34,613 bases of DNA. Origin: Nitrospina sp. LS_NOB (GTDB lineage Bacteria > Nitrospinota > Nitrospinia > Nitrospinales > VA-1). Each line of letters opens with the position of its first letter. Positions within the stretch are counted from its first letter, which is position 1. Position numbers and translations under genes: made by a program. The stretch is taken from contig LFLA01000021.1 in assembly GCA_001542995.1 (NCBI GenBank), positions 388,875 through 423,487 on the forward strand, in the 5' to 3' direction. Of this stretch, positions 1 to 34,613 are shown piece after piece. The notes below the pieces were generated by a model. It had not been told where the DNA came from. It did not search any database and worked only from the letters and a program-made list of their open reading frames with translations.

Positions 1-2
1 CC

Positions 3-674
3 CTGTTTTTCGCATCCCCTCTCTGGGCTCAAGGGTCCGATGGAGCCCAGCAGCGAAAACTACTACGAACCGGACAACTGGTTCTGGAAGAAATTCAGAA
101 TTCCCCCGACCATAAAATTCCCGCCGGGTTGATCGCTAAAGCCAAGGCCATCATTGTCTTTCCCACTATGGTAAAAGTGGGATTTTTTGTCGGCGCACGA
201 TACGGCAAAGGGTTTGCCTCGGTACGCGCCAAGGAATCTGGTGAATGGGGCGCTCCGGCTTTTCTTTATACCGCCGGCGGCAGTTTCGGCTTTCAATTTG
301 GTGCAGAAGCGGTGGACCTGATCTTGCTCGTTATGACGCAAAGGGGACTGGAAGGACTGCTCAGCGAAAAGTTCACGTTGGGCGGAGATATTGCTTTGGC
401 GGTGGGACCCGTTGGCCGTCATGCGGAAGCAGCGGCAGATGTCTTCATGCAGGGAGAAATTTACTCCTATTCCAGAGCCAAGGGAATTTTTGGCGGAATT
501 TCCGTGAAAGGCACCGTCATCACTTCCGATGTCGATGCCAATCAGGCTTATTATGGAAAACCCCTAACAGCAGAGAACATCCTGCTTTCCAATCAGGCCG
601 GGGAAGTTCCTGAATCCGGAAAACAATTCATAAAAATATTCAACCACCTGGCTCCCTACAAAAAAGGGAAGTAG
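3..674 (+). CDS. SYLF-domain (Ysc84/DUF500-type) exported protein, 5' end missing
   Basis: The frame is open from the left window edge to a TAG at 672-674, so the start lies outside the window. The first visible residues (LFFASPLWAQ) look like the end of a Sec signal peptide with an A-x-A-like cleavage region, which suggests an exported protein. The body reads PAGLIAKAKAIIVFP, then GARYGKGF, then a Gly-rich stretch with FGAEAVDLILLVMT, and later ALAVGPVGRHAEA and YSRAKGIFGGISVKG. These are hallmark blocks of the SYLF family, whose eukaryotic members bind lipids. The bacterial role is not established. A TTG at 129 could be called as a start, but coding sequence clearly continues upstream of it. 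The gene runs toward the oppositely oriented hicBA remnant. Confidence 0.85.
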   Translation: MFFASPLWAQGSDGAQQRKLLRTGQLVLEEIQNSPDHKIPAGLIAKAKAIIVFPTMVKVGFFVGARYGKGFASVRAKESGEWGAPAFLYTAGGSFGFQFGAEAVDLILLVMTQRGLEGLLSEKFTLGGDIALAVGPVGRHAEAAADVFMQGEIYSYSRAKGIFGGISVKGTVITSDVDANQAYYGKPLTAENILLSNQAGEVPESGKQFIKIFNHLAPYKKGK

Positions 675-710
675 CAGTGCTACACTCCATCTGATTCCGG
701 CGAACCAAAA

Positions 711-924
711 CTACAGAAGTTTTTTGAACTCGGCCAAGGTCAGTCCCGCTTGGCGAACGATTGCCCTCAGGGTGCCTTTTGCCATTTCTTTATGATTAGG
801 GATGGTTAACCTTCGGTGAGGCGGATCGGATTTTCTCAGGATAAGATGGGTGATCCAGCACATAACCCAGTTTCTGGAAAGCCTTACAGGCTTCTTTTCC
901 GGAAAGAACGGGAAATTGACTCAA
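711..924 (-). pseudogene. hicA: hicA mRNA-interferase toxin, frameshifted at the active site
   Basis: Reading minus from a TTG that overlaps the hicB stop (TTGA), the first frame gives MSQFPVLSGKEACKAFQKLG then YVLDH, a typical HicA N-terminus. It then runs out of frame to a stop after 42 residues. The next frame picks up exactly at HLILRKSDPPHRRLTIPNHK and continues EMAKGTLRAIVRQAGLT to EFKKLL and a TAG at 711-713. HicA proteins normally have a short Lys/Gly-Ser segment between these parts, ending in the catalytic His of a G-S-H motif. Here that segment is missing, consistent with an 11-bp deletion near 847-852. The toxin should therefore be dead, while its antitoxin is intact. A sequencing error is possible, but an 11-bp loss is an unusual error. 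Confidence 0.8.
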
Positions 925-1133
925 ATGGGAATCTCAACAATTTCTTCTTCAATAGACGGGGGAATCGGTTCATCGTGTTGCTTTAAACTTTCCAGATAAC
1001 CCTTGATGGCATCCTGAATGTTTTCCAAGGCCTTGGAACGGGTCACTCCCTGCGAAACACAACCCGGCAAAGACGGGCATTCCGCTACAAACACACCCTC
1101 TTCATCTTTTTCGATTAGAATTCTGAACTTCAT
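921..1133 (-). CDS. hicB: HicB-family antitoxin
   Basis: From the ATG at 1133 this gives about 70 residues (MKFRILIEKDEEGVFVAECP, then SLPGCVSQGVTRSKALENIQ, DAIKGYLES). This is the compact HicB/UPF0150 fold: a beta-strand pair, the (S/L)PGC turn, then the G-x-T-xx-EA-like helix. Family members bind and neutralise HicA and often autorepress the operon. A TTG at 1142 in the same frame would add three residues, but ATG at 1133 starts at the conserved strand. No separate DNA-binding domain is present, so this is a short HicB. The order is antitoxin first, with the stop overlapping the start of the toxin remnant. Because hicA is broken, hicB is an orphan antitoxin. Confidence 0.82.
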   Translation of the reverse strand: MKFRILIEKDEEGVFVAECPSLPGCVSQGVTRSKALENIQDAIKGYLESLKQHDEPIPPSIEEEIVEIPI

Positions 1134-1368
1134 GACGACCAATATTTAAAAAGGGATCGCTAAACTATAGGTAAATTCTAACCAACCAGTCCTTTAAAAT
1201 CAACTGCAACCTTTGTCGCTATCTCCCGAAACACGGTCGACTGCATCATCGCCGCCATTATGTATCGAAAACAAACAGACGCTTCTGCACAACGATAGCG
1301 ATTTCGACCGGATAGAACCCTGCACCACCCTGAAATGTTTTGAGGTGTAATCTTGGATAGGAAGTTAA

Positions 1369-1806
1369 TTACTCCTTGTTTAGCAGGTTGCTCGCTCCGT
1401 GTTTGCAAACAAAATCCAGTAGTAGTTTTCGCTCCTGAAACCGAATGAACCAAGGTTCTAATTTCTCACTAATATCTTTAACTGGGAAGGCACTTACATA
1501 AAGGTCTTCTCCTGAATCTCCATACTTTTTCTTATACGACTTTCCCCCACTATGGTTCCCACTATAACTATAACCGAGCTTTTGCTGAAAAGCCGCACGG
1601 TCAAATTGCCTCCATCTTGTCTTTAGAGACCTGCCAGTTTCTCCAAAATAAATGATGTTTTTATCAAGCGGGTCAGCCGTGCCGTTTGGCACAGTTCTGA
1701 ATTTAGCCAACATATAAACTCCGGGACAGTTAATATCCGGAAGCACATCTCTATTCTTCCATTGAACCCATTTTGAAAAAACCACTTCCGGTAGTTTTGT
1801 TTTCAT
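1369..1806 (-). CDS. GIY-YIG-like nuclease-fold protein
   Basis: A 145-residue protein with a GIY-YIG-like core. GVY lies at residues 29-31, YFG (in place of YIG) at 53-55, followed by ETGRSLKTRWRQF with an Arg at 64, and a later Glu in RFQERKLLLDF near 125 that could be the metal ligand. The insert between the two Tyr motifs (VPNGTADPLDKN) and a basic Gly/Lys-rich loop (residues 82-96) are longer than in UvrC-type domains. An AAGGGG Shine-Dalgarno-like stretch precedes the ATG at 1806. The fold suggests a nuclease, but substrate and role are unknown. It is not obviously linked to the neighbouring hicBA remnant, from which 200-odd bases separate it. I see no convincing gene in 1143-1368. Confidence 0.6.
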   Translation of the reverse strand: MKTKLPEVVFSKWVQWKNRDVLPDINCPGVYMLAKFRTVPNGTADPLDKNIIYFGETGRSLKTRWRQFDRAAFQQKLGYSYSGNHSGGKSYKKKYGDSGEDLYVSAFPVKDISEKLEPWFIRFQERKLLLDFVCKHGASNLLNKE

Positions 1807-1867
1807 AGAGCCCCTTTATAAGTGTATTAATGCATTATCTCTTTAATTATCGGATAAGCCAAATTCT

Positions 1868-1985
1868 ACTTAGTCGTCTTTGCGAGCGACTGGAAGGAGC
1901 GCAGCAACCCAGCCTTGCAATATTAATTCAATGCCCAATGAAAAAACCTGGATCGCCACGCCGCGTCGCGATTCGCGATGACAAA
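1868..1985. repeat. Palindromic repeat, family A (TTGCGAGC type)
   Basis: The left arm (GTCTTTGCGAGCGACTGGAA...) and right arm (...TCGCGATTCGCGATGACAAA) are imperfect inverted complements around an AT-richer centre. The same arms recur at 14639-14797, 15165-15200 and 30331-30376. This is a dispersed, non-coding palindromic element. The short ORFs across it are spurious. Confidence 0.65.
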
Positions 1986-2016
1986 ACTCCGGGCGGTCAA
2001 TCCAACCCTCCCTAAG

Positions 2017-2173
2017 TCCCTCCCTATGAAGAGAGCTTTGCATAACCCTAGATTCTTCGTCGCTAACGCTCCTCCAGAATGACAAACCTGCGTTTCTTGT
2101 CATTCTGAACGGAGTGAAGAATCTCGCCTTTACGCTTTTTCGACTTACGCAAAGGTCTCTATGAAGGGAGGGA
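2017..2173. repeat. 157-bp foldback element with 29-bp terminal inverted repeats
   Basis: The left end 2017-2045 and right end 2145-2173 match as inverted repeats at about 23 of 29 positions (TCCCTCCCT core, AGAGA, CTTTGC, TAA). Inside lies a nested palindrome: GATTCTTCGTCG...AGAATGACAA near 2050-2086 against TTGTCATTCTGAA...GAAGAATC near 2097-2125, which is repeat family B. The whole element could form one long hairpin, like a MITE. A single similar end recurs at about 33823-33852. Flanking target-site duplications were not evident by eye. Confidence 0.65.
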
Positions 2174-2261
2174 ATCTTTTATCTCTGTTCATCGGTGTTT
2201 GTGATATCCCCAACACTAACATCATGCCCCGAAGGGGTACATCTGTGGCTAATTGTTTTTA

Positions 2262-3020
2262 TTATTGCACCCGGGCGCGGATTTTTGCGCTCAGGGTGTC
2301 GAGCGTAATCACCACAATGGCGATGGCGAGTAACGCCGTCCCCGCTTCGTTGTATTTGAGAAGATTGATCCATTGCTGCAGCAAAAATCCAATCCCTCCT
2401 CCCCCGACAAACCCGATAATGGTCGACATACGCACATTAATATCCCAGCGATAAAAACTGAGTGCCAGAAACGGCAGAATCACCTGCGGCAACACACCAA
2501 AAAAAACCACCTGCAACGGTCTGGCACCCACAGCGGTGATCGCCTCCACCGGCCCCGGATCAATACACTCTATCTGTTCCGAAAATAATTTCCCTAAAGC
2601 CGCGACAGAATGCAGCCCCAATGCCAGCACCCCGGCAAAAGGACCAATGCCCACCCAGACCACAAACAGGATCGCCATGATCAACGGCTCGATGGATCGC
2701 AAAACATTCAAACCGGTTCGCACACCATAATAGACAAAGGTACCCATCCGGTTCCGGGTCATGAGGTTGCGGGCCCCGAGAAAACCTAAAGGTAGCGCCA
2801 CCAGCACGCCAAAAGTAGTCGCCATCAACGCCAGAAAAACCGTTTCCATCATCTTCTCAATGGTCAGGCTCAAAGTTTCGCTGACCTGCCAGCCGCCCTC
2901 CTCCCGACTCAACACGGCCTTCACGGTCTGGCGCGACCGCGCGCGCTGGGCGGCACAATGATCTCTTTCTGGAACGCGCCGGACACATCGGTGGTAAACG
3001 TTCCTAGCGGGAACTCCTGC
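2262..3020 (-). pseudogene. phnE: phnE-type phosphonate ABC permease remnant
   Basis: The intact stretch (2262-2924, GTG start possible) encodes about 220 residues matching the C-terminal permease domain of PhnE: TVFLALMATTFGVLVALPLG, then FLGARNLM, then the EAA-like loop EAITAVGARPLQVVFFGVLP, and the closing VRMSTIIGFVGGGGIGF. In the family this is the membrane subunit of a phosphonate or phosphite importer. Upstream, another frame reads EQEFPLGTFTTDVSGAFQKE and IIVPPSARG, then stops at 2921-2923. This looks like the extracytoplasmic segment that leads into VKAVLSREEGGW, so a one-base frameshift lies near 2925-2955. Nothing of the N-terminal membrane segment remains; homology ends at about 3020, against the next gene. 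No phnC or phnD is nearby, so it is probably non-functional. Confidence 0.7.
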
Positions 3021-3395
3021 TCAATTGTTAGTCGGGTCCAGCGTCACGCTGGTCAGCCAGAGCAACCAGAGTCCGGCAAAAAGAACCGCCGCGTTCAGCT
3101 TGACTGACAAAGAATGCAGGGTCTTGAAGCGGGCTTCAAGGTCAGGCTTTTCCGTTTCGGTGGCATCTTTCAATTGTTCTTTAAGAACTTTTGCCCTGGG
3201 GTTAACTCCGAGGCCTGCACTGGCTGTTCCTAACATCATGATGCCCCAGGCACACCATTTAAGACCGGCTGACCCGTTCAGCAGAAGCACCAGCAATATC
3301 AGAACGCCGCACACATAACCGATCATGTAGTACCGGGGAAAAATGATACCAACCACTTCCCCGGCTTTTTCCCGCTCGAGAGTTTTAAAAACCAC
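3021..3395 (-). CDS. Small DUF4149/TMEM205-like membrane protein, start codon unclear
   Basis: From a GTG at 3395 this is 124 residues with hydrophobic segments around YYMIGYVCGVLILLVLLLNG, WCAWGIMMLGTASAGLG and LNAAVLFAGLWLLWLT, and a charged helix between them. The pattern resembles DUF4149 proteins, whose function is unknown. The same frame upstream encodes TLINFIYLLSLVCWIGSIIF then FSFFVAPVVFK, clearly the missing first transmembrane helix, back to about 3476. The position where an ATG is expected holds ACG (3474-3476), overlapping the pyrF stop, and no ATG, GTG or TTG precedes the helix in frame. Either translation starts at a non-standard codon, or the gene is damaged, or it starts at 3395 without the first helix. 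The last residues (SVTLDPTNN) are encoded by a small hairpin repeat. Confidence 0.6.
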   Translation of the reverse strand: MVFKTLEREKAGEVVGIIFPRYYMIGYVCGVLILLVLLLNGSAGLKWCAWGIMMLGTASAGLGVNPRAKVLKEQLKDATETEKPDLEARFKTLHSLSVKLNAAVLFAGLWLLWLTSVTLDPTNN

Positions 3396-3469
3396 AGGAG
3401 CGACAAAGAAGGAGAAAAAGATAATGCTGCCTATCCAGCAAACCAGACTTAACAGGTAAATAAAATTTA

Positions 3470-4192
3470 TTAACGTGGAGTTGATTGTATTTCCTCAATG
3501 ATTTTTTGCGCCGCTTCTCTTGGGTCTTGGGCATCGCGAATAGGCCTGCCGACCACAATCATATCCGCCCCATCCTCTATCGCCCGGGAGGGAGTTGCGA
3601 TGCGGTTCTGGTCGTCACCCGAAACCTCAGCCCACTGCGGACGGATTCCCGGAACGACAATTTTGAATCCTTCACCACATTTTTGTTTGACCAGACTTGC
3701 TTCCTCTCCCGAACAAATAACCCCGGCACATCCGGAATTTTGTGCCCGCACCGCGCGGTCCAGGACAAGAACGACCACATTAATATCTTCACGAATCCCC
3801 AGACTCGCCAGAGAAGACGCACTCGTACTAGTGAGCACCGTCACCGCCAGAACTTCCAGTCCTGAGCCTTTCACTTCCTCAGCCGTCTCAAGAATCGTCT
3901 CACCCTCTGTAGAGTGGATCGTGATGTACCGCACTCCCAATTTCTCGGCGGATCGCAACGCGCCCCGGACCGTAACGGGAATATCGTGCAACTTGAGATC
4001 AAGAAAAATATTTGCCGCAGAATGATCCTGAATCATTTTAACCACATCAGGGCCTTCACTGATAAACAGTTCCAAACCGATCTTGAAACAACCGACCACC
4101 CCTTCCAGCAATTGGACGTAACGCTTTGCCTCCTTTTTTCCTGGAACATCCAGAGCAAAGATCAACTGGTCTTGTGGATTCATTGTATTCAT
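3470..4192 (-). CDS. pyrF: Orotidine-5'-phosphate decarboxylase
   Basis: 240 residues, the usual length for the short bacterial OMP decarboxylases. It converts OMP to UMP, the last step of de novo pyrimidine synthesis. The beta-barrel opens with LIFALDVP, and the catalytic D-x-K-x-x-D is DLKLHD with Asp65, Lys67 and Asp70. Later blocks TVLTS and VPGIRPQW, and the phosphate-binding VVGRPI near the C-terminus, are present. Two Met codons (residues 1 and 4) could start the protein; the second is nearer the first strand. The 3' end abuts the membrane-protein gene that follows on the same strand, so they are probably cotranscribed. No other pyr gene is in the window. Confidence 0.96.
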   Translation of the reverse strand: MNTMNPQDQLIFALDVPGKKEAKRYVQLLEGVVGCFKIGLELFISEGPDVVKMIQDHSAANIFLDLKLHDIPVTVRGALRSAEKLGVRYITIHSTEGETILETAEEVKGSGLEVLAVTVLTSTSASSLASLGIREDINVVVLVLDRAVRAQNSGCAGVICSGEEASLVKQKCGEGFKIVVPGIRPQWAEVSGDDQNRIATPSRAIEDGADMIVVGRPIRDAQDPREAAQKIIEEIQSTPR

Positions 4193-4236
4193 AAAGTAAC
4201 CACGAAAAATTTAGGAAAGTATATCAGGACTCACAA

Positions 4237-5174
4237 TTAATGATGAAAAAAACTCTCGGGATATCGAGTCATGACTGAATGATTCTGGATGTCCGGCCTT
4301 TTGGAGTCCAACTCCTGCCCGGACAACTCCTTATACATCATTGAAGGCGCATTGCCGCCAGCAGAAATTGTGTGCACAAAACCACTGCCGAAACGCAGAT
4401 TCACATCGGTCAAATGAAACTTGCCATCCCGTATACCCTGGATGGTACAAGGGCCCGTCAAACCCAGCTTGGTTCCCAGCATTTCCACCGTAGCGATGAT
4501 GGCAGAATCCATATTGATACGGCTGACCATGACCTCTCCACCGCGAACCGCTAACCGTTCACGCGGAACAATCAGGCGGGGCGAGCCGTGCTGGTCGAAA
4601 AACGCGTCGACACTGAACTCTTGCCCATCGATCTGCTTTTGAAATATATGGTGGGGATATTTTTTCATGTAAAAATCCAGGTCACCGTAGTCCTCCATGA
4701 CAAACTGGTTCTTACTGCCTTCGCCCCGACGCGGTTTGGCAATGAAGGGGAACGAGAACGAGGTTTCTAATTTTCCCGGCAAAAATGTTTGTGGGGTGTC
4801 GAAACCCTCATCTTTTAAGAACTCAAACAGTTTCCACTTATCGTGACAAATCTCGATAGCACGGTTTTCAGGTATCTACAAACGTCGGCCAATCGCTGAC
4901 GATGTTCTGCGATGAACTCAATAGCTTTATTGGTTAAAGGGATCAGGGCAGAAACCTTTTCGGTTTCGCAAAATTCGAGAACAGAGTGCAGGCATTGAGA
5001 ATCTGAAAAAAGCGGCAACACCTTTGAAAGGTCAGCTTCTTTAAAGGAAGGCGCGAGTGCATCACTATCGGCGCAGATCAACTCAATGGACTGCTGGAGT
5101 TTAGCGTCTTGGAACGCCTGGATCAGGGAAACCCTCCAATGCGAAGCCAGAAATAGAATTTTTAAAGTTTCCAT
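4237..5174 (-). pseudogene. ATP-grasp ligase-type gene, single frameshift
   Basis: Two minus-strand frames together make one ATP-grasp protein of roughly 310 residues. The first (5174 to about 4870) gives METLKILFLASHWRVSLIQA, IELICADSD and LIPLTNKAIEFIAEHRQRLA, a pre-ATP-grasp domain like those of carbamoyl-phosphate-synthase-type ligases. It then goes off frame and stops at 4815. The next frame enters as ENRAIEICHDKWKLFEFLKD EGFDTPQTFLPGK and continues through FPFIAKPRRGEGSKN, the ATP-binding Lys strand, to DVNLRFGSG, the usual E/D-x-N-x-R metal site. The shift is near 4862-4873, next to an A-run (CTGAAAACC on the coding strand). Substrate is unknown. One base error in the assembly would restore the gene. 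Confidence 0.72.
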
Positions 5175-5199
5175 TTAAAGATGTTCTCTTTCCCGAATT

Positions 5200-5754
5200 T
5201 CAATACATCGCCAGATGTCCTATCTGGTTGAGAATCTTTGCCGACGCACCCCAGATTCTATGATGCTGAAACCAGTACATCACCCCTTGTTCATCAGGCT
5301 TGCTCCCGACATCCCGTTGTTGCATGGCAAGCAAGGATGTGAAAGGAATTTCTAAAACTTCATCCACCTCATCCTCTGCAAGTTCATATTCGGGCGCAGA
5401 AGACAGAACGGAAACAAAAGGGGTGATTTCAAATCCCAACCGCGTACTGACCAAAGGAAGTCGGCCTAGTACATCTTCAGGTTCAATTTCAATAGCAACC
5501 TCCTCCTCGGTTTCTCTTAAAGCCGTAGCCAGCAGGTCGTCATCCTCATCTTCTTCAAACACCCCGCCGGGAAAACCCACTTCCCCCGCATGATACTTGA
5601 GGTGCATGGCTCGTTTGGTCATCAACACATAGGTTTTATTATGCCTCGGATAAAGCATCACCATCACTGCGGCCCGCATGGGATGCGCGGGGGTCACTTC
5701 CCGCACCAGAGGGAAATCATGCTGAAGTTTGTGTTTGATTAAAAACAGGTCCAT
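5200..5754 (-). CDS. Nudix hydrolase, CoA-pyrophosphatase (NudL) type
   Basis: 184 residues. The segment VLMTKRAMHLKYHAGEVGFP then GG is the UPF0035 signature that marks CoA-pyrophosphatase-like Nudix enzymes. It is followed by the Nudix box ending ALRETEEEVAI (residues 78-88). The metal-binding REx-x-EE core is intact, but the Gly usually found just after it is Ala87 and the loop before it is one residue longer, with a run of Glu and Asp. Family members cleave CoA to 3',5'-ADP and phosphopantetheine. The substrate here is inferred from the signature only. It lies just upstream of the ATP-grasp pseudogene and just downstream of the ArsC-like gene, on the same strand. Confidence 0.85.
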   Translation of the reverse strand: MDLFLIKHKLQHDFPLVREVTPAHPMRAAVMVMLYPRHNKTYVLMTKRAMHLKYHAGEVGFPGGVFEEDEDDDLLATALRETEEEVAIEIEPEDVLGRLPLVSTRLGFEITPFVSVLSSAPEYELAEDEVDEVLEIPFTSLLAMQQRDVGSKPDEQGVMYWFQHHRIWGASAKILNQIGHLAMY

Positions 5755-5760
5755 AGATCC

Positions 5761-6102
5761 CTACCAAACCTTTTTGTATTCATCGATATCGAACCCGACA
5801 GTGATTTTATTTTTATCCACTGCAATCGGGCGTTTGACCAACCTTCCGTTAGAGGCCAGCAAGTCTATCGCCTGGCTTTCGGTCATGGTCGCCAGTTTAT
5901 CTTTGATCTTCAACTCGCGATACTGAACTCCACTGGTATTGAACAACTTTTTCATTCCCTTGGCTTTCATCGCAGCTTTAAGGATCTGCTTGGTCGGCGG
6001 CGTCTCGGTAATATCGAACAACTCAAACTTAACCTCTCTGTCTTCCAGAAACCGGATCGCCTTACGGCAGGTTCCACATTTATTATAAGAATATAACTTC
6101 AT
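5761..6102 (-). CDS. ArsC/Spx-family thioredoxin-fold protein
   Basis: 113 residues beginning MKLYSYNKCGTCRKAIRFLE, with a Cys9-x-x-Cys12 pair in the position of the ArsC active-site Cys. Then come ITETPP, a helical insert, LFNTSG and a C-terminal block LVKRPIAVDKNKITVGFD. This is the layout of the ArsC/Spx/MgsR/YffB group. The RP motif in KRPI is a family hallmark. True arsenate reductases and uncharacterised YffB-like proteins cannot be separated from this alone, and no other ars genes are near. The stop is a few bases upstream of the Nudix start, suggesting cotranscription. Confidence 0.85.
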   Translation of the reverse strand: MKLYSYNKCGTCRKAIRFLEDREVKFELFDITETPPTKQILKAAMKAKGMKKLFNTSGVQYRELKIKDKLATMTESQAIDLLASNGRLVKRPIAVDKNKITVGFDIDEYKKVW

Positions 6103-6107
6103 CTATA

Positions 6108-6296
6108 CACCTCCTCCGCGACCGGCGTAGCCGCCGGGGGCTAATTGCAATATCTTTATTTTGTCCTCAACAGACCTTCTCGGCTCAAAGGGGTAAATTG
6201 GCAATTACTTTTTAAGCCGAGACAACTCTTAGTTCACCAAAAAGAGTTATTGCCCATTACTCCCGGGCGTGGCCTGGGCACAATATGTTGTGAGCC
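6108..6296. repeat. Non-coding repeat, family D (GCAAT / CCGGCG type)
   Basis: Between the ArsC-like gene and smc (314 bases without a gene) lies GC-rich palindromic material (GACCGGCGTAGCCGCCGG) followed by segments such as GGCAATTAC and GTTATTGCCCATTAC. Similar mixes of CCGGCG palindromes and GGCAAT words occur at 9975-10195, 18356-18436 and 22595-22660. I read it as a diverged dispersed repeat, not coding. Confidence 0.45.
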
Positions 6297-6307
6297 ATGA
6301 TTTAAAG

Positions 6308-6356
6308 TATACCAAACATGGTATAATTTCACTTTACAATATCCCAGGATTGGGAT
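6308..6356 (+). promoter_or_regulatory. Candidate smc promoter region with two inverted repeats
   Basis: A perfect -10-like TATAAT lies at 6322-6327 inside an inverted repeat TATACC-N6-GGTATA (6308-6325). A second hairpin ATCCCA-GGAT-TGGGAT follows at 6341-6356. The -35 region is poor. The ATG of smc is about 90 bases downstream. The site is plausible for smc because the gene upstream points away, but it is unproven. Confidence 0.4.
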
Positions 6357-6416
6357 AATCTTCCTTCCAGAATATATTACTCAAAAGATCCGATAATCCC
6401 CGGGGCCCTACCAAAT

Positions 6417-9400
6417 ATGTACCTGAAAAACTTAGAATTAGAGGGTTTCAAATCGTTTGTCGATTCCACCAACCTGGAGTTTGGAAACGGTTTTACAGCC
6501 ATTGTCGGTCCCAATGGTTGCGGAAAGAGCAATGTCTCCGACGCGATTCGCTGGGTCATTGGCGAGCAAAGGTCCAAAACTCTGCGTAGCACCCGTATCA
6601 CGGATCTCATATTCAATGGCAGTAGCAGCCGAAAACCGGTGAACCGGGCAGAAATCTCCCTGACCTTATCCAATGTGCCAGCGGGAATCCGGATCGCTGG
6701 GATTTCCAATACGGCCGAAGATGTCAAAGTCACCCGTTGCTACCATCGTTCCGGCGAAAGCGAATTTTATATCAACCAGATTCCATGCCGCTTGAAGGAT
6801 ATTACGGATTTCCTTTTGGATGCGGGGATCAGCCCAAAAGTCCTGACCATTATTGAGCAGGGCCATATTCAGGACATCATCACTTCCAAACCGGAAGAAA
6901 GGCGTATCCTGATTGAAGAAGCTGCGGGAATCCTGAAATTCAAGCACCGCAAAAACGAAGCCATCCGCAAGCTCGACAGCTCGCGCCAGAATTTGGAACG
7001 CGTGGCGGATATTGTTCAGGAACTGTCCCGACAGGTCGAATCGTTAAAGCGCCAGGCCGCCAAGGCGGAACGCTATAAAAAATACAAAGCCGAGGTCAAG
7101 GAACTTTCCCTCAAGCTTTTCTCCATCAAAATCCGCCGCTACCAATCGCAACTACTGACGATAGAAGCGGAGTTAGAGGAACAAACAGAAAAGAAAACCG
7201 AGTGGAACGCCCGTCTCTCCACCTTCGAAAATCAAATCGCCCAACTCAATGTGGAAATCGAAGAATCGTTGAGCCGGTTGAATGAAGCGCGCGAAACCAT
7301 TCACCAGTTGAACTCTCAAATCGGAAACAGCGAACAAAGCATTGCTTTCAAAAAAGAGCAGAAATCTGAAGCAGAAACGGACATCGAATCCGCCACAGGA
7401 GAAATTTCCCAGATGGAAGGGGAAATTAGCGGCCTGACAAACCAGATCGAAAACGAAAGGCAAAACCTTTCTGCCACCTCACAGGAGATCAACGAGCAGG
7501 AAATTGTGCTGGATCAACGCAAAACCGAAAACGAGCAGAAACGGGATGCGTTGCAGGAAATTCAGGAGCAAGTTCTCAGTGGCGAAAAAAATGTTCACAA
7601 CTTATTCCAGCAAACAGCCCATTCAAAAAACCAGATGACCGCTCTGGATACCCGTATCCAGGGATTGGAAACCGGACAGAAAAAAATGGTGACAGAAAAA
7701 GAAGAAGTCCATCGCCAAATTCAGGAAAACCAGTCGGGCATGGAGCAAAGAGAATCAGAACACCAGCAGAAAACCGAGGAGCTTGCGCGTTTCAAAGAAC
7801 AGCAAGAGACATTGCGGCAGGAAACCACCTCTTACTCGCAACAACTCCAAGCTGAAACAGACCGTCATAGCTCCAAAAAAGAGGACTATTTTCATAAAGC
7901 CTCCCTTCTCGGCACATTGGAGAAACTGAGAAGCCAGTTTGAGGGATTTCATGAGGGTGTTAAATCTCTTATGAACAAACAAAACGGCGAACGTATTCCG
8001 GGAATCCGGGAAGTGCTGGTCGATGTGTTACAAACGCCAGCGGAATATGAAGTGGCCATCGAAACAGCCCTGGGTGAAAAACTGCAAAGCGTTATTGTCA
8101 ATTCCTATTCCGATTCGCTGGAGGCCATCGGCTATCTTAAGAATCATCAGTCAGGTCGGGGCCTGTTCGCTCCTCTCAATCCGAAAGCAACTCCTTCCGC
8201 TCCTCTTTATATGAATGGCACGCAGGGAATCGTGGGCAAAGCCCTCAACTTTGTCGAATGTCAGGAAGAGTATCGACCTGTTATCGAATTGCTACTGAAA
8301 AGCGTTGTCATTGTTCAGGATATGGATGTCGCCATGGAGCTGCATCAGGAACCGGAGTTTCATGGAACCGTTGTCACCTTGAACGGAGAAATGATTGATG
8401 CTAACGGATTCGTCACCGGAGGATCTCTGGAAAATGATTCCTCAAGTCTGCTGGCCAGGAACCGGGAAATAGAAACCCTCACCCATAGTGTCGGTAGTAT
8501 TAAAGAAGAATTGGATGCCTCGCAGGAAAATATCGAAAATAAAAAGCAGGGCCTTTCCCAACTCGAGGCCAACCTGAGGCAACTGGGCCAGCAGACCCAT
8601 ACCGCCGAGATCGCAACGAATAACAAACTCCGCGATCTGGAACAATCGCGTCAGGAAGCAGAACGTCTTGGCAGCAAAAGCTCCTCCATTGACAAGGAAA
8701 TTTCAGCCATAGACCTGGAAAGAGAAACACTGGTCACAGAGAAATCTTCACTGAACCAGCAATTGGAGTCGGCCGAGCAAAAAAGAGTTGAGGAAGAAGC
8801 GCTTTTAACCGGCTATCGGGAAGAACTGGAACAGAGCCGGTCCGGCCTTGAGGAAATTTCATCCGAGATCAGCCGACTCAAAGTTTTGATCGCATCGCTG
8901 ATCGGCCGGCGGGAAAACACACTCACAGAAATCAAACGACTGGAACTTCAGCAACAAAACCTGAAACAGCAAATTGAAAGGCGTGAGTCGGACCGCGTTT
9001 TCAACCAGAACAGAATTACTGAAATTGATGGCGAAATTTCAACCCTGGAAAGCACAGTCCTCAAACTTTCCCGGGAAAAAGATCAGCTGACCGAAACAGC
9101 CGCTCAGGAAGAAGAGTCCCTGCGGCAAAAGGAAGAGGATCAAAAGGGTATGGAGCAGGACACCCGTGAACTTTCCCGAAAAATTCAGGAAATCACCGAG
9201 ACCCTTTCTCAAATTGAAATCAAACGATCTGAAAACCGCCTGCAAATCGCCCACCTGGAAGAACGCGCTTACGAAGACTTTAACGCAACACGGGAGGAGT
9301 TACAGTCGGCCTACGACGAGACCATTGATGAGAGCGAAACGGACGAGCAGGTTAAAGAACTCAAGGAAAAGGTGGCAAAATTAGGTGAGGTCAATCTGGC

Positions 9401-9974
9401 CGCGCTTTCGGATTTTGAAAAAACCAACGAGCGTTACACCTTCCTGAAAAAACAGCAGGACGATCTGGCCGAGTCCATCGAACTCCTCCATTCAACCATT
9501 GAAAAAATAAACCGCACCACCAAACAACGGTTTCTCGATACCTTCGAATTGGTGAACGTAAATTTCAAGGAAATTTTTGCGCGTCTCTTTCAAGGTGGAA
9601 AAGCAAACCTGACCCTGGTTGACAAGGCCAACCCTCTCGATTCGGGAATTGAAATCACCGCAAATCCTTTAGGAAAAAGCCTGCAAAGCCTGGCTCTGAT
9701 GTCCGGAGGAGAAAAAGCCATGACCGCCATCGCCCTGATGTTTGCGGTATTCAAAGTCCGGCCCAGCCCCTTCTGCCTGCTGGATGAAGTGGATGCCCCG
9801 CTGGATGAAGCCAATGTGGTCCGTTTCCAGGAAATGCTCAAGGAAATGGCTGTTAACACACAATTCATTATCATCACCCACAACCAAAAAACCATGTCTT
9901 TTGCCAATGCCCTCTACGGCATCACCATGGAAGAACAGGGTGTCTCCAAAGCAGTCTCCGTCCACTTCAACTAG
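6417..9974 (+). CDS. smc: Chromosome segregation protein SMC
   Basis: 1185 residues, the normal length of bacterial SMC, the ATP-driven DNA-entrapping subunit of condensin. The N-terminal head has MYLKNLELEGFKSF and Walker A GPNGCGKSN (31-39), with the Q-loop near WVIGEQRSK. Long coiled coils flank a hinge around residues 520-670 (LREVLVDV-like start, GRGLFAPLNP, FHGTVVTLNGEMID, GFVTGG). The C-terminal head has the ABC signature LMSGGEKAMTAIAL near 1093-1106 and Walker B FCLLDEVDAPLDEANV near 1119-1134. The protein ends soon after the D-loop/H-loop region IIITHNQKTM. The partner genes scpA and scpB are not in this window. No strong Shine-Dalgarno is seen before the ATG. Confidence 0.97.
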   Translation: MYLKNLELEGFKSFVDSTNLEFGNGFTAIVGPNGCGKSNVSDAIRWVIGEQRSKTLRSTRITDLIFNGSSSRKPVNRAEISLTLSNVPAGIRIAGISNTAEDVKVTRCYHRSGESEFYINQIPCRLKDITDFLLDAGISPKVLTIIEQGHIQDIITSKPEERRILIEEAAGILKFKHRKNEAIRKLDSSRQNLERVADIVQELSRQVESLKRQAAKAERYKKYKAEVKELSLKLFSIKIRRYQSQLLTIEAELEEQTEKKTEWNARLSTFENQIAQLNVEIEESLSRLNEARETIHQLNSQIGNSEQSIAFKKEQKSEAETDIESATGEISQMEGEISGLTNQIENERQNLSATSQEINEQEIVLDQRKTENEQKRDALQEIQEQVLSGEKNVHNLFQQTAHSKNQMTALDTRIQGLETGQKKMVTEKEEVHRQIQENQSGMEQRESEHQQKTEELARFKEQQETLRQETTSYSQQLQAETDRHSSKKEDYFHKASLLGTLEKLRSQFEGFHEGVKSLMNKQNGERIPGIREVLVDVLQTPAEYEVAIETALGEKLQSVIVNSYSDSLEAIGYLKNHQSGRGLFAPLNPKATPSAPLYMNGTQGIVGKALNFVECQEEYRPVIELLLKSVVIVQDMDVAMELHQEPEFHGTVVTLNGEMIDANGFVTGGSLENDSSSLLARNREIETLTHSVGSIKEELDASQENIENKKQGLSQLEANLRQLGQQTHTAEIATNNKLRDLEQSRQEAERLGSKSSSIDKEISAIDLERETLVTEKSSLNQQLESAEQKRVEEEALLTGYREELEQSRSGLEEISSEISRLKVLIASLIGRRENTLTEIKRLELQQQNLKQQIERRESDRVFNQNRITEIDGEISTLESTVLKLSREKDQLTETAAQEEESLRQKEEDQKGMEQDTRELSRKIQEITETLSQIEIKRSENRLQIAHLEERAYEDFNATREELQSAYDETIDESETDEQVKELKEKVAKLGEVNLAALSDFEKTNERYTFLKKQQDDLAESIELLHSTIEKINRTTKQRFLDTFELVNVNFKEIFARLFQGGKANLTLVDKANPLDSGIEITANPLGKSLQSLALMSGGEKAMTAIALMFAVFKVRPSPFCLLDEVDAPLDEANVVRFQEMLKEMAVNTQFIIITHNQKTMSFANALYGITMEEQGVSKAVSVHFN

Positions 9975-10195
9975 CGGCGTAACCACCGCTGGCAATAAGG
10001 CGGTAACACTACGCGACCGCCCAAGACATAAATTCATTGCACATTGCTAACCGGCGGCCACTTAGCGTGGGGCCAATGAGCAATGGCCATCGGGCCGAGC
10101 TAATCTGCTGCTAGCTTTTAACGTCATTGTTCATTGGCCCCACAGGGGTATCACTGCCCTATTGCTACCGGCGGCTACGCCGGGGTATAATCCGC
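9975..10195. repeat. Intergenic repeat block, family D
   Basis: The 240-odd bases between smc and the LRR gene contain several GC palindromes and GGCAAT/CATTGCC words: ACCACCGCTGGCAATAAGG, ACCGGCGGCCAC...CAATGGCC, and near the end TGCTACCGGCGGCTACGCC. It resembles 6108-6296 and 22595-22660. No supported gene. Confidence 0.45.
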
Positions 10196-10221
10196 TTCAT
10201 ATTAACTAATTGTATCTTGTT

Positions 10222-11574
10222 ATGGCGGAAGCGAAAGACATTGACAACAGCTTGGAGTTCCTCCGGTATTTTGAAAAAAACACCGAGAACTCCGACCTCG
10301 GTACTCTCATCCGGGAGAAGTTGAGTCTCGACAAAAAATTTCTGAATCTTTTAGGTTGTCAGCTTAAAGAAGAGGATTTCAAAATCATCGCCGGAGCCAG
10401 CCCTCTTAAATCTCTTTCTTCCCTGAATCTTGAACAAACAGGTTTGAATTCTAGCGGACTGCAATCGCTCAGCGCTTCCGCCTGTTTTCGCAATCTGGAA
10501 AACCTTTCGCTGGCCAACAATAATCTCGACGACGAAGCCTTATTCTTCCTTTCCAAGTGCCGGGCACTGACGCTCCTGAAAGACTTGAGTTTATCCAGCA
10601 ACGAAATTGGCGTGCTAGGGGCCAAGGTTCTTTCTTTGGCAGAGGGCATGAACAATCTGGAGCGGTTGAACATTTCCTACAACCGTTTAGAACCACTTGG
10701 CATTAAATCGCTTGCCGACTCAAAACTTGGCCGCCAATTGACCGATATCAATCTTCGCGACACGGGGATTGGTGATGAGGGTTTAAAATTTTTAATGCAG
10801 ACACCCCCTCTTGAAAAGATCCTCACGGTTGATCTTTCCGATAATAGTTTGACCCATGAAGGAATGGAGGCTCTGGCGCGGTCGCAGGTGTTTCCAAACC
10901 TCAAAGTTTTGATTCTGAACAACAACCATCTTGAAGATGATGGAGTCTATGCCATGGCCGAGTCTCCCATGTTTGCAAAACTCGAAACCCTGATCATGCA
11001 CAATAACGGATTGACCACCGATAGCGCCATTTCCCTTTCCACCTCTAAATCGATCACTCAACTTAAAACACTGGACCTGAATAACAACGATCTTCGTGCC
11101 GAGGGAGTGAAGGCGCTGGCGGAATCCGCAAATATGAAAAATATAGAAACGCTGGATCTCGGCGAGAATAAAATCGGCCACAAGGGTGCAGAGGCCTTGG
11201 CGCAATCCCCTCATTGCGCCAGCTTGAAATCTTTGCGACTGAACAACAATAATATTGCCGATCAGGGGGCCACGGCGTTGGCCTGTTCTACCACCCTGAC
11301 TCAATTGGAATCTTTATACCTGGAAAACGAAAACTGGATTCATGCACAAGGTGCCAAGGCAATTGCCGAGTCCAAAAATTTGTCCAGCCTTCGCCGGTTG
11401 GTACTCGCCTTGAATGCCATTGGCGATGAAGGCGCAATTTATCTGGCCAATTCCCACCCACTCTCCGGCCTGCATTTTTTAAACGTAGCGGGCAGCAAGC
11501 TGAGCCCCAGAGGGGAAGATGCCCTGCAAAAATCCACGGCACTGGCTAATCTTCAAGTTCTTGAAATTGTTTGA
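10222..11574 (+). CDS. Leucine-rich-repeat protein, ribonuclease-inhibitor type
   Basis: About 450 residues from the ATG at 10222 (an in-frame TTG at 10210 is less likely). After a roughly 60-residue leader, almost the whole protein is a run of about 28-residue LRR units with the RI-type pattern L-x-x-L-x-L-x-x-N-x-x-x-x-x-G, then an ALA(E/Q)S-like helix. Examples are LSSNEIGVLGAKVLSLAEGM, LNNNDLRAEGVKALAES and LGENKIGHKGAEALAQS. No signal peptide or membrane segment is seen, so it is probably cytoplasmic. No effector, NTPase or peptidase domain is attached, so it is not an NLR-type defence protein by itself. Such LRR solenoids bind proteins; the partner is unknown. It stands alone between repeat blocks. 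Confidence 0.85.
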   Translation: MAEAKDIDNSLEFLRYFEKNTENSDLGTLIREKLSLDKKFLNLLGCQLKEEDFKIIAGASPLKSLSSLNLEQTGLNSSGLQSLSASACFRNLENLSLANNNLDDEALFFLSKCRALTLLKDLSLSSNEIGVLGAKVLSLAEGMNNLERLNISYNRLEPLGIKSLADSKLGRQLTDINLRDTGIGDEGLKFLMQTPPLEKILTVDLSDNSLTHEGMEALARSQVFPNLKVLILNNNHLEDDGVYAMAESPMFAKLETLIMHNNGLTTDSAISLSTSKSITQLKTLDLNNNDLRAEGVKALAESANMKNIETLDLGENKIGHKGAEALAQSPHCASLKSLRLNNNNIADQGATALACSTTLTQLESLYLENENWIHAQGAKAIAESKNLSSLRRLVLALNAIGDEGAIYLANSHPLSGLHFLNVAGSKLSPRGEDALQKSTALANLQVLEIV

Positions 11575-11738
11575 TAAACCGGTTTGGCTCATCGCGTTGC
11601 GCCGGGTCGGCGAAGAGGAACATTGTCGAGGTTGCCGGCATAGGTCAAAGCGTTAAGAATCATCCAGGTAGAGTGCCTCTACAGGCTATAGCAATGGCTT
11701 TTTTTACCCCTCCGTGGCCACCACGCGAAGTACCCGTG

Positions 11739-11872
11739 CCGGGCATGAAGTTTAAGGAAGAGGACATCACAGCTACGGAAGAATATCACGTCCGCTTGCA
11801 CAGCAGGTTGTTTCTCGGCACAAAGGGGTAAAATGACCCCTCTTTGTCAAAGAGGGGCTGGGGCGATTGACC
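11739..11872. repeat. Repeat segment (family E) followed by family C hairpin
   Basis: The gap 11575-11898 has no supported gene. At 11742-11770 it holds GGGCATGAAGTTTAAGGAAG plus AGGACATCAC, repeated at 15109-15137. At 11835-11872 it holds ACCCCTCTTTGTCAAAGAGG followed by GGCTGGGGCGATTGACC, a hairpin plus tail that recurs at 13596-13632 and 33735-33774. The last could act as a terminator for transcription from either side, but it lacks a clear T-run. Confidence 0.5.
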
Positions 11873-11898
11873 TTCCGGGGTGTTATCTTTTCAATAAA

Positions 11899-12564
11899 TT
11901 AAGGAGTCATTTCAACTAACTTTTTGATGGTTTTTTCAATGCCTTCAGCCACTTCCGAGATGCTCTGGCCTGTCATATAGGCCGGGGTCGAGACGATTTT
12001 GTTCTCCGCATCCAGCACAAAATCAGTGGTGGCGCATTCCTGATGTTTGCTGCCCATCATTTCGATCTTGCCGCTGGTTTCCTTGTCGTTGCCAATGGTC
12101 AAGACCGGTTTGGCCGGTTCACTTTCATAGATTTTTGCCATCATGGCAGGAGCAATGCACAACACCGCCTGCGGTTTTTGTTTGGCGGCAAACTCCTTCA
12201 CCAGCCGCATCACTTCCGGGTGGACCTCGCAGTTTTCGCCTTTGACCGCGAAGCTGGAGAGATTTTTTGCCGCGCCGAATCCACCGGGGAACACTAAAGC
12301 GTCAATATCATCCGCTTTGACTGTAGCGATATCTTTGATCTCGCCCCGGGCAATGCGTGCCGCTTCGACGAGGACATTACGTTTTTCTCCGGCAGTCTCT
12401 TCGCCAGTAAGATGGTTGACCACATGCATCTGATCGACATTGGGGGCCATGCACACCGCCTGGGCTCCAGCCCGGTCGATCGCTAAAAGAGTGATGACCG
12501 ACTCGTGGATCTCCGCACCGTCATACACCCCACACCCCGAAAGCACCACACCAATCTTTTTCAT
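11899..12564 (-). CDS. elbB: ElbB-like glyoxalase (DJ-1/PfpI superfamily)
   Basis: 221 residues, starting MKKIGVVLSGCGVYDGAEIH with ES, the characteristic ElbB N-terminus. The body includes NVLVEAARIARGEIKDI, then ALVFPGGFGAAKNLSSFA and KPQAVLCIAPAMMAKI with the conserved nucleophile-elbow Cys. In E. coli ElbB is a class I glutamine-amidotransferase-like protein, reported as a glyoxalase and linked to isoprenoid synthesis. The start is an ATG right after an AGAGAGG-like site (TCTAGAGAGGTTATATT on the coding strand). Its first 70 bp are repeated upstream at 13381-13450, on the far side of the toxin-antitoxin pair. This gene is complete. Confidence 0.9.
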   Translation of the reverse strand: MKKIGVVLSGCGVYDGAEIHESVITLLAIDRAGAQAVCMAPNVDQMHVVNHLTGEETAGEKRNVLVEAARIARGEIKDIATVKADDIDALVFPGGFGAAKNLSSFAVKGENCEVHPEVMRLVKEFAAKQKPQAVLCIAPAMMAKIYESEPAKPVLTIGNDKETSGKIEMMGSKHQECATTDFVLDAENKIVSTPAYMTGQSISEVAEGIEKTIKKLVEMTP

Positions 12565-12592
12565 AATATAACCTCTCTAGAAAAAATGGATC

Positions 12593-12922
12593 TTAGGCCA
12601 TGACGACATCTTGAAAGGATTCCCCTTTTCTTCGTCGTGTGACCTGCACCGTTATCTTTCGATCCAGATTATTTAAAAACCCGAACAGCCGTTCCTGGGA
12701 AAACAGCGTATAGCGCCCGTTCATCAGGTTCGATACTTCCGGCTGTTTAATATTCAGAAGCTTGCCAATCTCGCGTTGCTTGAGCTTTTTCTTTTCAAGG
12801 ATCATCCGCACAGAATGGCCGAGTTTGGCGCGTGTTAAAAGTTCTTCCGATTCATCAAGTCCCAAATCGGCAAACACATTGCCCGAACTTTCTGCAAAAG
12901 TTATTTTTTCATTTTTCTTCAT
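12593..12922 (-). CDS. XRE-type antitoxin (HigA-like)
   Basis: 109 residues. The central helix-turn-helix reads KKLKQREIGKLLNIKQPEVS then NLMNGRYTLFSQERLF, typical of XRE/HigA antitoxins. The C-terminus NLDRKITVQVTRRR is the usual short strand after the HTH in this group. The N-terminal 25 residues (FAESSGNVFADLGLDESEEL) match the leader often seen in these antitoxins. Its ATG overlaps the toxin's stop (ATGA, 12919-12922), so the pair is translationally coupled with the toxin first. It is expected to neutralise the toxin and repress the operon, probably at the palindrome 13296-13313. Confidence 0.87.
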   Translation of the reverse strand: MKKNEKITFAESSGNVFADLGLDESEELLTRAKLGHSVRMILEKKKLKQREIGKLLNIKQPEVSNLMNGRYTLFSQERLFGFLNNLDRKITVQVTRRRKGESFQDVVMA

Positions 12923-13293
12923 AAATCTTTCTCCCTTTCTATGGCAACAGCTTCCTTGTAACGCCGTTCAATCATCTCCATATCAAGTTTGGCTGTTTTT
13001 CGGCCTTGCGGTGCTTTCTTCTGGAGGGCATGGAGAACATAAACACGTTTGCCAATCTGCACCGCATAAACCGTTCGGTAGGTATCGGTATCAAAGCGGG
13101 TGACGATTTCCAGAACCCCGCTGGCCACACCCTTAAGCGGTTTGGCTTGTGGTGGTTTGATCCCTTTTTGCACATCAAAAAGTGCCGCTCCAATATCCTG
13201 CCTCACTTTCGGTGGAAACAATTGCACCCGCTTGCGCACATCTCCAACCCACACCACCGGCTTTACGCTATCCTCGTCCATACCACTTGTCAT
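12919..13293 (-). CDS. HigB-like/Gp49-family RelE-fold toxin
   Basis: 124 residues; the second Met (13281, MDEDSVKPVVWVGD) may be the true start because the first ATG sits almost on the upstream palindrome. The sequence KPVVWVGDVRKRVQLFPPKV, GAALFDVQKG, AKPLKGVASGVLEIVTRFD, TYRTVYAVQIGKRVYVLHAL and QKKAPQGRKT is the phage-derived Gp49-like/HigB layout. Family members cut mRNA on the ribosome. The basic C-terminal part with the FQKK-like element (here LQKK) and Arg/Tyr residues are retained, so it looks active. The module is flanked by two copies of the elbB 5' end. Confidence 0.86.
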   Translation of the reverse strand: MTSGMDEDSVKPVVWVGDVRKRVQLFPPKVRQDIGAALFDVQKGIKPPQAKPLKGVASGVLEIVTRFDTDTYRTVYAVQIGKRVYVLHALQKKAPQGRKTAKLDMEMIERRYKEAVAIEREKDL

Positions 13294-13295
13294 GA

Positions 13296-13313
13296 TATAA
13301 GTAGTTACTTATA
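13296..13313. promoter_or_regulatory. 18-bp palindrome, likely toxin-antitoxin operator
   Basis: TATAAGTAGTTACTTATA is an 8+2+8 perfect inverted repeat, immediately upstream of the toxin start region. Its position and symmetry fit autorepression by the dimeric HTH antitoxin. If the toxin starts at 13293 there is no room for a ribosome-binding site, which favours the start at 13281. Confidence 0.65.
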
Positions 13314-13380
13314 AACGCAAGAGATTTATTTTGCTTTTACGGGAAGGCTGGCAGAGGTATATCGAAGGGTGAGAAGTTGG

Positions 13381-13450
13381 TGACCGACTCGTGGATCTCC
13401 GCACCGTCATACACCCCGCAACCCGAAAGCACCACACCAATCTTTTTCAT
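13381..13450 (-). pseudogene. elbB: Duplicate 5' fragment of elbB
   Basis: These 70 bp match 12495-12564, the first 23 codons of elbB, at 68 of 70 positions. The two differences fall in adjacent Gly and Cys codons (GGG/GGT, TGT/TGC) and are both synonymous. Similarity stops sharply after the codons for HESV; the frame then runs 14 more codons to a TAA. The fragment keeps a start codon and could be translated as a 37-residue peptide, but it cannot be functional ElbB. It marks the far edge of the inserted toxin-antitoxin segment. Confidence 0.88.
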
Positions 13451-13766
13451 GATTATTTCCCCCAGAAAAATAAAAACAGAGATTAGTTTTTGATTAAATT
13501 TTCACCTGATTTTACCACCCCTGCAATACAGTGGGGAAATGTTTTAACCACAGATGGACACAGGTAAACACAGATTTTAGAGAAAAAAGGTTTTAGCCCC
13601 CCTCTTTTTAAAGAGGGTTGGGGTGATTGACCACCAGTTAGGCTCAATTGTCGAAGGGCAAAACCGTGATTCATTATCCTTTCATTCCCTAAGCCAATCC
13701 AGTAAAATCCGAATTCGGAAGCAGAATTCATGGTGTGATTAAAAGAGACTTATTGGCGGAAAAATT
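13451..13766. other. Intergenic stretch with family C hairpin
   Basis: There are 316 bases without a supported gene. They contain ACCACAGATGGACACAGG then TAAACACAGATTTT near 13549-13578, and the family C hairpin CCCCCTCTTTTTAAAGAGGG with its TTGGGGTGATTGACC tail at 13597-13632. The original elbB promoter may lie just above 13450, but no strong consensus is visible on that strand. Confidence 0.4.
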
Positions 13767-14622
13767 ATGGCTGTCCCAAAATATGATGATTTGTTCAACC
13801 CTCTTCTAAGAGCAATGCACAGTCTAGGTGGTTCCGCTTCGATCTCAGAGCAAGAAGACAATGTAGCATCAATATTAAACCTGTCCGAAAAAGAAATAGC
13901 GGAAATACATAAAGGTAATCGCACAAAATTGAGTTACCGGTTGGCATGGGCAAGAAACTACCTCAAACGATTTGGAGTCCTTTACAATTCTCAAAGGGGA
14001 GTTTGGGCACTTACATCAAAAGGTCAAAAAAAGGTCAAAAAACCAAAAAAGTTAATAAGACTGATAATAAGACTGAAGTGAACCAATTTGTGAACAGCTT
14101 CGACAAAAAAGAGGAGAAAAAGAAAAAAGAAATACTAAAAGACGAGGAAAGTTCAGCCTGGGAAAATGAATTGCTTGACCTGATAAAAACTCTAACGCCA
14201 GATGCATTTGAGCGGTTATGTCAAAGAATCCTCAGGGAGTCTGGGTTTACACGCATGTTGAGGTCACAGGACGTTCTGGAGATGGCGGAATAGACGGAAA
14301 GGGTGTAGTCCGAATTGGTGGCCTTCTTTCTTTTCATATGATTTTTCAATGCAAACGCTGGCAAGGAAGTGTCCAATCTTCCGTAATTCGCGATTTTCGT
14401 GGGGCTATGGTTGGACGGACGGATAAAGGCTTATTAATTACAACGGGGACATTCACCAAAGGTGCCCGAGCAGAAGCCCAACGGGACGGTGCCCCACCCA
14501 TAGACCTGGTAGATGGCGAAACGCTGGTCAATAAATTAAAGGATTTAAGCTTAGGAGTGGAAATAAAAGAAAAAGTCGTCCAAGAAATTATACTAGATAA
14601 AGAATTTTTTAATGGGATATAA
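13767..14622 (+). pseudogene. mrr: Mrr-type restriction endonuclease, two frameshifts
   Basis: Three overlapping plus frames make one Mrr protein of about 285 residues. Frame one, from ATG 13767, gives MAVPKYDDLFNPLLRAMHSL to RLAWARNYLKRFGVLYNSQR with GVWALTSKG, the Mrr N-terminal winged-helix domain. Frame two continues NQFVNSFDKKEE and WENELLDLIKTLTPDAFERL with CQRILRESGFT. Frame three carries HVEVTGRSGDGGIDGKG, FQCKRW and GALLITTGTFTKGA-like sequence (GLLITTGTFTKGARAEAQRD). The PD-(D/E)xK residues (Asp of GGIDG and the QCK Lys) survive. The first shift lies in an A-rich tract near 14020-14050. The second, near 14247-14253, looks like a duplicated AC. Mrr cleaves methylated DNA; this copy should be inactive. 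Confidence 0.85.
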
Positions 14623-14638
14623 AAATCAACCGCGCACC

Positions 14639-14797
14639 TAACCGTCGTCGCGAGCCGCTGGAAGCGGCGTGGCGATCCAGACTTTATAATTAATTTCCTT
14701 CCTGGGTTTACCCTTTCTGGGCACGAAGGCAAATGAGAAAATATCACAGCTTCGCCATCTCTTTTCTGGATTGCTTCGCTCCGCTCGCAACGACGAT
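14639..14797. repeat. Family A inverted-repeat element next to GIY-YIG gene
   Basis: The left arm near 14641-14681 (GTCGTCGCGAGCCGCTGGAA... GATCCAGAC) and right arm near 14760-14797 (TCTGGATTGCTTCGCTCC... AACGACGATC) are inverted copies of the family A arm, enclosing about 80 bp. The enclosed and right-hand part (14697-14797) is repeated directly at 15085-15197, beyond the GIY-YIG gene. Confidence 0.6.
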
Positions 14798-15084
14798 CAG
14801 AGGATGTCATCATGAAGATCGTTCCAGTTCGGATTCATGTTTTCTATCAACGCGATTTTTTTCTTTCTTGAACCCGCCTTAATTTGTTTTTCACGACTGA
14901 TAGCACTGTCCATGTTTTCATGAGTTTCGTAATAGACTAATTGATTACAACCATATTTCCTTGCAAAACCTGCTACGACTCCATTTCTGTGCTCATGAAC
15001 CCGTTTCACCAAATTGCTGGTCACTCCGGTATAAAGGGTTCCATTCCGTTTATTCGTCATTATGTAGATCACGGGTCGTTTCAT
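14797..15084 (-). CDS. Small GIY-YIG nuclease-family protein
   Basis: 95 residues that are essentially one GIY-YIG domain: VIYIMTNKRNGTLYTGVTSN with Tyr7 and Tyr18 (YTG for YIG), LVKRVHEHRNG with Arg28, and AISREKQIKAGSRKKK with Glu65 as the likely metal ligand. The closing NPNWNDLHDDIL is typical of the UvrC-like, stand-alone YhbQ/URI group. Such proteins are presumed nucleases, mostly without a known role. This one is not in an operon. It is bracketed by direct repeats of about 100 bp (14697-14797 and 15085-15197), so its stop lies at the edge of one repeat and its start at the edge of the other. Confidence 0.92.
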   Translation of the reverse strand: MKRPVIYIMTNKRNGTLYTGVTSNLVKRVHEHRNGVVAGFARKYGCNQLVYYETHENMDSAISREKQIKAGSRKKKIALIENMNPNWNDLHDDIL

Positions 15085-15200
15085 TTTCTTCTGGATTTAC
15101 CCTTTCAGGGCATGAAGTTTAAGGAAGAGGACATCACAAATATCACGGCTTCGTCACCTCTTTTCTGGATTGCTTCGCTCCGCTCGCAACGACGGCTACT
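15085..15200. repeat. Second copy of the repeat flanking the GIY-YIG gene
   Basis: It contains GATTTACCCTTTCAGGGCAT, the family E segment, ATCACGGCTTCGTCACCTC and then the family A arm TTTTCTGGATTGCTTCGCTC and CGCTCGCAACGACG. The same order is seen at 14703-14797. The family E segment is also at 11742-11770. Confidence 0.6.
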
Positions 15201-15249
15201 GGTGCCCTTCGGCGGTCGCGACAGCATCACCGCCCCACTGGCCCCGCGC

Positions 15250-16980
15250 CTAGCGGCGGGTAATGGGGAGGCGCCGGTCTTTGCCAAAGGCTTTGGGGGT
15301 GATCTTCACGCCCGGGGGACCCTGCCGGCGTTTGTATTCATTAAGGTCTACCAATCGGGCGATGCGCTGGATTTCGGCCTTGGAAAGTCCATTAACTTTT
15401 ATTTCCTCGACCGACAAATCTTCTTCGATATAACGCAACAAAACCGGGTCGAGCAGGTCGTAAGGCGGTAACGAGTCGGTGTCTTTTTGATCGGGTCGAA
15501 GTTCCGCCGAAGGTTCTTTGGTGAGAACATTGCTGGGGATGATTTCTGTTTCTTCGTTGAGCCAATGAGAAAGTTTATAGACGAGGGTTTTGGGCACGTC
15601 TTTGATCACAGCGAATCCACCTGCCATATCGCCATAGAGCGTGCAGTAACCAACACTGACTTCCGATTTGTTGCCGGTGGTCAACACCATCCAGCCGAAT
15701 TTGTTGGAAAGCGCCATCAATATATTGCCGCGAATGCGGGCTTGCAGGTTCTCTTCCGCCAGACCGGATTCCGTATCTTTGAATAATTTTTTCAGCGTGT
15801 ATTCGTAAGCCTTCATGGCCCCGACGATGGGAAAGATGTATTTTTTTATCCCCAGGTTTTTCACCAGCGCTTTGGAATCGTCGATACTGCCTTGGGAGGA
15901 ATGCAGAGACGGCATCAGCACACCAATTACGTTTTCGGCACCCAATGCCCCTACCGCTATGGCGGCAGTGAGCGATGAGTCGATGCCACCGCTCAAACCC
16001 AGAACCACTTTGGAGAATCCGTTTTTGTGAATATAGTCGCAGGTGCCCAGTGCCAGAGCGGAATAGACTTCTTCCTCTTCCGACTTCTCCAGGTATGCAC
16101 CTGGGGGCAGTGTCGAAACCTTTTTATCATTAGTCCTGGACAAACGTGCTTTATAACTCTTGATTCCTTTCGCGCTCGGTTTTCCATTTTTGGGCGACAA
16201 GGTCACGTCGGCAAAAATGATTTCTTCTTCAAAGGAGTTTCCCTGCGTGATGATTTTTCCTTTAGCGTCCACCACCAGACTCTCGCCGTCGAACACCAGT
16301 TCGTCCTGCCCGCCGACCAGGTTGACATAGGCGATCGGGCATTTATAACTTTTGGCGCGTTTGATGATCATCTGCCGTCGGGCTTTGCCCTTGCCTTTAT
16401 GGTAGGGGGATGAAGAGATATTGAGCAGAAGGTCGATATGTTTGCTTAAAGTTTTACCCGGCCCCGATTCTTCCCAGATGTCTTCGCAGATGGTCAGTCC
16501 AATCTGCACTCCTTTTAAAGAAAAGCGCAGGGGTTCGTCGCCTTCGGTGAAGTAGCGTTTCTCATCGAACACGCCGTAATTAGGCAAGAGCATTTTGCGC
16601 GCCGTTGCCACATGTTTGCCATCGCACATCAGGGCGGCGGAGTTATAAAGATGTTTGCCTTGTTTTTCGGCGAATCCGATCACGGCTGTCAGACCACGTG
16701 TGCAGGGAGCGATTTTTTTTAAAGTTTGTTGGCAATCTTTGATGAAACTTTTTTTCAGCAGTAAATCTTCCGGCGGGTAACCGGTGACCATCAGTTCCGG
16801 GAACAGCACCACATCGGCGCCCATTTTCAGGGCTGTGGCGCAGGCCGATTCCACCTTCCTGGCGTTGGCCTCGAATCCCCCGACCAGTCCGTTAACCTGG
16901 GCCAGGGCAAGGCGAAGCGAAGTTCCCGGATCGGGAACGGCCTTCCCGGACTTCGCAGTTTTTTTTGTGGCTTTAGCCAT
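15250..16980 (-). CDS. nadE: Glutamine-dependent NAD+ synthetase
   Basis: 576 residues with the two-domain layout of glutamine-hydrolysing NadE, which amidates deamido-NAD in the last step of NAD synthesis. The N-terminal nitrilase-type amidase carries Glu62 (LFPELMVTGYPPEDLL), Lys129 (RKMLLPNYGVFDEKRYF) and nucleophile Cys165 (LTICEDIWEE). The synthetase domain has the PP-loop GLSGGIDSS (329-336), and the later TGNKSEVSVGYCTLYGDMAG with VIKDVPKTLVY. The C-terminal PPGVKITPKAFGKDRRLPIT is typical. The first 18 residues are a Lys/Ala-rich leader, and a later start would lose little. It is divergent from the unknown gene pair starting at 17069. Confidence 0.95.
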   Translation of the reverse strand: MAKATKKTAKSGKAVPDPGTSLRLALAQVNGLVGGFEANARKVESACATALKMGADVVLFPELMVTGYPPEDLLLKKSFIKDCQQTLKKIAPCTRGLTAVIGFAEKQGKHLYNSAALMCDGKHVATARKMLLPNYGVFDEKRYFTEGDEPLRFSLKGVQIGLTICEDIWEESGPGKTLSKHIDLLLNISSSPYHKGKGKARRQMIIKRAKSYKCPIAYVNLVGGQDELVFDGESLVVDAKGKIITQGNSFEEEIIFADVTLSPKNGKPSAKGIKSYKARLSRTNDKKVSTLPPGAYLEKSEEEEVYSALALGTCDYIHKNGFSKVVLGLSGGIDSSLTAAIAVGALGAENVIGVLMPSLHSSQGSIDDSKALVKNLGIKKYIFPIVGAMKAYEYTLKKLFKDTESGLAEENLQARIRGNILMALSNKFGWMVLTTGNKSEVSVGYCTLYGDMAGGFAVIKDVPKTLVYKLSHWLNEETEIIPSNVLTKEPSAELRPDQKDTDSLPPYDLLDPVLLRYIEEDLSVEEIKVNGLSKAEIQRIARLVDLNEYKRRQGPPGVKITPKAFGKDRRLPITRR

Positions 16981-17068
16981 AACATAGAATGGGTGTTTTG
17001 GGCACCAATAGATTATACTATGCTTCTGAACAAACCCAATTCAATATTGAGGCATCATAAGAACGATC

Positions 17069-17515
17069 ATGAGCGAAACTGAATCTAATCCTGCTGAAGA
17101 GAGCATCAAGCACTCCATTCGCAAGAATGGGTTTCCGGAGAAGATTGTCCGCCTGCCTTTCAAGCCGGTTTATGACGCCTGTAAAAAACACGGGACCTCG
17201 TTGTCGGATGTTTTGGACAAACTTCAGGGTGAACAGATTTTCGGCAAAATCACTGGCAACCATCTTGAGTTCCGCTCGCGGGAGAAAATCGATTTAAAGG
17301 TGCCAGACGAAAATGCTCCGGCCTCCGACGAGTTTTCATGGATCAAGGGTGCCGCCAACCTGAAAGGGTTTCAGGAAGCCGCCAGGAACGCCATGGGAGA
17401 AATGACAGCGGAAAAATTAGCCGAAGCCCGCAAAATGATTGATGGTATGAGCGATGAAGAAAAAATGAATATGCTGAAAATGTTCGCCCAGCGCTTTGAT
17501 CCCGGAAAAAAATAA
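17069..17515 (+). CDS. Unrecognised 148-residue acidic/charged protein
   Basis: I do not recognise this protein. It has no signal peptide or membrane helix. The N-terminal half (IKHSIRKNGFPEKIVRLPFK, VYDACKKHGTSLSDVLDKLQ) looks like a small helical domain. After an acidic linker (VPDENAPASDEF) there is a Met-rich helical C-terminus, MGEMTAEKLAEARKMIDGMS then DEEKMNMLKMFAQRF. It is the first of two genes transcribed together and divergently from nadE; the second starts 20 bases after its stop. A TATACT lies at about 17015 on this strand as a possible -10. The coding character is good (regular codon use, AGAA-type upstream region), so I treat it as real. Confidence 0.65.
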   Translation: MSETESNPAEESIKHSIRKNGFPEKIVRLPFKPVYDACKKHGTSLSDVLDKLQGEQIFGKITGNHLEFRSREKIDLKVPDENAPASDEFSWIKGAANLKGFQEAARNAMGEMTAEKLAEARKMIDGMSDEEKMNMLKMFAQRFDPGKK

Positions 17516-17535
17516 CCAAAGGATATATTCAAACT

Positions 17536-18405
17536 ATGTTGATCTTCGCTAAAGATATCAGTCAACGCGACCACCGGCACGCGCTGGAAGACAAGCTGCC
17601 TGAATTGAAACAGTATATGGAATACCAGCGCAAACTGTTTCCCTACACGGTAGTGCGGGCGGGACTGGACCTGGCATACAAGGAACTCGACGATATTATG
17701 AATTTTGTCGACAACGATTATCGACCGCCGGCAGACTCTTCGAGGCAGGAATACCCCTCCGATGTCGATCAATGGTATAAAAGCCGGTTTCCCTGGTCAT
17801 CGGCCTTTCTGAAAATGGAGGACATGCATTTCGCCCTGGTCGTTCTCGTCAAGGCGATGGATTCATTTCGCACCCACGAATCGGCCAACACCTATCACTG
17901 GGCCGTGCTCTATGATTCCGTCCATAACATCGTTCAGGTTTACAACGACCTGATTCGGAACGACCCTGGTAATTCCCGTGATATTCATTTGAGCAATGCA
18001 GTGGAAGTCAACTTCGATGACTTCATCAACAACTACTGGCATGATTTGGATTTCATGATTTTTTCCCAGGCCGATTATCCTCACGCCCGGCATCAGGAAA
18101 GAAAAGTTTCTATAGAAGAAGAAATCAAGGACATCATGTCGGAAGGTGTGGAACCCCTGACCACCCTGGAAAAACTGGACACCCCGCTCGACGCGTCCAC
18201 TTTAAAGCTTCTCCGGCGCGACCCGGTCGAAACCCGGTCCCTGGAATTAAAAAGCGTTCCGGATACCGGCAAAGAGTTCGACAAAATCTATAAAGAATAT
18301 CTGGAAGACCCTCAACACGGCAGGTTGAGTGTTATTGATGCGGAATATATTGTTAGTTGCCCACTCGCCGTGGAGGCAGATAGCAATAGCCCGTCAAGCC
18401 AATAG
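17536..18405 (+). CDS. Unrecognised 289-residue protein, tail runs into a repeat
   Basis: I do not recognise a family. The protein is soluble, rich in aromatic and acidic residues, and mostly helical in look (ELKQYMEYQRKLFPYTVVRA, DLAYKELDDIMNFVDNDY, AFLKMEDMHFALVVLVKAMD, FDDFINNYWHDLDFMIF). The C-terminal third is charged and less ordered (EEEIKDIMSEGVEPLTTLEK, LKLLRRDPVETRSLEL). An AAAGGA lies upstream of the ATG. It follows the 148-residue gene by 20 bases and probably shares its promoter. The last 15 or so codons (after DAEYIVS) lie in family D repeat sequence, so the original C-terminus may have been replaced by repeat insertion. Confidence 0.65.
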   Translation: MLIFAKDISQRDHRHALEDKLPELKQYMEYQRKLFPYTVVRAGLDLAYKELDDIMNFVDNDYRPPADSSRQEYPSDVDQWYKSRFPWSSAFLKMEDMHFALVVLVKAMDSFRTHESANTYHWAVLYDSVHNIVQVYNDLIRNDPGNSRDIHLSNAVEVNFDDFINNYWHDLDFMIFSQADYPHARHQERKVSIEEEIKDIMSEGVEPLTTLEKLDTPLDASTLKLLRRDPVETRSLELKSVPDTGKEFDKIYKEYLEDPQHGRLSVIDAEYIVSCPLAVEADSNSPSSQ

Positions 18406-18435
18406 CATCGTTGCTGGCGGTAAAAGGCCATTGCA

Positions 18436-18830
18436 ATCGTTTAGCATGACAGCGCAAAGCCGGTTTGTCATTCTGAGGAACAACGTGACGAAGAATCCCT
18501 CTCCTGAAACCAGTCTAAAGTTATGGATTCAAAACAGAGATTCTTCACGGAGCCTGTGCTGAGCGAAGTCGAAGTATTCAGAATGACAATACAATCGTTT
18601 AGCATGACAGCGCAAAGCCGGTCTGTCATTCTGAGGAACAACGTGACGAAGAATCCCTCTCCTGAAACCAGTCTAAAGTTATGGATTCAAAACAGAGATT
18701 CTTCACTACGTTCAGAATGACAATACAATCGTTTAGCATGACAGCGCAAAGCCGGTTTGTCATTCTGAGGAACAACGTGACGAAGAATCTCGCCTTGCAT
18801 AGACCCGGGATTCTTCACTTTGACAACGGG
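18436..18830. repeat. Family B palindromic repeat array, three units
   Basis: Three direct units begin with ATCGTTTAGCATGACAGCGC at 18436, 18594 and 18728 (periods 158 and 134 bp; the shorter unit lacks a 24-bp piece, GGAGCCTGTGCTGAGCGAAG...). Each unit holds TTTGTCATTCTGAGGAACAA then CGTGACGAAGAATC, and an inverted partner GATTCTTCAC...TTCAGAATGACAA, so each can fold back. The array fills the gap 18406-18849, which has no supported gene. Confidence 0.8.
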
Positions 18831-18849
18831 CGGGACCAGTCCGTGCGGA

Positions 18850-19746
18850 CTATTTGTTTGATGGTTTCCAGTCTCTTGCCATTTCCTGCGCCTTTTTTAT
18901 TTGGGTTCGAGACATTAGCTTTTCCACCGTGTTTCTCCTCTTTATGGCGTCTTTGTCCCCATTAGAACCCGCGAGATTGAACCACATATGCGCTGACACG
19001 TAGTCTTGTGGAACTCCTGCTCCGTTGTCATACATCGAACCCAGGATGAATTGCCCTTTAGCAACTCCCTGTTCCGCTGCAAGACGAAACCATTTAAGCG
19101 CTTCTTTGTAGTCTTGTGGAACACCTTTTCCCTTATAATACATCATGCCTAGGTTGTTTTGCGCTAAAGCATTTCCCTGTTCCGCTGCAAGACGAAACCA
19201 TTTAAGCGCTTCTTTGTAGTCTTGTGGAACACCTTTTCCCTTATAATACATCATGCCCAGGTTGTTTTGCGCTAAAGCATTTCCCTGTTCCGCTGCAAGA
19301 CGAAACCATTTAACCGCTTCCTGGTCGTCTTGTGGAACTCCTCGCCCTTCGGCATACATCAAACCCAGGATGGATTGCGCTAAAGCCAATCCCTGTTCTG
19401 CTAATATTTTCCACTGCTCAGGGGAATCTTTAAAATTGGAAGGAATATTAAAATCATTAGCGAATTTTATTGGTCTGGAATCTTCAGCGGATAGAGGGTC
19501 TTTTCTATTTTTAGAAAAATATTCTTTTTCTCTAGCTAAATCTGATTTTTCTTGCTGGCTAGGATGTGATAAATTAAACCTTTCTTCTTTTGGCATAATG
19601 GCTGTTTTGTAATCCCCTTTTTCGTCTGCTGTTTCTGCGGCCTGCGCATTACCCATTTTTTTTGCACATGAAACAGTGATAAATACAGTTGCGCAAAACA
19701 GAAACAAAAAAGTTAGCGAGAGTAAGAATGTAAGTGGTTTTTTCAT
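18850..19746 (-). CDS. Sel1-like repeat lipoprotein
   Basis: The start is taken at the ATG at 19746 because it begins a signal peptide (MKKPLTFLLSLTFLFLFCAT then VFITVSC). Cys27 after V-S fits a relaxed lipobox, so this is probably a lipoprotein or an exported protein. An in-frame upstream extension to 19863 lacks this logic. After an acidic linker there are four to five Sel1 units of 36 residues, with the consensus A-x-x-G-x-A-x-A-Q-x-x-L-G-x-M-Y-x-x-G-x-G-V-P-Q-D, for example QNNLGMMYYKGKGVPQDYKE and ALKWFRLAAEQGNALA. Such repeats form a protein-binding solenoid. The role is unknown. Two of the units are almost identical in DNA. Confidence 0.88.
   Translation of the reverse strand: MKKPLTFLLSLTFLFLFCATVFITVSCAKKMGNAQAAETADEKGDYKTAIMPKEERFNLSHPSQQEKSDLAREKEYFSKNRKDPLSAEDSRPIKFANDFNIPSNFKDSPEQWKILAEQGLALAQSILGLMYAEGRGVPQDDQEAVKWFRLAAEQGNALAQNNLGMMYYKGKGVPQDYKEALKWFRLAAEQGNALAQNNLGMMYYKGKGVPQDYKEALKWFRLAAEQGVAKGQFILGSMYDNGAGVPQDYVSAHMWFNLAGSNGDKDAIKRRNTVEKLMSRTQIKKAQEMARDWKPSNK
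19071..19286 (-). repeat. Two near-identical 108-bp tandem units inside the Sel1 gene
   Basis: The units 19071-19178 and 19179-19286 are in register at exactly 108 bp (36 codons), and the part compared differs by one base (GCCTAGG versus GCCCAGG). Identity continues about 25 bp into the next unit. This marks a recent duplication of one Sel1 repeat. Confidence 0.88.
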
Positions 19747-19837
19747 AAGCAGTAGTTCCCCAATGAAATTATGGTCCAAGGTTCGGACATCTGTAGTGTA
19801 AGATGACCAACCCAAAAAAATGGGCAAAGTCCGATTG

Positions 19838-20170
19838 TCAGTTGAAACGGAACAATGCGTCATGCCACTTTATGGTGTTTTCTTTAAAATTCAAGTTTTT
19901 CATAGCCTCTCCGGGTTCCTTGAGATGGCGGTATCCACGTGCGATTCTTGACTCCGGCCCGATTTCCTGTAGAGCCGTTCCGACCTGTCGTTGCCGCTGA
20001 TTACGGTTCTTCCAGTAACTCACTCGATCCGTGTGAATTCCCCCCCTGACGCATGATATTCCCGATACAGTTGCGGGTCTTGAAACGGATACCGGGTTTG
20101 GGGAGCACCCCCAAACGGTGCAGGGTTAATGTTTCTTCCATACCTTCTTCCAGGCTGCGAACGGCGGACG
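19838..20170 (-). pseudogene. Transposase C-terminal remnant (mutator/IS256-like)
   Basis: On the minus strand, one frame (about 20160 to 20045) reads VRSLEEGMEETLTLHRLGVL then GIRFKTRNCIGNIMRQ. A second frame (about 20040 to 19838) reads HTDRVSYWKNRNQRQRQVGT then ALQEIGPESRIARGYRHLKE. In the order SLEEGLEETLTLHRLG, KTTNCxEN, YWKNSNQ, W.ATALLDIEPRLR.V.GYRHL this is the C-terminal end of a transposase family I recall as mutator type. The break coincides with a run of seven G's (20040-20046 region). The catalytic N-terminal two thirds are absent and no terminal inverted repeats are visible. The exact IS family is uncertain. Confidence 0.6.
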
Positions 20171-20247
20171 AAGCCAAAACCCTGGACCTGGAAAAATTGA
20201 AAAACGAGTTTCTAGAAGCCGAGGCCAACTCGGCCCATGAAGAAATG

Positions 20248-20365
20248 CAACTGAGTCGGTTTGTCATTCTGAGGAACAACGTGACGAAGAATCTCGCCTT
20301 GCATAGACTCGGGATTCTTCACTGCGTTCAGAATGACAATACAATCGTTTAGAATGACAGCGCAA
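20248..20365. repeat. Family B palindromic repeat, single copy
   Basis: GGTTTGTCATTCTGAGGAAC plus AACGTGACGAAGAATC at 20258-20291, then TCGCCTTGCATAGACTCGGG, then the inverted partner GATTCTTCACTGCGTTCAGA with ATGACAATACAATCGTTTAG up to 20352. It is nearly the same as the last unit of the array at 18436-18830. Together with the transposase remnant it fills most of the gap 19747-20458, with no other supported gene. Confidence 0.75.
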
Positions 20366-20545
20366 AGGGTGATGTTCTGCTTGTTGACAGCCAAAAACTC
20401 CGACTTAAACAAAACATGATGCTATTTCGGCCAACTTGAACGCCCTTCTTGCTTTAAGGTGACTGACCCCTATGTTACAATCGCCGGGCCACGAGAAGCC
20501 TCCGTATTTCAAAATATTTTTCCCCCTTCTGGCCCGCAATTTCGC

Positions 20546-22594
20546 ATGAAAACGAAAACGATTTTAAGGCAAAACCCTGTTCGCCTCCAGGGCACCGATG
20601 GAATGCGCCGGGAAATCCAACCGGCAAAGGATTCCGCATGCAGCGGGTGGACTCCGCAACAGGTGTTTCTGGAAAAGGGCTGGATCACAGAAGAGTTCAT
20701 GGAGCTTTACGCCTATTGCTACGTCAAAAACCAGCCCAGGAAAAAACCAGCTTCCTCTAAAAAGATCGTCATCGGCTGGGACCCCAGAGACCCTTCCGGT
20801 ATCTTTACCGAAGCCGTGGTTCGGGGTATCCGCAAAGCGGGAGGCAGAGCCATGGTTCTGGGTGTCGTGCCGACTCCATTAATACCCTTGTTCATGCTCC
20901 ATGAAGAGGCTGATGGAGGCATTATGGTCACTGCTTCCCACAACCCCAAAGACCAGAATGGCATCAAAATTTTTCTGCCTTTTCATGGCGTAAAGCCGTT
21001 GCCCGCTGATGATGCCGACCTGACCCGGCACCTGCTCAAACAAAACTTCGGCCGCATTAAAAAAACTCCCTTAAAGGGAACAAGAACTGACTGTCGGCAG
21101 AAAGCTCTGGAACTGTTCCAGCGTTTTTCCCTGCACCCTGAAAACTCATGGATCAAGGCTCGCAATACTTTAAAAAACCTAATTCTGGTGGTTGACCCTG
21201 CTTGCGGGGCGTTGACAGGAATCGCCGCGAAAATTTTCCGGCTTGCCGGAATCGGCAAAGTCTATGAAGTCAACAAAAATGGCGCGGTCAATCACCGCTC
21301 CGGAGTCGCTGATCTGGAAGGGTGCCCACGCATCACCGCAGACATGATCTTAAAACCCCGTTTCCATCACCACAAAGCCATCGTCAAACTATTTGAAATC
21401 GGCCGAGCCAACCAGAAATTGGCAAAGTCCGGAAAAAAAAGAATTGCCGCCGCCGTCTTCGATGCAGATGGAGACCGCTTCTTCCGCCTCGAGTACGATC
21501 CATTTCAGGATACATTATGGGTCTTGGGCGGAGACGAGACTGCCATCCTGCAGGCACGGCATCTGGTTTCCCAAGGCAAATACAATGGGTCACTCTACAT
21601 CAATACGGTGGAAAGCGACCTCAATGCTTCTGCCTCTGCCAAGTCGATGGGACTAAGCCCACTTCTCACCGCCGTCGGCGATAAATGGATTCTGCTTAAA
21701 ATCCGTCTCGCCCTATTAGAGCAAAAACTTCTCACGGCAAAACTTGCGCCGAAAAAGCAAAAAGAACTTAAAAATAAAATTAAATCGTTGCAAAAAAAAG
21801 GAGTGACGAGTGTAAACACCCTGCTGAACCTCGACACATCAATCCCCGAAAGTCCTGACGCAATAAAAAATAATTCAGAAGTTCTGGCGGTAGGCAGTGA
21901 GGAAACAGGTCACAACATCACCACCGGTACTTTAACGTTGCCCGGCAAAAAAAAGGTGTCGGTGTATTCCGGCAATGGATTAAAAAGCGCTCTCAACACC
22001 TTTGCCGCCACCGAACAGTTGGCAAAAACCTTGTCGCCGCAAAGGTATATCCAGTCTATCCGTCAACCTTTTTCGCCGGGTTTCAAGTCCACTCTTTACA
22101 CGTACTATATCCGGCAGGACCTGTTTTATAGAAACTCGGAAGTGTGGAAAAAAGTAAAACGGCTTTTATTGCAGACCGCAAAACGAAACGGATACTCCGG
22201 CAAAACCCGAAATTTCCCTGACGATCCGGACATGTTATATATTTCCCTTGCAGAGGGGAAAGCCGGTATCTTTGTGAGAAACTCCGGCACTGAAAATAAA
22301 ATCAGCGTTAACCTGCGTGGCAGAAAATCAGATGCGGGCAAACTGAAAAAAATCGGGCTGGAAATTCTGCGGCTTTTGTTCTCCCTGCTCAAAGACCGTG
22401 ACAACACTTTTTATAAAATGGAACTGTACGCCCTCAGCCAAATCGTGTCCCAACCGGTGACCGATAACAAGCTGGAAATAAAAAACCAATACAGGTCGCG
22501 ACTGATTGATGAAATGAGAAAGCAGGACCTGATTCAATCAAGCCCCGAGGGAAACCGCCTGACCCCTCTCGGCAAATGGTATATAATCCACTAG
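20546..22594 (+). CDS. Phosphohexomutase (PMM/PGM superfamily), long form
   Basis: From the ATG at 20546 the product has about 682 residues, against 440-580 for most bacterial family members. A GTG at 20459 would add 29 residues of poor quality. Family hallmarks are in order: RLQGTDGMRREI, then GWDPRDPSG, the phosphoserine loop MVTASHNPKDQNGIK (Ser near 131), the metal loop FDADGDRFFR (near 305), the sugar loop GSEETGHN (near 450), and the phosphate-binding RNSGTENKISVN (near 578). These enzymes move phosphate between C1 and C6 of hexose phosphates; which sugar is used cannot be told. There is a Lys-rich insert before the sugar loop (LLTAKLAPKKQKELKNKIKS). The last 60 residues (MELYALSQIV... 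NRLTPLGKWYII) look like a small winged helix. Confidence 0.82.
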   Translation: MKTKTILRQNPVRLQGTDGMRREIQPAKDSACSGWTPQQVFLEKGWITEEFMELYAYCYVKNQPRKKPASSKKIVIGWDPRDPSGIFTEAVVRGIRKAGGRAMVLGVVPTPLIPLFMLHEEADGGIMVTASHNPKDQNGIKIFLPFHGVKPLPADDADLTRHLLKQNFGRIKKTPLKGTRTDCRQKALELFQRFSLHPENSWIKARNTLKNLILVVDPACGALTGIAAKIFRLAGIGKVYEVNKNGAVNHRSGVADLEGCPRITADMILKPRFHHHKAIVKLFEIGRANQKLAKSGKKRIAAAVFDADGDRFFRLEYDPFQDTLWVLGGDETAILQARHLVSQGKYNGSLYINTVESDLNASASAKSMGLSPLLTAVGDKWILLKIRLALLEQKLLTAKLAPKKQKELKNKIKSLQKKGVTSVNTLLNLDTSIPESPDAIKNNSEVLAVGSEETGHNITTGTLTLPGKKKVSVYSGNGLKSALNTFAATEQLAKTLSPQRYIQSIRQPFSPGFKSTLYTYYIRQDLFYRNSEVWKKVKRLLLQTAKRNGYSGKTRNFPDDPDMLYISLAEGKAGIFVRNSGTENKISVNLRGRKSDAGKLKKIGLEILRLLFSLLKDRDNTFYKMELYALSQIVSQPVTDNKLEIKNQYRSRLIDEMRKQDLIQSSPEGNRLTPLGKWYIIH

Positions 22595-22700
22595 CCCCGG
22601 CGAACCGCCGGTGGCAGATAGCCGGGCAACGCCCGGTGGCAATGGAGAGCTTTGCACAAGTCGAAAAACCAGAAAAGCGAGATGCTTCGACATGCCCCGA
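22595..22700. repeat. Family D repeat between mutase and transferase genes
   Basis: CCCCGGCGAACCGCCGGTGG, then CAGATAGCCGGGCAACGCCC and GGTGGCAATGG: two short GC palindromes (CCGGCG...CGCCGG, CCGGGCAACGCCCGG) beside a GGCAATGG word. GAGAGCTTTGCA near 22646 resembles the end of the 2017-2173 element. The hairpins could terminate transcription from the mutase gene. Confidence 0.5.
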
Positions 22701-22797
22701 AGGGGGTATTTACAACTTCTCATGCAATATTTGGTTACGCCGAAATGAACCTTTTAACCGCTATAACCGTTGAGCAAGTTACCAACGGAGGTACTCC

Positions 22798-23595
22798 GTG
22801 AAGGATTTAAACCTGTTTTTTTCAAATTTGAGTGAGCCAGAGATTTTTGCCGGATGCGAACAGGTGTGGGATCCTTTAAAAACACTGGGTCCCCGACTGG
22901 AAAAGCTGATCCATAAAAAAGCTGGGAGCGGGTCTTTTGCCACCCATTTGCAGGGGATAAAGACCACTCTCGATTCATCCGGTTATCACCGTGGCGGAAA
23001 AGGATTTTATGTTGAGGACTGGATCAATCTGGCCGAACCGGTTTATTTGAAAGAGCTGGATATCTTCATCGGCAAGGGAACACAGTTGGAACCTTCAGCC
23101 ATAATAAAGGGCCCTGCCATGATTGGTGAGTCCTGTGATATCCGGCAAGGGGCCTATATCCGTGGCAACACCCTGATTGGAGATCACAGTGTGATCGGCC
23201 ATGCCACCGAAGTGAAAAACAGCATTCTCATGGATCATACCGAAGCAGGCCATTTCAATTATATCGGTGACAGTATTATAGGGAGCCATGTCAACCTGGG
23301 AGCAGGATCGAAACTGGCCAACCTGCAATTTAGAACCATCGATGAAAAAATAAAAGACTATATCAAACCTATCCAGGTCCCCCTTGATTCTGGAATCTTG
23401 AGTACCGAAATGGAAAAACTGGGTGCAGTGATCGGTGACAATGTTGAACTCGGTTGCAACGTCATCGTCTGCCCCGGCGCACTGATCGGAAAAGATGTCT
23501 GGGTCTACCCCAACCTAACCGTCCCAAAAGGCTACTACCCTGGCGGAACTCTGCTCGTCCCAAAAGAGCGCAAACCTAAGTCTATCCAGAAATAA
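22798..23595 (+). CDS. Left-handed beta-helix (hexapeptide) transferase-like protein
   Basis: 265 residues from a GTG at 22798, preceded by a strong Shine-Dalgarno (ACGGAGGTACTCC). The N-terminal 70 residues are unrecognised. From about residue 80 onward there are repeated hexapeptides: FIGKGTQLEPSAIIKGPAMI, GESCDIRQGAYIRGNTLIGD, HSVIGHATEVKNSILM, then AGHFNYIGDSIIGSHVNLGA and IGDNVELGCNVIVCPGALIG. This is the arrangement of the C-terminal acyltransferase half of GlmU-like sugar nucleotidyltransferases, including the HFNYIGDS motif, where GlmU has its active-site His. No nucleotidyltransferase domain is attached. It probably handles a sugar or sugar nucleotide, and lies downstream of the phosphohexomutase, which fits a shared sugar pathway, but this is inference. 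Confidence 0.82.
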   Translation: MKDLNLFFSNLSEPEIFAGCEQVWDPLKTLGPRLEKLIHKKAGSGSFATHLQGIKTTLDSSGYHRGGKGFYVEDWINLAEPVYLKELDIFIGKGTQLEPSAIIKGPAMIGESCDIRQGAYIRGNTLIGDHSVIGHATEVKNSILMDHTEAGHFNYIGDSIIGSHVNLGAGSKLANLQFRTIDEKIKDYIKPIQVPLDSGILSTEMEKLGAVIGDNVELGCNVIVCPGALIGKDVWVYPNLTVPKGYYPGGTLLVPKERKPKSIQK

Positions 23596-24107
23596 TGAAG
23601 CACGACAAATCCAAAGACAAAACCCGGCTCGATGTTTTTTTTGATATGTTCGACGCGGTCGAAGATGATATTTCCCAGTTGGTTTTTGATGATAATGAAG
23701 AGGCCACGGAGATCGGTGGGTATGAGTGCTTGTTCATTGGCTTCAGCAATCTGCGCCTGTATTGCGAAAATTCCGGGGTCCGTTTAGAACAGATAGAAGA
23801 ACAATATCAGGCGCTCAAAGAATCGCCCGCTAACGAAGAATTCGGCACCCTTACAGTTCATGAAGACCTGGATGAAAACAACGAGGTCGTCAATTTCTGC
23901 AAACTGCTGGAACAGATTGAAAACAGTTTTTCCGCTTTTGAACAACGCTCAGAAAAGAGCGGAGAAGTTTTTGACGAATGGACCGGTGTCTTCATCATGT
24001 ACTCCTATCTCAGGAATTATTGCGCGAAAGAAGAAGTCGATTTTGAAAAACTCCAACAGGCAATCTCGCGCCTCCACGCAGAAATGAAAAAAGATGAAAA
24101 TTCCTAA
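23595..24107 (+). CDS. Unrecognised acidic protein with an internal duplication
   Basis: 170 residues. The ATG shares one base with the stop of the beta-helix gene (TAATG), so it is translationally coupled to it. The protein is strongly acidic with no signal peptide. Two halves resemble each other: EIGGYECLFIGFSNLRLYCE NSGVRLEQIEEQYQAL (residues about 30-66) and VFDEWTGVFIMYSYLRNYCA KEEVDFEKLQQAISRL (about 124-160). The shared pattern is F-I-x-x-S-x-L-R-x-Y-C, then an acidic Leu helix. This suggests a tandem helical unit. I do not recognise a family. It may be an accessory subunit for the beta-helix protein, given the coupling. Confidence 0.7.
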   Translation: MKHDKSKDKTRLDVFFDMFDAVEDDISQLVFDDNEEATEIGGYECLFIGFSNLRLYCENSGVRLEQIEEQYQALKESPANEEFGTLTVHEDLDENNEVVNFCKLLEQIENSFSAFEQRSEKSGEVFDEWTGVFIMYSYLRNYCAKEEVDFEKLQQAISRLHAEMKKDENS

Positions 24108-24239
24108 GAAACCCAGATATTTGCAGAATCCGCTCCTATTAAATGATATATTGAATTTGGAAGTTTTCTGCGGGCACAACCCCACAAAATAGCTGAAAAA
24201 TCCGGGGTAAAAACCATACTAAGCCATTGAATTATAAAT

Positions 24240-24322
24240 GCGGATGTGGCGGAACTGGCAGACGCGCTGGATTTAGGATCCAGTGGGCAACCGTGGGGGT
24301 TCGACTCCCTCCATCCGCACCA
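24240..24322 (+). tRNA. tRNA-Leu (anticodon UAG), CCA encoded
   Basis: The acceptor stem GCGGATG pairs with CATCCGC, followed by A-CCA encoded at 24319-24322. The anticodon arm CTGGA-TTTAGGA-TCCAG gives anticodon TAG (UAG), reading CUN leucine codons. The long variable arm (GTGGGCAACCGTGGG region) and the T-arm GGGGTTCGACTCCC are class II features typical of tRNA-Leu. The trigger factor gene follows on the same strand after about 125 bases; an open frame runs through the tRNA into it, but the tRNA part is not protein-coding. Confidence 0.95.
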
Positions 24323-24402
24323 CCCTCTGGCGAGGGAGGCCGATAGTACAAGCTTGTCGAGCCGAGAAACCAACTGTCGGAAAAATAAAGACATTGCCAA
24401 CT

Positions 24403-24421
24403 GGGTCCAGCGTCACGCTGG
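24403..24421. repeat. Small palindromic repeat, family F
   Basis: GGGTCCAGCGTCACGCTGG contains a 7-bp perfect hairpin CCAGCGT-C-ACGCTGG. The same 19 bases occur at 3034-3052, and a version with one extra base occurs inverted at 30271-30290, directly after the lon stop. Here it lies 25 bases before trigger factor's ATG. Confidence 0.75.
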
Positions 24422-24446
24422 TCAATCTTTAAATATTTGGAAAGTT

Positions 24447-25808
24447 ATGAAAATCGAAATCGAAGACGTTGATTCCTGTAACAAAAAAATCAAGTTTGAA
24501 ATCCCTCACCAAGAATACGACAAAAAGCTGAAGCAGTATTATCAGAAACTTGGGCGAGAGGTTAAGGTTCCCGGATTCCGCAAAGGAAAAGTGCCCATCG
24601 CCCTGCTGGAAAAACAGTTTGGTCCGGATGTTAAAAAAGAAGTCCTGAGCAACCTGATCAGCGATGAACTCAATAACGCCATTGTGGAAAAAGACCTGAG
24701 AGCGGTCGGCCAACCCCATCTTTTAGAGGTCAATGCCGAAGAAGGAACCGATATCTCTGTTTCCGCATCTATCGAAGTGCTCCCCACTGTAGAACTCAAG
24801 GACTACTCCAGCATTGAACTGAATATGAAAACACCGCGCATCACGGATGACGATGTCAACCAAACTATCGAAGTGATGCGCCAGCGTAAAGCAAAAAACG
24901 TCGATGTGACCGACCGCACCGCGCGAGATAAAGACTTACTAAAGATAGATTTTACCAGCAAGCTCGGCGATGAGCCCTTTGAAGGAGGGTCTGCCACGAA
25001 CCAGATCATCCAGGCAGGGGGAGGGCAATTGATTGAAGGGCTGGACAAGGGCCTGATCGGCATGGAAATCGGCGAAACCCGCGACATTACGGTGCCGATT
25101 CCCGAGGATTACCACAATAAGGAGATCGCCGGCAAGGATGTCGATTTCCAAATTGTGCTGAAAAGTATTCAAGAGCAACAACTGCCGGACCTGGACGATG
25201 CGTTTGCCAAAAGTGTGGAGGACAAGAATTTTGCGAGCCTGGATGATATGAAACAAAAAGTTCGCTCCGAACTGGAAGATTTCGAACGTAAGGAAGCCCG
25301 CAAATCGGTGAAAAAGAAACTGACAGAAAAAATCACCGAACAGAACCAGTTTGATGTTCCGGAAGGGCTGTTGAAAGAGCAGGTCAAGTTCATGGTCGAA
25401 CAGGCCAGAAAAAAACAGGGTAGAGAAAGCCAACATGACCATAGCCACGATCACGATCATGACCACGATCATGACCACGAACACGGTGTCGAGGTGACTC
25501 CTGAGTTGCTCGATCAGTATCGCGAACCGGCCATGAAAGCCTTGCAGGAAGAATTGATTCTCGACCAGTTGTCTCGCGACCTGGATGCACAAGTCAGCGA
25601 AGAGGAGTTGGAGCAGGAGGTCAAAAACATGTCCCAATTGCTGGGCGGGGGCAACCTGCAACAGATAAAACGGGAATGGGAAAAAAATGGGGTCCTGGCC
25701 CGCCTTCACAGTCGCATGAAACGGGATAAAACCCTTGACGCCGCGCTGGAAAAAATAACCATAAAAGAAGAAATAGTTGACAGAAAAGATATAATTGCTG
25801 ATAATTAA
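24447..25808 (+). CDS. tig: Trigger factor, ribosome-associated chaperone
   Basis: 453 residues from the ATG at 24447; this start is chosen because the open frame further upstream runs through a tRNA. The ribosome-docking signature VPGFRKGKVP lies at 41-50. A peptidyl-prolyl-isomerase domain follows (about 150-240, with DLLKIDFTSKLGDEPFEGGS, IEGLDKGLIGMEIGETRDIT), then the helical C-terminal arms. Trigger factor binds nascent chains at the ribosome exit tunnel. A His-rich stretch at residues 330-346 (nine His in seventeen residues, alternating with Asp) is inserted in the arm domain; this is unusual and could bind metal. Genes clpP, clpX and lon follow on the same strand, the common tig-clpP-clpX-lon order. 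Confidence 0.96.
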   Translation: MKIEIEDVDSCNKKIKFEIPHQEYDKKLKQYYQKLGREVKVPGFRKGKVPIALLEKQFGPDVKKEVLSNLISDELNNAIVEKDLRAVGQPHLLEVNAEEGTDISVSASIEVLPTVELKDYSSIELNMKTPRITDDDVNQTIEVMRQRKAKNVDVTDRTARDKDLLKIDFTSKLGDEPFEGGSATNQIIQAGGGQLIEGLDKGLIGMEIGETRDITVPIPEDYHNKEIAGKDVDFQIVLKSIQEQQLPDLDDAFAKSVEDKNFASLDDMKQKVRSELEDFERKEARKSVKKKLTEKITEQNQFDVPEGLLKEQVKFMVEQARKKQGRESQHDHSHDHDHDHDHDHEHGVEVTPELLDQYREPAMKALQEELILDQLSRDLDAQVSEEELEQEVKNMSQLLGGGNLQQIKREWEKNGVLARLHSRMKRDKTLDAALEKITIKEEIVDRKDIIADN

Positions 25809-25932
25809 TACTCAACCACTATAAAGATATCTAATTATTTTTTAATAACTTACACGCAAAAAACGCTTTCGGAATTGCAGCCGGATTCAGAAAGAAGTTT
25901 TTCCTTGCCGAATTCCTAATCTCGAGAAAACA

Positions 25933-26568
25933 ATGACAGAAACTTACAACCAGTTGGTACCTATCGTAGTTGAACAAACCAGTCGGGGCGAGAGGTCTTA
26001 TGACATTTATTCACGCCTTCTCAAAGACCGAATCATTTTCATAGGAAGTGCCGTTGATGATCATTTGGCTAACTTGATCATCGCCCAGCTGCTGTTTTTG
26101 GAGTCGGATGAACCCGATCAGGATATCTATCTCTATATCAATAGTCCGGGCGGCCAGGTCAGTTCCGGAATGGCCATCTATGACACCATGCAATATATCA
26201 AGCCGGATGTACAAACCATCTGCATCGGCCAGGCGGCTAGCATGGGAGCCCTGCTTCTTACGGCTGGCGCTCCAAAAAAACGGTTTGCTCTGCCGCATGC
26301 ACGCATCATGATCCACCAGCCGAGCGGAGGATTTCAGGGGCAATCCACCGATATTGAAATTCAGGCTAAAGAAATCACCAGAATCCGGGCCATCCTCGAT
26401 AGCATCATGGCCAAGCACTCAGGGAAAAGTGTTTCCCAAGTCAATAAGGATACCGAAAGGGATCACTACATGACGGGCGACGAGGCCAAGGCTTATGGCC
26501 TCATCGACAACGTGATCAGCGAGCGGAAAGAAGTCAAGAAGGACGACAAGAGCAAAAAGAAAAGCTGA
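25933..26568 (+). CDS. clpP: ATP-dependent Clp protease proteolytic subunit
   Basis: 211 residues. The catalytic triad is Ser103 ([11 protein letters not shown]), His128 ([11 protein letters not shown]) and Asp177 ([12 protein letters not shown]). The N-terminus carries [20 protein letters not shown], the short propeptide/axial loop region of ClpP. Family members form a double-heptamer chamber that degrades proteins fed by ClpX. The C-terminus ends in a Lys-rich tail ([10 protein letters not shown]) longer than usual. It lies between tig (124 bases upstream) and clpX (47 bases downstream). A CTCGAGAAAACA precedes the ATG, so the ribosome-binding site is weak. Confidence 0.97.
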
Positions 26569-26615
26569 TTAGAATCGAATAAGCATTCTATTCCAACCCC
26601 TTTGGAGAGGGCTTT

Positions 26616-27860
26616 ATGGCAAAGAAGAGTACCACCGGAAATTACCGCTGTTCTTTCTGCGGGAAAAGTCAGGAAGAAGTCAAAAAACTGATTGCCGGAC
26701 CCAGCGTCTACATTTGTGACGAGTGTATTGAGCTTTGCAATGAAATCATGGTGGAAGAGTGGGCCCAGGAAAAGGGCGAAGACTTCCAGCATCTTCTCAA
26801 ACCCCATGATTTATACAAGCACCTCGACCAATATATCATCGGGCAGGACCGCTGCAAGAAAATCCTTTCTGTTGCCGTCCACAACCATTTCAAAAGAGTC
26901 GACTCCAATTTGGACATGGACGATGTGGAACTGCAAAAGAGTAATGTGCTTTTGATAGGCCCCACCGGGTCCGGGAAAACCCTCATGGCACAGACTCTGG
27001 CGCGAATCCTCGATGTTCCTTTCACCATTGTGGATGCGACCACTCTGACCGAGGCCGGTTATGTCGGCGAAGATGTTGAAAACATCATTTTAAAACTCCT
27101 GCAAAACGCCGACTACGATGTTGAAAAAGCCGAGCGCGGAATCATCTATATCGATGAAATCGATAAGATTTCCAGGAAATCAGAAAATCCCTCAATCACC
27201 CGTGATGTTTCCGGTGAAGGGGTGCAGCAGGCGCTTTTGAAAATCATTGAGGGCACGACAGCCAGCGTTCCCCCGCAGGGAGGCCGAAAGCACCCGCATC
27301 AGGAATTTCTTCAGGTCAACACCACCAATATTCTTTTCATCTGCGGCGGGGCATTCGTCGGACTGGGCTCATTGATTCGCGGCCGTATCGGCAAAAAAAG
27401 CCTCGGTTTCGGACATGACATCGTCTCCAAAAAAGAAATTGAGGAGGAGGATATTTTTGAAAAAACACAGCCGGAAGACCTGCTCAAATATGGTCTCATT
27501 CCGGAATTTGTCGGGCGTTTTTCAGCCGTCGCCACGTTGAAAGAGTTGACCGTTGAAGCGATGGTGCAAGTTTTGACCGAGCCTAAGAACGCTCTGATTA
27601 AACAATATAAAAAATTGTTTGAGTTTGAAAATACAAAACTTAAATTCACCGATGCGGCTATCCGCGCCATCGCCGAAAAAGCGACCGAACGCAAAACCGG
27701 GGCAAGAGGGCTCCGCGCCGTTCTGGAAGAGACCATGCTGGAAATCATGTTTGACCTCCCTTCCAAGCCAGAGGTGGAAGAAGTGGTCATTAATGAAGAA
27801 GTAGTCCTCAAAGGCGAAAAACCCATGTTGGTTTACGAAAACAAAAAACAGGCAAGCTAA
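26616..27860 (+). CDS. clpX: ClpX, AAA+ unfoldase of the ClpXP protease
   Basis: 414 residues. The N-terminal zinc finger has Cys12, Cys15, Cys34 and Cys37 (YRCSFCGKS and [10 protein letters not shown]). Walker A is GPTGSGKT, the pore loop GYVG ([11 protein letters not shown]), Walker [10 protein letters not shown], and the ClpP-docking loop KKSLGFGHD. Sensor 2 is in [13 protein letters not shown]. ClpX unfolds tagged substrates and passes them to ClpP. A GGAGAGGG site precedes the ATG. The lon gene starts four bases after its stop, so the two are likely co-translated. Confidence 0.97.
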
Positions 27861-27864
27861 AGTC

Positions 27865-30270
27865 ATGGGTTCAGAAAAAATCGCGTTACCGCTCCTCCCC
27901 TTACGGGATATCATTGTCTTCCCGTTCATGGTGCTTCCTTTGTTTGTAGGCAGGGAGAAATCCATTCTGGCCCTGGAAAAATCCATGGCCGAGCAAAAAA
28001 GCATCTTCCTTTCCGCCCAGCGCAATCCCAACAACAACGACCCGAAACCCGCAGATATCTACGAGACGGGAACGGTGGCAAATATTCTGCAGATTCTCAA
28101 GCTGACCGATGGAACCATGAAAGTTCTGGTCGAAGGCCTGCAAAGAGGGCGCATTGAAAAGTTCGTCAAAAACCCCGACTATTTTGAGGTAGAAGTCAGC
28201 CGCATCCATGAAAACGACCAACTCACAGCAGATGTCAAAGCGCTGATGCGCAGTGTGGGAACAGTGTTCGAACAATACGTAAAACTGAATCAAAAAATTC
28301 CTCTGGAAGCCGTGGCCGCCAGTTCCAATATCCTGGAGCCACACCGCTATGCCGACACCATTGCCGCCTATATGGTTTTTCAAACCCAGGAAAAACAGGA
28401 GTTGCTCGAAACCCTGAATCCGTCAGACCGATTGAACAAGCTTCTCGGCATTCTCAAATCGGAGATGGAAGTCCTTAAAATTGAAAAACGCGTTCATGGC
28501 AGAGTGCGAAAATCAATGGAACGCAGTCAGAAAGAGTTTTATCTCAACGAGCAGATCAAAGCTATCCAGAAAGAGTTGGGCAAACGCGATGAGTTCAAAA
28601 CCGATATGGATGAACTCAAGCAAAAAATCAAGAAAGCCAAAATGCCCAAGGATATCCATGAAAAAGCCGTCAAAGAATTAAAAAGGCTGGAACTCATGCA
28701 ACCCATGTCCGCAGAAGCCACGGTTGCCAGAACTTATATCGAATGGCTCACCGACCTGCCTTGGAAAAAAGGCGCCGGAGCCGAAAAAATAAAAATCCCC
28801 GAAGCCCAGAAAATTCTCGATAGAGACCATTACGGGCTAGAGAAAGTCAAAGAACGCATCACCGAACACCTTGCGGTGATGAAGCTGGTCAAAAAAATTA
28901 GAGGCCCCATCCTCTGCCTGGTCGGTCCACCGGGTGTCGGCAAAACTTCATTAGGGCAATCCATCGGCAAAGCCATGGGCCGGAAATTTGTCCGCGTCTC
29001 CCTGGGCGGCATACGGGATGAAGCAGAAATCCGCGGGCACCGCAGAACTTATATTGGCGCTCTGCCGGGGAAAATTATTCAAGGCATTAAAAAATCCGGT
29101 GTCCATAACCCTGTTTTCATGCTCGATGAGGTCGACAAAATGAACGCCGATTTCAGGGGCGACCCCTCCTCCGCTTTGCTGGAAGTTCTCGATCCGGAAC
29201 AAAACTCTAATTTCAACGACCATTATCTGGAAGTCGATTACGACCTTTCCAATGTCCTTTTTATCTGTACCGCCAATGTCCTGCACTCCATTCCACAACC
29301 ATTGCTTGATCGGATGGAAGTGCTCCGCCTGCCCGGTTATACCGATCAGGAAAAAATGGGCATCGCCAAAAGTTTTCTCGTACCTAAAAAAATACCCGAA
29401 CACGGCCTGACCAAAAAGAATATAGAAATCACCGACAAGGCTCTCGACAGGATCATCCACGACTTCACTCGCGAAGCAGGAGTGCGAAACCTGGAACGGG
29501 AAATCGCCACACTCTGTAGAAAGGTGGTTAAAACCGTCGTAGAAAAAGGTAAGAAAACCAGCATCAAAATCACCCCGGCTGTTTTGGAAAAGTATCTCGG
29601 CATCCCAAAATTCAAAAAAGCTGAATTCGAAGGCCCGCTGGAAATAGGTAGCGCCACCGGCCTGGCATGGACAGAGTTTGGCGGCGAAACCCTCACCATA
29701 GAAGTCACCGTGCTTCCCGGTACCGGCAAACTTGTGCCCACCGGGCAACTCGGGGATGTGATGAAAGAATCGGCGCAAGCGGCCATGACCTATGTGCGCT
29801 CACGCGCCGGGGATTTAGGACTGCCAAAAAACTTCTACCAGAAAAACGATTTCCACATTCATATTCCAGAAGGTGCCGTTCCTAAAGACGGCCCCTCAGC
29901 CGGAATCACCATGGCCGTAGCCCTGGTCTCGGCACTGACTAAAACTCCCCTGCGTCCTGGCCTTGCCATGACCGGGGAACTGACCCTGACCGGAAAAGTC
30001 CTGCCCATCGGTGGGCTCAAAGAAAAAGTTCTAGCGGCTCACAGGTTCCGCATCACCCATCTCATTATCCCTGTGGAAAACGAAAAAGATATTCCCGATA
30101 TCCCTGAAAATGTCCGAAAGGGGTTACAGTTTTATCCCGCCACCACCATGGATGATGTGATCAAACACTCGTTCGACAAAAAAATCAAACTCAAGAAAAA
30201 ACCCGCCCCGAAAAAAACCAAACCAGTTCCAAAAACGTCCAGCAAACAACCCGGCCTGCGTTTAAATTAA
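27865..30270 (+). CDS. lon: Lon protease (LonA)
   Basis: 801 residues, standard for LonA. The N-terminal substrate-binding domain starts [20 protein letters not shown]. Then come a coiled-coil stretch, Walker [10 protein letters not shown], the Lon-typical [20 protein letters not shown] and Walker [11 protein letters not shown]. The protease domain holds the Ser-Lys dyad, Ser678 ([11 protein letters not shown]) and Lys721 ([11 protein letters not shown]). Lon degrades misfolded and regulatory proteins. Its last 25 residues are a Lys/Pro-rich tail ([16 protein letters not shown]) beyond the usual end. A family F hairpin begins right after the TAA and could be part of a terminator, but no T-run follows. 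Confidence 0.97.
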
Positions 30271-30376
30271 CCAGCGGTGACGCTGGACCCAGTGAAAAAG
30301 CCTCCCACCTGATAAGGAGGGGGTTGCCTTAGCCGTCATTGCGAGCCGCTGAAGGCGGCGCGGCAATCCAAGCAGG
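30271..30376. repeat. Family F hairpin and family A arm after lon
   Basis: The gap 30271-30601 has no supported gene. It starts with CCAGCGGTGACGCTGGACCC (family F, inverted). Then comes CCTCCCACCTGATAAGGAGG near 30301-30320, a 5-bp-or-more hairpin. A family A arm follows at 30331-30376 (GTCATTGCGAGCCGCTGAAG with GCGGCGCGGCAATCC). The rest, to 30601, is AT-richer and shows nothing clear. Confidence 0.55.
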
Positions 30377-30601
30377 TGTAGCGAGAGTGGGTTGGCCCTT
30401 TCTACAAATTATTTAAAGAGTGCTGCAAAGACTTCTTTTCCCTGCTGAGTTCTAATTATCGTGGAGCTATTTGATCCTTTTAATACTAAGGTAGAATACT
30501 TTGACGGCTCTGCTTAAATATTGTTGGGGATGATTCAACTTTTTTATGGTTCATCTCAAAATAAAGGCTATTGGAATTTTTAATAAAGCCTCTACCACCT
30601 G

Positions 30602-33349
30602 TTAGAAGCGGTGCGTCAATCTGGCAAAATAGTAGCCACCATTGAATCCGAAGGGGGCGGAACGCCGGGAAAATTCGAATACCCCGCTGGAACTGACAAT
30701 CGTGTTGCCGTCCCCATCAATGATGGTGCCATTCCTGGATTGTCCGATTCGGTTTTTCTCGGGAACAACGTCAAACAGGTTGTTTGCGCCCAGACTGAGG
30801 ATGATATTACGAGGAAAGTTGTACCGCAACAACAGATCGGTCAGCACTTTCGCGCCATAGGTCTGGCTTTTATCACCGTCAAGCACCGTGTATTCACCAA
30901 AACGATTGAGCGCCAGAGTCATGCTGAAATCGCCCAAGGCATAATCCGCCGATAGATTGATACGGGATTTGGGTTGCCAGGACTCAATAATAGAGCGGTC
31001 CTGGGCACTGAACACCGTGTTAAGCCCAACGCCTTGGAGACTATCAGGAGAAAATATCCCGGTGATTTCGGTATCGGTATAACTGGCACCCAGTGAAAGT
31101 TCAAGCCGCCCCTTCGGAGGGTGTATCTTCCATGTTGCGACAATATCAACCCCATTGGTTTCCGTATCAGCCGCATTAAGGAAAAACTGTGCGCTCTGAA
31201 CGCCATTGGCCATAAGCGCGGCATCCAATGCCGCGTTCGCGCCGCTCTCAAGGCGTCCGCTGAGGACGATACGGTCATCGATAGTGATGCGGTAATAGTC
31301 AACCGTCAGGGTGAAGTTTTTAACGGGATGAAAAACCACGCCAACCCCAAGATTATAGGATGTTTCTTCCTTCAGTTCGGAAATCCCGATGGCCTTGGCC
31401 AGAGCCGAGCCATTACGGAAGGTTCCGACCTCCATGGGAATCCCATTGTCGTTGAACTGGGTGCTGACATTATTAAAGAACTGTTGTTGCATGGAAGGGG
31501 CGCGAAACCCGCTGCCGCCGGAAGCTCGAAGTATCAGCCAGTCGGTGAACGCGTAGCGGGTGGCCAGTTTAAAATTAAGGGTACCGCCAAAATCGCTGTA
31601 GTGATCGAAACGCAACGCGCTGTTTACCTGCCAGTCGGAGTTAACGTCATATCCGACATCGGCGTAAAGAGAGGCGATATTGCGTGATTCATCCACTTCG
31701 TTACTGGGTTGAAATCCAGGAAATACCTGGATGCCAGCAACAGCGGTATCGTCATTGATATCGAAGTCGGCGAAGGAGACCTCATCTCCAGCTTTTATGC
31801 TATAAGTATCGTGCCGGTATTCGGCACCGCCGGTGAGCGTAAGGTCGCCAAGGCGTTTGACCAAGTCGACGTTGACGGTGGTCAGCCCAATGCCCAGTTC
31901 ACCGGCATCGGCAGAGGTTGGCAGGCTGGCGCGTATCTCGTCCGAAGTGAGGATGCCGTCAGTTACTGCTTTCCGCGCCTGCGAGGCATTTACGGAGTTA
32001 CTTATATTAAAGGCAAAATCATTGAAACCGTGGGTGATAGAAAAATCGGCATCAATCCCCCAGTCAAGCTTACGGCGGAACCCCGCGTTGATGGAAAAAT
32101 CTTCGACATCCGTGTTGATCAAGGGCAAAAAACCGTTGGGGAAGAATGCTTCTCCATCACCAAGGACCGGATTGCGCTCTGTCTGATTGGCTCTGCGAAA
32201 GAACCCGGCGGACGTATTTTCACGGTCCGACCGGGTTAAAAAACCATAAAGCTCCCCGCCGCCTAGCTCAAGCTCAGCATTCAACACGCCGGAAAACTGC
32301 TCAGACTCCGCATCGCCGATGCGGAAGTTCTTCCGATTAAAATTGATTTCCCGCGGATCTGTGGTCCGCAGGATTTTTCCATTTGAGTTAGTCTCTTTCG
32401 TGTCCGTGCAAGCGTACTGGCATTCGCCGGTCAAACCAGCGCGATTAGTGCTTTTCCGGTTGCGGTATTCCAGGCTGGCGTGGATAAAACCCTTCCCACC
32501 ATTGAGCTGGAACCCCTGGCCCGCATTGAACAGGAAATTTTCACCATCACCGTCCAAATATTGGCCGTACGAACCGTTGGCAAAACCTTCTTGCACGCCG
32601 TCCTTCAGCACGATGTTGATCACGCCGGCTATAGCGTCCGATCCATACTGGGCGGCAGCGCCATCGCGCAACACCTCAATACGCTTAATGGCGGACGCAG
32701 GAATGGCGTTCATGTCCACCCCCGCCGTACCACGCCCGACCGATGTATTGACGTGTATCAAGGCACTGTTGTGACGGCGTTTACCGTTGATAAGGACCAA
32801 TACCTGATCGGGACTCAAGCCACGCAACGTTGCAGGGCGCAGGGCATCGGTCCCGTCACTTATACTGGAACTGGAAAAATTAAAGGAGGGTATCAGGCGT
32901 TGTAACATCCGGCCCACTTCGGTCTGACCCGTGTCACGCATATCTTCGGCAGTAACGATGTCAACAGGAACCGGCAGGTCAAGAACACTGCGCTCAGGGG
33001 CGCGGCTGCCTACGACATGAATACTTTCTAACTCGATAGGACGCGAGACTTCTGCTTCATCGTTGACACTAATGATGGATCCGGAAAAATTAAAGGGAGG
33101 CAACAAGAGTTGCAAAATACGGCCTTCCTCAATCTGACCATTATCGTGTACCTCTTCGGCACTGACACTAAGGACACTACGCACGGGACTGCTGCCATTT
33201 ACTCCAACAATATTCTCATCGGGATTGTCATTCGATTCCGCAACCGCCTCATCCACAAAACCGGCTGCGATCATCAGACTCAAAGAAACGACCATCCCGA
33301 TAATCAGGGACCCGCTACTCTTTTTTTTGAGACAAAAGCTTTGAAGCAT
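30602..33349 (-). CDS. TonB-dependent outer-membrane receptor
   Basis: 915 residues from the Met at 33349, chosen because it begins a signal peptide (LKKKSSGSLIIGMVVSLSLM, then IAAGFVDEAVA with likely cleavage before ES). The plug domain spans about 125-250: VPVDIVTAEDMRDTGQTEVG, LRGLSPDQVLVLINGKRRHN, then IPASAIKRIEVLRDGAAAQY and GSDAIAGVINIVLK. A 22-strand-type barrel follows and ends in Phe (YYFARLTHRF), as expected for BAM-inserted porins. It imports an unknown ligand, using TonB-ExbB-ExbD, none of which is in the window. The segment just after the signal peptide (residues 48-94) is an imperfect duplicate of the plug's start (111-164), which is unusual. No regulator or transport partner adjoins. 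Confidence 0.93.
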   Translation of the reverse strand: MLQSFCLKKKSSGSLIIGMVVSLSLMIAAGFVDEAVAESNDNPDENIVGVNGSSPVRSVLSVSAEEVHDNGQIEEGRILQLLLPPFNFSGSIISVNDEAEVSRPIELESIHVVGSRAPERSVLDLPVPVDIVTAEDMRDTGQTEVGRMLQRLIPSFNFSSSSISDGTDALRPATLRGLSPDQVLVLINGKRRHNSALIHVNTSVGRGTAGVDMNAIPASAIKRIEVLRDGAAAQYGSDAIAGVINIVLKDGVQEGFANGSYGQYLDGDGENFLFNAGQGFQLNGGKGFIHASLEYRNRKSTNRAGLTGECQYACTDTKETNSNGKILRTTDPREINFNRKNFRIGDAESEQFSGVLNAELELGGGELYGFLTRSDRENTSAGFFRRANQTERNPVLGDGEAFFPNGFLPLINTDVEDFSINAGFRRKLDWGIDADFSITHGFNDFAFNISNSVNASQARKAVTDGILTSDEIRASLPTSADAGELGIGLTTVNVDLVKRLGDLTLTGGAEYRHDTYSIKAGDEVSFADFDINDDTAVAGIQVFPGFQPSNEVDESRNIASLYADVGYDVNSDWQVNSALRFDHYSDFGGTLNFKLATRYAFTDWLILRASGGSGFRAPSMQQQFFNNVSTQFNDNGIPMEVGTFRNGSALAKAIGISELKEETSYNLGVGVVFHPVKNFTLTVDYYRITIDDRIVLSGRLESGANAALDAALMANGVQSAQFFLNAADTETNGVDIVATWKIHPPKGRLELSLGASYTDTEITGIFSPDSLQGVGLNTVFSAQDRSIIESWQPKSRINLSADYALGDFSMTLALNRFGEYTVLDGDKSQTYGAKVLTDLLLRYNFPRNIILSLGANNLFDVVPEKNRIGQSRNGTIIDGDGNTIVSSSGVFEFSRRSAPFGFNGGYYFARLTHRF

Positions 33350-33564
33350 AGCTACCCCCATAACATTGCAAATAATGGTTTCACGCCAAGACGGGCACAA
33401 TCCGCCTAACAAGCCGACTTACTCAGAAGCTGTTTCAACCTCAATAGGCGAGGACTTACTTTACGTCCACAACACCGAACCGTTTTATCCGACTCTACAG
33501 AGCACTTCTATAGGACAACTATTAACATAATTAACATTAAGAAGGCAAAAAATAAAAACAGGGC

Positions 33565-33675
33565 TATGAACGGAATCTTCATCGGTAAACGGTTCGCCTG
33601 CGGGCGAACAACGGGTCATTGCTATTTCCCCCTGCGACGATTCAGGCAAAGGCTTGTCGGGCCAACCCGACACAC
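33565..33675 (-). other. Possible structured leader upstream of the TonB receptor
   Basis: Read on the receptor's strand, this stretch has stem-loops GTCGGG-TTGG-CCCGAC and GTTCGCC-CGCA-GGCGAAC, plus a longer-range CCCCC/GGGGG pairing that encloses the first. It is some 220-320 bases upstream of the start. I could not match it to a known riboswitch; the cobalamin boxes are absent. A protein-coding or repeat origin is not excluded. Confidence 0.3.
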
Positions 33676-33734
33676 CGGGGGCAGAATAACATAGCTTTAT
33701 TGAGCCTTATACATAAGTTTTCCTGGCTTAAAAT

Positions 33735-33776
33735 GACTCCCTCCTCTTTATAAAAGAGGGTCAGGGTGATTGACCA
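33735..33776. repeat. Family C hairpin repeat
   Basis: ACTCCCTCCTCTTTATAAAA, then GAGGGTCAGGGTGATTGACC. The same hairpin plus GTGATTGACC tail occurs at 11835-11872 and 13596-13632. It is part of a long gene-free stretch, 33350-34613. Confidence 0.6.
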
Positions 33777-33822
33777 TCAGAAGGTTTGACTTGTTATCCA
33801 GAACCAGGCGAAGGGTCTGCTT

Positions 33823-34495
33823 CCCTCCCTATGAGAGAGCTTTGCATAACCCGAGATTACCCCTTCGGAGCACGAAAGCTTAAGTGGAACATCACGTCTT
33901 CGTCACCTTGTTCCTCAGAATGACAAAATGGCCCAGTATTGTCATGCTGAACAAAAGGATGACAAAATAGCCTTGTGTCGTCATTCTGAATACTTCGACT
34001 TCGCTCAGCACAGGCTCCGTGAAGAATCCCCAGGTTAGTGCAAGGCGAGATCCTTCGTCGCCTTCGGCTTCTCAAGGATGACAAACCGGCGTTTCTTGTC
34101 ATGCTGAGCAAAAGGATGACAAACTGGCGTTTCTTGTCATTCTGAATACTTCGACTTCGCTCAGCACAGGCTCCGTGAAGAATCTCTGTTTCAGTGTATT
34201 GTCATGCTGAACGTGGCGTCTCTTGTCATTCTGAACGCAGTGAAGAATCCCCAGGTTAGTGCAAGGCGAGATCCTTCGTCGCCTTCGGCTCCTCAAGGAT
34301 GACAAACTGGCGTTTCTTGTTATTCTGAATACTTCGACTTCGCTCAGCACAGGCTCCGTGAAGAATCTCGCTTTTCTTGTCATGCTGAACGAGATCGCAT
34401 TGTCATTCTGAACGCAGTGAAGAATCCCCAGGTTAGTGCAAGGCGAGATCCTTCGTTGCCTTCGGCTCCTTCCAGTCGTTCGCGATGACGCAGAG
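33823..34495. repeat. Dense array of family B and related repeats
   Basis: The array starts with a copy of one end of the 2017-2173 element (CCCTCCCTATGAGAGAGCTT, 33823 onward). Then TCATTCTGAATACTTCGACT with TCGCTCAGCACAGGCTCCGT is repeated at 33981, 34138 and 34320 (last copy one base different). A second motif, CCCCAGGTTAGTGCAAGGCG with AGATCCTTCG, recurs at about 34028, 34249 and 34427. The spacing is irregular (157-221 bp), so it is nested insertion or unequal exchange rather than a simple tandem repeat. No supported gene. Confidence 0.78.
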
Positions 34496-34528
34496 GAAAG
34501 AGTCACGCGGTCATCGGCCCTGAAAAAA

Positions 34529-34557
34529 TTGACTTGTGAGTATTAAATTGATATATA
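34529..34557 (+). promoter_or_regulatory. Near-consensus sigma-70 promoter at the window edge
   Basis: TTGACT (34529-34534) and TATATA (34552-34557) are separated by exactly 17 bp. The initiation site would fall near 34564, and the transcript would leave the window. An ATG at 34578 in the next 50 bases opens a frame to the edge, but the product cannot be judged; it could equally be an RNA gene leader. Confidence 0.55.
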
Positions 34558-34613
34558 AGCGACAATGGTTGTCCTTGGGGGCATTATCCTCACCGGAAGA
34601 AGAGCAGTATATA

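Follow-up and report, generated by a model that had tools for sequence, protein, structure and literature searches.

The window, the whole stretch of 34,613 nucleotides analysed here, comes from the genome of Nitrospina sp. LS_NOB (hereafter G000) and contains on its minus strand an intact elbB gene whose start adjoins a pair of small genes. On the far side of this pair lies a second copy of the elbB start, which we refer to as the stub. The features, in window coordinates, are as follows.

11899..12564, minus strand: intact elbB, 221 aa and full-length (NCBIfam PRK11780.1 equivalog, 336.7 bits); its 5' end adjoins the toxin-antitoxin (TA) module
12495..12564, minus strand: proximal repeat copy, the first 70 bp of the intact elbB (68/70 against 13381-13450)
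12565..12592, minus strand: non-native elbB leader, from the higA stop to the elbB ATG; it resembles the higA-elbB spacer of G006 and has no alignment to the genus-typical leader
12593..12922, minus strand: higA-like antitoxin gene, HTH_37, 109 aa (PF13744, 76.3 bits); G006 counterpart 94% identical
12919..13293, minus strand: higB-like toxin gene, Gp49 family, 124 aa (PF05973, 68 bits against a cut-off of 23.9); G006 counterpart 84% identical
13296..13313, no strand: palindrome TATAAGTAACTACTTATA upstream of higB; near-identical TATAAGTAATTACTTATAT-type palindromes lie upstream of higB in G006, G028 and G035
13314..13380, no strand: filler of ~67 bp between stub and TA module, including the presumed TA promoter beside the operator
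13381..13450, minus strand: distal repeat copy (68/70 identity), apparently the displaced native 5' end of elbB (the stub), preceded by the native leader
13451..13530, minus strand: native elbB leader/promoter region ggggtggtaaaat...aaaactaatctctgtttttatttttctgggggaaataatc; it aligns with the elbB leaders of G003, G012, G002, G013, G008 and G015

The two genes of the Gp49/HTH_37 pair are intact, with the toxin gene first and a 4-nt overlap, and we class the pair, from its genes, as a predicted HigBA-type type II TA module. It resembles other HigBA or Gp49/HTH_37 type II modules in this order and overlap, in its Gp49 toxin and HTH antitoxin, and in the palindrome before the toxin gene, which is likely to be the antitoxin operator; in contrast to such modules generally, the subfamily to which it belongs is rare. 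Taking as close members those whose HigA is at least 83% identical, we found five loci in the 46 family genomes searched: the one in the window, one in G006, two in G028 (G028:C1 and G028:C11) and one in G035. G000 also contains a second, distant HigBA-like pair (G000:C7:60983-61628; 45% and 42% identical) that has no bracketing repeats. A survey of 42 genomes outside the phylum was not useful, with distant matches in six, the best at 48%, and the PDB yielded no relative for the toxin and, for the antitoxin, HTH relatives only. Plasmid relatives of the pair exist, the best of them, in Stanieria, at 63%; a phage origin is unsupported, with two weak matches.

As the initial annotation had pointed out, the first 70 bp of elbB (12495-12564) are repeated directly beyond the higBA-like module (13381-13450), with 68 of 70 positions identical and a spacing of 886; extended to 12492-12567 and 13378-13453, the copies match at 72 of 76 positions. 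Both differences within the 70 bp are indeed synonymous third-position changes, as it had stated, and fall in the codons for Gly10 (GGG/GGT) and Cys11 (TGT/TGC). Beyond the repeat, the stub reads into a dead-end ORF of 37 aa (13337-13450). A bracket score was computed from 250-bp flanks around a 700-bp gap and compared with 3000 control positions. The elbB bracket reaches a score of 132, whereas the control median is 17 and just two of the 3000 controls lie at 30 or above, and on this distribution a chance origin of the repeat is excluded; because the control pool included loci of the same TA family, the background is if anything too high. Assembly error or a mixture of strains could in principle have joined two elbB alleles, and the source assembly does consist of multiple contigs (2.65 Mb in 26), while the two copies do carry leaders of two types. 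The locus, however, is an internal part of a 423-kb contig, the genome is 98.8% complete with an estimated contamination of 0.44, and a different gene shows the pattern in a second genome, on a 1.6-Mb contig of G028. We therefore regard this explanation as hardly credible.

The relatives compared are Nitrospinaceae and Nitrospinota MAGs, the searchable genomes being species-level representatives only; within the genus, elbB orthologues are 74-92% identical. The initial annotation had suggested looking among relatives for a pre-insertion state, and this state exists: in nine genomes (G002, G004, G005, G011, G015, G020, G030, G033 and G036) nadE is followed by elbB across a spacer of 126-250 bp that holds neither TA module nor stub. 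Among 15 genomes of the same genus, only G006 has a close module, which occupies the same place, in the order nadE-higB-higA-elbB, and is not accompanied by a stub. Identity between G000 and G006 at 4-fold sites is 0.60 for higB and higA, 0.65 for elbB and 0.62 for nadE. This comparison of TA and core-gene divergence gives no sign of a recent TA transfer between the two genomes, and the linkage of TA module and elbB may therefore date back to the time when the species separated.

Other features were observed in the surroundings. A GIY-YIG ORF follows nadE in the window (14797-15084, minus strand), a remnant of the same ORF follows nadE in G013 (L039), and the nadE-elbB spacers of G003 and G013 hold other small ORFs, which gives this spacer the look of a minor hotspot for insertions. 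The window also contains a split gene for an Mrr-type restriction endonuclease (13767-14622, plus strand), with Mrr_N in 13767-14081 and the Mrr catalytic domain in 14218-14622; since the domains lie in different frames, the gene looks broken. The entire elbB-TA-mrr region lies between dispersed intergenic repeats (11731-11771/15098-15138 and 14739-14795/15138-15194; 93-95% identical), and a similar element is present in G009 (L218).

Comparison of the leaders distinguishes the two elbB starts. Against the leaders of six module-free elbB genes, the 43 nt before the stub ATG score 20.5-34 of 43 and share with them the 'aaaactaatctctgtttttattttt' stretch, whereas the 43 nt before the ATG of the intact gene score at most 2.5 against the same six native leaders. 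The latter score 19 against the higA-elbB junction of G006 (a value reached by 0 of 2000 shuffles, with about 12 of the 43 nt being the end of higA), and their last 26 nt taken by themselves are still closer to G006 (score 8.0) than to the stub (2.0). In G006 itself, the elbB leader is the site of the module: the native promoter extends to 'caaaactaat' and is followed by the module start 'ttcttgc..tataagtaattacttatat', while the right-hand joint after the antitoxin stop reads 'gaacc' and then 'atttttg..atg'. The right-hand joint in the window is of the same kind ('gatcc' and then 'attttttc'). From the native leader on the stub and the G006-type right-hand joint at the intact gene, we infer that the stub is the old native start and that the intact start came with the module. 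The second of two histories offered in the initial annotation, recombination that displaced an older elbB allele, is thus the one favoured, with a genus-native leader on the stub and a G006-like leader on the intact gene. The TA pair appears to have come in joined to a replacement elbB start, the old start being left behind as a 70-bp stub. The argument for displacement at elbB draws mainly on the leaders, the two difference sites being few. In G010 (L040), elbB is found downstream of lon rather than nadE; its leader resembles the TA-linked type (gacccatttttgatgaggag), no TA module is present, and the gene may have been relocated after once carrying the module.

Alternatively, the module may have inserted into elbB as a mobile unit, copying about 75-100 bp of its target in the manner described for restriction-modification (RM) systems. 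It is in keeping with such a process that the two elbB starts, with their two differences, are closer to each other than to any relative, and that one TA subfamily is found at several distinct insertion sites. However, a fresh duplication predicts copies that are identical, leader included, whereas the leaders of the two elbB copies cannot be aligned (score -0.5) even though the coding parts are 97% alike. Inspection of genes and domains also revealed no transposase or integrase gene in the bracketed segment.

The same question can be asked of a second gene. Brackets are present at three of the five close TA loci, compared with two of the 3000 control positions. At G028:C1 the TA module follows the uvrB stop, and a repeat of the terminal 123 bp of uvrB, 88.6% identical, begins 79 bp past the antitoxin gene. 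An accessory ORF comes after this uvrB stub; in G060, uvrB is followed directly by that ORF (91.6% identity over 1.44 kb), and this arrangement is the empty site. The two uvrB copies differ by 14 nt and in 12 codons, ten of them synonymously. Six of the seven codon states unique to the stub are synonymous, against about 29% expected for unselected change in a decaying stub. These mostly synonymous, stub-specific codons indicate that the stub diverged mostly within a working gene, and hence that it represents another allele and not a copy made at insertion. The initial annotation had interpreted the synonymous differences at elbB as the mark of another working allele, a reading that has two sites to draw on at elbB and is better supported at uvrB. 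With leader and synonymous-site evidence both disfavouring a fresh tandem or target duplication, we consider insertion with target copying unlikely. The accessory ORF of G028 (MELARILEDSDEV..., L054) is itself followed by a small HTH gene, and the two may be another mobile small module. A third and weaker case is found in G035, where a 26-bp repeat (24/26 matching) flanks the TA pair, 34 bp ahead of it and 86 bp beyond it; the relatives have no TA module after the same htrA gene. No bracket was detected at G006, at G028:C11 or at the more distant TA members with usable flanks.

On balance, we hypothesize that a HigBA module already joined to an elbB start in a related Nitrospinaceae donor entered by one homologous and one illegitimate joint, and we hold this account to be probable. 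The donor fragment would carry the module and the elbB start in the linkage seen in G006, and its uptake would be RecA-dependent, for example by transformation. One end of the fragment would recombine by homology inside elbB, the other would be attached by an illegitimate joint at nucleotide 70 of the elbB already present in the recipient, and the outer end of the recipient's gene would stay as a stub on its native flank. The product would then read native promoter, old elbB stub, filler, higB, higA and complete elbB with its module-borne start. A single event of this kind per locus would be the simplest route, for elbB and uvrB alike. Counting against this account, the mutual closeness of the two elbB starts implies either that the donor was a very close strain or that the two copies are of recent shared origin, the identity of elbB to its relatives revealed no clean mosaic breakpoint along the gene, and of just five close TA loci two are unbracketed. 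At the left joint, elbB runs after nt 70 into the filler, for which (13314-13380) no further copy was found in its own genome. Part of the filler, approximately 13335-13366, resembles a PCYCGC gene of G030 (28/32, E 1.2e-4), which may point, weakly, to the surroundings of the module in the donor.

The same outcome, a stub with the native leader and an intact second elbB, would also be expected if a tandem duplication or single-crossover integration had first produced a merodiploid, with two full elbB genes flanking the TA module, and a later deletion had cut the upstream copy back to 70 bp. Pneumococcal transformation is reported to yield merodiploids (PMC3784515). Such a history requires an extra deletion step, however, and the same trimming twice, at elbB and at uvrB, and the filler contains no further elbB remnants; we therefore judge it distinctly improbable. 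Under our preferred account, entry of a module already joined to an elbB start, elbB is now likely to be read from the TA transcript, the old promoter or both. Scans for sigma-70 promoters and terminators across 11.8-13.8 kb gave chance-level results that do not settle this route, and RNA structure across stub and filler was not significant (z -0.99). Recombination between the 70-bp copies could possibly delete the module and restore, exactly and in frame, the native leader and the full elbB.

The recurrence at uvrB in another genome suggests a transposase-free route by which 'addiction' genes can move. More tentatively, we propose that this TA subfamily may spread, with neither transposase nor integrase, on the ends of housekeeping genes: a module would settle beside such a gene and move between strains and species by recombination anchored there, and every move would exchange the gene end, with the old one remaining as a stub. 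If this is true, the 'long target duplications' published for RM systems could be the same process. The loci offer a concrete, testable answer to the question of how stand-alone chromosomal TA modules move. The gene stub records the displaced allele, and displacement can be told apart from duplication at insertion by differences in the leaders and at synonymous sites; this test is applicable to the published RM cases too.

For RM systems, insertion is described as accompanied by duplication of a target stretch 'in the order of 100 bp' (PMC3874152; PMC1643837, summarising Nobusato et al. 2000 and Furuta et al. 2010), and a review that treats TA and RM systems together reports long target duplication for RM systems; for TA modules, we found no example of insertion with long target duplication in the literature searched, outside which most subscription journals lie. 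As far as these summaries describe them, the RM cases share with ours a small selfish module, direct target repeats of about 100 bp (here 76 bp at elbB and 123 bp at uvrB), an uninterrupted site in relatives (nine genomes for nadE-elbB, G060 for uvrB) and the lack of a transposase. They differ in that the insert here is a TA pair and in that the repeats are not copies of one target allele, given the different leaders at elbB and the 14 nt and ten of 12 synonymous codons at uvrB, which points to allele displacement rather than copying. Homology-facilitated illegitimate recombination, in which one junction is homologous and the other illegitimate, usually with 3-10 bp of microhomology, is known from transformation (PMC3240628), and such recombination has been proposed for the T6SS effector displacement arrays of Vibrio cholerae (PMC5361080). 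Both resemble the account proposed for our loci, in which an incoming module would be anchored by homology on one side and have an illegitimate joint on the other, with a piece of the old gene beyond. In contrast to an effector swap within one toxin locus, however, the cargo here consists of a TA module that adjoins housekeeping genes (elbB and uvrB), and we infer the crossover at its anchor. Finally, in the PabI family of H. pylori, a duplication sandwiches an inserted ICE, in the authors' interpretation by way of a homologous and a non-homologous junction (PMC4615327); the arrangement is similar to the one we propose, but there the ICE measures 50 kb and the duplication 1577 bp, whereas here an insert of <1 kb lies between repeats of 70-123 bp.

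Follow-up and report, generated by a model that had tools for sequence, protein, structure and literature searches.

The adjacent genes for a long phosphohexomutase and a free-standing left-handed beta-helix protein in Nitrospina sp. LS_NOB are best read as encoding a divergent phosphoglucosamine mutase and a free-standing glucosamine-1-phosphate acetyltransferase, a reading to which we give a probability of roughly three in four, the reactions and substrates being inferred. Sequence and gene order reveal the pairing of the genes, the residues kept and lost, and that neither GlmM nor bifunctional GlmU scored above its curated cut-off in the genomes searched. In the proposed route, GlmS, encoded at a second locus of the same genome, would supply glucosamine-6-phosphate; the long mutase, as a deep separate branch of its superfamily, would do the job of GlmM and convert it to glucosamine-1-phosphate; the beta-helix protein would N-acetylate this product, as the C-terminal half of GlmU does; and a free-standing GlmU N-terminal domain (GlmU-N), from the same second locus as GlmS, would add UMP to give UDP-GlcNAc. 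The atypical sugar-nucleotide route suggested in the first-pass annotation is supported and sharpened by a conserved gene pair that in other lineages is linked with glmS and with the remaining half of GlmU. The following features were located in the analysed stretch of 34,613 nucleotides (the window; contig LFLA01000021.1, positions 388,875 to 423,487).

20546..22594, + strand: long phosphohexomutase, 682 aa; the open reading frame is present at these coordinates
20930..20947, + strand: phosphoserine loop TASHNP; T129-P134 invariant in a 13-row alignment
21458..21481, + strand: Mg-binding loop FDADGDRF; F305, D306, D308, D310, R311 and F312 invariant in the 13-row alignment
21677..21892, + strand: stretch with the Lys-rich insert, from GDKW to the sugar-binding loop; family-variable and missing in several lineages
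21893..21913, + strand: sugar-binding loop GSEETGH
22277..22300, + strand: phosphate-binding loop RNSGTENK
22394..22591, + strand: C-terminal extension past the normal fold, residues 617-682; helix-helix-hairpin-helix in the model
22645..22695, no strand assigned: unit of a dispersed repeat, in the gap from mutase gene to beta-helix gene; at least 43 more matches, to this stretch or next to it, elsewhere in the genome
22798..23595, + strand: free-standing protein of 265 aa with a left-handed beta-helix; starts with GTG, preceded by GGAGG
23251..23262, + strand: His152 to Tyr155, the GlmU acetyltransferase active-site position; aligned with 2ggo/5z09 and with GlmU 1hm0
23595..24107, + strand: acidic all-helical protein, 170 aa; its start overlaps the preceding stop (TAATG)

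The reading frame of the mutase starts at 20459 (GTG), with the ATG at 20546 being favoured by its relatives. All four loops of the alpha-D-phosphohexomutase fold (Ser, Mg, sugar and phosphate) are present. The first-pass annotation had described a Lys-rich insert and a C-terminal extension beyond the normal fold, and both were found on measurement. From GDKW to GSEETGH, the window mutase has 72 residues with 13 Lys; in the family, where measured, this distance varies from 18 residues (without the insert) to 92. From the start of the phosphate loop to the C-terminus, 93-147 residues were counted in most long mutases with the C-terminus present, as against 35-37 in canonical GlmM (4/7 rows measured); the mutases of L154 and L155 are without the extension (40 and 42 residues), and those of L162 and L172 end at contig ends. 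Near-identical mutases were collapsed for the length comparison. Full-length GlmM structural matches stop at mutase residue 615-616, and the order of elements beyond, as read from the full-length model (pLDDT 89.5), is compatible with a winged helix.

The best structural matches of the mutase were GlmM proteins (Z 38.7, 38.6 and 38.5), followed by PMM/PGM at approximately 35. With GlmM (S. aureus 6gyz, B. anthracis 3pdk, B. subtilis 7ojr) it shares the four-domain fold, the four active-site loops and the genetic company of glmS and GlmU halves; it differs in being about 230 residues longer, due to the variable insert and the extra C-terminal domain, and in scoring 111.6 bits against the GlmM model TIGR01455, under the curated cut-off of 447.55. 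The sugar loop reads G[SA]ExxGH in long mutases and GGE[QD]SGH in the GlmM rows compared, and these letters do not fix the substrate. In a tree of 52 proteins, drawn from 79 long and 23 short ones, the long mutases formed their own clade (35 rows, 100/100) apart from canonical GlmM (7 rows, 98/92) and PMM (8 rows, 100/99), with a warning of long branches meeting; PGM2 and one 779-aa mutase sat on very long branches and their placement is unsure.

The beta-helix protein consists of one domain, unlike the two-domain GlmU, and the description of it as GlmU-C-terminal-like without a nucleotidyltransferase domain agrees with a domain-model search, in which no match to such a domain was obtained. 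Against TIGR03992, the archaeal GlmU type, it scored 156.9 bits over its C-terminal part, below the cut-off of 292.1. The C-terminal half of GlmU aligns with it, including the catalytic His, and H152 and Y155 stand at the catalytic His/Tyr positions of the glucosamine-1-phosphate acetyltransferase site. Its best PDB sequence match (residues 88-244) was the archaeal-type GlmU 2ggo/5z09, which we take to be Sulfolobus tokodaii ST0452 and which has both domains, whereas the window protein is without the NTase domain. His and Tyr were kept in 59/59 free-standing copies, which, together with GlmM as the top structural match of the mutase, was counted in favour of the GlmM/GlmU-C assignment. Residue counts, including those for the paralogue described below, drew on the window and loci L085-L242 with identical tails collapsed; six beta-helix frames were left out on account of truncation, read-through or odd length (L156, L187, L144, L230, L228 and L221), and a motif search in 30 loci that matched 8 (3 His, 5 Arg) was excluded.

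Instead of a bifunctional GlmU, the window genome has two separate genes, at different loci, whose products measure 265 aa and 250 aa. In M. tuberculosis (PMC4619583), GlmU-N and GlmU-C are each active alone, and the K26A and H374A exchanges each abolish one activity; that the halves work alone was counted in favour of a split GlmU.

Mutase and beta-helix genes were neighbours on one strand, separated by no more than 298 nt, in 47/56 genomes with a long mutase, and in L089, L160 and L161 the spacing shrinks to a few bases or to a 4-base overlap. The nine genomes with a split, gapped or missing pair were counted against the explanation: the two genes are separated within a single contig in G017, and the pair lies on different contigs in G024, G025, G055 and G059, and is interrupted by 2 kb in G057, while in G012, G029 and G031 the long mutase was present and no close beta-helix match was found. 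Among the matches listed, the long mutase stands directly 3' of glmS on the same strand in 20/71 public loci; it adjoins GlmU-N in L152 and L159. In L202, a canonical GlmM (606.7 bits, cut-off 447.55) follows immediately downstream of the beta-helix gene, which implies that canonical GlmM and the long mutase take the same place. Adjacency of the pair, linkage to glmS and GlmU-N, and the L202 swap were all counted for the GlmM/GlmU-C explanation. The sample comprised 78 loci from 80 of the 234 relatives listed, so that the distribution outside Nitrospinota is to be read as a sample. The counts 47/56 and 20/71 were recounted by script; 6/60, 4/25, 53/60, 24/28, 17/20 and 12/19 were read off listings.

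GlmM did not exceed its NCBIfam cut-off in any of 60 and 25 genomes (control 8/14). The searches for GlmU and GlmS covered 28 selected genomes, where bifunctional GlmU over the cut-off was found in none (control 9/14) and GlmS in 27, the window genome having one. Free-standing GlmU-N (225-295 bits, N-terminal half only) was detected in 24/28 genomes; failure to find it in G056, G067, G072 and G078 was counted against the explanation. GlmU-N retained the signature Arg and Lys in 27/28, the remaining one being cut. In Planctomycetota, a long mutase occurred in 5/119 genomes, and a GlmM-model match at E <= 1e-90 in 0/5 with the long mutase and in 59/114 of the others. This distribution and the absence of GlmM over the cut-off were counted for the GlmM role; in 55/119 Planctomycetota both the long mutase and a strong GlmM match were missing, and a missing model match is therefore no proof of loss. 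Some bacteria are without GlmM, according to PMC5814848.

The long mutase and the beta-helix protein might instead serve a second aminosugar nucleotide, with an ordinary PMM/PGM performing the GlmM step for UDP-GlcNAc. A further GlmM-model match away from the long-mutase locus was found in 53/60 genomes, which is in line with this alternative and was counted against ours; that of the window genome is a PMM/PGM (521 bits with PgmG; 404.5 bits with Arch_GlmM, cut-off 439) that could act as GlmM, and B. subtilis PgcA has a phosphoglucosamine mutase side activity, as stated in PMC6797236. Operons with two glmS genes, which could mean two aminosugar products, point the same way: L169, L173, L183, L184 and L191 share the order GlmU-N, GlmS, NT-LbH, GlmS, mutase, beta-helix (the second glmS of L191 being split over two frames), and the L149 locus has a PMM/PGM placed between the end of a glmS gene and the long mutase. 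We nevertheless regard this alternative as unlikely, given the single GlmS over the cut-off in the window genome, the linkage of the long mutase to GlmU-N, which stands for the UDP-GlcNAc step, and the 10 genomes (6/60 and 4/25) in which the long-mutase locus accounts for every GlmM-model match, including G021 (95% complete) and G023 (91%). These 10 genomes were also counted for the GlmM role.

NT-LbH is a two-domain GlmU-like paralogue encoded, in all 43 cases, at most 400 nt from a glmS on the same strand. Its best PDB sequence match was again 2ggo/5z09, whose His at position 308 is replaced by Arg in the NT-LbH of the window genome. The acetyltransferase His was lost in 43/43, being replaced by Arg in 42 and by Ser in 1. 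The NTase Arg was lost in 32/32 outside the SAR324-like group and kept in 10/11 inside it, the copy of G067 being the one exception; in G067, the sole SAR324 genome examined for GlmU-N, none was found. Judged from its sequence, NT-LbH has lost signature residues in both domains and is probably not an acetyltransferase.

A route in which acetylation comes first, as in eukaryotes, would have the mutase act on N-acetylglucosamine-6-phosphate and the beta-helix protein catalyse another acyl transfer. At E <= 1e-10, no free-standing beta-helix copy was found in six of the 19 genomes searched, five of SAR324 and one of Cloacimonetes, all with the mutase, an absence counted against our explanation; in all five from SAR324 the mutase is near glmS and the NT-LbH has Arg for the catalytic His, as an acetylation-first route would allow. 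The retention of the glucosamine-1-phosphate acetyltransferase residues in the beta-helix protein and the pairing of its gene with canonical GlmM in L202 make such a route very improbable.

Loss of the His in all NT-LbH copies, all beside glmS, and of the NTase Arg outside the SAR324-like group lends support to a wider, tentative proposal, which we hold to be possible, at somewhat less than even odds: in Nitrospinota and allied lineages, GlmU may have been split into three proteins, one active in uridylyl transfer, one active in acetyl transfer and the third a conserved two-domain GlmU-like pseudoenzyme encoded with glmS, the last possibly sensing UDP-GlcNAc and regulating the pathway as GMPPA does for GMPPB, while the GlmM step would fall to a separate mutase clade with its own C-terminal domain. 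In human GMPPA/GMPPB, a non-catalytic nucleotidyltransferase paralogue regulates the active one, as described in PMC11228364; the comparison is an analogy for NT-LbH, which lies outside the window and is known here from its sequence.

The third gene does not belong to a conserved unit. Its junction with the beta-helix gene is exactly the TAATG coupling reported at first pass, and the protein is indeed acidic (40 D+E versus 17 K+R in 170 residues); the internal duplication also proposed finds support of a weak kind, the alignment of the two halves scoring 53, a value equalled by 2/2000 shuffles. A strong match (E <= 1e-20) was found in 20/60 genomes only (23/60 at E <= 0.001). The three-gene unit was consequently rejected, the acidic gene being restricted to one lineage: it is a lineage-specific insertion outside the conserved pair, and its product would be a lineage-specific passenger or accessory.

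In favour of the acidic protein as a partner dedicated to the beta-helix enzyme are the overlapping stop and start and the adjacency of the two genes in 17/20 genomes with a strong match. We consider such a role highly unlikely: the beta-helix gene has no acidic neighbour in most relatives, among them G005, a 97% complete genome from the same genus in which trigger factor comes immediately after the beta-helix gene, and in two genomes of a third genus the acidic gene lies on a separate contig; in a third genome of that genus, the acidic protein was present and no beta-helix gene was found. The model of the acidic protein is all helical (pLDDT 84.1) and gave no Foldseek match at E <= 0.001; in VIA, the best Z was 5.8 for a dUTPase entry (5myi; 135 aligned, rmsd 5.3), a value common for unrelated folds. 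A Pfam scan of 16 members yielded weak scattered matches only and no convincing family, and the neighbourhoods of homologues in g7 held no functional hint.

The repeat noted between the mutase and beta-helix genes was verified, nearly all of its matches falling on the central ~51 nt; since 40/178 first-look candidates were scored, their number is a lower bound. The repeat is dispersed in the genome and is no argument against the pairing of mutase and beta-helix protein. A promoter/terminator scan of 20350-24500 gave counts similar to shuffles, and hence no evidence for or against one transcript; its single promoter-like match (10/12), at 22559-22587, falls on the 3' end of the mutase gene. Among RNA families, tRNA-Leu alone was found in the window and none in L119, L169 and L183.

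Among the open-access matches listed, no paper describing this GlmM/GlmU system was found, which is not proof of absence in print, and nothing was on point for a stand-alone GlmU half, ST0452 H308, GlmU His363 or a GlmU pseudoenzyme.

UDP-GlcNAc is required for peptidoglycan and lipopolysaccharide, and Nitrospinota is a phylum of marine nitrite oxidisers. If true, the proposed route would close, for Nitrospinota, SAR324 and several candidate phyla, the apparent gap left by the lack of any GlmM or bifunctional GlmU scoring above the curated cut-off in the genomes searched. It would also give a testable function to a mutase clade that has so far been unassigned, and would show a two-domain enzyme divided in nature into separate active proteins while a degenerate copy persists next to glmS.

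Gene order and conserved residues leave a divergent GlmM-like mutase and a free-standing acetyltransferase half of GlmU well supported as the predicted activities of the first two of three co-directional ORFs in the window, which lies inside contig C24 of the Nitrospina sp. LS_NOB genome (2.65 Mb, 98.8% complete).

20546-22594, + strand: ORF, long mutase
22798-23595, + strand: ORF, beta-helix protein, GTG start with GGAGG upstream
23595-24107, + strand: ORF, acidic protein, start inside the stop codon of the beta-helix gene

Downstream of the trio lie a tRNA-Leu and ORFs which we take to be tig, clpP, clpX and lon; these four genes are often retained among relatives. Upstream of the mutase, 17069-17515 and 17536-18405 (orf148, orf289) matched no Pfam family above cut-off and are also often kept in relatives, other families of the order included. 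Direct repeats of ~55-125 nt (GTCATTCTGAGGAACAACGTGACGAAGAATC type, at most 97% alike) at 18424-18840 and 20254-20367 flank a Sel1-repeat gene.

Pfam analysis of the mutase revealed phosphohexomutase domains I and III over their cut-offs, with II and IV weak, and all four active-site loops were present; the best NCBIfam model was GlmM, which scored 111.6 bits (cut-off, 447.55). The AlphaFold2 model (alignment of 13 sequences, mean pLDDT 89.5) was matched best by VIA-align to GlmM of S. aureus (Z 38.7, rmsd 4.0, 434 aligned), B. anthracis (Z 38.6, rmsd 3.2, 438 aligned) and B. subtilis (Z 38.5, rmsd 4.8, 427 aligned), with PMM/PGM and other mutases below at Z ~35 and lower. Since the full-length GlmM alignments end at residue 615-616, residues 617-682, modelled in helix-helix-hairpin-helix order, constitute an added domain. 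Nearly all long mutases whose C-terminus is complete retain this extension (exceptions, loci L154 and L155). The insert preceding the sugar loop varies from absent to ~70 residues across the family and is thus not one of its defining features. In a maximum-likelihood tree, in which some long branches meet according to a tool warning, 35 long mutases formed a single clade (100/100), apart from seven canonical GlmM (98/92) and eight PMM/PGM (100/99). Judged by mutase sequence, the closest named relatives among the matches listed were Nitrospina and Nitrospinae/Nitrospinaceae MAGs; the mutase of an uncultured Nitrospina sp. was 87% identical.

A neighbour survey of 60 genomes (own and relatives) located the long mutase in 56; 47 of them have the beta-helix gene downstream on the same strand, no more than 298 nt away. 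It lies ~2 kb downstream in G057, elsewhere on the single contig of G017, and on a different contig in four genomes (near contig ends in G024); in three of the 56 it was not found. The class relative G056 yielded the beta-helix gene and no long mutase; in G058, another class relative (92% complete), neither the long mutase nor the GlmM model had a match at E <= 0.001. G056 also encodes a 779-aa divergent mutase (L223:4271-6610) with a GGEPSGHMM loop and 108.4 bits to archaeal GlmM.

The first-pass annotation had proposed all three genes as one atypical sugar-nucleotide route, with the acidic protein as a possible beta-helix partner; the survey bears out the pair and not the third gene, which gave a strong match in only 20 of 60 genomes. 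It adjoins the beta-helix gene in 17 of the 20 (own genus and genus g6); in genus g7 the two are on separate contigs in two genomes, and a third has no detected beta-helix gene. The acidic gene is absent from G005 (own genus, 97% complete). The protein was modelled as all-helical (pLDDT 84.1), with a weak internal repeat whose score was reached by 2 of 2000 shuffles, and structure and family searches returned no recognisable fold or family. The gene is best interpreted as a lineage-specific insertion downstream of the beta-helix gene. The 203-nt gap between mutase and beta-helix genes holds a ~51-nt stretch that is matched at least 43 more times across the genome, on both strands; this is a dispersed element, and it has probably enlarged the gap at this site. 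Around it, promoter and terminator counts resemble those of shuffles.

Scanning the mutase alignment against a collection of 84,980 species genomes gave 78 loci from the best 80 of 234 relatives, among them at least 71 long-mutase loci (L125-L195), some fragmentary. Records with a long mutase among the matches listed were labelled Nitrospinota, SAR324, Coatesbacteria, Schekmanbacteria, Planctomycetota, Cloacimonetes, Nitrospirae, Neomarinimicrobiota and Deltaproteobacteria. The gene directly before the mutase is glmS in 20 of the 71 listed. Five listed loci share the order GlmU-N (free-standing uridylyltransferase domain), GlmS, NT-LbH (two-domain GlmU-like paralogue), GlmS, mutase, beta-helix protein; neighbouring genes either overlap or are separated by a few bases, and in L191 the second glmS occupies two frames. 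The order in L160 is the same except that there is one GlmS. The beta-helix gene is immediately upstream of the mutase in L168, and of a canonical GlmM (606.7 bits) in L202, while GlmU-N adjoins the mutase in L152 and L159. From this gene order we conclude that mutase and beta-helix gene are both tied to UDP-GlcNAc synthesis. In L159, a Coatesbacteria MAG, the single 627-aa frame immediately upstream of the long mutase (3192-5075) joins a response-regulator-like part (residues 7-349) to the GlmU N-terminal domain (357-613).

No GlmM over the curated cut-off was detected in the 60 genomes or in 25 reached via loci, both sets including the own genome (control, 8/14), and no bifunctional GlmU over its own cut-off in 28 genomes (control, 9/14). 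GlmS exceeded its cut-off in 27 of the 28 and GlmU-N was found in 24, the exceptions being G056, G067, G072 and G078. The own genome has one GlmS over cut-off, GlmU-N and NT-LbH on contig C25 (L119), and one PMM/PGM on contig C2 (521 bits PgmG, 404.5 bits Arch_GlmM). Among Planctomycetota, GlmM-model matches at E <= 1e-90 occurred in none of the five genomes (of 119) with a long mutase vs 59 of the 114 others, a pattern expected by chance alone at ~0.03, uncorrected for kinship; 55 genomes had neither. All GlmM-model matches fall at the long-mutase locus in 6/60 and 4/25 genomes, some of them incomplete. Against assigning the GlmM step to the long mutase, 53 of the 60 genomes hold a further mutase, which could share this job; according to an excerpt of PMC6797236, PgcA of B. 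subtilis does so.

Alignment with 2ggo/5z09 and GlmU 1hm0 placed His152 and Tyr155 of the beta-helix protein on the acetyltransferase His and Tyr, both retained in 59/59 free-standing copies. In 43 NT-LbH paralogues (L119:4287-5492 and 42 homologues), all within 400 nt of glmS, this His is replaced by Arg in 42 and Ser in one. Their nucleotidyltransferase signature Arg is lost in 32/32 outside the SAR324-like group and kept in 10/11 inside; the Lys is kept in 13/32 and 11/11, respectively. Judged by sequence, NT-LbH is a candidate regulatory pseudoenzyme. In GlmU-N, 27 of 28 copies retain the signature Arg and Lys, and the remaining one is cut. For M. tuberculosis GlmU, excerpted text of PMC4619583 states that uridylyltransferase activity is lost in K26A and acetyltransferase activity in H374A, and that each half is active by itself. 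A beta-helix copy clearly closer than the two-domain paralogue was found in 12 of 19 genomes reached via loci; against the assignment of the acetyltransferase step, none was found in G067, G069, G075, G076 and G080 (SAR324) or G068 (Cloacimonetes), nor in G064, whose mutase, though, lies close to the end of a contig.

The pathway to which the predicted mutase and acetyltransferase would belong is already known; the form it would take here is new.
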